NCBI GenBank assembly: GCA_018398815.1
Contig: CM031615.1
Coordinates: forward strand, 56,234,715-56,298,714
DNA length: 64,000 nucleotides
Reading direction: 5' to 3'
Origin: Conus ventricosus
Taxonomy: Eukaryota; Mollusca; Gastropoda; Neogastropoda; Conidae
The position numbers and the translations under genes were made by a program. This document shows positions 1 through 64,000 of this stretch, piece after piece. The notes beneath the pieces were generated by a model. The model made no database searches. It was not told the DNA's origin and worked only from the letters and a program-made list of their open reading frames with translations. Numbering within the stretch: position 1 is the first letter of the stretch; each line of letters opens with the position of its first letter.

Positions 1-120
1 CACGTGCGCACACACACACACACACACACACGCGCACACACGCACTGACATATTCGCACACACGACACACACACAGGCACGAGCACACACGCTTACTCTT
101 GCACGCGATTGGTGCTTTAA
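1..120. repeat. Imperfect (CA)n microsatellite at window start
   Basis: CA/CACG dinucleotide runs interrupted by short unique words. Reading frames through it are low-complexity and not genes. Confidence 0.9.
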
Positions 121-1245
121 ACCAATAGAATGCAGAATAGAGCCGCCAAAACGCATGCATGATGTGCACACACACACGCACCTAGTCGAGAAGATTCGTG
201 ATTTTTTTTTTTCAAATTTGTCTTTTACTTTCACGTTGGGGAAAAAAAAGTCAAGCTGATGAGGAGGTTCGGTTAAGTCATACCCGGATCCATGCAGACT
301 ACAGCCACTGACACGGTAATCTCACCATCCATGGACACGACAGTCGTTCCTTACTTCCCTTGTCTTCTCTCTCGTTTCTCTGAAGTCGACAAGATTCCTC
401 GTAGCAGACTACACTTCCATCAATTTCATGAAGCAGTGAAGTGATTAGGCCTTGGTGTGATGAGATTTATCCGGGATAAGCGCATCAAAGGCGTTTCTTT
501 CATCAGGAAATGTAGAGGTGAATTCTGGCTGAGTGATCGGTTCTTCTTGAAAGACAACTGCAGGAGGTAATATTCTTGTGTTTCTTTTTTCACCAGTTCG
601 CGGAAGACAATGCAAGCGCAAAACAAATGCCGCGAGCATTGATTGAGGACGATTCAACATGGTGCAAAAAGAAATGATATTCGTTCTGCAGACTTAGGAT
701 GTCAGAGATGATTGCTAAAGGAAGCCGATGCATACCATTTCCAGGCGTACATGCATGGTTTAATCAAAGTGTCTTTGGGAGTACCGTTCAGATGCAGAAT
801 TACCGTAAGCAATCAATATTTTTGTTTTGATAGACTTTTCGGCAAAATTTTCAGTGCCATGGCTGGTGCGATGGCGCAATTCTTTTCTTTGAGTCAAGTA
901 GACGTAGCGTGTTTATCGATCTAGTGGCCTTGTGGCGCAAGCGGGCGCCCACGTTTTGAATGCGATGCTACAGAATGTATTAAAATTTATTCCGATTTAC
1001 TTTGATCTCCAGGGAGAAGATCTGGCCAAGTCCTAGTTTCAGGACCTCAGTTTGTGTCGACCTCGCGAAGAGAAGCCACTCTGTTCGTGAGAGCGCCAAT
1101 CAATGCTGGAGGAGGGGGGGGGGGGGGGGGGCTTTAAAAACTAGGACATCGGCGCTTCTCTATCTCCATGTCTTCTGTATCAGTTCCATGATGGTACAAG
1201 ATCATAAGTTAATGTCATGTCAGTTACCATCTGACAGACAGATTG
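121..1245. other. Non-coding stretch, nothing recognised
   Basis: I see no conserved coding phrase or splice-bounded exon here. There is an 18-base G run at 1114-1131. The reading frames present (for example 712-924 and 1002-1340) show no family I recognise. Confidence 0.5.
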
Positions 1246-1255
1246 AATTGATAAA

Positions 1256-1553
1256 TATTGTCAGGCAACGAGTTTTCCTGAAGATAAGAAACTGGGAGAG
1301 GCATTCTCAACAAGCTAAAGTTAATACTGAAAATCAGTAACCATTCATATATTTATGTATCGTAAATGATCAGGAAGTGTATAGCTTGTCATTTAGCAGC
1401 AGACAAATGGATAAATAATAATTATTATAATGATTGTCAGACAATGAGTTTTTCTGAGATATGAGGCTGATGGAAGCATTCTCAAATGAATTGAAGTTAA
1501 TGCTTAAAATCAGTTACCATTCATATGCATAGAAAATGATCAGGAAGTGTACA
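1256..1553. repeat. Diverged tandem duplication, about 125 bp, two copies
   Basis: About 1258-1381 and 1433-1551 share the same word order: attgtcag, caa(c/t)gagtttt, gcattctcaa, aagttaat, aaaatcagt, accattcatat and aaatgatcaggaagtgta. The spacing of about 175 bp and scattered substitutions suggest an old local duplication. No coding signal is seen. Confidence 0.8.
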
Positions 1554-1644
1554 GTTTTCTGGCATTTGTCCCTTGAAAGGAAATAGTAAGTTCATTGAAG
1601 GAGTAACAAATCCACACACTGTTTAGTGAAAGCAGACTCATTGT

Positions 1645-1645
<1 letters not shown>

Positions 1646-1709
<64 letters not shown>
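1646..1709. repeat. (AC)n microsatellite
   Basis: Pure AC array of about 60 bases, followed by degenerate ACTC/ACTCAA words to about 1750. Confidence 0.95.
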
Positions 1710-1710
<1 letters not shown>

Positions 1711-1749
1711 GCTCACTCACTCAAACACACACACTCAAACACACATTCA

Positions 1750-3227
1750 CAGAGACTTGCATTCTTGAACACACATGATACAAATACTGCACATACTGTC
1801 ATAATTCTACCATTTTTTCTCCATATACTGTCTGTCTGTGCATGCATTCAATTTTGTAATTTTATCATTGTTCCATTGTAAAAATTTCATAGAGCAAGGT
1901 CCATTCTGGAAATGCAGACCAATGCATGGATCATTGACCCCAGGTTGTAATCAAAGTTTTATGGGTCAGTTATGTAATATGAAGGGCCAACCTTTGGGAC
2001 ATTGTTTCTTGTTCAGTATTAGGTGCTGATCTTGTCATTTCCAAATTTTTGTAGCCTGCCATGGTTTGTTTCCAAAATTTGTTAGAAGCAGGAGAGTTGA
2101 GGGGAGGGAGAGGAAAGGGTGGTGGCAAATGTTTTGTGAAGTAGAAGTGTGGAGTTGGGGTTTAGAGGGAGGATCTCCTGTCTTCCAAATCTGTAAAGCA
2201 CTGGGGATGAGGGTGTAAAGAGGGGGGAAGGGGGACCATGGCTTAGTGTTTACTGTGCTCCATGTCAACAAGGCGATCATTGTTCGTGAATTATGTAGTG
2301 CAGCAACGAGAGAAGAAAAAGTAAACAGCAGGGTTTAGCCAGTAGAGTTCACTTGCTGCTTCAAAGCAGGTGTGGAACATTGGCCCTCATGTCAGAATGC
2401 TATTGGTCAATGATACAGGGCATGGTCCAGAAAGGAACGCTGATAGTGGTATGTTGTGATGGATGCTTGGACACTCAGGGAACTTGACAGTACATGGTCA
2501 TACACAATACAGTAATCAGTATAAACAGGTTGAAACATTTAACCTCCCCCCCCCTCCTCTGCTCTCTAAGTTCTATTTGCTCATTTTAAGATTTGAAAAA
2601 AAGGTATAAAAGTTACTATGCAATCATGACATAGTTTGTACACACATCATTTGAAAAAACAGACATCATATGAATCCAAGACATGTAGGGCTTAATCGAT
2701 AGGTGATAATGATGATAGGTGAAGTTGAATTATTTGTAACAGTTTGTGCATTGCAGGCACACTGTCTCACACTCATGTTTTGACATTCTCTCTCTGTCTC
2801 TGATTGAACTGTAAAGCTGACTGATGGGGGCAAAACAGACCTTTTCCAGAAGAAAATCTCACCATCACCTGAACAAGTAGACTTACCTTTTCTCAGATCA
2901 TGGGCCAAGCAAATACTGAAATAGACATAGAGTCAGATAATGTATTTGAAGCACACGCCAAGATAATGATCTGGATATCAACTGTCAGAATTACGGATGC
3001 ATTGTTTCACACACATATTTTGGTATTTTCACTCTGATCAAACTGTTCGACCTTACTGATGGAGCAAAATTGCTTTGAAAATGCCCACCAGCTATGTCTG
3101 TCCCATGAAAACTGCAGCGTCACTTTGCTGAATGTGTGCCCTAGCACAGATTACCTCCCCTGCAAATTTCTGACCTTCCTGTATTTTCCTCTGCTTTCTG
3201 GACAATTGTATTGACTGCTGTGCTCAT
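1750..3227. other. Non-coding stretch with a diverged 250-bp duplication
   Basis: No gene is recognised. Around 2745-2880 and 2990-3110 the same order of words recurs: gcattg, cacac, a ttttg(a/g)(c/t)att word, (g/t)atcaaactgt-like words, and ctgatgg(a/g)g followed by caaaa. This suggests an old direct duplication about 250 bp apart. The reverse-strand frames at 2035-2280 and 2666-2908 are not convincing proteins. Confidence 0.45.
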
Positions 3228-3618
3228 CATCATCATCATTGCCTATTACCCTCCTGGGGTACAGGCCGGCAACCAAGGACCTCCAGGCATCTCTGTCCTG
3301 GACTCTTTTCTCCAGCTGGTTCCAAGTCATCCCATGTTCCTGATGTCTGCTTCCAGGACCCTGCACCAGGTGTTCCTTGGCTGACCTCTTTTTCGTTTTC
3401 CTTGGGTGTTCCATGTTAGGGCTTGTCTGGTGGTGTTGCTTGCAGGCTTCCGCAGGGTATGTCCAATCCAGCCCCAACGTCGTTTCTTGATTTCCTTTTC
3501 TGCGGGCAGCTGGTTTGTTCTTTCCCAGAGCTCGTTGCTGTTGGTGGTGTCTGGCCATCGGATGCGGAGAATCTTGCGCAGGCAGTTGTTGATGAACACC
3601 TGCACTTTCTTGGTGGTG
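3228..3618 (-). mobile_element. RTE-type LINE, 3' part (C-terminus and tail)
   Basis: Read on the minus strand this encodes the C-terminal tail of an RTE-family reverse transcriptase polyprotein. The conserved phrases are [22 protein letters not shown] and RQALTWN, followed by [11 protein letters not shown]. It ends in a short ATG-repeat tail at about 3228-3243, a usual kind of 3' end for RTE elements. The preceding part of the same polyprotein is at 9218-10300 on the same strand, and the two were separated by the I/Nimb-like LINE at 3619-9205. The protein phrase stops at the left target duplication and resumes at the right one. The copy is frameshifted and dead. Confidence 0.85.
3607..3618. 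repeat. Left target-site duplication of LINE 3619-9205
   Basis: TTCTTGGTGGTG, repeated exactly at 9206-9217. It lies in the interrupted RTE coding sequence and abuts base 3619. Confidence 0.85.
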
Positions 3619-3700
3619 CCCTCCGGGGGTTGCGACCTTGTCGTGGTCGGAGGGCTTGCGCGGTCCAGTGATCCCTTAGGCTTTGCTGGCGGGGGCATCA
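3619..3700 (+). promoter_or_regulatory. Candidate HDV-like self-cleaving ribozyme at LINE 5' end
   Basis: The first seven bases of the element, CCCTCCG (3619-3625), pair perfectly with CGGAGGG (3648-3654). Nested inside, ACC (3635-3637) pairs with GGT (3645-3647) around a seven-base loop. A possible third helix is CCAG (3665-3668) with CTGG (3686-3689). This is the P1/P3 geometry of HDV-like ribozymes, which several LINEs carry at their 5' ends (for example L1Tc of trypanosomes and R2). Predicted cleavage would fall between 3618 and 3619, exactly the target-duplication boundary. I could not find a convincing P2 helix or active-site cytosine, so the call rests on P1, P3 and position. Confidence 0.5.
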
Positions 3701-4368
3701 ATACTTGGAGATAGGCTGGTTTTTTCAAACTGCTTCTAGGCCTGTGAAGTCGAGATGCTGCCTGGCCTAAGCATAACGTGGTAAGGAGTTGATGCCCCTG
3801 GTAGGGCTTCCCATGTCAGATAGGCTAAGGGTGAGGATCCTGACTAAGAGTAACCCGCCTTTCTCCTTTTCTTGTTTTCTGCCTTTCTTATTTGGCCCTT
3901 TTCTATCTTCGTCTCCCCATCAAGTCTTCTTTTCCACACTCCTTTTCTCTCTGTGGTCTCCTTAAGATCCGCCGCGTTTGCCGTGCGGTGCGACCTGTGT
4001 CGGAGGGGGATGAGATCCTGGTGATTGAGAGGGCCAGTGCTTGAGGAGGCCGGTGCTCTCAACACATCACTTTGGCTCGGACCTCTCCTAGACAGGGAGT
4101 ACACTTTGGCCCGGGTGTACTAATCGGCTCCCTTCTTGGGGCTGGGTCAAGACAGGCAGTTCCCCTGCTGGCCATGTGAACCCCTGCAGTGCTCAGCTCT
4201 CTGTTCCGGGAGTTGAGCATGATCAGGGGGGATAGGGTTGGTGGTTTCTGTTTGTCGTATGTCTCTCCGAAGCCTGGAAGGGGTCAAGACATTGGTTTCT
4301 TGGCCCTGGCCCTTAGTTGGACTCCAAGGTGGGTGAGTAAGGGAGAGATGAAACATAATAAAATAAAT

Positions 4369-5400
4369 ATGGCTTTTTCTAAAAACATCCCCCCAAAAGA
4401 AGAGGAAGGCAGCATCCTCTATTTCAGGGGATCTTTATTCAGATAGCGATTCAGATACAGAGGTAAGACAGAGGACAGGTTTCTGGGCTTCCTGGCTCGT
4501 GATGGAAGGGACGGAGCAGGAAAGACCCTTTCAGCTCTGAGTCCTTTTGCCATACAGAAGGGCTTTCAAAGTTTAGCAGGTGGACCCTCGGTCCATCAAA
4601 GGTTGAAGAATGGCTCGTTTCTGATTCAATGTAGATCACAAAAACAATCCGAACAGCTGCTGAGGGCAACAAAACTCGTGGACAGGGAGATCAGGGTGAC
4701 TCCCCATAAACAGTTGAATTCGTCGAAAGGAGTGATTCGCTGCCAAGATTTAACAGGTGTCTCAGAGGCAGAGATCAAACGGAACTGGCGTCCCAGGGTG
4801 TGACGGAGGTGCGCAGGGTGACGATAAAAAAAGGTGCAGAGAGAGTGGCCACCAACACCCTCTTTCTGACATTCTGCAACCTGTGCTACCCCCGGTCATC
4901 AAAGTTGGTTACCTGAACGTCCGAGTTCAGCTGTATGTTCCGTCCCGTTGAGGTGCTTCAGTGCCAGGGTTTGGCCATGTCAGAGACCGTGTTCTGGGCA
5001 GGGTGTGCGGTGTTTTGCTAAGGCAAACCTGATGGGCGTGTTAAATCCGGACATTGTGCTAATCGGTGGCGACCATCCCTCTCTTCAAAATGTTCTTTGG
5101 ATTCAGAATCCACATACATAGAGTCAAACAGAAAAAAGATCTCCTTTTTTGAGGCCGAAGGGTTGTGGGCAGTCAGCGCCAACAGCTTCTCAATATGCTT
5201 CGCCGTTAAGACAGTTCCCAGTTCCTACTCGGTCAGTCTGCTGCGACTGATGCTTCCGTTTTCAAAGACATTGCAAGGAAGAATTGTCAACTCTGGTGGA
5301 AGAGGTCCCACCTCCAACCAAGTGATGCCCCTGTGGAGAAAAATAATCCGCCCTTCAGACTGCCCAGCAGGTCTGTGACCAAACAGTCATGAAACTCGAA
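4369..5400 (+). pseudogene. LINE ORF1 (gag-like nucleic-acid-binding protein), broken
   Basis: Starts with ATG at 4369 after a leader of about 750 bases. Fragments in shifting frames give, in order, a basic/serine N-terminus, FWASWLVMEG (about 4480), a region ending in NGSFLIQCRSQKQSEQLL (about 4605), PHKQLNSSKGVIRC (about 4710), and then KVGYLNVRVQLYVPSR and a GFGHVRDR knuckle-like segment (about 4905-4985). In I/Nimb-type elements this protein coats the element RNA and ends in CCHC knuckles. Here the knuckles are only partly readable. At least four frame changes are needed to follow it, so no intact product is possible. The second copy at about 26.9-27.7 kb shows the same order. Confidence 0.7.
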
Positions 5401-5419
5401 ATTTAAATTTATCCCTTTA

Positions 5420-8400
5420 GAAGCAGACGATGACTGATCTCTTCTTTTCGCCTCTGCACCATGGTTGTACAGTATCCTTGGATACGTGGAAAAATTCCAA
5501 CTTCGAGGGCTGCGCTTCTGTTCAATCTATTAACTTCCCGTCGTGGCTCTTCAGGAAATAATTCAAACCCAGAGCTTCACTTTTTCTGGTTTTAAATTAT
5601 TTTTCAAAACCTGCACACCATCCAGTTGGGTGTCGGGCGGTGTTTGCCTTCTACACAAACTCTGCTGTTAGTCCTGTCGCTCTGTCTACCTCCTTCAAGC
5701 TGTAGCTGCGAGATCATCTCCCAAGACTGTAAAAATTTTCTCTTTATTTTACTCCTTCGTTCCGGTTAGTCGTAGGACTTGTCGTCTGTCGAGAACTTCC
5801 TCGACCTATTTTGCTGTTGGTTTGTCTTTAAGTAAATCCTCTTTGGGGTAGTTCAGTTCGTCTTTCCAGGTCTTGTAATTGAGGATTCTTTGGATTTGGA
5901 TTTGTGTTGTTAAACGACGTTCTGAACTTACCCCATTCTTCACAGGTTCACTTTCGTTGTTTAGATTTGTCGTTTGTGACCCTCGCTTGTTCCTGGACTT
6001 GAGTGGTTGTCTTTGACGTTCTGCACGAATGACCATTTCCTGCCCTACACCGTAAAACTGAACCGTTCTGTCTTCATCTAATTATAAGAAGCAACTTGGA
6101 TTATTTGCAGCCATATTTCTAAGGAATTCCGGGACTGTTTTTTTTTCGAGTCCGGCCAGCAGAATTTGACTAACACTGTGATCAATGTGCTAAAGCTGTA
6201 TTCCAGTGTTTCGATAAACTTTCAAATGCCAAAAAAAACCCTTTGGTTTGATTAGCTGCCAAAAATTTTTTCCCAAAGGGTCCGAAAACGGGCCTCAGCG
6301 TGGTTATACAACGCCCTTTTCGGGTCCAACGCTCGAGCCTCAGAAACTCCGGTAAATCGAGACACACTTTTAAAATCAGTAAACTTTCAGTCCTGGAGAA
6401 GCTTCTGCTCCAGGCTGACATCAAAAACTTCCAAGAAAAAGTGTGGACTCATTAAGAAAATCAAAGGAAGAACCCCTGTCCCACTGTAAAAAAAAACTCC
6501 AGTTTGGGAAATCTTTATAAGGAGAAAAAAGCTTGCTAATCTGCTTGCTTCAAAAAATGAAAAGAATTCCTCTTCTTTAACAATCAGCCCTTTTGTCAAA
6601 AACAAAGCCCTTAAGGAAAAAACCTGCAACTTTTCGTTCAGACAACGGGAAGGACTACACTTCCTTTCACTTAACCGAATGAAATTCCCTTGCTCTCTTG
6701 CAGCGATCCTCTCCAGGATAGTGAAACCCTTATAAACTGTGAAACATCTTCCACAAAGGGCTGAATTTATCCTGCTACAGGTATACAACCAGTGTGGATA
6801 TGGTTTCTTTCCACCCTCTTGGCGAAAAGCCCTCATTTTTTCCCATCCCCCAACCTGGAAAAGATCTTTTAATTCATCAAACTACCGTCATGCTTGACCG
6901 CTGTGTCTGTAATTGATGGAGAAAATGGTCAATGTTAGCCATGTGCAAACTGGACCGATGCCCTTTTTGGGCGAAGAACAGTGTGGTTTCGAAAAACTTG
7001 GACTACAGTTGACCATTTGTTCGTCTGGAATCTACCTTCGGAAGCCTTTTTAAACAGACGCATCATTTGGCAATTTTCTTTGATTTGGAGAAGGCCTACG
7101 ATACCCCTTTGGAAGTCGGGGATTCTATCTCCATGATCTGGGTTTCGAGGTCTTTTCCCGCTTTTCATTCAAAATTTTTGCAGACGACATTTTCAGGTCC
7201 GGGTTGGCACACTTCTCTGAGCCCACGGCAGGAGTTGGGTGTTCCCACGGGGAGCATTGTCTCCTGCCCTCTTTAGTTTAGATCAACAACATGGTTCAAT
7301 CAACAGTTCAGCAGGGTTCAGACTGTCATTGCTTGTGGATGGATTTTGCTGTCTACGCAACTGGAAGCTGTACCCGAGTGTTTCCCCCCGCGGCTCCGCT
7401 TTGCGTGGATAAAATCATCTGTGGGCGGGATGGAAAGCGGTTTCACTTTTCTGCTACAAAAACACCGTGTATTCACTTCCATAATTTCCGTCAGTTTTTT
7501 CCAGATCCTGAACTTCAAGTAGGGAAATCTCCCCTTCCAGCTGTCAAAGAGGCCAAATTTCTGGGGTTATTTTTTTACCGAAACTTAACTTTCTCAGCCA
7601 CATCAAAAACCTCAAAACTGCTTGCCAGAAAGCATGATATTCTGGGGTCGTAGCGCACACTGACTGGGGTTGCTGACAAGAAAACTTTGCTGCGCCTCTA
7701 CAGAGCCTTGGTCCGTTCCAAACTGGACTACGGTTGTGCCGTGTTCGGCCCCTGCAAGATCGTCTTACCTCAAAATCTTGGACCCTATCCCCCCCCAAGG
7801 GCTTCGTCTCTGTCTTGGAGCGTTCCGCACCCCCTGTGTACAGCCTGTACGCAGAGGGGGGTGAACCTTCACTGTCCAACCGCAGGATGAAACTGTCTTT
7901 GAAACATTATATCCGACTGTTCTCAGAAACCCCAGAATCCTGCCTATGACTGTGTCTTTGACCCTCCGTTCCAAAGTAAGTTTGAAAACAACCCGAAAAT
8001 GTATTCCGCCGTTTGGTTTCGTATGCGGCCTCACGTGCGGAATGCAGGTTTAGACCTAGGAGTTGTGTCCGATTTTTCCAAGTTTCCGGATCAACCTCCG
8101 TGGACCTTTTTCACACCAGAGATTCGTTTTGATCTTGCCGCTTTTCGCAAAGAGTCTACCAGCTTCTGGGTACAAGGCATTGTATGCTGAGCTTGTTCGA
8201 AATTCCTTTCCCGTCAAAAAGTTTTCACTGGCGGTTCCAAGTCTGAAGATGGAGTGGCTGTGCAGCCTATTGCCTGGGGGCTCCCTTTTCAGATACTGTT
8301 GGAACATATTCATTTTAGATGCTTCTGTCTATTCTGCTGAACTTACTGCTCTGGTTTTGGCTTTGAAGATAATCTCCATTTTCGAAGAGGGACTTTTGGT

Positions 8401-8905
8401 TCTGTCGGATTCGCTGTCAGCTTTGGAGGCATTGCTGGCCGCAACCTTCAGCATCCAGAACTTTTACATTTCTTTGAACTTTTTTGCAAGTTTTAAAGCG
8501 GATGGGTACAACTTACTCTTGTTGGGTTCCTGGTCATGTTGGCATCGGCGGAACGAAAGGGTTGATCGTTTAGCCAAGAAGCCACAAAAGAGAAAACTGT
8601 CCAACATTTATATCCCTGCTCAGATGTGAAACCCAAAATTAATGATTATGTGGGGGACCTCTGGCAGGGGATTGGAACCACAGCGAGTAACAAACTCTTT
8701 CAGATCCCTCCAACCTTAGGACTTCCTCCCATCTACGTCGGGTGGTCGTAAAAGAGGGAAACGGTTCTGTGCCGGCTGCACACCGGCCATTGTATTTTAC
8801 CCCTTCTACCTTTTAAAGAGTGAAGAAGCTCCGTGGTGCATTCCATGTCATGCGCCACTCACAATGAAACATGTTCTTTTAGAATGTTGGGACTTGCACG
8901 ATGTT
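5420..8905 (+). pseudogene. LINE ORF2 (endonuclease, reverse transcriptase, RNase H), broken
   Basis: Domains in order, across many frameshifts: endonuclease remnants at about 5600-6180 (NPLWGS near 5835); reverse transcriptase at about 6700-7640 with motif A FFDLEKAYDT (about 7076-7105), motif B GVPTGSIVSCP (about 7240-7272), and YRALVRSKLDYGCAVFG (about 7700); RNase H at about 8319-8580 with AELTALVLALK and SDSLSALEAL; then a C-x2-C...H-x4-C zinc motif at 8838-8886. The active-site YVDD is altered to a WMDFA reading near 7335-7350, losing one of the paired aspartates. Endonuclease nicks the target and reverse transcriptase copies element RNA at the nick. This copy can do neither. Confidence 0.8.
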
Positions 8906-9205
8906 GGGACACAAAACATTTTTTTCAGCGGAAGTCCATGAAGATCCTGTTCAGGGATGTCCGCCCGACGTGATCCCTTTAGTTTTTGAGAGAGATTAAC
9001 ATTTTTCATCTGATTTAAGATTTTACGGAAGAAAGATTTTTACCCAAAGTTTCTGGTGGTTTCTAGACGATGTCATTTAAAGAGATGTGAAAGGTTTTTT
9101 TTAAAAATTTTTTTTTATGACTGGTGAGTTGATTTTAGTGGTGACAGCCCTGATGGGCCCTTTGCGGTCGGCTGGGCTATGGGGCAACATTATCTTATTC
9201 TTTTC

Positions 9206-9217
9206 TTCTTGGTGGTG
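9206..9217. repeat. Right target-site duplication of LINE 3619-9205
   Basis: Exact second copy of TTCTTGGTGGTG (see 3607-3618). The RTE coding phrase resumes immediately to its right. Confidence 0.85.
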
Positions 9218-10305
9218 GCAACGGAGTTCTCCAGGTTTCTGTTCCGTACAATAGGACTGCTTTGATGTTTGGGGTTGAAGAGACTGACTTTGGTGTTGAC
9301 TGACAGTTCTTGGAGCTCCAGATGTTCCGTAGCTGTACAAACACTGCCCTGGCCTTTCTGATACTTGCTCTGACGTTGGCGTCGTGCCCCCTGCTTGTCG
9401 ATGACACTGTCCCGGTAGGTAAGGCTTCTACTTCCTCTAGCACCTTGCTGTCCAGCTGATCGAGTTGGTGCTGCAGTATTGGCCTTGAGAATCTTGCTCT
9501 TGCCTTTATGGATGTTGAGACCCACTTGTGCTGATGTGGCTGCTACGTTGCTTGTCTTATCTTGCATCTGATGTTGAGTGTCTGAAAGTAGTGCCAGGTC
9601 GTCGGCGAAGTCCAAATCGTCAAGTGTCCAGGGTGTCCACTGGATCCCATGTCTTCTCTGAGCTGTTGAGGTCTTCATGATCCAGTTGATTGCCAGTAGA
9701 AATAGAAATGGTGAAAGTAGACAACCTTGTCTGACACCAATCCTCACTTAAAATGCCTTCGTGAGCTGCCCTCCATGGATGACTCTACAGGTCAGAGCCT
9801 CGTACGAGTTTCTGATGATGGTGGTGATCTTGGCCAGCATACCGTAATGTCGGAGAAGCTTTCACAGGGTGTCTCGGTCTACGCTGTCAAAGGCTTTCTC
9901 ATAGTTGATAAAGTTCACATACAGGGATGAGTTCATGCGAAGCATTGCGATCTGGTCTGTGCAGGATCGATCTTTGCGAAAGCCAGCCTGCTGGTCGCGG
10001 AGTTGAGCATCAACTGGATCCTTTAACCTGTTCAAAATGATTCTGTTGAAAACCTTTCCTGGCACTGACAGCAGTGTGATTCCTCTGCACTTCGCGCAGT
10101 TGCTAAGGTTGGCTTTCTTGGTAATCTTGATAAGGTATCCCTCCTTACAGTCTGCTGGCACTTGCTCCTCTTCCCAGATCTTCTTGCCGAGAGGCCAAAG
10201 CATCTCCACTGTGGTCTCTATGTCTGTCTTCAGTGCCTCTGCGGGGATGTTGTCAGGTCCTGCCGCCTTTCTGTTCTTTGACTGCTATGCTGCCACTCTA
10301 ATTTA
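9218..10305 (-). mobile_element. RTE-type LINE, reverse transcriptase part (5'-truncated)
   Basis: On the minus strand from about 10300 downward: AGPDNIPAEALK (about 10255), LRDQQAGFRKDRSCTDQI (about 9980), motif A FINYEKAFDSVDRD (about 9870), VRQGCLLSPFLFLLAINWIMK (about 9735-9670), motif C DLDFADDLALLSD with the catalytic aspartate pair intact (about 9590), QVGLNIHKGKSKIL, and LLYGTETWR ending at the LINE insertion. It continues at 3618-3228. The endonuclease half is absent, so this was a 5'-truncated insertion before it was interrupted. A frameshift lies at about 9748 and others around 9400-9480. Confidence 0.85.
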
Positions 10306-10620
10306 TTCTTAATGGTTTGAACTTTCTTTGGTACCTTGTTAGTGTTCAAATCGTACTTTACAAGTAAAATGGATTGGATACCACCACCTGCTGTTTGTAG
10401 AGTTCGATCTTCACTGAGTGAGTGATACGGATCTTGTTAAGTATTGAATATTATTATTTTTGTCTGCTTTCTTTGTTGTCTCAAGTAGACAACCTGTGCT
10501 ACAGGCATTTTTGAAGTTGATCACAGTGTGGTTTAGGCTTCTCTGGCATTGGACCTGTGTTAACTCAAAATGAACAAATCTTAAATAAATGTTAGCGAAC
10601 CGCAAAAAAAAAACGTGGAC
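10306..10620. other. Unassigned sequence between RTE end and PLE-like motif
   Basis: No coding phrase is recognised. Its right edge carries an A-run near 10603 next to the hammerhead-like block, so it may be the body of a Penelope-type insertion. Confidence 0.3.
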
Positions 10621-10638
10621 AAACTAATCACATGACGT

Positions 10639-10664
10639 GTTTCGACTTCCTAGGTCTTCTTCAG
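10639..10664 (-). ncRNA. Hammerhead-like core of a Penelope-type element
   Basis: On the minus strand the order is CTGAAGA, a short hairpin closed by GAC/GTC (10654-10656 with 10644-10646), then GAAAC. This is the conserved core order of hammerhead ribozymes (CUGANGA, stem II, GAAA) found in the terminal repeats of Penelope-like retroelements. A second, more degenerate example is at 62382-62408. The outer stems were not resolved and no Penelope reverse transcriptase was seen nearby, so this is probably a terminal-repeat fragment. Confidence 0.5.
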
Positions 10665-10669
10665 GCAAG

Positions 10670-12240
10670 ATACAAAACAATTGGGACAACGAAGGTGAAT
10701 GAGCAATCACTTATCTTCAATCATTTCAGCGCAGGATAGGCGGTGGAATTTGGTGTTTCGCTAACATTTATTCAAGATTTGTTTAGATTTCTGCCTGCAG
10801 TTGTCTCACTTTGCAAAACGAACAGGCTGACGTTAAAGGTTTGTTCTGATGTTCTTCTTCGAATTACCGTCATTCTTCTGTGTGCATGCCCTAGATGCTT
10901 TCACATTGAGTCTGTGCAAGAGAGCTCCCTTATTCATTTTTCTTGGGTGGTTCAGTAGCACAGTCACAGAGTTCATTTCTTGAACACATTATAATGAACC
11001 GATTTTTTTTCTCTTGCTGCTGTTTTGTTTCATGTGCCTCAGTGTTTTACACTACGTAACAAATGAAGAGAATGAAAATCTAAGCCATACGGGAAGACAG
11101 CAACAACAAAAACGAAAAGGAAAAGTCTGTGATCATAGAGAAAAAATCGAAGTGTATGAATGTATATATATATTGAACTGATAACAAGGAGTTTTAATGC
11201 AGNNNNNNNNNNNNNNNNNNNNNNNNNNNNNNNNNNNNNNNNNNNNNNNNNNNNNNNNNNNNNNNNNNNNNNNNNNNNNNNNNNNNNNNNNNNNNNNNNN
11301 NNATCCTCCGCAATATGTTTTTGTGTCTCGTTAGCGGGCTGTATCATTTGTAACTTATATTGTTGCATCTTGCTTTCGTCAAAGAAGTAAAGAGTGTCAT
11401 TTAGTTTTTAACAATCAAATATTTTGTCCAAAAGTTATATTCATGTACATTCATCCACTTCTGATTGTATGTGTTATTTTTTATTGCTGCTTTCCCTGCC
11501 TTTTTTTAATCGTTTGATAGGGTGTGTAAGCAGATTTTTGTTTTTTGTAGACTTTTGATGACTTTGATCTTCAGTATGCTTGATATGTTTTTGTTTTCAT
11601 TTATTCTTGCCGAATACTTAGTATGAGGCAAGGTATGCAGAGTCTTAAGGCAGACAGCACGCCATCACAAAACAGTCAGTGGCAAGAAAGACAGGCTGGG
11701 GTAGCCATACATGACTGCTAAAATTTGCCCATAAATCTTTTCTGATTAACCACCCGTCCGCCATTGAAAACATCTGTTTAATTTCTGTAAAATTGTATTA
11801 CCTTTGGATTTGTAATTGTGCTAAAATAAGTGTGTTTTATATCAAAGTGTTCCATGTAAGATGTCTGACTATCGTTTATGCCTATGATAAGAAAACGATT
11901 ACGGACTAGTTTTCTGTCGGTTAAAAAAAAAAAAAATGATGAGGGAGATGAATTGTTGTCACACACTTCCTCTTGCCCCTATTGGCTGTGATATGCAGAT
12001 TAACCTGGTGTATAAAGCTAATCTGAGTGTGCTGTACAGAGAGTGTCATTCCATGGCTATTTGTGTGTTCCCATAGTGATAGAGTGTGCAGGTAAACTGT
12101 CAGTAGCAACATGGGGTGTTTGATTTCACTAATAAAATGATGAAACTTGCCTCAACCTTTTCTCACTGTTGTTCTGAATTGCGCATCATCACAGTTTATT
12201 CACAAGTATTTCTTCATGATCAACATTGTGGGTACACTGA
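10670..12240. other. Non-coding stretch including scaffold gap
   Basis: Nothing recognised on either side of the gap at 11203-11302. The sequence is AT-rich, with poly-A/T runs and no splice-bounded conserved exon that I can identify. Confidence 0.4.
11203..11302. other. Assembly gap (100 N)
   Basis: Exactly 100 N, the conventional placeholder for a join of unknown length. Continuity across it cannot be assumed. Confidence 1.
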
Positions 12241-12249
12241 TCTACATAA

Positions 12250-12292
<43 letters not shown>

Positions 12293-12490
12293 ACAGGCAT
12301 GTGTACACATACATGCATGAGTGTGCATAAGCCAGCACACAATTGTATGCGCATATGCAAACACACTAGCACACGCACACACACACATACACACACACTC
12401 ATGCACACACACACACAGGCACATGTATACATGCATGCATGAGTGTGCATGAGCCTGCACACAACATGCGCACATACAAACTCAGGTGTG
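12250..12490. repeat. (CA)n array with an internal 130-bp duplication
   Basis: CA runs alternate with two copies of a block reading acaggcA(c/t)(a/g)TGT followed by catgcatgagtgtgca and ag-cc-gcacaca (about 12291-12340 and 12415-12465). Histidine/threonine or cysteine/valine reading frames through it are repeat translations. Confidence 0.9.
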
Positions 12491-12891
12491 TGCACACTCG
12501 GCATTGTAGAACTGATTTCGAATCTATGCATGGCAACATATTAAAGACGGCCATTGGCGTATTAAGAATGTACAAGATACAAGAATACTTTATTATCTCA
12601 ATTCTGATAAATTACAATCTTACATCAAAGTCATAAGTATGGCATACAATTCTGCTGCATAAATAGTAAAATCCTTTCCAAAGGTTGTTTCAAGTTTAAC
12701 TCTGTTATTACAAATCCGAGCCACTTTCCCCAGATTCTGATACTGACCCATCTGCATAATTTTTTGAATGATTGGGATATCTTGTATGCAAATGTTCTCG
12801 AGCTTAAAACAGCTAGTATATTAAGAGTTTTTATTTTTATCTAAGTGTGCATATTCATAATCAACATTTCCATTTAAATGTTCCCATGGAG

Positions 12892-13630
12892 GCATTCGAT
12901 GAAACAGACGGATTCTCTGATACTCTGAAGAGATGGGACTTGGCCTTTCATCCTGGAAAGTGCCCACTCTGCCTGTGACCCGCAGCAGGAACCCCCCTCC
13001 ACTTTGACTACTGTCTGCACGGCCATATCCTGGAGACCGTCACCAGCGCCAAGTATCTAGGCGTCACCATCTGCAGCGATCTCAGCTGGGACAACGCACA
13101 TCAACCACCTGTGCAAACAAAGCCAACAGGACCTTAGGCTTCCTGCGTCGTAGTATCAAAGTCAACTCCAGGAAATGGCCTACAAGTCCTTTGTGTGAAC
13201 CCATCCTGGAGTACGCCAGCAGCATCTGGGATCCACACACAGAGCAGAACATCAATAAGCTTGAGGCAGTGCAGCGCAGGGCAGCCCGTTTCGTGATGAG
13301 GCGCTACCCAAACAACACCTCTACCCCCACCGCCATGCTTGAAGAACCGAAGTGGACAGACGACGTACAGCACGCCTATCCATGCTGTACAAGATCCATA
13401 ATGACCGGGTCAGCACAGAAGGCATCAAAGCCACCTGCGCCCTGCACCTCCGCGCCGACGCCGCGGTCACGATCTGGCGGTTCACCATTCCGCAGTGCAG
13501 AACGCAGTACAGACAGCAGGCGTTCCTTCCTTGTACCATCAAGGACTGAACGGGCTGCCCCAGGGCGTTGTAGAGGCCAAGACCATCGACTACCTTTGTG
13601 TCAAGGGCCTCCTTTTTTCCATTAAAAGCC
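12892..13630 (+). mobile_element. LINE fragment, reverse transcriptase C-terminal part
   Basis: Shifted frames read, in order: WDLAFHPGKC (about 12940), the phrase ILETVTSAKYLGVTICSDL (about 13030-13085), the phrase EPILEYASSIWDPHTEQN (about 13197-13250), INKLEAVQRRAARFVMRRY, and LPQGVVEAKTID (about 13555-13590). This is the thumb and C-terminal region of a CR1/Jockey-type LINE reverse transcriptase. No endonuclease or catalytic core is present, as expected of a 5'-truncated insertion. Several frameshifts show it is dead. Confidence 0.8.
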
Positions 13631-14214
13631 ACGCCCAGTTTTTGGTTGTTGTTTTTTTTTTCCTTCTGTTCGGACCCCTTGTATAAGTGACAGAATAATC
13701 ATCAAGTTGGTTGTGGTCGCTATCAAGGAAGAAGGAGAAGAAGAAGAGATACTGAAATATCAATATCACAAACTGACCGAACATCGTAAGCATAATTTCA
13801 TACAAGTTTGAGGTACAAACAGATCTTGCTCTCTTTGGAAAATCTTTATCCGAGTCCATGAACATTTCTTCTCTAACCAAATTTTTAAGTGAGAGACTGG
13901 GAACTACAAACTTAGTTACATCCAACTTTCGTTGTTCACCAAGAGGAAGAATGCTTGCCTCTTATGTAGCATTTCAATGTATGTGTGTGTGCCGGAACTC
14001 CCACTCCTAATTTGATAGCTTTGCTGTCCACACTTAATGGCTTCTTTAATAGAGAATTTGGCACAGAAAATAAGCTTTCGGTCTATATATTAATTTTGAT
14101 TATACTGCTGGTAATTTTAAGGATATTTAATCTTTCCCTTGTTTTATGCTACAGATAATCTATGTGAAACCTTCCACCTAAGCTTTGGCGTTAAATATAC
14201 TCGCAAAAATTTAC

Positions 14215-15060
14215 TTTTTGCTCATAAGTTAGCAGGCTACCCTCGAGAGTAAGTGAAGGTAACTCAGGATTATGACCATTTTTAAAACAACATTAAACTT
14301 TTTTTTTGCCTGCAAATTCTAGTCCATTTTCTTTCATGTAAGTAGACAACTTATTCAGTTCATTTTGATAAAGATTTTGTGCATGGATTATTGCCCTCTT
14401 ATTTGAGTGTTTCTTTGAATTAGAAATCATCCAAATAGCTGTATCATCTGCACACTGTACCACATTCATATTTTGTGATAACGATGGTCACCAATAAATA
14501 AAAAAAAATACATAAAAGAAGGGGTCGATGACTGTCCTCGAGGAAATCCCATGTCAGTGTTTGTGAATTAAGACAATGTTACCAATGCTTGTACAGATGG
14601 ACCTTTTGACGAAAAAGCTTTCATGCAAAGAACATTTTACCAGTCATTCCAATGTGCCTTAGTATGTAGAGTAATTACCATGCCAATCTGTCGTATGACC
14701 CCCCCCCCCAAAAAATGTAGCAAGTGTGCTCAAAAGCTTTTTCATCGGAGAATTGTTTTTTGATTTGGTCGTCAGTTTCACTAAGTGATCTGCTGTGCAT
14801 CGACCTTCTCTAAAACCTGCTTGTTGAATTGGGAGTATGTCATTTTTTCTCACAGCAATGTAATAAACATCTGTGCACAATTTTTTAAAAATAATTTGCC
14901 TATGTGAGAAGTCAAAGCTATAGGTCCACAGCTGCTTATCAGTGTCTTTGTTTTGCTTTCTTTCAGAATAGGTAATCACTACCGAACTCTTCCGTATGCT
15001 AGGAATAGTACCTTTTATTCCAACATTTTTTGGAACAAAGAATTAATGCAGTAACGATTC
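14215..15060 (-). mobile_element. Jockey-type LINE fragment, reverse transcriptase core
   Basis: On the minus strand: LPIQQAGFREGRCTADHLVK (about 14840-14785), a damaged motif A near 14730, DMGFPRGQS corresponding to motif B (about 14550), then QCADDTAIWMIS containing the catalytic aspartate pair (about 14460-14425), and LYQNELNKLSTYMKENGLEF (about 14370-14310). This is a different family from the one at 12892-13630. It carries stops and frameshifts, and both ends are ragged. Confidence 0.7.
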
Positions 15061-15099
15061 CCAAGGAGAGGAATGAAAAAGGAGTCGATAAGAGATGCC

Positions 15100-15695
15100 G
15101 TCTAGATCTACCACTGAATTCCGAGTTTAAAAACGGACTCCAGCGCCTCTACCAGATCTGAATATTGAATGGCAACATCAGAAAACGATCATCATGTAAA
15201 GGCATGTCCACCATCTTGTCTGTATTCTTATGCCAGTCTAAGCTGCTTAGCTAGTGTCATAGAGTAGGTTAACTAAATTTAAAATTCTTTCAAGTGTGGA
15301 TATGGGCGCATGTTCTGAACCGCTCTCACGCATAAAAAACTAGGGATCGCCGCTGTCATGACTCGTGTCGCTCAAGGGATTCACTCAAACAACAACTGAA
15401 GTAAATAACGTTAGCCAGATACTACATAAAGAGAAAGATAAGTAACTACCGAGGGCTTCGCTCTCCTAAGACATATCTGGAAAAAAATTAAAGACAGATA
15501 ATGAGCCATAGTAGGCCCAGTACGTTTGCTACAAAACTAAATAATGCAAATACAGCATAGCAAACACTACCTGTAGTTGTGAACGGACTTTAGAGCGTCT
15601 ACCAGTTCTGAATATTGAATGGGAGCATTCAGAAAATGATCATCGAGTAAAGGCTTTATGTCCACGACCTTGTCTTCATTTTATTGTCAAGTCTG
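15100..15695. repeat. Two direct copies of a 110-bp sequence, 470 bp apart
   Basis: About 15127-15243 and 15587-15695 share acggact, agcg(c/t)ctaccag, tctgaatattgaatgg, cagaaaa(c/t)gatcat, gtaaaggc, atgtccac and cttgtct. Neither has a coding signature, and the intervening 340 bases hold nothing recognised. Confidence 0.75.
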
Positions 15696-15699
15696 CCAG

Positions 15700-16215
15700 C
15701 CTAGGCAGCGTGTTACTGGCATACATCCACCTCAGAGGTCTGCTAAAAACAACAGCAGAACTCTGCGGAAAAATAAAGATAATTTCCATGCAAACTTCAA
15801 GGAAACAGTAGGATTACAGAATTTCGCATTTTGTAAGGACAGTTTTAGCATAACTGGAACTATATCGACGAGGACGAAACACCAATTCGGGAACAAAACT
15901 ACGTAGTCGTGGCGCACAGTGATTTCGGCTTGCTCAGTGGCCAGGTAGGCCTGGGAGATTGGTGAGCCGCACAAAGAGCGCGTGCAATCATCATGATGTG
16001 ACCAGGCTGTAGTGTCGTCTTTGGCTGCTACAGTTTACCGAAATCAAAAACCAGACTTTAAAATTTCAGAACGTAAGTACACCGTCCGTCATTAAAGCGA
16101 ACTGAGGTACCTTTTTCAGCAGTTATGCATCTGTTTTCTAGTTGTTAAAACAAGAGCAAAAAACAGAGTGACTGCGTCTCCAAAAGAGAGAACTAAAACA
16201 ACAAAAAAACTTGTT
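15700..16215. other. Non-coding stretch, nothing recognised
   Basis: The plus-strand frame at 15658-15906 is open but matches no family I know and overlaps the repeat to its left. Confidence 0.4.
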
Positions 16216-16224
16216 TAACCGCCG

Positions 16225-16340
16225 CGCGAGGTTGCATGGCTGTGGGCTGCACAGTCACGGTGTTGTTGCGAGACTGGAACAGCCTTCCTGCTGAGGTTGC
16301 CCTCAGCCCTACCCTGGAGGGCTTCAAATCCCAAATCTGA
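16225..16340 (+). mobile_element. LINE C-terminal tail fragment
   Basis: One plus-strand frame reads LLRDWNSLPAEVALSPTLE and then GFKSQI before a TGA at about 16338. WNSLP...V...PTL..FK is the recurring C-terminal signature of CR1/Jockey-type LINE polyproteins. Only the last 40 or so residues remain. A C-rich run (about 16346-16390) follows. Confidence 0.65.
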
Positions 16341-16999
16341 TCCACACCCCTCCCCCCCCCCCCTCCCCCATCATCCCCCCCCCCCCCCGGCCCAGCGAAC
16401 AATAACTCCGGCAACTTCAACTTCATGCAAACCCCCTATATAGTGTAGTCATCCTGTGACAAAATTAACTATGACCCAAAACTAATTGTTACAAAAAGTT
16501 TCTCTTTTGCATCATGTTTACTAAGACATGTCTGCATATTGTAAAAATTATAATTGTGTGCACCTCTGCATATTTGATTTATGATGGTTTGATTACGTCA
16601 TACATATTAACCATGTGACCCGACATATTTTGCTGAAACCTTGTCATGTTGCATCTCATTCGAAAGATCTCAGGAAGAAGGTTCCAGTTAACGAAAAAAA
16701 ATACAGTTGTAATGTTAATGATTACAAATAATACCATTTAACATTGTCAGGGCGGATCAGTGAGGGTCAAAGGGAGGGGGGGGGGGCAGACTAGTTCGGT
16801 ACATAACTTTGGTGAGGCTTTTTTTTTTATAGGAACATCGTAAAGTTTTGGAGGGTGCAGAAAAGACGAGGATGGGATGCATGCACACCCAGCACACAGA
16901 GACAGCCAGGGTATTAACTAGAAGGCTTGACGAAATCAAGAAACAAAGGAACTTACTTAGTCATAGTCTATGGCACGTACTGCACTGGCGAGTTGGAAC

Positions 17000-19890
17000 A
17001 GCTAATGCCGGAACATTCTCCGCAGCTAGGTGTGCACTCAAGTCCATGTTTTCTGCAGCCTGATTACTTGTAGCAAGTCTGCTGGTGCTGCTGGTAGATC
17101 CGTTGTGACTGGCACCAACTTCCCGTGTTCAAGTCTCCAACCACATTGTGTCGGTTCTACTGACAGTTTGCCTCCCAGCTTGTTCATCATTGAAGGTACA
17201 AATAGCAGACTTGGTAAAAGAGTTGTGTCCAGCTGCAGAAAGGTATGGGAGCATTTCTCGTACGACAGACAGATGAAGGAGCCAATTTCCAGTTCTTTCA
17301 GCCTTCAGAAAACGTTTCAGTATGTCAACCATAGCCATGTATTGGAGCCAGAGTTCACTCGTTCTGCCAATGAGTGACAATTTCTTGCTGTTAAGTTTAC
17401 TGGCAATCCAGTTGAGACAATCGTTGTTCTTGACTGAATCTGGTGTCACTGCACCCTTCAAAAGTTGACTGTGGAGGGCAGACACCATTTGAAGATCTTC
17501 CTTATCATGGAGTTCATTCAAGGCATTTGATATTACTGTACCCACATCTTCAGGTACGTCAGATGTGCAAACTAGTTGTAGTTGTTTCACCATTCAGTTC
17601 CAGATCACTCTTTTGTGCCTCATTTTGGGAGAGGTCTGCCTCAGCTTGAATGTTTACTGAAGTTTCAGATGGCAGTTGGGCATGCAAGGTTTCCTCTTTT
17701 TCACAATCAGTTCCTTGTGACTCATGCTCCACTGACATCGGAGAAGCAGGGAGAACATCTGTAGACACGTGCAGCAAAGTGGACTGTTCCTGGATTTCAT
17801 TTTGATCTATTTCAGTCTGGCATTTGGGATGTGGCAAAGGCACACCAAATGTGTCTGACATCAACAGTGCATTTAATGCTGCATCAAGAAGAATGTGTCC
17901 ACGAACTGCACGTTGTACACCCTTTCCTTGAAGCATTGCACTCACAGAATGTGAAGCGTACACAGTCGACAGCACTTCATGAAGACCAGTTTCTTCCATC
18001 AAAGGCCCAATACATGCAAGAAAACTCATTTCAAGATGAAACGGCCCAAGCCGAAGGACAATGGCTTGAAGGTCACTGTGTGCTGTTCACCAGAGATGAT
18101 ACTCAGAGCCTTCCACCATAGAGGCTGATCAAATGTCAGCACTGGTGTTGACTTATTGTGCTTTGCTTCAGCACAAATGAAACACAGTGTAGAATAATAC
18201 ATGTTTTGTCACCGGGATTCATGTCTATCATCGCATGAATATGACTGATGACTGTCCTGGAAAACTTTCATGGTGAACAGCTTGCATGACTCCAGACCAA
18301 GACGGTCTGTTTGGATGTAGCAGCCAGCAAGCTTTCCACAACAAGTCAACTTCTGATGTCGGATCTTTAACAAATGCATTTGTCAGACTCTCAAACTTCA
18401 GTGTCATCAAACCAAGGCATTCCTCTTTGTAGTATTTGATGTCAATCTTTGCCTTGTTGACGATCTCTTCTGTCCTGACATCAGCTTGCCTTTCTCACCT
18501 GCACTGTGCTATTCATTCTGGGAGTAACCGAGGCAATAATCCCATGCCATGGAAAGTGTTGAATCCATCAAGTGTAGCCGTGTTGTGATCTACGTTGTCT
18601 GCCATGTACTGGATAAAATGACCCTCAGGTGCTGATGCAACATTGTGGTCAGACACAGCAGCAATTCATCTCATAGGTCATGGACCTCACTGTATGACAC
18701 ACTAAAACCAAGAGAGTACAAAGTGTCCACTAGGAACTTGGAATTAAAACAATGGTGCATTTGGACTGCTAATCCAATCTGCAAGGGCATATGAGAACAC
18801 GTGGGCGAGCTGCTTGCATAATTACTTGGCCTGTTGATGCTACTTTCAAGTCTGTGTCCTTTCCACTGAAAATAGTCTTCAGCAAAAGCTGCAACGAATC
18901 GGGAACAAAGTTTAAGTTTGCTGAAAGTGACGCAATATCATCTTTGTTGGGATACAGTGCACGAGTCGTAGGCAAGGCTTTAATGTCACTTTTGATGAGT
19001 TCTGCTGCTGTTTCTATGATGCATTTCTTCTGTGTCTCCTCATCACACATTTGTTGTGAATAAAATGTGTGCAAGATAGATGATGCTGTTTTCCTGAATG
19101 TAACAACATTAGCTTTTCCATTCAGTTCTGTGATGATGAGTTCTTCACCAAAATGTTTCCTAAGCTCTTCCTTCATCTTTGGATGACTGTAGGAATCGCC
19201 GTCATTATATTCTTTCATTTTGTTGATGAGGTCACCAACAGTAATTTGTTCATTATCATTGTCAAGAATAAAACCAGCGACCTTTTCAAAGGCATATGCC
19301 TTTTTCTCATCTCTAGGGCCGTCCAAGCTTTATTCTTTTTTCATCTTTGTCTGAAGAAAAAGACTTAGGAAGTCTTTTCCTACTTCTAAAATGAACACTA
19401 CATGTCTGATGATAAACGCATCAGCAGCTGGCATATCAGAAACAAACTCTAGTCTGCTTTTCACAGTGTCTGCCCATTCATCTCCACACTGTGAACATAC
19501 TTTAGCAATTGAGCTTTGAAAGTCAAGTGTTCTCACTGATGCACCTTCAGGCCACTGCGTGCATTGAGCTCTGCAGGAGTCCCACAAAAAAGACAACATT
19601 TGGCAAAGTCAAAGGGTTGGTTTTGCGAACGTAGGTTCTGTGCAATATTTATTGCAGATGAAGACTCTTGTTTTTTCTTTGATAACTTTGAATGTTGTGC
19701 TTATTAGTAAAATTGCGACGGCATTCTTCATGTACTGCTTGTCCTTCAGACACAAGAATAGTCTCACCACGCTCTTCACTTGCTCTGTTAATGGAGTCTC
19801 TTCCTTTAGCTGTTGGCACAACAATCTTCCCACCAGCATCCAGGGCACCTCCACACAGCACGCACACCTCCATATTCTGCTAAGGCCCAT
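17000..19890 (-). pseudogene. Broken copy of an unnamed multidomain family with Cys/His motifs
   Basis: Minus-strand fragments in order: an N-terminal motif C-x2-C...VHEEC (19873-19649, start ATG 19873); FDFAKCCLFCGTPAEL with a second C-x2-C (19613-19561), followed after a frameshift by its H-x3-C partner near 19400; a long open block 19326-18769 with ITELNGKANVVTFRKTA, IETAAELIKSDIK and DLKVASTGQ; then MADNVDHN and GFNTFHGMG (about 18600), LLHPNRPSWSGVMQAVHH (about 18330), MSFLACIG and RAVRGHILLDAALNA (18029-17860), and SELWLQYMAMVDILKRFLKA with GNWLLHLSVV (17350-17250). I recognise these phrases from many uncharacterised proteins of corals, molluscs and fish, but know no assigned function. 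Intronless layout and multicopy habit suggest a mobile-element gene. The C-terminal third is missing. Confidence 0.6.
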
Positions 19891-20037
19891 TCCTGTAAAG
19901 ATTTCACAAATTGTATCAGATATCTAGGTCAGGAAATTCTTATTGTTATGTCATTTACTGGTGTTTTGTACACCTACATTCTTCTCTGTCCATGCAAAAA
20001 ATGGCTCACTTTTTTCATTTTGATACATGCACACAAC

Positions 20038-20155
20038 GCGCGCACACACACACACACACCAAACAAACCCATCCACCACGTGCACACGCCTGTCTCCATT
20101 CCTATCAGCAAATCTCCATTTATAATAATAATAATAATAATAATAAAAATAATGT
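20038..20155. repeat. (CA)n and (ATA)n microsatellites
   Basis: CA run at about 20043-20060 and ATA/TAA run at about 20120-20150. Confidence 0.9.
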
Positions 20156-22959
20156 TATTAAAATAATTTTGAGTTGAACTATTGATGCAGTTAGTAATTT
20201 CATTCGAAATAATCATCAAGAACAAAAATGGTGATGAGCAAGATAATTATTACAAAACAACATAAAGAGGAAGCACGCGAACACTTACGATATTTTGATA
20301 CTCTTGATTTACCATACTTATAGCAAAGACTTTTACTTCTTTTTGCTTATCAATCGCAATAAGACAAAGAAACCCCCGGCCCCAAAAAGTGTGTTGGATG
20401 AGTGTTAAAAAATTTTTAAAAAGCAAACTAGAGCAAAGGGAAAGAATAAACGTACTTACCAAGCATTTTGATCCCGAACGGCTCCCAAACGAAAACGGCG
20501 TTTGCGGGAAAAAAAGTTTCTGCATGCCCGACTTTTTTTTGGGCCTCGCGAAACAAAGGGGTTTGACCTTGGGTCGGCTTTTAAAAGGCCGGTGGCTCCC
20601 TCGGGGTTTCAGAAACAGAAAATGAGGGCCCAAAAAACACATTTTAAAAAACCAAAATTCCAAATTATGCAAAAAACCCGTCGGAATTATTTTTTGGGTT
20701 GACAGTTATGCAGAAATTTTAAAAATCTATCATATCCATTAAAAAAAAATTTTTGTTTTTTTAGTTTTACCCCATTTTTTCCGGTGTAACAAAAAAAGTT
20801 ACAAAAAACTTGAAAATGATGAAGGCGGTGTCAAAAAAGGGGAACAAAAGAAAAGAGTTTAAATGAAACCATCCGAATTTTTTCTCCCATTTTTCTTTTT
20901 TGATGCATTTGTTTTTTCTTAAAAATTTCCCCCCCCACCCCCCCCCCCCCCAACCCCAACAGTGAAAAATCCGCCCAAATGTAAACCCCCCCCCCCTTTA
21001 AAATTTTTTTAAACCCCCTGAAAATTATAATTGAAACCAAAAAACAAAAAAAAAAGTTTAATTTTTCCGGGTTCGGGGCCCTTTAGATCCCGATTTTCCC
21101 GGGGCCCTTTTTGTGAAAAGCCCCCCCTTTTTGTGTCACCGTGTCTTACCTGCCACTGGGAAAGGCGCTAAAAAGAAAACCGTTCGATTGAAAAACCCGG
21201 TTTTGTGTCTTTTAAGTTTGTGTGCAGTCGTTAAAAAAAATTTTTAGAAAAGCACCGGGAAAAGGGCTCTTTTTTAAACATTTTATTTCCCGCTGTTCCC
21301 CAGTCGATGTCAAACAAACAGTTATTTTCCAGCGCGATGCTGATTTACCCCCAAAACGCCAAATTTCAGTGGAATCCAAGACAAATCAGATCAAACGACT
21401 AAATTTAATTTGGGAAGGAAAATTTTCCGTTCAAAAGTGCTTTTTTTTAAATTGGCATCTTATCTTTTCATTTTTAAAAGGCCGGGGATTTCAGACAAAT
21501 CGTTTTGTGTGTTAACTTTTTGGAAACAAACAAAAAAAAAAGAAAAAACTTTTAAACCAAAAAAGTCTTTAAAAATTTTCCCCCGCTTTAAAAAAGCCGG
21601 ATGGGTATTATGCGACGGGGGCTTGGGCAAGAAAAATTTTCCGGTCGGGTTTTGAACCCTTTCCCTTTCCCCTTCTTCCTTCTTCCAAAAAACGGGTTCA
21701 TCAAAAACGAGGGGTCACCAAGGCATTTTTTAAAAAGTAAAATAAAATGGCTTTAAGTATGCGACTCAGGATTTTGGGCCCCTGGAGCAAATTTTGGCAA
21801 AAAGGGGGTTCCCCACTCGATATTCACAGGTGAAATTTTTCGGGGGGGCTTACACCGTTACAGTTAAGTTACACCTCACAGCGAAAAGGGTTTAAATTCC
21901 CCCAAGGAAACCATTCGGGTTTAAATTTTGGGATTGTTGCCAGATGCTGGGGAAAAATATCGGCCCTTTAAAAGGCAAGTGTTCCCCCAGATTTGGGTTT
22001 AAACCAACGTTTTCCGGCAGGGGTTTTTCCCAAATTTCGGTTGAAAGGGATGAGAGTGTGTCCCGTTCTTGTTTAAATTCGGAAAAAATTTGGGAAAGTA
22101 TAAACCGTACTATTTTGGCCTGCTTAGCCGAGTCAGTGATTCCGTGTTTCATCTCACTGTCAAGTGAAACCCTGTCTTGTTGGGGCTGAAAAGGTTTTTT
22201 TCCCCACCCTTTATGAAGCATGAAAATTAATTGAAATATTTTTTTAAATACGCAAAAAACAAAACAATAACGAAAAACAACAAAAAACACAAACACACAC
22301 AAAAACACACACTTGCGAAACGCCCACCCCGCACGCACGCAGCCGCACGCACACCACCACAAAAACCACACACACAAAAACAACACACACACAAAACACA
22401 CACACACACTATCCTTGCCCCCACTTAAACCCCCAGTTACCTTCCTGCCCCCAGTCCCCCCTCTACCCTACAGCTTCCAAAAAACAAATAAAAAAAAGCC
22501 CCGGGACCCTTGGATAAAAGGGAAAATTTTCACAAAGACTGAAAAAATACACAAATCCATAAGTGTTTTACAACATTTCGCAGGGGAATATGATAGGGCA
22601 ATCTTCCTTACCCCCCCCTCCCCCCCCCCCCCCCCCATTCCCCCCCCCCAAAAAAAAAAAATTTAGTGATGTGCATTTTTTTCCTTTTAAAACTTAAAAA
22701 AAGCTTTCAAAATCAATTTTTTGTGCCCTTTTCTTGATTTTTTTAATGATTTTTTTTCCCCCCCCCCCCCTTTTTTAAAAAAAAATTTTTTTGTTTTTTT
22801 AATAAGTTCTGTCCCTTTCCATTTTTTCCCTTTCAGGGAATTTGGGTTTTGCCAATTTTGTTTATTTTTGGTTATCAAAATTTTTGAAACAAAAATCATT
22901 CTTTTTAAAAGCTTTTTTTTTTCTTAAACTTTCTAAAATTTTCTTTCTTTTTTGCTTAC

Positions 22960-23115
22960 GCAGGCTGATACCCCCGCGGACACTCCCTGAAATGGGCCAG
23001 GCAGTGGATTTTTGGCGTGTAGGACCTTTTTTATCCCGCCTTTTAAAGGAGCCATACTCCATTTTTGGGGGAAAGGGGGCCCTGTATGTGTCACGTGTCA
23101 TCCATACCAAGGGAA
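22960..23115 (+). repeat. Dispersed repeat fragment, also at 61255-61375
   Basis: Shares acgcaggctgata, a ctg(a/c)-rich word, ggcaggcagtgga-like sequence, tttttatcccgcc and agccatactccat with 61255-61375. The phrase ending in CCCGCCAT...CAGCCATACTCC is one I associate with an abundant gastropod repeat. Confidence 0.6.
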
Positions 23116-26100
23116 AACGGGCCCTTTCCCTTTTCCGAAAGTTGGTGGGTGGGATTTTACGTTTTTGTGCAAAAAAGTTAAGCTTTCTTTTAAAACCCCC
23201 GGGAAACCCTCGGAAAAAAGTCTCATTCGAAAAACTGTATGGGGAATGGAGTCAAAACCCAAAATTTTTAACTGGGGGGAAAAAACCCCCCTAAAAAAAA
23301 AAGGGAAATTGAACCCCGAAACCCCCGGGCACAAAGCCCGGCGCCTCCCAAACGAGCAAACCGGCCCCCCCAAACGTTAAAAGTTACCAGGCTAAATTAG
23401 GGAAAATTTTTTTTTCTTTTTACAAAATTCTAAATTGGAAAAAGGGTTGCTAATTTTTGTTGTCACTTAACATTTTTAAATTTTTTGTCGTTTTTTTTTT
23501 TTCCATGTTGACAGGAAAAAAGGGGATTGAGGTAAAAACCAAAGTTGATCCAGAAACAAGGGGGGGAAAAAAGCCCTTTTTTTTTGGGCCCGGGACAATC
23601 AGGATGGGAAAAAAAATCACCTCCTTTAAATTTTCCGGGGTTTGCTGCGCAGGGGGCCCAGCGTGCGGGGAAACAAAAATTTTTGTGCGGGGATGTCTTT
23701 GGTTTTTTGGGAATTTTTTGTTGGTTCTTTTCCCCCCGCTTTTGAGGGAAAAAGCACACACAGCAAAATTAAAATAATTTTGAATTGTGGGAATTTTTAA
23801 ATTTTTTTAAATGGTGAGAGTACAGAAAAATTATGGAGGGGGGTGGGAAAACCGAGTTGCTGTCCCAAGGGGTGGGATGGGGGGGGGAAGACGGGGTTTA
23901 AAAGGGACAGAGCTGACCAACTTTTGTGACACTTGTCTGGTGCCAGAGCGGAAGGTTACCTTACAGCTGGTGGGGGGTTTTTACATTTCGGGCCACAAAG
24001 GGTTTCCTTTTGCGAATAAAAAAAAGACATAGTTTTAGTGAAAGGAAAAAACACAAAAAAATACATTTGCTTTTTGAATATCGCCTGTGTGTGTGAGAGT
24101 TTTGGGGAGTGGTGGGTGTGTGTGTTTGTGTGGTGTGGTTGGTGTGGTGTGTCTTCTGTCAGAAAGTTTTTAAAAAGATAGAAGAGGGTTGTACATGAAA
24201 AATTAAATTAAAAAAAGGAAAAATTGTAAACATGCAATCTCTCTCCCCTCCCCCTTTTCTTTCTCTTAAAAACAACACACAACACACACACACCCCACAC
24301 ACACACACACACACCCCAACACAACACACAAAAACCCCCCAAAAGCTCCCCCCCTCCCCTCCCCGCCCTTGAAATAAAAAGCAATTTAAAAAAAAAATTT
24401 AAAAAACCGAAAACACGGGCGAAATTTCTGCATTTTCTTTGGAAGCAGAAAATACACAAAAACAGCCAACCAACCCCAAAAAAAAAAAATTGGGCCCAGA
24501 AAACCTAAAGCAGTGTACTGTATAAATTATGTCGGCCATTGTTTAAAAAAGAAAAAAAAAAAACCGCCCCCTTCATTATGGTTTGCAGTCAAGGATTTGA
24601 AAAAACAAAATTCCCCCGCACAGAAAACAGAAAATTTTGGGGGACAGGGGGGGTTGGGCCTTTTGAGAGCCCCCTTGGGGGGAATTTTTTAAGGGTCAGG
24701 GGGATGCTCGTCAAAATTTGAGGGAGTTATTTACATGATTTTTGGGAGCAATACTTAAAGAAATGAATTATCAACGATAAAATGGGACCAATTCCAGTAT
24801 GACTGATATTTGGTTTTTTTGTTTTGTTTTAAAAATAGCAATATAAAATTTGGGCCATTGATGGAATTCAGGTGGAAGTGGCCCAGAGAGATCAATTTTT
24901 CCCTTTTTTTTTGAAAATGATAAATTAATTTAAAAAAAGTAAATATGCTGTTTGGAGTATTGTTATAGGGTCCAAAAAACCCAGTTTCATGGTCATGAAA
25001 TGGCGTTTTTGTGGTGGTCTATAAACACAAAATGTGGGATCACAAAACATTTCTGATTTTAACCCTCTGGCATTTTGAAAAAAGTTACCAAGAAACTTTC
25101 AGAAATTAAAAAAAAAATTTTCCCTGACTTTTTGAGCACTTATGGGAAGTTGGTTCCAAAAATTTGCACAAAACTTTCCTTTTATTTCCCCCCTAAGCCC
25201 CGGGGTACTTGATTCATGGTGGACTGTGCAAAACAGAACCCAATGGTATGAACAAAACCCCCAAAAAAGGCCTTCAGGAAAAGGGGCAGCCAGGTGAGCT
25301 GGAGAAGGGGGGGGGGGGGGGGGCGGGGGAAAATGTAAATGAACACGGGGATTTCCAATCAGGGGGCTTTTGGCAGGATGAAAATGTAAAACCAGTTTTT
25401 TTAAAGAATTATTAAAGGACATAATTTTTTTCAGTTGTTTTCAATTGTGTGTTGGGGTGGTTTGATCTTCGTTGTCCTTTTTTAAATGCATTACTCCCAA
25501 ACGCTTATTCTGATTCTGCTTAAAAGCAGCCCCCATTTTAAAAAAAAAAAATTTTAAATTTTTTTCATTTTTCCCCCCTCTCTTCTTCCCCTTCCCCCGT
25601 CTCCCCCCTCTCTCTCTTTTTCCCCCTCTCTCTCTCTTCTTATTTTCTCCCCCTTCTCCCCCCCTCTCTCTCCCCCTCTTCTCTTCCCCCCTCTTTTCTT
25701 CTCTCTTTTGGTGTGTGTGTGGGCTCGTCTCTATTTCATTTGAAATTTGAAAATTATTTACCCGTGTGTATTAAAATTTTTTTTTGGGCCCCCTCACTCC
25801 CTTCCTGGTTTTATTGTCCCTATTCACCATTTTTTTCCCTCCCCGTTTGAGGTGTGTTCTGCTTAGTTCAGTAAATTTTTTTCCCCTCCCCTTTTCAGTA
25901 TGTTGTGCTGTATTTTATCACTTTCTGGTTTTTTTCTTGTCTTTTCTTTTTGTTTTTTGGGACGTTGTCCACAAGGTCTCATTTTTACCTCTCTCCTTGT
26001 TTATTGTTTTACTAGGTCTTTGTCAAGCTGTTTTTTCTCTGCCATCAATGGTCCTTTTTTATCACCATTTTTTGTCGTCTCCCCCTTTCCTTTTAGTCTT

Positions 26101-26210
26101 TGAGGACCTAAAAAAATTATTTTTTTTATGTTTCACATTTGTCCGGGGGCATTGATCACCGTTTCTGACCTCCCTTTGTCAAAAACATCTTTCCCAGTGG
26201 GGCTAGGTTT

Positions 26211-29200
26211 CCCCCCGGGGGTTGCACCTTGTCGTTTGGGCGGGGGCTTGCGCCGGGGCCCGTGAAACCCCTTAAGGGGTTTTCTGGGGGGGGCCTCAAT
26301 ACTTGGAGATAGGCTGGTTTTTTTTAAACTGCTTCTAAAGGGGTTTGAAAAGCCAAGAAGCTGTCTGGCCAAGCATAAAAGGGGAAGGAGTTGATGCCCC
26401 GGTAGGGCTTCCCCTGTCAGATAGGCAAGGGTGAGGATCCTGGGCTAAGAGTTAAAAAACCCCTTTTTCCTTTTCTTGTTTTCCCCCTTTTATTTGGCCC
26501 TTTTTTTAATTTTTCGTCTTCCCCCCAGTTTTTTTTTCCACACTCCTTTTCTCTTGTGGGCTCCTTAAGATCCGCCCTGTTTGCCCTTTCGGTGTCGACC
26601 CGTGCGGAGGGGGAAAAAGATCCTGGGGATTGAGAGGGCCAAAACGCTCTCAAAAAACCCTCACTTTGGCTCGGACCTTCCTAACAGGGAATACACTTTG
26701 GCCCGGGTTTTTCAAAACCCCCCTTTTTTTGGGGGTGGGTTTAAACAGACAGTCCCCCCCCGGCCAAATAAAAAACCCCCGCAGTGCTCAGCCTCTGTTT
26801 CCCGGGGGTTGAGCATGAACAGGGGGGGGTAGGGTTGGTGGTTCTGTTTGTTTATATGCCCCTCCGAAACCCCGGAAGGAGTCAAGACATTGGTTTTTTT
26901 TGGCCCCCCCCCCTTAGTTGGACTCCAAGGGGTGGGGGGAAGGGGGAGATGAAAAAATCATAAATTTATTAAGGCTTTTCAAAAAAAAAATTCCCCCCCC
27001 GAAGAAAAAAGGGAACACCCTTTCCCCCAATTTTAGGGGGGTTTTGATACTGACAAATGATTCCCGAAAACGACGTTTTAAACCCGAAGACAGGTTTCTG
27101 GGGTTCCCGGCTCGTCATGGAAGGGACGGGCAGGGAAAAAACCCCCTTTTAGCTCGAGCCCTTTTGCTATCCAAAAGGTTTCAAGTAAAAAGGGGGTCCC
27201 CTTTGGGTCATCAAGGGTGGGGAAAGGGGTTTCGTTTTTTTCAAGTAAATCACAAAAAAAATCTGAACAGCTGCTAAAGGGCAACGAAAACTTGTGGACA
27301 GGGAGTCAGGGTATCCCCCCACAAACAATTGAATTTTCACAAAGGCGTGATTCCTGCGGGATTTTCGGTTATCAGGGGCGAAATTAAGAGGGGCTGGCGT
27401 CCCGGGGTTTTTGGGGGAGGTAGCAGCAACCCTGGCTCCCCGGGTATCAAATTGGGTTACCAAATTTTTCGGTTCAGCTGTATGTGCCGCCCCCATTGAG
27501 GGTTCATGCCAGAGGTTTGGCCATGTCAGGGACCGCTGTTTGGGCAGGGGTGTTGGTTTTGCTGCAAAACCCTGATGGGCCTTTATGATCCGGACATTGT
27601 GTAACTGCGGTGGGCATTCCCTCCCCCTTCCCCAAACTGCCCTTTGGATTCAAGAAATCTGATACAACGACAAAACAGAAAAGAAGATCTTTTTTTTGAA
27701 GCCCCGGAAAAAAGGGGTGGGAATCAACGCCGACGCTTTTCCTATGCTTCGGGTGTAAAAAAAATTCCCACGTTCCTATCGGTAAGTCTGCTGCCAGACT
27801 GACGATTTAATTTTCGAAGACACGCAAGGAAGAACTGCAACTCTGGGGAAGCAGGGCCACCCCCTTCCAACCCAAAATGAATGCCCCGGGGGGGCAAAAA
27901 ATTCCCCCCAACCCCCCGACTGCCCAGCAGTCTCAAAAATCTCTGCGGGCAGATTAAAAAAAAACCGCAATCCCCCCCGAATCCTTGTCCGTGCCCGGCG
28001 GGCAAGGGAGTTCAACCAGTGTGGAGAGGTGGGAGAGGAAGAACCTCCCCCGTCCCCAAACCCGACTCCTTCTCACCGTTGGCAAGCTGCCACGGGTCTG
28101 AAGCCATCACAGTCCAGGAAACTAAAACAAATTCACTCCTTGGACAGATTTGGGGAAAAATGCCCGATCTTCTCCTTTTCGCCTCGCACAGGGTTAGTAA
28201 AAATTTTCCCTTGGGTTATCCGGGAAAAATTCCAACTTCGGGGGCTACGCTTCGGTCAATCTTAAAACCCCCGTTGTGGCTCTTCGGGAAAACTCAAATT
28301 CAAAGCCAGAAGACCTTTATCTTCGGCTTTATATTCTTTCAAACCTGCAAACCATCCACGTTGGGAGTGGGGCGGTTTCCCTTTCTCTACCAAAACTTTG
28401 TTGTATGTCCGCGCTCGGGACCCCCCAGGTGTAGCTGCAGAGTCACTTCCACAAGACGTGACAATCTGTTCCCTTTTTTCCCCCCCTTCTGCCCCCGGTT
28501 TGTCGCAGGACCTTTGTAGTCTGTGGGAAACCTCGACCTTTTTTGCTTTGGGGACTTTAAGGGCACATCCTCTTTGGGGTAGTGTCATTTCGTCATCCAG
28601 AGGTCTGCTAAATGGGGATGTCCTTTCGGTTTTGGATTTGTGTTGTCTGAAGACGGTCCGCAATTCCCTCCCTCTTCCCAGGTTCACTTTCGTGTTTAGT
28701 TTTTGTCGGTTTTGGGAACCCTCGTGGCCCTGGACTATGAGTGTTTGCCCATGACGATCTGCAGGGAGTGACCTTTTCCCCGTCCTTCTACAACCGTAAT
28801 AACAAACACCTCTGTCTCTCACTTTTTAAATTAAAAGAAAGAAATGGGATCTATTGCAGCCCCTATTTCAAAAGGCTTTCCGGATGCTGATTTTCTTCAG
28901 AGTCCGGGACCCAAAATCCTGACAAACACTGTAAGAGGTGTTTAAATTTGTTTTCCCAGTGTCTTCCGAAAAACTTCAAATCCCAAAAACACCCGTTTGT
29001 TCAGACGCCAACAAATTTCCAAAGTTCGAAAGGGCTCAGCGTAGGTAAAACCAACGACCTTCGGGTCCCAACGCTGACCCCATCAAAAAACTCCGTCCCA
29101 AAATGAGAAATTTTTAAAATCAGTAAACGTCGGCCTGGAAAAAGTTTCTGCCCCCGGCTGACATCAAAATTTCCCAAAAAAAAGTGTGAACTCTTTAAAA

Positions 29201-30172
29201 GAAAAAAAGGGAAAAAAACCCCGTCCCGTAAACCATCTCAAGTTTTCGACTTTTAAATAAAGACAAAAAGCAGTTGCTAATCGCTTGCTTAAACCATTGA
29301 AAAAAACCCTCCTTTCTAACAACACCCTTTTTGTCAAAAAAAAACCCCCTAAAAAAAAAATCACCCGGGGAAATTTTTCGTCCACAACATGGAAACACAA
29401 TTTTCCTTTACTTTAAACAGTAAAATCGCCTTACTTTCTGCGCGTTTCCTTCCAGGAAGAAAAAATCATTAAACTGTTAAACATCTTCCGCAAGAAGCTG
29501 AACAAGCTACAGGAATACAACCAGTGTGGGGCAACATTTCTTTTCCCCCCCTGGCGGAAAGCCCTCATTTTTCCCCTCCCCCAAACCCGGAAAAGTCTTT
29601 CAAAACCTCAAAACCGTCCCCCTCTTTGACCCTGTTCTGTAAAAATTAGGAGAAAATGGTCAAAGCTAGGCCCTGTGGAAATCGAAAAACCCATGGCCTT
29701 TTGGGGGGAAAAAAAACAGTGGGTTTCCAAACATGGAACTGTTGACCCTTTTATTCTCTGGGAAATTTCATTTGGAAGCCTTTTGAACAAAAAAGCATGG
29801 CCACTTCTTTTTTTGGAGAGGGCTCGATACACTGGAATGGGGATCTTCATGATCTCCACATCTGGGTTTTTTGAGGTCATCTTCCCCTCTTTATTTAAAA
29901 AATTTTTTGGCAGAAAAGACATTTCAGTCCGGGTTGGGACACTCTCTCTGTGTCCACGAGAAGGGGTTTGGGGGGGTTCCCCCGGGGAGCATATGTTCCT
30001 GCCCCCTTTTTTGTAAAAACAACAAAAATTTTTCAATCAGTTCACAGGGTTAGACGCTCTTGTTTGTGGAGATTTTGCTGTCTACGCAATGGGAAACCGT
30101 CCCGAGTGTCCCCGCGCAGGGTCCAGCTTTGCGAGATAAAAAATGGTGGGCAGATGAAAAAGGGTTTCACCT
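26211..30172 (+). mobile_element. Second copy of the I/Nimb-like LINE, cut by scaffold gap
   Basis: Follows the copy at 3619-7440 almost word for word: leader (catactt-type words near 26300, gttgatgcccc at about 26390), ORF1 (about 27000-27700), endonuclease (about 28380-28760) and linker. It stops in the reverse transcriptase region at the N run, near the position matching about 7440 of copy one. The 5' end begins with a C-run and GGGGGTTGC followed by ACCTTGTCGT, so the ribozyme-like leader is present but too noisy to test. Orientation is the same. Copy two cannot be dated because the sequence quality is poor. Confidence 0.8.
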
Positions 30173-30272
30173 NNNNNNNNNNNNNNNNNNNNNNNNNNNN
30201 NNNNNNNNNNNNNNNNNNNNNNNNNNNNNNNNNNNNNNNNNNNNNNNNNNNNNNNNNNNNNNNNNNNNNNNN
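30173..30272. other. Assembly gap (100 N)
   Basis: Exactly 100 N. It ends the low-accuracy segment and truncates the second LINE copy. Confidence 1.
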
Positions 30273-30445
30273 CGGAACGGCAAAATATTTGTTAAGCAGT
30301 TTCATACTAATATGGGGAGATTCAAGTTCAGTAACAGAGTTATTGCTACTGGAACAGTTTGCCAACTGCACTTAAATTTGCTAAAAATACTAACGTTTTT
30401 AAGAATTTGCTGGATGAAGACTTGAAATTTAAAGTACAGTTTAGA
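30273..30445 (+). mobile_element. LINE C-terminal tail fragment
   Basis: Shifted frames give MGRFKFSNRVIAT, then LPTALKFAKNTNVFKNLLDED. This is the (F)SNRV..WNSLP...N.FK..LD signature that ends CR1/Jockey-type LINE polyproteins. A one-base shift after ACTGGAACAGTTTGCCAAC hides the WNSLP motif. The rest of the element lies in the gap or is lost. Confidence 0.65.
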
Positions 30446-31020
30446 AGCTTTGATGATAAGAAGGAAAATTTATATTGCATGCATTTTCAACCCTGTCATA
30501 AAAGTAAAATAACACGAGGGGACATTGAAAGGCTTAACGGCCTATGTATTGATTACGTCCCTACACACTACTAAAAGTATTGTTGCCTACACATATTGCA
30601 TTAAAACAAAATTTACTATAGAAAAAGAAAACCGTTGTTCAAGAAAAACATCCACGAATATTAGTTATGGACTTGAAAATCTAAAAAATAAACAAATTTA
30701 TGAGGGGGCATTAAACTAGGTACCTTCATATCCTGAGTCAAATGGTTGAAAGTGCATCGATCATTTTGACCTTCCGTTCTTCTGTTTTTCTACTTCAACA
30801 TTGTACACTTTTGAAAACTTTTCATATCCTCTGACAAAATCGTTAAGAATGTATTGATGACTTTGACTCATCTTTCATTTGTTTTTCTACTGCAGTGTTG
30901 TGCACTCCTGGTCATTTTCCTTCTAAAGATGACTGGACGGCTGGCTCCATATTGCCCCGGAGTAGCATCCCCTGATTCAGTACTGGTGTGTGCGACACTG
31001 TACAGTATGGTAGTATCACT
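30446..31020. other. AT-rich stretch, nothing recognised
   Basis: Two short related words, gaaaacttttcatatcctctgac-like and tcatatcctgagtcaaatgg-like, recur near 30735 and 30820, and tttgac(c/t) with cttctgtttttctac recurs around 30770 and 30880. This suggests a local duplication of about 100 bp. Confidence 0.4.
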
Positions 31021-31021
31021 G

Positions 31022-31143
31022 GTAGAGCTTTAGCCCGTTAGTGATATTGACACGTAGTGATTACGGGATGTCCCCGTCTGATTATCAGACGGGACATCCC
31101 GTAATCACTACGTGTCAATATCACTAACGGGCTAAAGCTCTAC
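31022..31143. repeat. Near-perfect palindrome, 60-bp arms, 1-base centre
   Basis: 31022-31082 is the reverse complement of 31084-31143 with a single extra C in the left arm. The centre is GTCTGAT-T-ATCAGAC at 31076-31090. The outer ends are GTAGAG and CTCTAC. It would form a 60-bp hairpin with almost no loop. Pieces of the arm (cacgtagt, gatat(a/t)gacacgtagt) recur at 38.7-39.0 and 40.2-40.5 kb. Confidence 0.9.
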
Positions 31144-33835
31144 GGAACACTAATCTACGTATCCAAACGACTATTACCCGACAGGGTGTGTCTATAGGTC
31201 TCCCAACAGTGTAGCTCAGAACAATGAAGATTTGATCTCAGACTTGAAGAATGCGTGTTCGAAGAACTTCTCACACGTGCTTATCTGTGGAGATTTCAAT
31301 CTGCCGGATGTTAAGTGGTCAGAAAACTGCGCTTGTGAAAGCCCCCTGGGCGCGTCATTTGTAGAAGGTTTTAGAGACTGTTTCTTGCACCAGCATGTAT
31401 TCGAGCCTACTCACCATACACCTGGTCAGACTGCAAACACTCTCGATTTAGTTCTTACGAATGAAGAGGTATGATTGGTGACATATGCTATGAGCAACCA
31501 CTCGGTAAGAGCCACCACTCAACATTGATGTTTGATTTGGACTGTTACACAAACCAGAGCAAAGTGAACCTCCAAGGTTTATACTTGAGAAAGCCAACAT
31601 GGAAGAGATTAAGAAGTGCATGGGGTCTGTAGACTGGAAATCAGCTCTCGAAAATACATCATGTGAAGAGGCTTGGTCAGTGTTTACCGGGAAGGTGAAA
31701 AACTGTATGGATGATTTCATTCCAAAAACTAGACCTGGCTCAGAAAAACAGAAGAAGCAACTGTGGATGAATGAAAAAGTGTTTGCAAAGGTCAAGAAGA
31801 AATATGTTGCCTTTAAGAGGTATATGGAAACAAGAGACGGTGGAGACTATCTGAGTATGCCAAGGCTAGAAATCAGGCAAAATGGGAGTGCGGAAGGCTG
31901 TCAGAGACCTTGAAAGAAAGATAGCGCAGGAATCAAGGGACAACCCAAAAGCTTTTTTCTCATATGCAAAGAGTAAGTTAAATACCAGATCTGGCGTTGC
32001 AGACTTAATTAGAGACGATGGCTCAGTGGCCAGCAGCAATAGTGAGAAAGCCGACTTACTGAACTCCTTCTTTTGTTCAGTGTTCACAGAGGAAGACACC
32101 GGTAATGTGCCAGAGTTTTAGAGAGAGGTTTTGAACAGCCACTTGAAAATGTGAACATCTCAGAAGATGAGGTGAGAAAGAAACTTCAGAAGTTGGTCCT
32201 GGCAAAGCTATGGGCCCAGATGGTGTCCCCCCATCTGTGCTGAAGGCGTGTGCAGAAGAATTGTCTGTTCCACTGGCCATCATCATGAACAGGTCTATCC
32301 AAGAGGGCGCCCTGCCCAGCGAGTGGAAAATAGCACATGTATCTCCTATTTTCAAGAAAGTGTGAAAAGACAACCCCCGGGAACTACAGACCTGTTAGCC
32401 TCACATGTGTGTGCTGCAGATTCTAGAATCCATTTTGCGTGATCACTTCATTGAGCACTTCAGGGCAAATAACCTGTTCAGTTCATGTCAGCATGGTTTC
32501 ATCAGTGGTCGCTCTTGTTCAACTAACCTGATAGCTGTCTTAGACTTGTGGACGAGAATACTTGAGGATGAGGGCGCTGTAGATGCCATATACCTTGATT
32601 TCGCGAAAGCGTTCGATACTGTACCACACGAACGATTACTGAAAAAAATGGAAGGATATGGTATCAAGGCCATCTACTTGCATGGTGAAAAACTTCCTTG
32701 TGGACGAAAACAGCGTGTTGTTCTCAACGGAACAGAGTCTTCGTGGGGGGACGTGCTCTCGGGCATTCCTCAGGGGAGCGTACTTGGCCCGTTTCTCTTC
32801 GTCTGCTTTGTGAACGATCTGCCTGAGGCCGTCCACTCAACTAGTTTCCTTTTCGCGGACGACACTAAACTGTTCGCCAAAGTCCCAGACAATGCTGATG
32901 TCCTGCAGGACGACCTTGATAGACTACAGCTCTGGTCCGATTTATGGCAGCTCCGCTTCAATGCGGGCAAGTGCAAAGTCATGCATATAGGCAAACAGAG
33001 TCAGCCAGCACAGTACAGTATGAGGTCAGGCACTGATGAGATCACTTTAGAGACTTGTGTAATTGAAAAAGACCTTGGTGTCAATGTAGACAACGAATTC
33101 AAATTCAGTGGTCATGTGAGCATTCAAGTTGATAAGGCGAATAGGCTGTTGGCACTGCTTCGGAGAGGCTTCACCGTGCTCGATTTTCTCTCATTACCAC
33201 TACTGTACAAATCAGTGATTCGCCCGCACCTGAGTACGGGAACGTTGTGTGGCACCTCGCTTGAAAGGTGATGAAGAACAGTTGGAGAAGGTGCAGCGTC
33301 GAGCTACCAAGCTGATTCCTGAGCTGGCCAGCATGGACTATGAGGACAGACTGAGGAGACTCAAACTGCCGAGCCTCTACTACAGGCGTGCTCGCGGGGA
33401 TATGATAGAGTGCTACAAGTACTTGAGGGGCACCTACGATGTCTCAAGTGATCTGCTTCCCCGCGACACGGACTCCACTACCAGAGGTCACAGCTTCAAG
33501 CTGAAGAAAACATTTGCGAGGCTGTCAGTGAGGAGAAACTTCTTTGCAGTAAGAGTGGTCAATGCTTGGAATGCTCTGCCTGAGGCGGTGGTGTTAGCAC
33601 CAAGCCTCAACAGTTTCAAGAACAGATTGGATGCAGTGTGGTCACAGCACATGTACTCTCAGGACTCGTCCTGGTTCGCCAACCCACCACGCATGCGCAC
33701 CACATTTAATGCAAGTTTGAGTGTGCAAGCACAAGAGGATGAAAGGAGAACGAAGATGAGGATCAACCGGCTGATAGGCAGATTGCCTGAACACAGCTGT
33801 AGCTGTAAAGTAAAGTAAGTAAGTAAAGATATCAC
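31144..33835 (+). mobile_element. CR1-like LINE, 5'-truncated, directly after the palindrome
   Basis: Carries the C-terminal half of the endonuclease and a nearly complete reverse transcriptase. The coding region ends with TAA at 33816-33818 and is followed only by a short GTAA/AAGT tail (about 33813-33830), so it has essentially no 3' untranslated region. No clear target duplication was found. The left edge is inferred from the end of the palindrome. Confidence 0.75.
31190..33818 (+). pseudogene. CR1-like LINE polyprotein (endonuclease-reverse transcriptase)
   Basis: Endonuclease remnants: GCVYRSPNS (about 31187), HVLICGDFNLPDVKWSE (about 31275-31325) and ANTLDLVLTNEE (31434-31470). Reverse transcriptase in one long frame 32405-33271: motif A YLDFAKAFDTVPH (about 32590-32630), motif B GIPQGSVLGPFLF (about 32762-32800) and motif C FADDTKLF (32852-32875), with the catalytic aspartate pair intact. 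The C-terminal part is 33249-33818, with VRRNFFAVRVVNAWNALPEA. Frame breaks at about 31475, 31880, 32120, 32360 and 33265 disrupt it. It is the best preserved reverse transcriptase in the window. The class copies its RNA at nicked chromosomal DNA in the nucleus. Confidence 0.8.
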
Positions 33836-33995
33836 TACAGTGTCATTCGCAAGACGATTTCCCTTCATAACTTGTACCTATACAACTATTGATGATTACC
33901 ACTACGATTTCCAGACACCGTCTTTATCGCTACGTCTCTATGTCACTCTATATCACTACGATTAAAAAAAAAGATGAAACAAATTACGAAAGAAT

Positions 33996-33997
33996 GT

Positions 33998-34058
<61 letters not shown>

Positions 34059-34060
34059 TG

Positions 34061-34110
<50 letters not shown>

Positions 34111-34161
34111 TGCGTGGTGTGTATGTGTGCGCGCGCGCACGCGCGCACGTGCACAATGTCA

Positions 34162-34243
<82 letters not shown>

Positions 34244-34302
34244 TGTCACCATATAGTATACGTAATACTGGTAAAATATTAGTTCATCTCTCTATCTCTC
34301 TA

Positions 34303-34365
<63 letters not shown>

Positions 34366-34426
34366 ATTTAATTTCTTTTTTTGCTACTGTTGGTATTGTT
34401 TTGAGGCATGACAGATACACATATAT

Positions 34427-34474
<48 letters not shown>

Positions 34475-34478
34475 CTCC

Positions 34479-34530
<52 letters not shown>

Positions 34531-34535
34531 CTCTG
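33996..34535. repeat. Compound (GT)n / (CT)n microsatellite block
   Basis: GT/GC-T array 33996-34150, CT arrays at about 34164-34241, 34287-34368 and 34431-34535, separated by short unique words. Frames through it are poly-(Ser-Leu), (Arg-Glu) or (Cys-Val) repeats. Confidence 0.95.
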
Positions 34536-35229
34536 TGAAGCGTGAAATTCACAGAATTCATTTTCCGGCCGAAAATCAATTTTCATAGTATGAAAATCGA
34601 TTTTCTGTGCAAATTACTTACCAATAGGCCCAACAATCAATAACCAGGTGCAAATTACGCCGGTAATCAATAACAGGTCCGACCAATCAATAATGGGCCG
34701 AAAATCAATTTTATGTGCAAACTATTTACCAAAATCAATGTTAGGTGTAATAATCAATAACCGGTCCCGCTAATCGATTATCAGACGTTATTTGCACCTG
34801 GTTATTCATTATTGGGCCATTGGTAAGTAATTTGCTTATAAAATTGATTTTCATACTATGAAAATTGATTTTCGGCCGGAAAGTGAATTGTGTGCATCTC
34901 ACGAAAATCGATTTTCATAGTACGAAAATCGATTTTATGTGCAAATTACTTACCAACAGACCCGATAATCAATACCCAGGTGCAAATTATGCCGGAAATT
35001 AACAACCGGCCCCGATAATCAATAACGGGCCAAAAATCAATTATATGTGCAAATTATTTACCAAAATCAATATTAGGTGTAAAAAATCAATAACCGGTTC
35101 GATAATCGATTATCAGGCGTTATTTGCACCTGGTTATTGATTATCGGGCCTATTGATCAATAATTTGCACATGAAAATAATTTTCATTCGATGACTTTCG
35201 GAAAGTGAATTTTTGCATTTCACGCTTCA
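34536..35229. mobile_element. MITE-like element with 8-bp TSD and nested inverted repeats
   Basis: Begins TGAAGCGTGAAAT (34536-34548) and ends ATTTCACGCTTCA (35217-35229), a 13-bp terminal inverted repeat. It is flanked on both sides by TCTCTCTG (34528-34535 and 35230-35237), an 8-bp duplication as made by hAT-class transposases, although the flank is CT-rich. Inside are two related units of about 330 bp (from about 34575 and 34905), each containing its own inverted repeats built from words such as gaaaatcgatttt, gtgcaaattacttacc, aatcaataaccagg and cgataatcgattatc. There is no coding capacity, so it would depend on a transposase elsewhere. Confidence 0.7.
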
Positions 35230-35237
35230 TCTCTCTG

Positions 35238-36132
35238 GAGAAAGGTCCAGTGACGGTGAGGAAAGACCCACTGACCACAGGGAAAGTCCTGTTGACAGTG
35301 GGAAAGACTACAACTTTGGATTCTCTCTTGAGGGCACATAAGACCGTATGGCGAAAGCATGGCTGTGTCTGGAGTGGCACTGTCTTCATCTGTCCGTGGG
35401 CAGCTGGAGGGTGGTGTTTTTCGCCGGTGGGCTCTGCAGTCATGAAATACGGGCTGGTACACCCTTCGCCGTTGACTCTGGGTGCAGCACCACCCAGTCT
35501 CTCCGTATTTGGGGCATATCATATTCATCTTAAGAGTCATCAACATGAAACTTACAGTAATCCCAGAGCTCATGCATTTACATCCATCACACTATAACAC
35601 TTGAATGTAATTAGAAAAGAAACAATAGAAAAATCGATTAAAGGTGAAATCCACCCTATCCGTTCATAGTGTACGATTGTAACACGCATACTTTTCTTGA
35701 AGGAAAATTCTGCTGTGCTGATGTGCGTGTTGGTGCAGCTCCAGGCATGGCCTGGCCCTTCCACTCCCCTGAGCCTGTCATCACTGGGCCCGGGCTGCCA
35801 GGCAGATGTTTAATTCTCCTGCCGGCTGGTGTTGATAAGGAATGGAAGCCGGAGCAGCAATTAGGCACCGGCAGTCTTTGATACTATGATAGTAGCCGCG
35901 TTTTCCGGATTCCCACCATTGCTTGAGAAGCCTTTGTTCTATCATGTATGTAGATCTGTGGTTGGCTTAGCGATTTTCTCTCTTTTGTATATAAGGCACC
36001 ACGTCGCCTGTAGTTGGCCATTTGTCAGTGGTTGCTTTTGCGTGATGACAGTTTTGCGTAAAAATTGACTTACGCTTTAGTGCGATGTTGTTGGGACTGG
36101 AAGGTCAACTGATAATAATTCTTCCCTCACTA

Positions 36133-36163
<31 letters not shown>

Positions 36164-36690
36164 CCCCTTTCCGTCTCCTTATCCTTTGTCATCGGTGGAT
36201 TGTTAACTTTGTGTGTCTGCATAGTCCGGTACTTATTTTTGTGTGAAGAAATCTTGTTTGCACCGGATAGGGCTCGCGTGGGTGTGGGCGAGTGTGATGT
36301 TGACTAACTTTCACCATGTTTTGAATTGATTCTAATTGTTTTTCCTTTTTGAGCACTTTTTTTTTTTTTTGGGGGGGGGGGGGGGGGCAGTACTGAGATC
36401 ACAAACCCTTGTGTATTGATGAGAGAAGGAAGTTCAACGTTTTTCATTCTTTATTTGTTCATAAGTTGTCTGACATACAATACACAAACGGACATACTGT
36501 GGCGCACTGGTTCATAATATCGATGCGCATTTGGACTCCCTGACAGGAACTCTTATGGGTCATTTTCAGAATTTATGCGCCAATGGCGCATTAGTAAACC
36601 GAACCCTGCAAAATGGTTGGAAAATCAAGAGTTGAAGACCTGCATGCATGAGGTAAATAAACAAATGAAAGGAAAGAAGTCTAAGGATTT
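35238..36690. other. Non-coding stretch, nothing recognised
   Basis: Includes a C run of about 30 bases (about 36134-36161) and a T/G run (about 36359-36388). Moderately long frames around 35205-35597 and 35669-35881 match no family I know. Confidence 0.4.
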
Positions 36691-36696
36691 TATGTT

Positions 36697-36698
36697 CT

Positions 36699-36738
<40 letters not shown>

Positions 36739-36797
36739 CCCCCTCTCTCTCTCCCCTCCCCCCCCCCCCTCCCTCTCTCTCTCTCCCTCCCTCTCCA
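36697..36797. repeat. (CT)n / CCT microsatellite
   Basis: CT and CCCT array, no coding content. Confidence 0.95.
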
Positions 36798-36799
36798 GA

Positions 36800-37630
36800 T
36801 GTGTTTTGTTTGTGCAAAGGTTGTGACTCGGTGTGACAGTGTCTGTGTGTGAAAGAGACTGAGAGATGCTATTTTAGCCTGGATGGATTGGTAAAACGAA
36901 GTTGCAATCAAACTGCTCAAAAAAGTACAGTACACCTCACGTTTCTCTATATATGACGCAGAAGTATAGGTGTTACAGCTCAGTAAATCAAAGACTGAAA
37001 GAGTTTTCAGTGTAGCCGGGCTATTAAAATCCGACAAAAAAATGGAATATTAAATATCTACTGATGGAAGGCGAGATCCTAAATTCTTGGGAGTGCAACT
37101 AAGCAAGTGTTCTATTTCTGGCACATCGTATACAAAATAAATTAATCAACTTGACGTGGAAGCATCGCCACTTATTGCCCTGTGGTGGTAAGAGAAGAGT
37201 CAAAGCGCTTGCGGATCGGAAAAAATAACAACATTCGTTTTTTGTTCAATTTCATCCGAGCAAGCTTGCTTTCGTAATTCCGTGTCCTTTGTTTTTCTTT
37301 TTCTACTTGGAAGCTATCGAGTCGCATTATCTACAGCATATCACCAAAGGGAAAGTGAATGAGATACTAGTCTAATAAAAAAAAAAATTGAGAAGGAAAA
37401 AAAAACTTGTCCAGGCTCGGCAAACTCGAGCCTCCATTCCTGCCGTTCGCACTCAAAAAAACAACAACGTTTTTTATTCAAGGATAAAAGTTTTAGGCAT
37501 GCCTATTCTTCCAACCTGTCCTTGCTAATCTACTGTAAATACATGCAGCAATATCATAGGATGAAATGTTGATAAACAAAAACAAAATAGTACGAAGATA
37601 AACAAAATAACAATAATTAAATGCAGATAA
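36800..37630. other. Non-coding stretch, nothing recognised
   Basis: AT-rich with poly-A runs near 37378-37405. I identify no exon or element. Confidence 0.4.
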
Positions 37631-37730
37631 GGAAGAGAGAGAGAGAGAAAAGGAAGAGAGAAACAGATATACAGACAGAGGGAGAGAGAGAGAGGGAGGG
37701 AGAGAGACAGAGAGAGAGAGAGAGAGAAAT
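37631..37730. repeat. (GA)n microsatellite
   Basis: Imperfect GA/GGA array. Confidence 0.95.
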
Positions 37731-37734
37731 GGAG

Positions 37735-38370
37735 GATAGACAAACTGTGCACTCTCTTCACAAGGATAGTCATAAAGGATTGCAGCGTGCTACCCAACTA
37801 ACGGGAGTTTTAGATGACACTGTGCTGCTAAACAGACTTGCGATAAGATATCCGACACCTGTCAGTTGAGCGAAGGGCAAGGCAGCGCGTGCTCCACAGC
37901 GGCTGTAAATTCTCCCTCCGCCGGAGGGTCATGAGTAGGTCACACAGCTGGTGGCTGCTTCACGGCATATGCCGAGTGCCCGTCCCCGTGGTGCTAACAC
38001 GCACGCTGAGCAGTGAAGGAAAACGCCTATACGGAAAGCATGGTAGACTCCACGACGGACATTCAGCTGTTAAGGAAAATCCCTACTTGAAAAGCATGCG
38101 TGATAGAACTGTACAGGGTCGACAAATGCTATAAATCTGAGCCTCATACGGCGAAGGTTAAGGCTGTTATGAGCTGCATCCTGTAGTCTGATTTACCTCT
38201 GTTCAGGAGCAGTTATGTCCCTTGATATCTTAATGGAGTGTCCTGCGCGTGCCTGTACCCATCGTCAACACAGCGCGGGCCTCCAAGGGTGGTACAGGAC
38301 TGCTCTAAAGGCAGGTGAAGACAGTGCTTCTCTGGGTCCTCCCCAGCACCTTCGGGTGTTTCTTTTTCTT
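37735..38370. other. Stretch with weak coding-like look, unidentified
   Basis: Base composition is more balanced than its surroundings and short open frames follow each other (for example 37889-38134 on the plus strand), but I recognise no motif. It may be a decayed mobile-element segment. I make no functional call. Confidence 0.25.
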
Positions 38371-38371
38371 A

Positions 38372-38411
38372 TCTCTCTCTCTCTCTCTCTCTCTCCTCTC
38401 TCCTCTCTCTC

Positions 38412-38484
<73 letters not shown>

Positions 38485-38627
38485 CCAATTAGGTGTCACA
38501 GAGGTCTGAATTTAAAAGTAATGAGGTTTCTTTTTGTTTGTTTTTCTTTGTTTGTTTGCTTTGTTTTGTTTTGTTATTGTTGCTCCATATAAAATTTTCA
38601 TGGATATCCCATGAATAAATATCTAAT

Positions 38628-38665
<38 letters not shown>
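38372..38665. repeat. (CT)n and (GA)n microsatellites
   Basis: CT array 38372-38481 and GA array 38630-38665, separated by a T/G-rich linker of about 150 bases. Confidence 0.95.
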
Positions 38666-38667
<2 letters not shown>

Positions 38668-39154
38668 TTCGCTTAGTCATGTAGCAATAGCACTACGTAT
38701 TTCAAACCTCTACCTTGTTTTGGCACTACGAGAAGTAACGAAAAGTAGCTAAAAAGCTACTGCCCTCTGTCACTAATGGACATTTTTGATTAGCTCTATA
38801 TAGATGGCAAAGAAGGAGAAAGAAGCTCGAAGGCTGACTTGCGATCTCTATTGGCTACTGTCCTTTAGCACTACGTGGCAGTAGCTCTACATACTTTCGT
38901 GTGTTTTGTTTTCTATTTCTTTCTTTAGCACTACGTGGCAATAACTCTACATGATGAAAATGTAGAACTGCTGCACTGGCAGCGCTGATTTTTGTATTGA
39001 ACAGACTAGGCCTATTACTCATCAATTAAATACTGATACTGTTTTGAGCACAATGCCTTCTGCCCACCTTGTTGAGAGAGAACGAACGAACGAACGAATT
39101 TTTATTTTCAGAGGGTAATGGAATAAGCATCACTGCTTTTTTACATCCAGCCCT

Positions 39155-39157
39155 CCG

Positions 39158-39215
<58 letters not shown>

Positions 39216-39356
39216 AGATTTTATCTCTTTCTGTCTCTCTGAATCTCTCTCTGTCCCCGCATCTCTCTGTCTCCGCATCTCTCTCTCTCTCTCTTTCTAA
39301 TTATATCTGTCTCTCTGTCTTTGTCTCTCTCTAATTATCTCTTTCTATCTCTCTTC

Positions 39357-39440
<84 letters not shown>
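39155..39440. repeat. Compound (GA)n, (CT)n and (TGTC)n microsatellite
   Basis: GA array about 39159-39210, then imperfect TCTC/TGTC words, a TGTC tetramer run at about 39359-39387, and CT to about 39437. Confidence 0.95.
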
Positions 39441-39441
<1 letters not shown>

Positions 39442-39954
39442 ATTTCTGTATTTTGGTAATTTCAATTATTGTACTTTAATACAACTCTGAACTCTGAACA
39501 TTTTTATTGTACTTTGGCCTTAGGCCAGGGGCTCTTGGCCATAATGCGGAGGAGGGATGGAACTAAGAAAGAAAATGATTTACAAAAAAATATATTTTGA
39601 CGCACTAAACCATCCACATATACTCAGGGACTCTGGAATTTTAACGTAAGGTCACCAACCCGTATAGCTATGGAAACACGCGTGTACTGACACATTAACT
39701 AAAGAACTGTAAATGAATAACAAATTAATGAGTAACAATGACTCCTGTCACCAAATACAGAGAAAAACAAAGCAAAGCAAAGAAAGGATCAATACAATCT
39801 TGTAACAATTAAATGTAGTCCGTCTCTTCTCTTGGGTTTAAAGCATAAAATGTGAAGATTGCAACATATCTAGTCAGGATACAACTTGGATTCTGTAACA
39901 AGTATGACAATCCGGTCACGTACGATACGAGGACACGTACGGCACGGTAGGTAG

Positions 39955-40195
39955 GTGGTGGAACATGGGCCTGGGGAATATGGAGGTGGGGGAACATAGA
40001 ACTGGGGAAAATGGAGGTGGGGGAACATAGGACCTGGGGGAATATGGAGGTGGGGGAACATAGACCTGGGGGGAATATGGAGGTGGGGAACATAGACCTG
40101 GGGGAATATGGAGGTGGGGGAACATAGACCTGGGGGGAACATAGACCTGGGGGAACATAGACATGGGGGAACATAGACATGGGGGAACATATGGC
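39955..40195 (+). repeat. G-rich minisatellite, about 30-bp unit
   Basis: Repeats of gaatatggaggtgggggaa followed by catagacctggggg, about eight units, with 19-bp half units at the right end (gaacatagacatgggg). Proline-rich frames on the minus strand are repeat translations. Confidence 0.9.
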
Positions 40196-40199
40196 GCCT

Positions 40200-41410
40200 C
40201 CCCTAATGGGGACCTACTGACATTATCCAGTAGTGATTGCGCTACACCATCCCCATACAAACGGGCCGTTGTCACTATTTTTCTTCTTTCTGCTGTAGAG
40301 CAAACGGGCATAGCGATATAGACACGTAGTTCTAGAGAACACGAACATGAATAGCTCTTTCGATACATGGTCAATTGTAGTGATATAGACACGTAGTCTT
40401 AAAGGGTCGTATGTTTTACGACACGTAGATCTATTGGTCGTAGGGCTAATAACTGGTAGTGCTTTAGATACGTAGTGATTGCGCTACGCACCCTTTTTCT
40501 GCTTTCCTCAGGGTCTCATGAGTGTCAGTTGTTCTGTCAGCTGTTTTTCTGCATATTTGTGTACTGACTCAGGGATGCCTCCCTGTTGTTTCTGTTGTTG
40601 CTGCTTTTGTTGTTGTTGTTTTTAATGGTTGAGTGACTCCATATATATATGTTATGCATTTGCCTCCAGTATTACGGTGATTTCAGAATTTTCATTTTTC
40701 TTCCTCAAATTTCCATGTTAATCAGAAAGGTGAAACAGAAAGAAGGAAAAAGTTGAAGTGGCTTGGTATGGTAGAAATGACTTTCGCTCATCTTTTAATC
40801 AGTTCATCATTAGGGAAACATTCTTTTTCATGTCTTTTTCTACTCCGTGAAAATATTGTATGAGAAATGCCTTTGGCATAATGGCTGCTTAGTTTGACTC
40901 AGTTTGAGTCAGCTGAAAGAGTTTGGAAATTGAGAGATAATCATTGTGACAAATAAAACAGTAACCTCCACAAATTTTCACTCATTTTCCCATATTTTCT
41001 CCCCAATCAAAGGTGTATTATTTTCACATTTGAAAACTGAAACATCTTCTGCATAATCAACGTTCAAGGCCAGTTGTGTCGGTAACAGGGTTGATGTCAA
41101 ATGTTTGGTATTCGGCCACATTTCTGGGAGTCCATTGATTGAGGGAAGATGGGCAGTGAGACTGGTGAAGCGTAGTTGAGTCTCTGGCCTCTGGTCTGAA
41201 TTATTCATCAAGTACTATGGATGGTGACTGGCAGTGTCCGGCCCTGTTGGTGCGGTGTCAGATACTTAGATGATCTCTTCATCTCTTGGTTCTTTTCTTA
41301 TTAAGCTTGGTCGTGAACTGGTGCTTGTCTTGAAAGATGTTGATGGCTGAAAAGAATTTTCTATTAGATGATAATGAAAAGCAACAACAACGATAACAAC
41401 AATAACATTC
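40200..41410. other. Non-coding stretch with short recurrent ACTACG words
   Basis: 40200-40500 holds repeated words tagtgattgcgctac (about 40231 and 40470) and atatagacacgtagt (about 40315 and 40383). The remainder shows nothing I can name. A minus-strand frame at 40978-41211 looks protein-like but is unidentified. Confidence 0.4.
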
Positions 41411-41416
41411 TTCTCT

Positions 41417-41551
41417 CCTCGTTACTCCCACCCCTCTCTCTTTCTTGGTCTTTGTCTCTGACTCTGTTTATCTATCTGCCTGTCTATCTGTCTTTTGTCT
41501 CTCCTGCTTTATCTCTCCCGCTCTCTATCCTGCTCTCTTTCTCACTCTGTC

Positions 41552-41604
<53 letters not shown>

Positions 41605-41691
41605 GTCTCTCTGTCTCTCTTTCTCTCTCCCCTCCCTCCCACTCTCTCTCTCTCCTCCCTCCCTCTCTCCCTCAATTTCTCTGTCCTAATG

Positions 41692-41757
<66 letters not shown>

Positions 41758-41762
41758 TTCTC
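41417..41762. repeat. Compound (CT)n / (GTCT)n microsatellite
   Basis: Imperfect CT words, a GTCT tetramer run at about 41550-41586, and a pure CT run at about 41694-41752. Confidence 0.95.
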
Positions 41763-41966
41763 TTAATCATGCATAACAGACAGTATGTCTTTCAGTAAGA
41801 GTAGAAGGTAGGAACTGGCAGAAGGAGTGACAAGAAGAGAGATATTAAGAAAATGTATTGATTTTCATTGAAGATGTGTTTTTGTGTGTATATTCATGTA
41901 TGATTTGATGGGTAAAAGAAATGCAAGTAATTACGTTACGACTGGCATTTCTGAAATATGCAAGAG

Positions 41967-41978
41967 TGTGTGTTATGT

Positions 41979-42036
<58 letters not shown>
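41967..42036. repeat. (GT)n microsatellite
   Basis: GT array of about 65 bases. Confidence 0.95.
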
Positions 42037-42038
<2 letters not shown>

Positions 42039-42104
42039 ACTTGAAAATGTTAATGAATGGAGGATCACACACATGAAACCGTTATGCAAGTGACAGCATT
42101 TTTG

Positions 42105-42840
42105 ACAATGACAGAAGCATCATATGAGATAACACTAACAGGGATACATCATTGCTGACCATGACAAAAAGTAGACAACATTCTTGACAATGACAAAAAG
42201 TAGACAACATTGTTGATAATGACAAAAAAGTAGACAACATTGTTGACAATGACAAAAAGTAGACAACGTTATAGACAACATTGTTGACAATAACAAAAAA
42301 GTAGACAACGTTGTAGACAACATTGTTGACAATGACAAAAAGTAGACAACGTTCTTGACACTGACAAAACGTAGACAATGTTGTAGACAACATTGTTGAC
42401 AATGATAAAAAGTAAACATTGTTGACAATGACAGAAAGTGTCATGTAGATGAATGAGGTAACAGGATATGACATTGCTACCATGACAGAAAGTAGTCAAT
42501 ATTATTGACAGAAAGTAGACAACATTGTTGACAATGACAAAGTAGACATCATTGTTGACAATGACAAAAGTAGAGACCATTGTTGACAATGACAAAAGTA
42601 GACAACATTGTTGACAATGACAAAAGTAGACATCATTGTTGACAAGGACAAAAAGTAGACAACATTGTGACAATGACAAAAGTAGACATCATTGTTGACA
42701 TGACAAAAATTAGACAACATTGTTGACAATGACAGAAAGTAAAAATTGTTGACAATGACAGAAAGTAGACACATTGTGACCATGACAGAAAGTAGACGAC
42801 ATTTCTGACCATGACAGAAAGTGACAGAAAGTGTTGCATT
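42105..42840. repeat. Minisatellite, 29-bp unit with a 12-bp sub-unit
   Basis: The unit cattgttgacaatgacaaa followed by aagtagacaa recurs more than 20 times with small indels. In 42240-42420 a 12-bp spacer (cgttgtagacaa) alternates with the 29-bp unit, giving a 41-bp higher-order period. Open frames on the minus strand (Val-Asn-Asn-Val-Val-Tyr type) are only the repeat in translation. Confidence 0.95.
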
Positions 42841-43729
42841 GATTAATTATGTAAGCAGGAGACAACTTTGTTGACAGTGACAGAAGGTATCTTACAAGTT
42901 GAACAGGTAAAGAGGACGACCACAGAGTTGACCTACAATGAAGTGTTAAACAGATGAAACGGATACGCACGGAGAGTATTAGCCCTGTAAGATCCATCAG
43001 TAAATCCCATAACAAAACAAAACCAACAAATTCTTTCTGTGTTGATCTGAGATGGAAAGGAGTCGTTAGAGATAATCATATGAACCTTTTTGTGCAGAAC
43101 TATTGCAGATAATGTGTGATTTTAGCACCGCCCCTGTCAGCTAAGACTGTAAGAGAGACAATGGGTTTTAGCAAAAGTATGCAATTCTTAGTAACTTTCA
43201 TGACTTGCACACACACACAACACACCGCACTACCCATAAACATACAGAAACTCAAATTTGAGGCTGAATATCCAGTTACAGACCATGTGAGCTTGATTAC
43301 TATTACTATTGCTCCCTGAATTATCCCCAAGATTTGTGAGCCCCCAGGGGCAGTCATGCAGCTTGAGCACCACGATCTGTTGCCTCCTGGGGTGACATCC
43401 TTTTTCCAAAGACCAGTCAAAACACACACAGCTTGATTTCCCTAGCTTACCTATGAAAGATCTGCATCAAAGTATGACGTACACAAGTTTAGAAAGTGCC
43501 CAAGGTACCTCTGGTAGGAATGTAGCAGCTCGAAGTGAGAGACAAAATCACATGCGTGCTCTCTTCCCAAGTGCAGTCATTTGAAGAAAAAACAACAACC
43601 AACCTTTTTTTTTAATCTTCCCGCCCTCCCACACCCACACCCCACCACCAAAGTGAACAGTGGGCCTTCTAGTGTTTAAAATTGAAATTATCCCCTGTAT
43701 GTCCCCCCACCCCCACCCCGAGTGAGTAT
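42841..43729. other. Non-coding stretch, nothing recognised
   Basis: Its first part grades out of the minisatellite. No gene or element is identified in the rest. Confidence 0.4.
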
Positions 43730-44345
43730 GTTGACAGGGAGATCACTGTACTGACAGTGACAGTTATGATAGAAAGTGCTAACTGGTGGGATGGAGAGAG
43801 AAGGGTCCTGTGAGTGACAGTTGTCTGTGCCTAACCTCGGAACAGAGAGGGCATGGCACTGACTATGACAGTTGTAGAAACTAAGAAAGTGCCCAGCAGT
43901 GGAAAAGAGATGCCTTTCTACTGAGATTTAACAAACTCGGCAGTTGAAAAGACATGGTATATTTTTGACAATAGCAGAAAATGTCCAGTTCTGACAGTGA
44001 AAAAAAAAATTTGTTTTGTTTTTAACTGGCATTGACAGTAGTTAGGAATTCCCTACAGTTGAAAAGAAATAAAAAGTTGAAAGTGTCCAACAGATGAAAA
44101 CATTTACTTTTTTTTTATTGCCTTTGACGGTAATAGAAATTTTTTTTACAATTGAAAAGAGATTCTTCGTTATGAATGGCATTGAAAGTCGTAGAAAGTG
44201 TCCAATGGTTGGAGACACTAATAGTTTCCAACAGTTGAACAGAAATGCCATATTACTGACATTGATAATAGCAGAGTCTCCCATGTTTAAAAGAGACCTT
44301 TTATTACTGTCATTGACAGAAGTAGAAAGCGCACAACAGTTAACA
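43730..44345. repeat. Left half of a degenerate 55-60-bp tandem array
   Basis: Recurrent words such as gaaagtg(c/t)ccaacag, caacagttgaa(a/c)aga and gacattgaca(g/a)(a/t)agtagaaa at 50-65-bp spacing. The same family resumes at 60118 on the far side of the LTR retrotransposon. Confidence 0.75.
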
Positions 44346-45015
44346 TTGGTAATGATAATAATCGTTTTTGTAAGGCACGATTTTCCGTGATGTAGGCTCA
44401 CGATGCACTGAGGATACATGCATATAAACACTAGACAATCTTATAAAATGTAAGCATACAAACAAAACCCCAAACAGTCCAATGCATTCTGCTCTAAGGT
44501 AGGTGAGTTAATTCATAATCTCACAAAAAAGGTTAGTCACCAGTTCATTTTTGAAGATGTTCAGGATTTGAATTTTCAAGGAGTGGATTGCAGAGAGTTC
44601 CAGATAACAGGAGCCTCATAGTGGAATGGTTTTTGGCCACATGATTTAAGATTAGTTTTCAGGGGACACAGTAGGGTTTTTTTTTTTCTTTTCTTTTTCT
44701 GAACTGGATCTGAGAGAATGGGATGGCTGATTGATTTGAAGGAAAGAAGAAAGATAGAGTGGTAAAAATCCATCAAAACAATGGAAAGCCAACATGGCAA
44801 TCTTGAATTTAATTCAATGTGCAATAAGCAGCCAGTGAAGTTGAATAAGTGATGGTATAACATGGTGTTTTTCCCCACTTTCTGAAAATCAAGCCGGCGG
44901 CATTGGTTGAGTGTATTGAGGACAAGAAATTTTCTGAAAGTGAGAAAAGATGAAAATACGAGAAGCAAGGAGTGAATTACAGTAGTCAAGATAACTCAGA
45001 ATCAGGGTGGCGACC
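44346..45015 (-). mobile_element. Probable 3' end of a LINE or similar repeat, non-coding part
   Basis: On the minus strand it ends with a short pre-tail (gtgccttacaaaaacgatt) and an ATT-type tail (TTATTATCATTA) near 44350, like many CR1/L2 3' ends. The body (44560-45010) carries words I know from a widespread animal repeat, for example agagttccaga, atcttgaattt, aagcagccagtgaagttgaat and attacagtagtcaagat. No reverse transcriptase is present. Confidence 0.45.
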
Positions 45016-45042
45016 AGTTGAACAACAGCTTCCTGTTGGAAA

Positions 45043-45047
45043 GAGAT
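45043..45047. repeat. 5-bp target duplication, left (GAGAT)
   Basis: GAGAT directly left of the LTR terminus TGTCACG. The partner is at 60118-60122. Confidence 0.85.
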
Positions 45048-47154
45048 TGTCACGACCGACCCCTGGAGGTCTGCCCTGACAGGATCGGTCTAGATGGGAG
45101 TGAAGGGAGTGACTGACCTCACACGCCTCGCAAGAGCCCACACAAGAAAGATTACGATACAACACCCCATTTATTCACATCAACACACGCAATCACAAAT
45201 AAATATTTCAACACACGCACCATGCACAATCACAATCAAGCATTCCAACACACACAACTACACAATCACAATCAAGCATTTCAACACATATGACATATAC
45301 ACAATTATAAATAAATAATTCCAGCCCCCATCCCTTTCCCTGTCATGTGGTGCCCTCACACCCCTGCCTCTCCAAAGTCCACCGGGAGCACCCTGTCACA
45401 CCGGGTGCCCCAAACCGGGTCGGTTCCTGAAGAGTCGTTCAAGGCCGACACCCTTGACCACACAAACAGACGATGGAGAGCGCGCCCCGGGGGACGGGGC
45501 GTTGCTGCTGGAGGTCCTAGACGGGGATCAGGACTGTCCAGCCAAGTCCACGGGCTTTTCCACCAGTACGTGGCCTCAACCAGTGCGTGGTCCCAACCAG
45601 TGCGTGGCCCCAACCAGTGCGCGTTACCAACCAGTGCGCGGTCCAACCAGTGCGCGCTACCAACCAGTGCGTGGTCCCAACCAGTGCGTGTTACCAACCA
45701 GTGCGTGGTCCAACCAGTGCGTGCTCCGGGCGAAGCCCCCGGGAGGAGGGAAAAGGCGACAGCTAGGAGAGAAGAAAGACGGGTACTGGAACCCGCAGTC
45801 AGTACAGTCTGACCCATGCTGTTAAAACCCTAACAGCACTCGCATGATGGGCGAGGGGAGGTCTACTAAATACATCAACACCAGCTCAACACAGACCTGA
45901 GCATAACGCAGCAAACCAGCCAAATCAGAAATGTTTGTTAAAGTCTTACATACGAAGCAGGTAAGAGACTGCATTAAATTAACAGGCTATAAAACAAATA
46001 TGAATTATCTTCATCCTTCTCTCACTCACGTTTAACATTTTCCTTTCCTAGGAACTGAACTAATAGAGCAACCATGGCTTTACATCTGCCCCCACATTTG
46101 CAAATAATAATTCAATGGCACAATTATCCCCACATTTTTATAGCAACATTTCAAAATAACACAAATCTCCAACCACGCATCCAACCGACTAATCATGCGT
46201 ACGCACGCTCGCGAACATAAAACTCGTTCTACTTGCACACACAAACAGACGGTGGCCGAAGAATAAGAGTCCGGCGAATGTGACAGGGGCGGACGAGCGA
46301 GACTAAGCAAGTACCAACCCTGAATCACCAGGTTCTCTCCCACCCCCACCGACTACCGCATCACCAGATGCATAAACAGGAGAAAGAATTTTGGATATAA
46401 TTTAGAATGGCAGGTTAAAGATTGAATTAACCGAGAAAAGGTCTCAAACAATATTCCTTTTACAATTTTGAAAACAAAAGAAAATTGCGCAAAAGAGAAG
46501 AATAAGCCGGCTAACAACCAAAAAAAAAACCAAAACAAACAAACCACGAAATGATGCTTACCAGCTACCCGTGGGTGACCCCGAAGAGGCGGGTCAAACG
46601 ACTCTCTCTGCCCTCTGTCCGGTCGAGAGGACAGCAGCGCAGATGCGGAAAAAGGTGAAGTGATGTCTCCCTCCTACAGGCCGACTGTAGGAAATGAAGG
46701 TACCGACTGTACCTTCGACGATAAGGTGAAGAACCAAGACGGAGCAGGCGCTCCCAGAGACATCTTCCGCTCGAGTGAAGAGAAAAACCTGCCTAAGCGA
46801 TGGCGGCCAACATGCCACGCTACGTCACAGTGAGAATACCTCAAGCCTAAGAGGAATCTTGCACGTGCGGCAGGTGAAAAGACAGGTGAGAGGCCGATAG
46901 AGACAGCCAGTACAAGGAAAAGATACCAGCCACCCGTGAACCTGCAGGATGAATTGCACGGGCAGTGGAATTAGAGAGAGAGAGAGAGAGAGAAAGTAAA
47001 CCTAACCTGAGCTGAACTACACCAAAGGTGCAACCACACCACAAGCCACATTAAAGGACGGATATACGACAACAACGACCACAATAAATAAATGAATAAT
47101 TCTACTACCCTAGATGGGCCAATCGTCATAGGCCTCGTAAAAAAACCCGTGACA
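45048..47154 (-). repeat. 3' LTR of the gypsy-type element
   Basis: 2107 bases with the short terminal inverted repeat TGTCACG...CGTGACA. It matches 58018-60117 throughout with few substitutions and scattered one-base indels. It contains a 17-bp tandem repeat (45577-45727) and, on the minus strand, a TATA-like GCTATAAAAA near 46135. A GA run lies at about 46974-46994. Confidence 0.9.
45577..45727. repeat. 17-bp tandem repeat inside the 3' LTR
   Basis: About nine units of caaccagtgcgtggtcc, alternating between GGTCC and TTAC/CTAC endings. The same array sits at 58545-58696 in the other LTR. Confidence 0.9.
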
Positions 47155-47167
47155 AACCCCCTTCTAA
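47155..47167 (-). promoter_or_regulatory. Polypurine tract of the gypsy-type element
   Basis: Minus-strand TAGAAGGGGGTT directly abuts the 3' LTR, the expected place for the plus-strand DNA primer. Confidence 0.75.
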
Positions 47168-47499
47168 AGCATCTGTTTCTCTGAGATACAGTGCTCCTTT
47201 TAACCTTGACGCATGTGCAAATTCACAACAACGGGACCGAACCCAACCTCTGTGATCGACAGTGTACGATAAATCCAATACAAACGTTCCACGATAGAAT
47301 CACACAAGGAAATACATGATACTACATTTATCAAACAACTGAGCAAACCTTCCAACAATGAAAATAACAATCCCAACGATTGGTGGTGATTCACTACCAT
47401 TAACATCGCTGAAGTGAAAACTGTCCTGAAACAGAGACCAAAAGGGGACATAACTCTGGCTGACGGGAAGTGTCCCTCTGACTGATTTCTCAATGTGCT

Positions 47500-48480
47500 G
47501 ACTACGGAGCTCGGCTGAGATAGTCAGCATCCGTATTGCTGGAACCCTTGATATGGCGGAAAACGACTCTGCAGTTCCACTGCCTAAACTCATGAGTCGA
47601 CGACCGACTGGCCGGACCCGGTCCAGGCACTGGAGAGGATGATGATCGCTCTCCAGTACAAACTTCCGGCCGTGCTTCTTCCTGGGCACGCCAGCGCGCG
47701 TCCAAATCTGCCGGAGAGCCACAGCAACAGTAGGGACATCGATAGTCCTAAGCGGGACAGCCTCTGGGTAACGAGTCGCAGGGTCTACCGCTACGAAATG
47801 TAGCGGTGACCGCGATCGGATGGTGGATTGATGGGTCCACCAGGTCAACCCCAACCTTGCTGAATGGCTCCCCAACCAGTGGCACTGACCCTAGGGGAAC
47901 ACGCTTCAAGCGACCCTTAGGCGTTGTCCGTTGGCAGACATCGCAACTGCGGCAGTACTGTCTAACCTGAGAATTCATTCCCGGCCAGAAGAAGTCACGT
48001 CTTACTCGCTCGAGAGTCCGCTTTGAGCCCATATGGCCTGCCATGGGTGAATCATGGGCCTGCCGGAGAACAGATTCTCTCAAGCTTTGGGGACGACAAG
48101 CTGCTTGGCCACACGATCTGCCTGAGTGAAAACCCTAAAGAGGATCCCCTTGTGGAGCTTGAAGCTCACCTTGGCGTGTCGGGCCGACTGAGCGGGACGA
48201 CCCACCAGTTGTCGCAGGCGTTGGACGTCCAAGTCACTGGCCTGAAGACGGACTATGGTAGCTGGATCTACTCTCGCAAGAACCTCGTCAGAGATCGGCT
48301 GAAGAACAGACGCAATTCCTGCTCCTGCTTTTTGGCTTTGGCGCGCGTGGTAACTCCCACACACGCCTGTACGGGCAGATCCGTAGACACAGACTGACTG
48401 CGTCCGTCTGTGAAGGTGATAGTATTCCCTATCAGAAGGGAATACAGAGGTGAGGGGTGAAGGTCAGGTCGCCTTGCAGG
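47500..48480 (-). pseudogene. Gypsy pol remnant: protease tail, integrase, RNase H end
   Basis: Minus strand, from 48480 downward: a protease-to-integrase linker with VGVTTRAKAKKQ (about 48370); the integrase zinc domain with paired histidines in RQAHDSPMAGHMG (about 48060) and paired cysteines in CRSCDVCQ (about 47940); core sequence VGVDLVDP (first catalytic Asp) and, after a one-base shift, FVAVDPATRYPEAVPLR (about 47800); then at 47681 an in-frame jump to HGRKFVLESDHHPLQCLD and, shifted, RHIKGSSNTDADYLSRA (about 47560-47505), the end of RNase H. Integrase would insert element DNA, but its second Asp and Glu are deleted along with reverse transcriptase. Confidence 0.85.
48466..48472. repeat. 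Left 7-bp target duplication of the CR1/L2 LINE
   Basis: AGGTCGC, repeated at 52279-52285. The gypsy reading frame is continuous across the two when one copy and the LINE are skipped. Confidence 0.85.
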
Positions 48481-51400
48481 CACGTCCGATCTTAGCTCCG
48501 TCAGTTTTCATCGTTTTCATGTGGTTTGACTGTGTGTACAGTTTTGATATTTGTTAGAGTGCTGTATGATGGATTGGTGTTGGATTATGTGTGCTCCACT
48601 TCACGTCAGGACGATGTTCTTCTTCATGATTCTATCGGTGAGATTTTTCCTTTTGAATCAGCGTGGCAGTCCGCCATTTTCGGCTGGCATCCCCGGCAAC
48701 TTGCACATGCTACGACCCACTTTTCACCGTCCACGCTGCCGCTAGCCGACACTACGTGTAGCACGGAGGCGCTTCGTACACTGAACCGTGGTCGTGCCTG
48801 CCACTCTTATACACGAAATCAGCTGTTGGCATGTAAACAAACAGCGGCACACCGTGACCTCGACCCGATCTGATCAGTCGTTTGAAAGAACTGTCTATTG
48901 GTTACCGTCTGCCACGCCACCGATCGTCCCGAGGTGGCACCAGAAAACGCCGGCAGATTCCTGTAGTTATCAGTCAACAACATTCTACAACCAACATTTC
49001 TTCTGTCACTGATTTCGACTCCTCCCTCAGCTCCCCTGACGTGTCGACCGCGCTGACCTGTGCTTCGGGTGCCAACCTCGAGAACTTGATAGCGGTTCCT
49101 GTACAGGGCTCTGATCTTCCTAATCAGCTCTGTGTCTGTCACCTGAATGCCCAGTCTGTTCGTGGTAATGCCCTTAAAACACGTCAGAAACGCACTGCGA
49201 TCGCTGACTTCATGACCGATTACGACGTGGACATTATGATAGTGTCAGAAACGTGGCTTCGTGAGTCAGGTGATGAGAGTAAATGTGTGATTTGACACCC
49301 CCGGGTTATAAACTCTACAATTTCCCCGTGAACTTGGTGCCACAGCCAAGAGTGGTGGTGGGATTATGCTGATCATCAAAGAGTGTCTCGTGTCTTACTG
49401 CCACGTCAATTCCACCTTCCCCTTCTCCCACACCACTTTTGAAGTGGCTGAGCTACTTCTGACTTTGCAAAATCAACGAATCCGTCTGCTGTGTGTGTAT
49501 CGGACCCCGCCCAGTAAAAGGAACAAACTGCTTGATTCAAGATTCTACGAAGAGTTCCCTGATTTCCTTGACTTTGCCGCCACGCGTGACGGCGATCTTC
49601 TGATCATCGGTGACTTTAATGTTCACTACGACGACTCGAGTGATCCCAGAGCTAGGAGGTTTCAGAAACTCTTAGAGACGTGTGGCCTTTCTCAGGCCAT
49701 CGATGAACCCACTTATCCAGCAAGTGGTCACATTCTTGATCTTGTGATTTTTCGTGACACTGACGGTCTTTTGCACTCTGCTAAGTGTTGTTATGATTTG
49801 ATGTCTGATCACTATAGTCTAGTGTGCCATCTCAGTGTTCCAAAGCAAAAGTCGGCACCCCAATTCAAATGTGTTCGTGCCATTCATAAGATCAACCCTG
49901 CTGATTTTTCTCCATGACATCGCTAACATTATCACGCCTGACGTAACACTTACTGATTTGAACATTGGTCTTAGAAAAGTTTTGGATAAGCATGCGCCTG
50001 TATGTCAGCGGACGGTACACTGGCGTCGCCCGGCTCCGTGGTACAACTCAATTGCACCTGAGCTGCGAATATTGAAACGCGAGCGACGTCGAGCCGAGCG
50101 GCGCTGGGTTATCATCTAGACTGACAATACACAAGCAAATTTACGATGCTGCCAAACAGAAAGTCGTACAGTTTGTCCATCAAGCCAAAACCGCATTTTA
50201 TTTTCTAAAGTTGCAGCAGCATCCTCGTGTAAAGAACTGTTTAGCACTAGCATGTTGGGTAAGGCTGCAAGTGTTGTAATGCCGTCCACTCATGAGCCGT
50301 CACAGCTTCCTGGTCTGTTTTCTCAGTTTTTCGCCCATAAAATTCAGACAATTCGAAACGCTTTCTCCCCATCCTCAGATATTTCAGATCAGTCTGTTGT
50401 TTTTAACGGTACCACACTCTGTGAGTTCCTGCCAGTGTCGGAGCAGACTGTTCGTAAAATCATCACACAGTCTGCGAAAACATCCTGTGACCTTGACCCC
50501 ATTCCCACCCCACTCCTCTTTGAACACCTTGACTCTCTCCTTCCTACCATCACCAAAATTCTTAACGAGTCCCTGTCTTCTGGCACAGTTCCCACTGACT
50601 TTAAGACCGCCCTTGTTAAACCTCTATCAAGAAAAGCAGTCTTGATCCCAACGTTCTTAAAAATTACAGACCCATCTCAAATCTTCCTTTCCTATCCAAA
50701 ATTCTTGAGAAAGTCATTCTTCAACAGCTCTCTGACCATCTGGCCTCAAACAACCTCCTCACACCACATCAGTCAGCCTATCGCCCTGGGCACAGCACGG
50801 AGACCACCATCCTTCGCATTCTCAATGATATTCTAAATTCCTTAGACGAAAACAAAATTTCTGTCCTTCTTTTGCTAGATCTTTCGGCAGCCTTTGACAC
50901 CATAGACCATGAAATCCTTCTCTCTCGTTTGAAATACACATGTGGCATCAGGGAAACAGCTTTAAATTGGTTTCGTTCTTATCTTCTAGATAGGAAACAG
51001 TTCATTCAAGTAGGTGACCACCGTTCTGATGAATCAAACCTCCAATTTGGAGTGCCTCAGGGATCCGTGCTGGGACCTGTCCTCTTTATTTTGTACACCA
51101 CTCCATTGTCTAATGTCATCCACGGCCATTCCGTTTGACACGAAATGTTTGTGGACGATACTCAGCTGCTCCATTCCTCTGTCATCGATGACTACTCACC
51201 CCTTGTTTCTACTCTTCAATCTTGTACTTCTGATATTGAGACCTGGATGTCAGCAAATAAGCTTAAATTAAACTGTGAGAAGACTGAAGCCATCCGTTTT
51301 TTTAAAGCGGTCACATCATGGCCCTGATCGCTCCCTTCTTCTTTGACATTAGGTTCCAGCACTATTGAATTTTCAAACACTGTTCGTGACCTTGGTGTTC

Positions 51401-52278
51401 TCCTTGATAGTGACCTCTCGATGAAACAGCATGTCACAAAAATTTGTCAGTTAGCCAACATGGAACTTAAACGAATTTGCTGCTATTCGACCCTATCTCA
51501 CTGAAGACGCCACAAAAACTCTCGTTTCATCATACATCCTTTCAAGGCTAGATTACTGCAACTGTGTTCTCCTTGGCTGTCCCTCAACTGTCATCCAAAC
51601 CCCTCCAATGTGTACAGAACTCTGCAGCCCGTCTCATTTGCAAATCTCTAGGACCCAACCCTGCAGCCCTCTCCTGAAAAAGTTGCACTGGCTCCCCGTT
51701 GAAGAAAGAATTAAATACAAATGTTGTTGTCTCTGCTTCAAGATTTTCACTGGCGATGCCCATGCCTATCTATCCGATCTCCTTCAAGTATATGTCCCAT
51801 CACGTACGCTCCGCTCCTCCACCGACACTAGGACCTTCCGCTTTCCCAGTTACCGCCCCATCGTAAACAGCATGGCGAACGAGCTTTCTCATACGCAGCT
51901 CCCAAACTCTGGAATAAACTCCCCTATGACTTAAGACATTCTCAAACCTTTTCTTCCTTCAAAACCTCCCTGAAAACCTACCTTTTCAAACAATACTAAG
52001 AAGACAGTCATTACCAGATAGTTGATTGACTTTTGTTATTTTGTGGATTGCTTAGTAGTTTGTGCTTGTTGCGGCTGTTGTGGTTTGTTGTGTCTGTGCG
52101 TGAGAGTGTGTGTGCGCGTGGGAGAGAATGAGAGAGAGCCTTTGTTTTTCATTTCTGAGCCGGTTTTTTTTCAATGCATTTTCTTTGCATTTAGCAATTG
52201 CATTTTTTCTGCCTTTGTAAAGCGCCTTGTGCCGTGGAAGGCGCTATATAAATCCCCATTATTATTATTATTATTATT
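48473..52278 (+). mobile_element. CR1/L2-type LINE nested in the gypsy element
   Basis: 3.8 kb in the opposite orientation to its host element, with a 7-bp target duplication. It has one open region coding for endonuclease and reverse transcriptase, a 3' hairpin (GCGCC 52222-52226 with GGCGC 52240-52244), a TATATAAAT word, and an (ATT)n tail (about 52257-52278) typical of L2-like LINEs. The length suggests it is close to full length. Confidence 0.85.
48880..51975 (+). pseudogene. CR1/L2 LINE polyprotein (endonuclease-reverse transcriptase), frameshifted
   Basis: Endonuclease: VCHLNAQSVRGNALK (about 49135), IMIVSETWLRESG (about 49235), RIRLLCVYRTPPS (about 49480), LLIIGDFNVHYDD (about 49600-49635) and LMSDHYSLVCHL (about 49800). 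Reverse transcriptase: motif A LLLLDLSAAFDTIDHEILL (about 50866-50920), motif B FGVPQGSVLGPVLF (about 51047-51088) and motif C MFVDDTQLLH with both aspartates (51145-51174). The C-terminal part includes LKKLHWLPVEERIKYK (about 51675) and an LPYDLRHSQTFSSFK-like end (about 51925-51965). Breaks near 49295, 49915, 50640, 50835, 51138 and 51325 prevent a product. All are small indels, so some may be assembly errors. Confidence 0.8.
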
Positions 52279-52285
52279 AGGTCGC
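52279..52285. repeat. Right 7-bp target duplication of the CR1/L2 LINE
   Basis: AGGTCGC directly after the (ATT)n tail, copy of 48466-48472. Confidence 0.85.
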
Positions 52286-53329
52286 TCCACCGCGATGGCC
52301 CATACTTCGCCACAGAAGTAGGGGGTGGAGATAGAAATAAGTACAGAAGGACGGGTGGAGGTAAAACCAGCCTCCAACCCGCACACATCATAACTGGCGC
52401 CCCGCCGAGCCTCAGGAGAAACCAAATCCTTATCCACAAAGAGCGTTGATGCTCCAGAACCCCTGATGGAGTCGACCAAGGAAGAACCCACAACGGAAAG
52501 AAACACTGGACACTCTGTGCCACCAGAAGCTGGGATGGACCCTACGTTAGCCGAGGCACGAGGACGCTGGGAAGGACCAGCCCCATGACTACCGGCGGCT
52601 CTAGGACAATCTTTCCTAATGTGGCCAGGACGACCACAAAGAAAACACAGTCGGGGTGCGGGAGGTCCCCGATGAACTGCCTGCCTGTTCAACCCGCTAG
52701 CAGTCGTCGGCGCCTTATTGCCACTAAATCCTGTGGGGTCTTCCTGCCCGTATCTGGGCGATGCTATAAGCCCTACGGGCTTCAGCAAACACCTCAGCGG
52801 TATGGATCGCAGCCGCGAAATCCTGTGGTGCTGTCTCGCCTATACGGATCCTCAACTCTGGGGACACGGTGTTGGTTCAGCTGCTCGATGAGAATCAGAT
52901 CCTCAAGCTCCAGCTTACCCAACTGACGCCAGTACCCTAGCGTTTTGCGCAGCCTATCTCCAAACTGCACGAAGGTCTCATCGTTATTCTTTTTCATGGA
53001 CCTAAACTTCCTCCTGTACGTTTCTGGAGTAAGGTGGAAACGCTTACGCAGAGCCAACTGCATGTCTGCATAAGACGCGCCTTCATTTAGAGTAAGGACA
53101 CACTCCTTGCAGTACCAGATAATCCAGAAAAAAGGTGCATGGCCTTTTGATCCTCAGACAATTGGTATGAACTAGCAACCTTGTCAAAATGCTCTAAGAA
53201 CATATCAATGTCCTCACTGGTCTGAACTCTGGAAGCTTCAATTTTGGGCCTCTAACCCCATCACTTGCCTGTCGATCAACCCCCTGATTTACAGATGCGG
53301 GAGTCCGCGACAGAAGTTGTTCCACCTCT

Positions 53330-53700
53330 TCCCTACGCAGAGCCTCCATCCTATCCAGCTCTTCCCTACGGAGGGCTTCCTGCCTGACAGCCTCTTCCTA
53401 CGGAGGGCTTCCTGCCTGGCAGCATCTTCCCTATGCAGAGCCTCCTGTCTGGCAGCCTCTTCCTGCGCAGCTAGCCTCTTCCATACGCAGAATTTCCTGT
53501 CTGTCAGTCTCTCTCTGCGCAGAGCCTCCATCCTATCTAGCTCTTCCCTACGGAGGGCTTCCTGCCTGACAGCCTCTTCCCTACGCAGGGCTTCCTGCCT
53601 GACAGCCTCTTCCTTACGCAGTGCAGCCTCTTCCTTACGCAGGGCTTCCTGCCTGACAGCCTCTTCCCTACGCAGTGCAGCCTCTTCCTGTCGCTGTCGC
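53330..53700 (-). repeat. 33-bp tandem repeat within gag
   Basis: Units such as ctacg(g/c)agggcttcctgcc followed by tgacagcctcttcc encode 11-residue Arg/Glu/Ala-rich coiled-coil repeats, with single-base slips between some units. Confidence 0.85.
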
Positions 53701-54220
53701 TCCAAAAACATAAGGACAGAGGCGATATCCTGAGCAGGATTCACCACTCCCGACACGGGAGTTTGACCCGTCTGACCCGTTCCCTTGGGTCTCGACTTTC
53801 CCATGAGGAAAGTCTCCCGGGGCATACTCCTTACGAGGGGAAGCATGGAGAAGAGAGGGTTTCGGTTTCTGTGACTCAACAGAAGCCCACAGTTGCTTCG
53901 CTATGCTCTGACGCTTCCGAGCGGAAGTGCCAGTAGGGGTCTCAGCAGGAAGATCCCTAGCGAAGAAGTAGTGAAAGTACTCACTGGACTATCGGCTACA
54001 GCACTGGAATAAGTATAAGTCACTGTAGTCGCAGTACTGGTACTAATAGTAGGGACTACCTCCTGAAGACCCTTCTTCTTTGACGCACGTGTCGCCATAC
54101 CACCAGCACCGGACGTTGCCATGACAACAATATCCTACGGTTCTCAAATACAGGGGAAAGACAATTCCACTAGAAAGAAACAAATATTTTAGGGATGTGT
54201 GTGTGTGTGTGCGGATGTGT

Positions 54221-54390
54221 TCCGGCTGCTCCCACTCTGGCAACACCGCGCTCCACAGCACGAGCAACAGTGCGGTGGGGCTCACCGAAAAAAAAAAAAA
54301 AAAAAAAAAAAAATGTCCGGCTGCCCCCACTCTGGCAACACCGCGCCCCACAGCACGAGCAACAGTGCGGTGGGGCTCACCGGGAAAAAA
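54221..54390. repeat. 67-bp direct duplication, each copy followed by an A tract
   Basis: 54221-54287 and 54315-54381 are nearly identical (tccggctgc, ccactctggcaacaccgcgc, cacagcacgagcaacagtg, cggtggggctcacc). The first is followed by about 25 A and the second by GGG and 9 A. They lie in the 5' leader of the gypsy element, upstream of gag. Confidence 0.85.
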
Positions 54391-54702
54391 AAACAAAATG
54401 GCAGAGGGAATCCGGGGAGAGAGGGAAAAAGTGACACTTAACGTCGATACAACCCCTGTACTCAATAACCCCCCGGTAAAAAAAAAACTGGCTAACTACA
54501 AAACGGAATGGCAGACTGAACGGCAACAAAAGGGAAAGACTTACGGCCGTACCGCGTGAGGTACCCGGCGGAAGGAGGTCTGGACGCGGTCGATTCCCCT
54601 GGTCTCACCTCGCCTCCCCGGTCACACCCGGATGTTCCCTGGGGGCCCACCAAGACTCCCTACACGCTAGAGTCACCCAGCCAACCACCCACAAACAAAC
54701 AC

Positions 54703-54715
54703 GACAAACTGACTA
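54703..54715. repeat. Left 13-bp target duplication of the nested RTE
   Basis: GACAAACTGACTA, exact copy at 57912-57924. Confidence 0.9.
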
Positions 54716-57700
54716 CTTACTTACTTATGCCCGTCGCTCCCGGGGAGCATAGGCCATCAACGACCCTTCGCCATCGCACCTGTTCTGGGCTGTTGGTCAT
54801 TCCAGTCCAGTTTGTCCCTTGTTGTTTCAACTCCGCCTCAGTGTCTGTCTCCAGCTGTTGCGAGGCCGGCCTCTTTTTCTCTTTACCTGCGGTTCCAGGT
54901 CAGGGCTTGGCGTGTGGTGCTGGATGCTGGCTTCCTGAGGGTGTGTCCGATCCCCCCCACTTCCTTCGCAGTATCTGTTTGGGCCCCACTGGTTCCTGCC
55001 CGCACGCTCCCACAGATCTTCTTTTCGGCCCTTGTCCTGCATCGGATTTTGTAGATGGCCTCAGACAGGTGTTGAAGAATGTCTGAATCTTTTGTTGCAT
55101 TGTCTGTGTTGTTCGCCACGTCTCGCATCCGTAGAGCAGAACTGATTTACATTGGAGTTGAAGATGCGGAGTTTGGTTCTTATGCTGATTCCTCCAGATG
55201 CCCAGATGTTCTTGAGCATGACGAAAGCTGCTTTTTTGCCTTGCCGATTCTGGCTTTTGACTCTGGGTCCGTGCCTCCCTGTTGTCAACCACGCTTCCCA
55301 GGTAGACAAAAGGACTCCACCTCCTGATGGGCTCTTCCCATCGACTGTGACTGTGTGTTGGCAGTGGTGTTGATTTTCATCAGCTGGGTTTCCTTCTTCC
55401 TGTTAATCTTGAGCCTGTCCCGGCTGATGTGGTCTCCAAGCGAGTGGTCTTGTCTGCATCTGGCTGTGGCTGTGTGAAGGAGCCCCGGTCGCCCAGCGAA
55501 GTCAAGGTCATCGAGCTGCGTCCAGAGTGTCCACTGTATACCGTTGTTTTTCTGCCTGTTGTAGTGGTCTTCATGATCCAGTCAATGACCGGGAGGAAGA
55601 GGAACGGCGACGGGCAGCATCCGGGCCGAACTCCAGTCTTCACCTCGAAACTTTCGGACAGGTGGCCGGCGTGGGCAATCCTGCAGTTCATGTCCTGTAG
55701 GTGCACCGGATGAGGGGAATGATCTTCTTGGGGACCCGTAATGCCTCAGCAGCTTCCACAGCATCTCTCTGTCCACACTGTCGAAAGCCTTCTCATAATC
55801 TATGAAGTTGATGTAAAGGGGGGAGTTCCACTCCAGCGACGCTCCACGATGATGGCGGGCTGGCGATTGGTCGGCACATGATTTGTTCTGCCGGAAGCCT
55901 GCCTGCTGGTCTCGGAGCTTGGGGTCGACAGCTCTTTCATTCTCTCCAGTAGAACCCTGTTGAGAACCTTGCCTGGCGTTGACAGGGCAATGATCCCTCG
56001 GTAGTTGCTGCAGTCCCTGAGGTCTCCTTTCTTCGGCAGCTTGATGACAATTCTTCTTTCCACTGAGCGGTACCTCCTCCTTCTCCCAGATCTTGCTGAA
56101 GAGGCTGTATAGCATGTTGACAGCTGTCTCTATGTCTGCTTTGATGGCTTCTGTGGTATCTCGCCCGGCCCTGCACCCTTTCCATTTTTCAGAGTCATGA
56201 GGGCCCTTCTTGATCTCTGCCTTTGGGGGTTTTGTCACAGCTGATGGGCAGGTCTGTCTCTGCGGTGGGATTCTGGTGGTGCGTCGGGGGCGGGGGGGTT
56301 CAGCAGCTCCCTGAAGTGTTCCTGCCCATCGTTTCAGCTGTTCCTCGGTTTTTTTGTCAGGGGGTTTTTCCGTTTTTGTCTTCACTGGCTTGTCTGTCTG
56401 CTGGAACTTACCCTCAGCTTCTTGGTCACCGGGTACAGGTCCTTCAGTTCCCTGCCCGGGCTGCTCCCTCTGCTTGGTGGGCCCGGTCGTCAAGTATCCC
56501 TCTTGTCCTTCTTGATGCTCTTCTTTACTTCTCCGTTCGCTGCTGTGTGCTCTTCCTGGCCTTTGCCCTAGCTGCTCTTGTTCGGCCGTGTTCAGTGTAG
56601 CTTTCTTCTCTCTCCTTGTTTCCAAATTGTGGATGGTGTCGGCAGAGATCCATTCTTTGTGCTGGGCCTTCTTCTTGCCAAGGATCTCTTTACATGTGTC
56701 ATGCCAGAGCTTCTTGCAGTGTTCCCACTGGTCTCGATGTCCGTTCACTGTCTTCTATAGCTCTTGTAGCGGCTGGAACCTGTTGGAAGGCGATCTGGAA
56801 TGCTGCTTGTGTGTCCCTGTTCCGGAGCAGTCCCACATTGTACCTTGTACGTGTGTGTTGGTGTTGGTGAATCTCTTGAGGCGAAGTCTCACTGTTGTTA
56901 AAGAAGGGGTGGGCTGAAAGACAAAGTCAGCACCTTCATCACTCGTACATCCCGCCATGATCTCCTGAATTTGCGGCTAATGCAGGGTGTGGTCAATCTG
57001 TTCTCCGTGACATGGTTCGGGGATCTCCATGTGGCCTTGTGGATGCGCTTGTGTGGGGAAAATGCTTCCTCCTATCACCAGCTGGTTCCCGGGCGCAAGG
57101 TCTGCAAAACGCTCACCATTCTCGTTCATCTGTCCCAGTCCATGTGTCCCCATGATGTCCTCGTAGCCCGTGTTGTCCCTTTCCCATCTTGGCGTTAAAA
57201 TCTCCCATCAGTATGGTTATGTCCCTTTTCTCCTCTTTTGTCTATCACTGTCTGTAGTTGCTGGTAAAGTCATCTTTTTTTCTCTTCTTCGCATCATTGA
57301 TGGGAGCATAGCACTGGATGATGTTCAGCCTGATGTCATTCTTCTTCGTGGTAAACTTTGGGTGTGATGATGCGGGAAGTTGACCCGGTTCCCATCGATG
57401 AGTGCCCCTTGTGCCTCCGTGGGCCCGCATCAGGGCCCCACCTCAGTGTGGGGTCCATCCTCTGTGTGTCCCGAGTACAGCAGCTGTTCTCCAGATGAAA
57501 GTCTCAGCTGTCCTGATTGTAGCCACCTTGTCTCACTCAGTCCTAGCACTCCCATCTTTTAGTTTTTCATCTCTCTCGCAACTTGGATGGTTTTTCCTGT
57601 TTCAAAAATCGTCCTGATGTTCCATGTGGCTACTTTCGTTGTTGTCCCGGGTGTTAGAAGGGGAGTCGGCTTTCAGCTTCCTTTCGGCTTTCACTGCACT

Positions 57701-57911
57701 GCGTCATAAGTCTCCGGGATGGAGACCCTTCATTGCCCAGGTGAATGCTTTGGTTCATTGTCGTTGATTTCTTCTGTAACTCGTCTTTTTTAAGCAAAGG
57801 TTTACCCCACGCAAACCCCCTTTTTCCTCGGGCGAGTGTCCTGCCTTATCGCCCTTACGAACATTTCATGGCAGGGCAGTGGGTCTTTCTATGCCCAAAC
57901 CCCCAGGGCAT
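54716..57911 (-). mobile_element. Near full-length RTE LINE nested in the gypsy leader
   Basis: 3196 bases with a perfect 13-bp target duplication, in the same orientation as the host element. The 5' end is at 57911. The 3' end is at 54716 with a TAAG-repeat tail (GCATAAGTAAGTAAG on the minus strand), a usual RTE tail type. It carries endonuclease and reverse transcriptase but no RNase H. It is related to, but distinct in tail from, the split RTE at 3.2-10.3 kb. Confidence 0.9.
54745..57640 (-). pseudogene. RTE polyprotein (endonuclease-reverse transcriptase), frameshifted
   Basis: Minus strand: endonuclease start VATWNIRTIFETGKTIQVA (about 57632-57580), FTTKKNDIRLNIIQCYAPIN (about 57350-57300), catalytic MGDFNAKMG (about 57206-57184) and KATWRSPNHVTENR (about 57030-56995); linker; reverse transcriptase with GIIALSTPGKVLNRVLLERM (about 55990-55935), LRDQQAGFRQNKSC (about 55910-55880) and motif A FIDYEKAFDSVDREMLWKLL (about 55807-55750). 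Motif C, expected FADD, reads FAG with a shift at about 55490, so the active site is damaged. The C-terminal part has VLLYGCETWRTT (about 55140-55105) and the HTLRKPAS region (about 54945). At least six frame breaks. Confidence 0.85.
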
Positions 57912-57924
57912 GACAAACTGACTA
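57912..57924. repeat. Right 13-bp target duplication of the nested RTE
   Basis: GACAAACTGACTA, see 54703-54715. Confidence 0.9.
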
Positions 57925-57995
57925 AACATATACAAAACAGACAGAAACTGAACAGGTACTCCGCGAAAACGAGAGAGACAGCCAGAGCCCTTCAC

Positions 57996-58013
57996 ATCCC
58001 GGATGAGCCCCCA
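57996..58013 (-). promoter_or_regulatory. Primer-binding site, tRNA-Pro type
   Basis: Minus-strand TGGGGGCTCATCCGGGAT lies four bases inside the 5' LTR. It differs by one base from the tRNA-Pro primer site used by several retroelements (CTCG in place of CTCA), so reverse transcription was probably primed by tRNA-Pro. Confidence 0.8.
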
Positions 58014-58017
58014 CAAA

Positions 58018-60117
58018 TGTCATGGGCCGACCCTGGAGGGCTGCCCTGACAAGGATCGGTCTAGATGGGAGTGAGGGAGTGACTGACCTCACACGCTCGC
58101 AAGAGCCCACACAAGAAAGATTACGATACAACACCCCATTTTTTCACATCAACACACGCAATCACAAATAAATATTTCAACCACCCCACCATGCACAATC
58201 ACAATCAAGCATTCCAACACACACAACATACAAATCACAATCAAGCATTTCAACACATATGACATATACACAATTATAAAAAATAATTCCAGCCCCCATC
58301 CCTTTCCCTGTCATGTGGTGCCCTCACACCCCTGCCTCTCCAAAGTCCACCGGGAGCACCTGTCGCACCGGGTGCCCCAAACCGGGTCGGTTCCTGAAGA
58401 GTCGTTCAAGGCCGACACCCTTGACCCACACAAACAGACGATGGAGAGCGCGCCCCGGGGGACGGGGCGTTGCTGCTGGAGGTCCTAGACGGGGATCAGG
58501 ACTGTCCAGCCAAGTCCACGGGCTTTTCCACCAGTACGTGGCCTCAACCAGTGCGTGGTCCCACCAGTGCGTGGCCCCAACCAGTGCGCGTTACCAGCCA
58601 GTGCACGGTCCCAACCAGTGCGCGCTACCAACCAGTGCGTGGTCCCAACCAGTGCGTGTTACCAACCAGTGCGTGGTCCCAACCAGTGCTTTGCTCCGGG
58701 CGAAGCCCCCGGGAGGAGGGAAAAGGCGACAGCTAGGAGAGAAGAAAGAACGGGTACTGGAACCCCGCAGTCAGTACAGTCTGACCCATGCTGTTAAAAC
58801 CCTAACAGTCACTCGCATGATGGGCGAGGGGAGGTCTACTAAATACATCAACACCAGCTCAACACAGACCTGAGCATAACGCAGCAAACCAACCAAATCA
58901 GAAATGTTTGTTAAAGTCTTCACATACGAAGCAGGTAAGAGACTGCATTAAATTAACAGGCTATAAAACAAATATGAATTATCTTCATCCTTCTCTCACT
59001 CACGTTTAACATTTTCCTTTCCTAGGAACTGAACTAATAGAGCAACCATGGCTTTACATCTGCCACCACATTTGCAAATAATAATTCAATGGCACAATTA
59101 TCCCCACATTTTATAGCAACATTTCAAAATAACACAAATCTCCAACCACGCATCCAACCGACTAATCATGCGTACGCACGCTCGCGAACATAAAACTCGT
59201 TCTCCTTGCACACACAAACAGACGGTGGCCGAAGAATAAGAGTCCGGCGAATGTGACAGGGGCGGACGAGCGAGACTAAGCAAGTACCAACCCTGAATCA
59301 CAGGTTCTCTCCCATCCCCACCGACTACCGCATCACCAGATGCATAAACAGGAGAAAGAATTTTGGATATAATTTAGAATGGCAGGTTAAAGATTGAATT
59401 AACCGAGAAAAGGTCTCAAACAATATTCCTTTTACAATTTTGAAAACAAAAGAAAATTGCGCAAAAGAGAAGAATAAGCCGGTAACAACCAAAAAAAAAC
59501 CCAAAACAAACAAACCACGAAACTGATGCTTACCAGCTACCGTGGGTGACCCGAAGAGGCGGGTCAAACGACTCTCTCTGCCTCTGTCGGTCGAGAGGAC
59601 AGCAGCGCAGATGCGGAAAAAGGTGAAGTGATGTCTCCTTCCTACAGGCCGACTGTAGGAAATGAAGGTACCGACTGTACCTTCGACGATAAGGTGAAGA
59701 ACCAGACCGGAGCAGGCGCTCCCAGAGACATCTTCCGCTCGAGTGAAGAGAAAACCTGCCTAAGCGATGGCGGCCAACATGCCACGCTACGTCACAGTGA
59801 GAATACCTCAAGCCTAAGAGGAATCTTGCACGTGCGGCAGGTGAAAAGACAGGTGAGAGGCGATAGAGACAGCCAGTACAAGGAAAAGATACCAGCCACC
59901 CGTGAACCTGCAGGATGAATTGCACGGGCAGTGGAATTAGAGAGAGAGAGAGAGAGAAAGTAAACCTAACCTGAGCTGAACTACACCAAAGGTGCAACCA
60001 CACCACAAGCCACATTAAAGGACGGATATACGACAACAACGACCACAATAAATAAATGAATAATTCTACTACCCTAGATGGGCCAATCGTCATAGGCCTC
60101 GTAACAAACCCGTGACA
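58018..60117 (-). repeat. 5' LTR of the gypsy-type element
   Basis: 2100 bases, partner of 45048-47154. The terminus facing the interior reads TGTCATG in place of TGTCACG, a single change in the inverted repeat. The 17-bp array is at 58545-58696. A TATA-like GCTATAAAA lies on the minus strand near 59110. A GA run is at about 59939-59957. Confidence 0.9.
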
Positions 60118-60122
60118 GAGAT
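60118..60122. repeat. 5-bp target duplication, right (GAGAT)
   Basis: GAGAT immediately after CGTGACA, partner of 45043-45047. Confidence 0.85.
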
Positions 60123-61254
60123 ACTTTGCTACTGAGATTGACAGTAGTACGAAGTGTCCAACAGTTTGAAACGAGATGGTTTGTGACTGACATTGGCATT
60201 TGCAGAGAGTGGCCAAACATTAGATAGAATTACCTTGTTACCAACATGGACAGTAGTAGAAAGAGAGCAACAGTTGAAAAGAGGTACTTTGTTACCAGAA
60301 TTAGCAGCAGTAGAAACTGCATAGTCGTTGAAGAGAGATGCTTTGTCATGTGCATTGGAAAAAGTAAAAAGTGCCCAACAATTGGAGAGAAGTGCTTTGT
60401 TATTGACATTAACAGAAGTACAAAGTGCCAACAGTTGAAAAGATTCTTTGTTACTACAAAGTGGCATTAACAGAAGTAGAAGTGCCCAACAGTTGGAAAA
60501 ATTCTTTGTTACCGTCAAAGTGACGTTAACAGAAGTACAAAGTGCCCAACAGTTGGAAAAATTCTTTGTTACGAACAAAGTGACATTAACAGAAGTAGAA
60601 AGTGCCCAACAGTTGGAAAAATTCTTGTTACAAACAAAGTGACATTAACAGAAGTAGAAAGTGCCCAACAGTTGGAAAAATTCTTGTTACCATCAAAGTG
60701 GCATTAACAGAAGTAGAAAGTGCCCAACAGTTGGAAAAATTTCTTTGTTACGAACAAAGTGACACTAACAGAAGTAGAAAGTGCCCAACAGTTGGAAAAA
60801 TTCTTTGTTACTAACAAACTGGCATTAACAGAAGTAGAAAGGGCCCAACAGTTGGAAAAAATTCTTTGTTACGAACAAAGTGACATAACAGAAGTAGAAA
60901 GTGCCCTAACAGTTGGAAAGAGAGACTTTGTTACTTGACATTAACAGTAGTAGAAATGACCCACAGTTGAGAAGAAATATTTGTTACTAATATTAACATT
61001 AAAATAAATGCCCAACTCTTGGAAAGAAGTACTTTTTTTTTCACAGACATAATGGTTGTAGAAAGTGCTTGACAGTTAGAAAGAAATACTTTCTTACTGA
61101 CAATAGCATTAACAGTAAATGTCAAGCCATTGGAAACAAACACTAAACAGTTGTAAACAAATGCTTTGTTACCGACGGTAACATTAACAGTAAGAGCCTA
61201 ACAGTTAGTAAGAAATACTTTGTTACTGACAACAACTTTTCTGTCTTTCTTTCT
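60123..61254. repeat. Right half of a degenerate 58-60-bp tandem array
   Basis: Best preserved at 60400-60930: gaagtagaaagtgcccaaca, then gttggaaaaattctttgtta, then cgaacaaagtgacattaaca, about nine consecutive units. Older, diverged units extend to about 61230. It is continuous in family with 43730-44345. Confidence 0.9.
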
Positions 61255-61375
61255 GTGTACGCAGGCTGATAGTCCTGCAGACACTGCTGTATAGACAGGC
61301 AGTGGACTTTTGTGTGTATGACCGTTTTTTATCCCGCCATTAAGACAGCCATACTCCATCTTCAGGGAAGCTGGT
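61255..61375 (+). repeat. Dispersed gastropod-like repeat fragment
   Basis: acgcaggctgatagtcctgc...ttttttatcccgccattaag...agccatactccatcttcagg. Related to 22960-23115. It ends about 225 bases before the first copine-like exon. Confidence 0.6.
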
Positions 61376-61600
61376 AACAACAGACGTAGAAAGTGTCAAA
61401 CAGTTGAAAAGAGATCATATGGATGGCCAGTGACAACAGGAGAATCTATCCCAAGTTGAACAGTGACGCTGTACAGACAACCAAAGAAGAGAGCTGGACT
61501 GTTTTGACAGGGCAGCTGTGGTACTGACGACGACTGGACTAGGTGGCTGGCTGAGTGTGTGTGTGTGTTAAGGAAGCATCTTTCTCTGTGGCTCTTTCAG

Positions 61601-61684
61601 CAGCGTCCGGCACTATGGATCCAGCTTTCAGCCTGGGTCGGCCACCATGCCTTCTTCCAAGGTGGAGATCAGCGTTCAGTGCAG
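61601..61684 (+). CDS. Copine-like gene, N-terminal coding exon (partial)
   Basis: A pyrimidine-rich stretch ending in CAG at 61598-61600 precedes an open frame reading HYGSSFQPGSATMPSSKVEI then SVQC. The SSKVEIS(V)xCR phrase is the first strand of the N-terminal C2 domain of copines, cytosolic Ca2+-dependent phospholipid-binding proteins. An ATG in good context (GCCACCATG, 61647-61649) lies inside, so this could be the first coding exon or, if the acceptor is used, the second. The exon should end after TGCAG with two bases of an Arg codon, matching the phase of 63807. The donor there reads CAGTGAGG instead of the ideal CAGGTGAGG, one G short, which looks like an assembly error or a damaged site. 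Confidence 0.6.
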
Positions 61685-61819
61685 TGAGGTCCCTGGCTTG
61701 GTTTTTACCTGGTTGTTTTTTTGTTTTTTTCCTGTCGTTGCTCCACTCTGTGGAAAAGAGTGTGTGGTTTTAAGCCTGCTTTGTAGAGTTGGAGGTTTGA
61801 TGGTCATGTGCCTGGGATT

Positions 61820-61966
61820 CTGTGTGTGTGTGTGTGTGGTGTGTGTGTGTGTGTGTGTGTGTGCATGTGTGCATGTTGTGCGTGCGTGCATGTGTGCATG
61901 CGTGCGTGCGTGTGTGTTCACAACTAAAATATAAACATGCATAAGATCAGATCATACAGATGATAG

Positions 61967-62014
<48 letters not shown>

Positions 62015-62105
62015 TGTGGTTGTGTGCGTGTGTGTGTGTTCACAGCCAAAATATAAACATGCATAAGAGCAGATCATACAGATGAAAGGAGAGAGAGTGT
62101 GTGTG
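61820..62105. repeat. (GT)n microsatellites flanking a 55-bp duplication
   Basis: GT arrays at about 61822-61917 and 61969-62035, each followed by the same block (aaaatataaacatgcataag, a(t/g)cagatcatacagatga). The array-plus-block unit is duplicated in tandem, inside the presumed copine intron. Confidence 0.9.
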
Positions 62106-62160
62106 GTCAACGATGCTGAAGAAAAGAAGGGTTGAATAACTGATAGACTGTGCAGGAGTG

Positions 62161-62193
62161 AGGGGAGGAAGGGGGGGGGGGGGGGAGGGGGCT
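62161..62193. repeat. Poly-G tract
   Basis: G run of about 18 bases with flanking GGA words. Confidence 0.95.
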
Positions 62194-62381
62194 CTACACT
62201 TTGTGTGTACCAGCTAAACTCTTATATGATCTAAACTGAATTGAAGTAGACAGACCCAGTTGAATGGCAAGTGACGAAGACATAAGCAAATTAAAAGTAA
62301 CAAACTATATAATTTGAAGATAAGGTAGTAAAGACCGAAACAAAAGGGAGGTCAAAAAAGGAAACAAAAACAATGCACAAC

Positions 62382-62408
62382 GTTTCGACTCTCAGAGTCT
62401 TTTTCAAG
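62382..62408 (-). ncRNA. Degenerate hammerhead-like core, Penelope type
   Basis: Minus strand: CTTGAAAAA, a hairpin GACTC-TGA-GAGTC (62387-62399), then GAAAC (62386-62382). Same layout as 10639-10664 but the first conserved element is altered, so cleavage activity is unlikely. Probably a Penelope-like terminal-repeat fragment inside the copine intron. Confidence 0.4.
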
Positions 62409-62409
62409 T

Positions 62410-63205
62410 GTATGTATGCTTTTGTTTTATGGCTATTGTATGGACACATGCACAAGCAGTTTTTAAATATAAGTGTGGGGCTGTATGGGTGCATTTATGT
62501 ACATAGAACCTAGGTCCACAGACTGTGAATTACTGATCTTCTTTCTCCCCTCCTCCTCTTCTTCTTCTGGTAAATGCTATTTTCGTTTCATTGCTGTGGA
62601 ATCTATTCATTGCCTCACTATTGTAATTACTTTCATTTATGGCCATGGTAGTCAAGGGACCATTGTGTTGACTTTGTATCCTATCGGCTTTAAGAAAAAC
62701 ACATCTATATAACACAAATGCCATGTATGATGTAATAGCATTCTTTGTGGTGATTTCGTATTTTTATAATGTTAAAGTCTTGGGCCAATCATAATGTTAG
62801 TTCTCAACCATTTTGCAGTACCTTTAAACATCTTTAAGTTTTTAAGCAATGCTGACATCACATCATTCCATCATTCAAAATAATCGTTTATTTTGTCCTC
62901 ATCTACCACTTTGATGGGGAAATAAGTACCATTGTGGGATTTCTGAACAAGGGAATGTTTAAAATTCACTGACATTGCAAAGATGGCAGCCAGCACCTTT
63001 CACTATGATCAGTTTGAATCTAAAGCCTTGCGTGACAATGTAACTGATGGATCAGGTTGAGTGAAGTTATTATCAGAACCTCTGTTATCACCACTCACAG
63101 TTGAAAATACTTGTAATTTTGCCAGTAAATGATAGACGTCAACATTCGGCTCATATATTCAGTCACTTTATGTCTGCATAGGACATTTGCCTTTGCTTCG
63201 TATTT
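62410..63205. other. Presumed intron sequence, nothing recognised
   Basis: AT-rich, no element identified. See the rejected frame at about 62983. Confidence 0.4.
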
Positions 63206-63207
63206 CA

Positions 63208-63242
63208 CACACAGACACACACAGACACACAACCACACACCA

Positions 63243-63302
<60 letters not shown>

Positions 63303-63376
63303 CATGCACACACATGCAAGCGCGCGCACACACACACACACATGACATATATATATATTTATATATATATATATAT

Positions 63377-63415
<39 letters not shown>

Positions 63416-63426
63416 CACACTCACAA

Positions 63427-63487
<61 letters not shown>

Positions 63488-63514
63488 TCTCTCTCTCTCA
63501 CACGCTCACACACA

Positions 63515-63582
<68 letters not shown>
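63208..63582. repeat. Compound (CA)n / (TA)n microsatellite
   Basis: CA array to 63301, TA array at about 63346-63409 with small interruptions that make it self-complementary, then CA arrays to about 63582. Histidine/threonine frames are repeat translations. Confidence 0.95.
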
Positions 63583-63584
<2 letters not shown>

Positions 63585-63806
63585 CAGCAACTGTTACGGC
63601 AGTTCAGTGGAACTTTGCAATGCTGGCATTGCTTCTTTCCATCAAAATGTTCAAACAACTTAACTTCCATGCACTTATTCTCACCCATCCACACTGCCAT
63701 TGCAGCCCAGCACCGCTTCAGCACCAGTAGTTCACAGAGAGCATGGTGGACAGGACAATGAAAGAATGTGTTTAGCACTTTACCATTTGGTTTCATCTTT
63801 CAACAG

Positions 63807-63893
63807 GAATCTGAAGGATAAAGACACATTTTCCAAGTCGGATCCCATGTGTGCTTTCATATGTCAGATGCCAAAACCCGTCGGGAATATGAG
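63807..63893 (+). CDS. Copine-like gene, C2A-domain exon (partial)
   Basis: Bounded by a good acceptor (tttcatctttcaacag, AG at 63805-63806) and a good donor (GAG|GTCAGTG at 63894). It begins with the last base of a split Arg codon and reads NLKDKDTFSKSDPMC, the hallmark of the copine first C2 domain, which contains Asp residues that bind Ca2+. It fits directly after SVQC of 61601-61684. The second half reads AFICQMPKPVGNM as given. If one T were missing from the TTT at about 63855-63857, it would read FHMSDAKTRREYE, which looks more natural. Later C2B and VWA-like domains would lie to the right of the window. Confidence 0.7.
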
Positions 63894-64000
63894 GTCAGTG
63901 TGAACTTAGGAGTGCTGCTTCCAGGAGTGTACAGTCTTTATTTTTCTTTCCCTTGCACACAGGTCTGTTTCTGATGCTCTCTCTGTTGTTGTGTCAAACC

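What the first reader, a model, noticed from the sequence alone, without database searches (positions are those of the whole stretch)
45043..60122. Gypsy-type element with integrase upstream of RNase H (copia-like order)
Seen: on the minus strand the order is gag, CCHC knuckle, protease, linker with TTRAKAKK, integrase zinc domain, integrase core, then RNase H C-terminus, polypurine tract and LTR. No reverse transcriptase lies between protease and integrase, where the frame is continuous apart from the nested LINE. Known: most Ty3/gypsy elements have integrase last. The Gmr1-like group is the known exception. Inference: this is a molluscan Gmr1-like element with unusually long (2.1-kb) LTRs and a coiled-coil gag.
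Basis: partly seen in the sequence, partly recalled or inferred. Interest (0 to 1): 0.75.

Follow-up and report, generated by a model that had tools for sequence, protein, structure and literature searches.

The report
RT-less Gmr1-like retrotransposon family
A long repeat in a genome that looks like a sea snail's belongs to a retrotransposon lineage whose integrase comes before its reverse transcriptase, and this copy is one of many that have lost the reverse transcriptase and probably spread by borrowing it from relatives.

Summary
It has two 2.1-kb LTRs (97.6% identical), a 5-bp target duplication (ATCTC), and on the minus strand gag, CCHC, protease, integrase zinc domain, partial integrase core, RNase H tail, stop, polypurine tract and LTR. 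The Gmr1-like reading holds: complete relatives, named ones from gastropods, run gag(SCAN)-PR-IN-RT-RH; 94 of 94 with both domains have integrase before RT.

The same join is in 28 of 29 other fetched loci and in 40 of 40 scored hits of a join-spanning probe. Seven such copies have clean target duplications and LTR divergences of 0.4-3.5%. An RT-bearing sister family sits in the same genome. The window copy is a decayed, twice-interrupted member of an RT-less, presumably trans-mobilised family. Four relatives elsewhere, one possibly a gene model, show other RT losses. Mobilisation in trans is inferred, not shown.

The parts
60118..60122 (-). target site duplication ATCTC, 5' side
   Evidence: read directly
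58018..60117 (-). 5' LTR (TGTCAC...GACA)
   Evidence: blastn against the 3' LTR, 97.6%; K2P 0.0174 over 2089 sites
57996..58013 (-). primer binding site, 4 nt from the LTR; looks like tRNA-Pro (label recalled, no tRNA compared)
   Evidence: read directly; a like sequence follows the 5' LTR in 9 of the 10 other copies printed (not L042)
54716..57908 (-). nested, degenerate non-LTR retrotransposon in the 5' leader, with a 16-bp TSD (57909-57924 and 54700-54715, 15 of 16 identical)
   Evidence: RVT_1 E 8.6e-6, 26 bits, below its cut-off of 29.6, on 55582-56754; TSD read
53289..53900 (-). gag coiled-coil repeats (units of about 33 bp)
   Evidence: repeat family D4; 40 of 122 relatives match it
52794..53153 (-). 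gag capsid region, SCAN-like (weak in the window itself)
   Evidence: SCAN 17.1 bits, below the cut-off 27; 65% identical to P0066 over residues 21-92 of the piece
52603..52650 (-). CCHC zinc knuckle
   Evidence: zf-CCHC E 9.9e-6
52279..52527 (-). aspartic protease, first part (no Pfam hit of its own)
   Evidence: aligned to P0066 and P0079 up to the point where the LINE cuts in
48473..52278 (+). nested non-LTR retrotransposon on the opposite strand, inserted in protease; TSD GCGACCT (48466-48472 and 52279-52285)
   Evidence: endonuclease and RVT_1 (E 3.5e-26) domains; TSD read
48298..48465 (-). protease tail (LLIGN) and TTRAKAKK linker, contiguous with integrase
   Evidence: P0066 residues 579-625, 53% identical
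47919..48092 (-). integrase zinc domain (H2C2)
   Evidence: PF17921 E 8.7e-26; 72% identical to P0066
47681..47918 (-). integrase core, N-terminal part only; stops before the second catalytic Asp (motif recalled)
   Evidence: aligned to P0110 residues 804-842
47671..47690 (-). deletion join between integrase core and RNase H, shared by the family
47503..47675 (-). RNase H C-terminal tail and stop codon (47503-47505)
   Evidence: two pieces aligned to P0110 residues 1516-1543 and 1556-1573 of 1576; 89% nt to L051
47155..47165 (-). polypurine tract AGAAGGGGGTT
   Evidence: read directly
45048..47154 (-). 3' LTR
45043..45047 (-). target site duplication ATCTC, 3' side
   Evidence: read directly

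Best explanation
The element is a decayed copy of a non-autonomous LTR retrotransposon family. The family descends from a Gmr1-like Ty3/gypsy element with the order gag-PR-IN-RT-RH by an internal deletion, from mid-integrase core to mid-RNase H, that removed the whole reverse transcriptase. The shortened genome keeps what must act in cis (LTRs, PBS, leader and gag region, polypurine tract). Copies are transcribed from the LTR, packaged, reverse-transcribed and integrated by proteins of RT-bearing relatives in the same genome. Shown: anatomy, the shared join, separate LTR- and TSD-flanked insertions of different age, and the RT-bearing sister family. Inferred: packaging, reverse transcription and integration in trans. 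This copy has since received two LINE insertions and carries several frame breaks, and cannot move by its own proteins.
For: Order in complete relatives: 94 of 94 with both domains have IN before RT; domain positions for 6 of 6 proteins. Window pieces match P0066 and P0110 along their length, and the join falls at P0110 residue 842 to about 1515. 28 of 29 other loci (L002-L030) carry the same join by nucleotide alignment; the 29th (L007) also lacks the RT core. Join probe: 40 of 40 scored hits at 95-100%. Seven RT-less copies have clean 5-bp TSDs and K2P 0.0044-0.0347. RT-bearing sister: integrase hit 91% identical to the window piece, 1.6 kb upstream of RT on the same strand; its RNase H tail is 89% identical to the window including the stop; 56 of 150 scored RT hits at 80% or more and 40 of 40 scored RT-probe hits at 93-100%. 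A TAG in the RNase H tail is shared by 25 of 30 loci by a strict pattern and 28 of 30 by a looser one, while L004 and L030 keep TGG like the RT-bearing copy, so the family multiplied after the deletion. Insertions with little LTR divergence (L039, L043) have broken reading frames.
Against: No transcript, particle or new insertion was observed. The 30 loci were picked for similarity to this window's integrase, so they over-represent the RT-less type. First-look counts (950 for the join probe, 430 for an RT probe) differ only about twofold and are crude, so no large excess of the RT-less form is shown. The RNase H tail in the window has no Pfam hit.
Confidence: 0.86

Rival explanations
1. The window holds an ordinary autonomous-type Gmr1-like element that privately lost RT after insertion; other copies are complete.
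For: Order and relatives fit Gmr1-like; the window copy is decayed.
Against: The same nucleotide join is in 28 of 29 other fetched loci and 40 of 40 scored probe hits, in copies with their own TSDs.
Confidence: 0.02
2. A normal gypsy order (PR-RT-RH-IN) was scrambled locally, so that an RNase H piece came to lie after integrase.
For: Only an RNase H fragment, not a full domain, follows integrase in the window.
Against: RNase H is the C-terminal domain in complete relatives, and the polyproteins of P0110, P0066 and P0117 end within a few residues of the same motif; in the RT-bearing copy of this genome RT and RNase H follow integrase and end in the same stop codon.
Confidence: 0.02
3. The RT-less form arose by reverse transcription of a spliced RNA (RT removed as an intron) rather than by slippage or template switching during reverse transcription.
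For: The lost stretch is internal and clean. Spliced LINE-1 copies are a known precedent (PMC5860796, title and abstract start in the listing only).
Against: In the one RT-bearing copy read, the two bases after the L007-type breakpoint are GA, not GT, and no AG stands just before the RNase H resume points; breakpoints differ among the RT-less relatives. The integrase-side breakpoint of the window type was not readable in an RT-bearing copy.
Confidence: 0.1
4. The RT-less elements keep gag, protease and (in some lineages) integrase as working proteins and need only RT/RNase H in trans.
For: Three ORFs from unnamed public sequences (P0019, P0062, P0114) run open through gag, protease and the integrase core and C-terminus into the RNase H tail; L039 keeps a 400-aa frame in gag.
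Against: In the window's own family integrase is cut before its second catalytic residue, and L043, with LTR divergence 0.0086, is broken across gag-PR-IN. No dN/dS test was made.
Confidence: 0.25

Closest known systems
Gmr1-like Ty3/gypsy elements (Gmr1 clade; Goodwin and Poulter 2002, seen only as cited in PMC6238403)
   Same: Integrase upstream of RT/RNase H in complete relatives; SCAN-type capsid in relatives, as reported for over 50% of frog Gmr elements (PMC4131045, passages) and for the origin of SCAN (PMC4592553, passages).
   Different: The window family lacks RT altogether. No Gmr1 reference sequence was available, so clade membership by RT tree was not tested.
IAP I-delta-1 of mouse (PMC7411935, passages)
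   Same: Partly deleted LTR element with a fused gag-pol region that moves with proteins of full-length copies.
   Different: An endogenous retrovirus family with another deletion; there mobility is documented, here it is inferred.
Bovine ERVK[2-1-LTR] D-type elements (PMC10924933, passages)
   Same: Defective copies coexist with competent ones and multiply, as its authors propose, by trans-complementation; C and D types recombine.
   Different: There the passages speak of a central segment replaced by an old piece of retroelement; here it is a plain deletion. De novo insertions were observed there.
TR-GAG and LARD/TRIM elements of plants (recalled; TR-GAG listing only); Helenus of animals and fungi (PMC10886601, passages)
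   Same: Non-autonomous LTR families dependent on other elements.
   Different: TRIM-like elements carry no coding (recalled); the window family keeps gag-PR-partial IN sequence.

Membership tests
Gmr1-like gypsy elements | Integrase upstream of RT-RNase H | tested here: met
   94 of 94 relatives with both domains; RT-bearing copy in own genome in register. In the window itself RT is deleted, so only IN before the RNase H tail can be seen.
Gmr1-like gypsy elements | SCAN-type capsid in gag | tested here: inconclusive
   Window piece below the Pfam cut-off (17.1 against 27 bits); 5 of 6 relatives scanned pass. A PDB search with the window piece gave only chance hits.
Gmr1-like gypsy elements | RT groups with Gmr1 in a phylogeny | not testable with these tools
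   The window has no RT and no Gmr1 reference sequence was found; the integrase tree holds only the listed relatives and own-genome copies.
LTR retrotransposon | LTR pair, TSD, PBS, PPT | tested here: met
   (tRNA match of the PBS not tested)
Non-autonomous LTR family | Same internal deletion in many separate insertions | tested here: met
   28 of 29 loci; 7 copies with clean TSD pairs; 40 of 40 scored probe hits
Non-autonomous LTR family | RT-bearing partner present in the genome | tested here: met
   RT-bearing sister copies; whether any is intact or active was not asked, and the one read has a frame shift
Non-autonomous LTR family | Mobilisation in trans | not testable with these tools
   no expression or insertion data

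The most novel reading that the evidence does not exclude
Because integrase precedes RT in this order, one internal deletion can remove RT and most of RNase H while leaving gag-protease-integrase as a single frame. Gmr1-like lineages may therefore repeatedly throw off RT-less elements that make their own capsid, protease and integrase and take only RT from intact relatives: a recurrent two-part system within one clade, with hybrids such as L007 recording joint packaging.
Probability: 0.2. Interest if true: 0.68.

Novelty: new variant of a known kind. Interest (0 to 1): 0.52.

Why it matters
A survey of LTR elements in nine mollusc genomes and database sequences of 47 further species (PMC6238403, passages) names 21 gypsy clades, with Gmr1 mentioned only once, in its background. 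Here many of the best-listed IN-before-RT polyproteins are named gastropod proteins, so such elements look like a substantial molluscan lineage. The RT-less family suggests that this order lends itself to losing RT cleanly, and gives a datable set of copies for studying how defective elements coexist with complete ones outside mammals and plants.

Tried and rejected
Scans of IMG/VR with the integrase piece and a small alignment found no relative. A solved-structure search with the gag capsid piece gave only chance matches. Pfam on the RNase H pieces gave nothing. A splice origin of the deletion was considered and not supported. 'RT-less copies vastly outnumber RT-bearing ones' was considered and dropped after the control probe (430 first-look candidates against 950). 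The label test printed by the tree tool for the RT-less proteins compares two labels only and is not evidence; what I use is their placement on four branches, each beside RT-bearing rows, on a tree of 96 columns.

Dropped rows: 9 of 20 fetched copies had masked stretches and were skipped, and 4 more (L036, L037, L038, L042) gave no clean LTR/TSD pair. In one search one locus (L027) had no readable segment. In one search, 28 of the 29 non-window loci passed the length filter. Of the 28 proteins without a detected RT only the last 50 residues were looked at, apart from four.
Full report
What is there. The element spans 45043-60122 on the minus strand. The two LTRs (58018-60117 and 45048-47154) are 97.6% identical by blastn (K2P 0.0174 over 2089 aligned sites), begin TGTCAC, and are flanked by the 5-bp duplication ATCTC. 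Four bases inside the 5' LTR lies a primer-binding-like site; I recall it as tRNA-Pro type but compared no tRNA. Inside the 3' LTR lies the purine tract AGAAGGGGGTT. Between them, in element order, are: a nested, degenerate non-LTR element on the same strand (about 54716-57908, 16-bp TSD, RT domain E 8.6e-6 but below its cut-off); gag with coiled-coil repeats, a SCAN-like capsid and a CCHC knuckle; the first part of protease; a second non-LTR element on the opposite strand (48473-52278, TSD GCGACCT, RT domain E 3.5e-26); the protease tail with LLIGN and TTRAKAKK; the integrase zinc domain (E 8.7e-26); a partial integrase core; the RNase H tail ending in a stop; the purine tract; and the LTR.

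Where RT went. The protease tail, the linker and integrase lie in one uninterrupted stretch (48465-47919), so no RT sits between protease and integrase whatever one makes of the LINE. The protease pieces on either side of the LINE both reach residue 579 of P0066. At the other end, the integrase core stops at residue 842 of P0110 and the sequence resumes in RNase H at about residue 1515 of the same protein. The lost stretch, about 670 codons in that relative, holds the rest of the integrase core, the integrase C-terminus, the whole RT and the first part of RNase H.

Complete relatives. A search with a related integrase fragment gave 1459 proteins at E 1e-10 or better, of which the best 120 were listed; the named species among them are the gastropods Littorina saxatilis, Batillaria attramentaria and Babylonia areolata. 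Pfam positions in 6 of 6 scanned proteins run capsid or CCHC, (protease), H2C2, rve, RVT_1, RNase H. With profiles made from single domains, 94 of 122 proteins (the 120 plus P0001 and P0002) have both H2C2 and RT, and in 94 of 94 integrase comes first. This is the Gmr1-like order. The window family forms one clade of 29 rows with support 100/97 and joins P0066, P0110, P0117, P0079, P0086 and P0094 with 100/93 on a 96-column integrase tree. An RT tree against Gmr1 itself could not be made.

A family, not an accident. The own genome (3.52 Gb) gave 150 scored matches to the window's integrase piece out of 22,608 first-look candidates. Thirty loci were cut. One (L001) is the window. Of the other 29, 28 align to the window right across the integrase-RNase H join; the other, L007, lacks the RT core too but keeps the rest of integrase and the pre-RT linker. 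A 121-bp probe over the join gave 40 scored hits, 40 of 40 at 95-100% identity, from 950 first-look candidates. Of 20 longer stretches, 9 had masked bases and were skipped, 4 gave no clean pair, and 7 have two LTRs with identical 5-bp duplications, an internal part of 3.65-4.13 kb and LTR divergence from 0.0044 to 0.0347; all 7 carry the join. These are separate insertions of one RT-less structure at different times.

History inside the family. Twenty-five of 30 loci by a strict pattern, and 28 of 30 by a looser one, show TAG at one site of the RNase H tail where the RT-bearing copy has TGG; L004 and L030 keep TGG. So the deletion came first, the stop later, and both were passed on. L039 and L043, with LTR divergences of 0.0044 and 0.0086, already have frame breaks or stops through protease-integrase, L043 through gag as well. 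That suggests the parent RNA was already broken and did not supply these proteins. LTR-to-LTR gene conversion could make such copies look too young.

The partner. A search with an RT piece placed one RT hit 1.6 kb downstream of a window-type integrase hit, on the same strand (C13); a second such pair is on C6793. Checked by script, these are 2 of 150 integrase hits against 71 RT hits; a third pair is on opposite strands. The 1.5 kb of the C13 copy that I could read (L051) holds the pre-RT linker, RT and RNase H, ending in the same stop; it shows a frame shift between RT and RNase H. Its RNase H tail is 89% identical to the window and 95.5% to L036, the longer stretch of L007. With its RT, 56 of 150 scored hits are at 80% or more (counted by hand), and a 121-bp RT probe gave 40 of 40 scored hits at 93-100% from 430 first-look candidates. 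So both forms are multi-copy; the counts are crude and do not show a large excess of the RT-less one.

L007. Its RNase H tail is 92.7-100% identical to the RT-less loci (100% to L021) against 96.0% to the RT-bearing copy, and it carries the majority RT-less state at all 7 columns where that copy stands apart. It also holds a pre-RT linker, 88.5% identical to the RT-bearing copy, which the other 28 loci lack. The motif CCCAAGAAGA occurs in it twice, once in integrase and once before RNase H. It is either a hybrid made by template switching between the two RNAs, which would mean joint packaging, or an intermediate from which the window type arose by deletion between those two motifs. I lean to the hybrid, because the RT-bearing copy read has no such motif before RNase H, but one copy does not decide.

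Elsewhere. Among the 122 proteins, 28 have integrase but no detected RT; 24 of these were not followed beyond their last 50 residues. Four join the region after integrase to RNase H: P0019 (against P0008, 1108 to 1561), P0114 (against P0043, about 1033 to 1436), P0062 (against P0106, about 1020 to 1454) and P0072 (against P0073, 1143 to 1383, RNase H complete). Breakpoints differ and each sits beside RT-bearing rows on a different branch, which suggests separate events. P0072 is a Littorina record and, if a gene model, may owe its gap to a predicted intron; the other three come from sources whose nature (DNA or RNA) I could not check.

Mechanism. The simplest reading is the one known from mouse IAP I-delta-1 (PMC7411935, passages) and proposed for the bovine ERVK D-type elements (PMC10924933, passages): a deletion derivative keeps the cis signals and is copied by proteins of complete relatives. 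Shown here are the anatomy, the shared join, the separate insertions and the partner family; the trans step is inferred.

What is known. Gmr1-like elements were described in deuterostomes (PMC4131045, passages), later in crustaceans (PMC3587641, passages) and an annelid (PMC8220671, passages). The mollusc survey PMC6238403 lists 21 gypsy clades and mentions Gmr1 once, in its background (passages). Searches for Gmr1 with mollusc or gastropod terms and for non-autonomous LTR elements with mollusc terms listed no paper that, by title and start of abstract, describes a molluscan Gmr1-like or RT-less Gmr1-like family.

Noticed in passing
window 45526-45745 and 58527-58713: Both LTRs carry a tandem array of 16-17-bp units.
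   Followed up: no
window 54221-54303 and 54316-54398: A 94% identical 83-bp direct repeat with A/T runs in the gag leader.
   Followed up: no
L036 (same copy as L007): RT-less copy that keeps integrase C-terminus and pre-RT linker; possible hybrid between RT-less and RT-bearing RNAs.
   Followed up: partly
P0019, P0062, P0114, P0072 (public proteins): RT-less relatives with joins from after integrase to RNase H, at different breakpoints.
   Followed up: partly
L031, L032, L033, L040, L044-L047, L049: Stretches of these copies read N (masked or gap); left alone.
   Followed up: no
window 9554-10271: A 64% identical match to window 55447-56182, inside the minus-strand nested LINE, so a relative of that LINE lies elsewhere in the window.
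   Followed up: no
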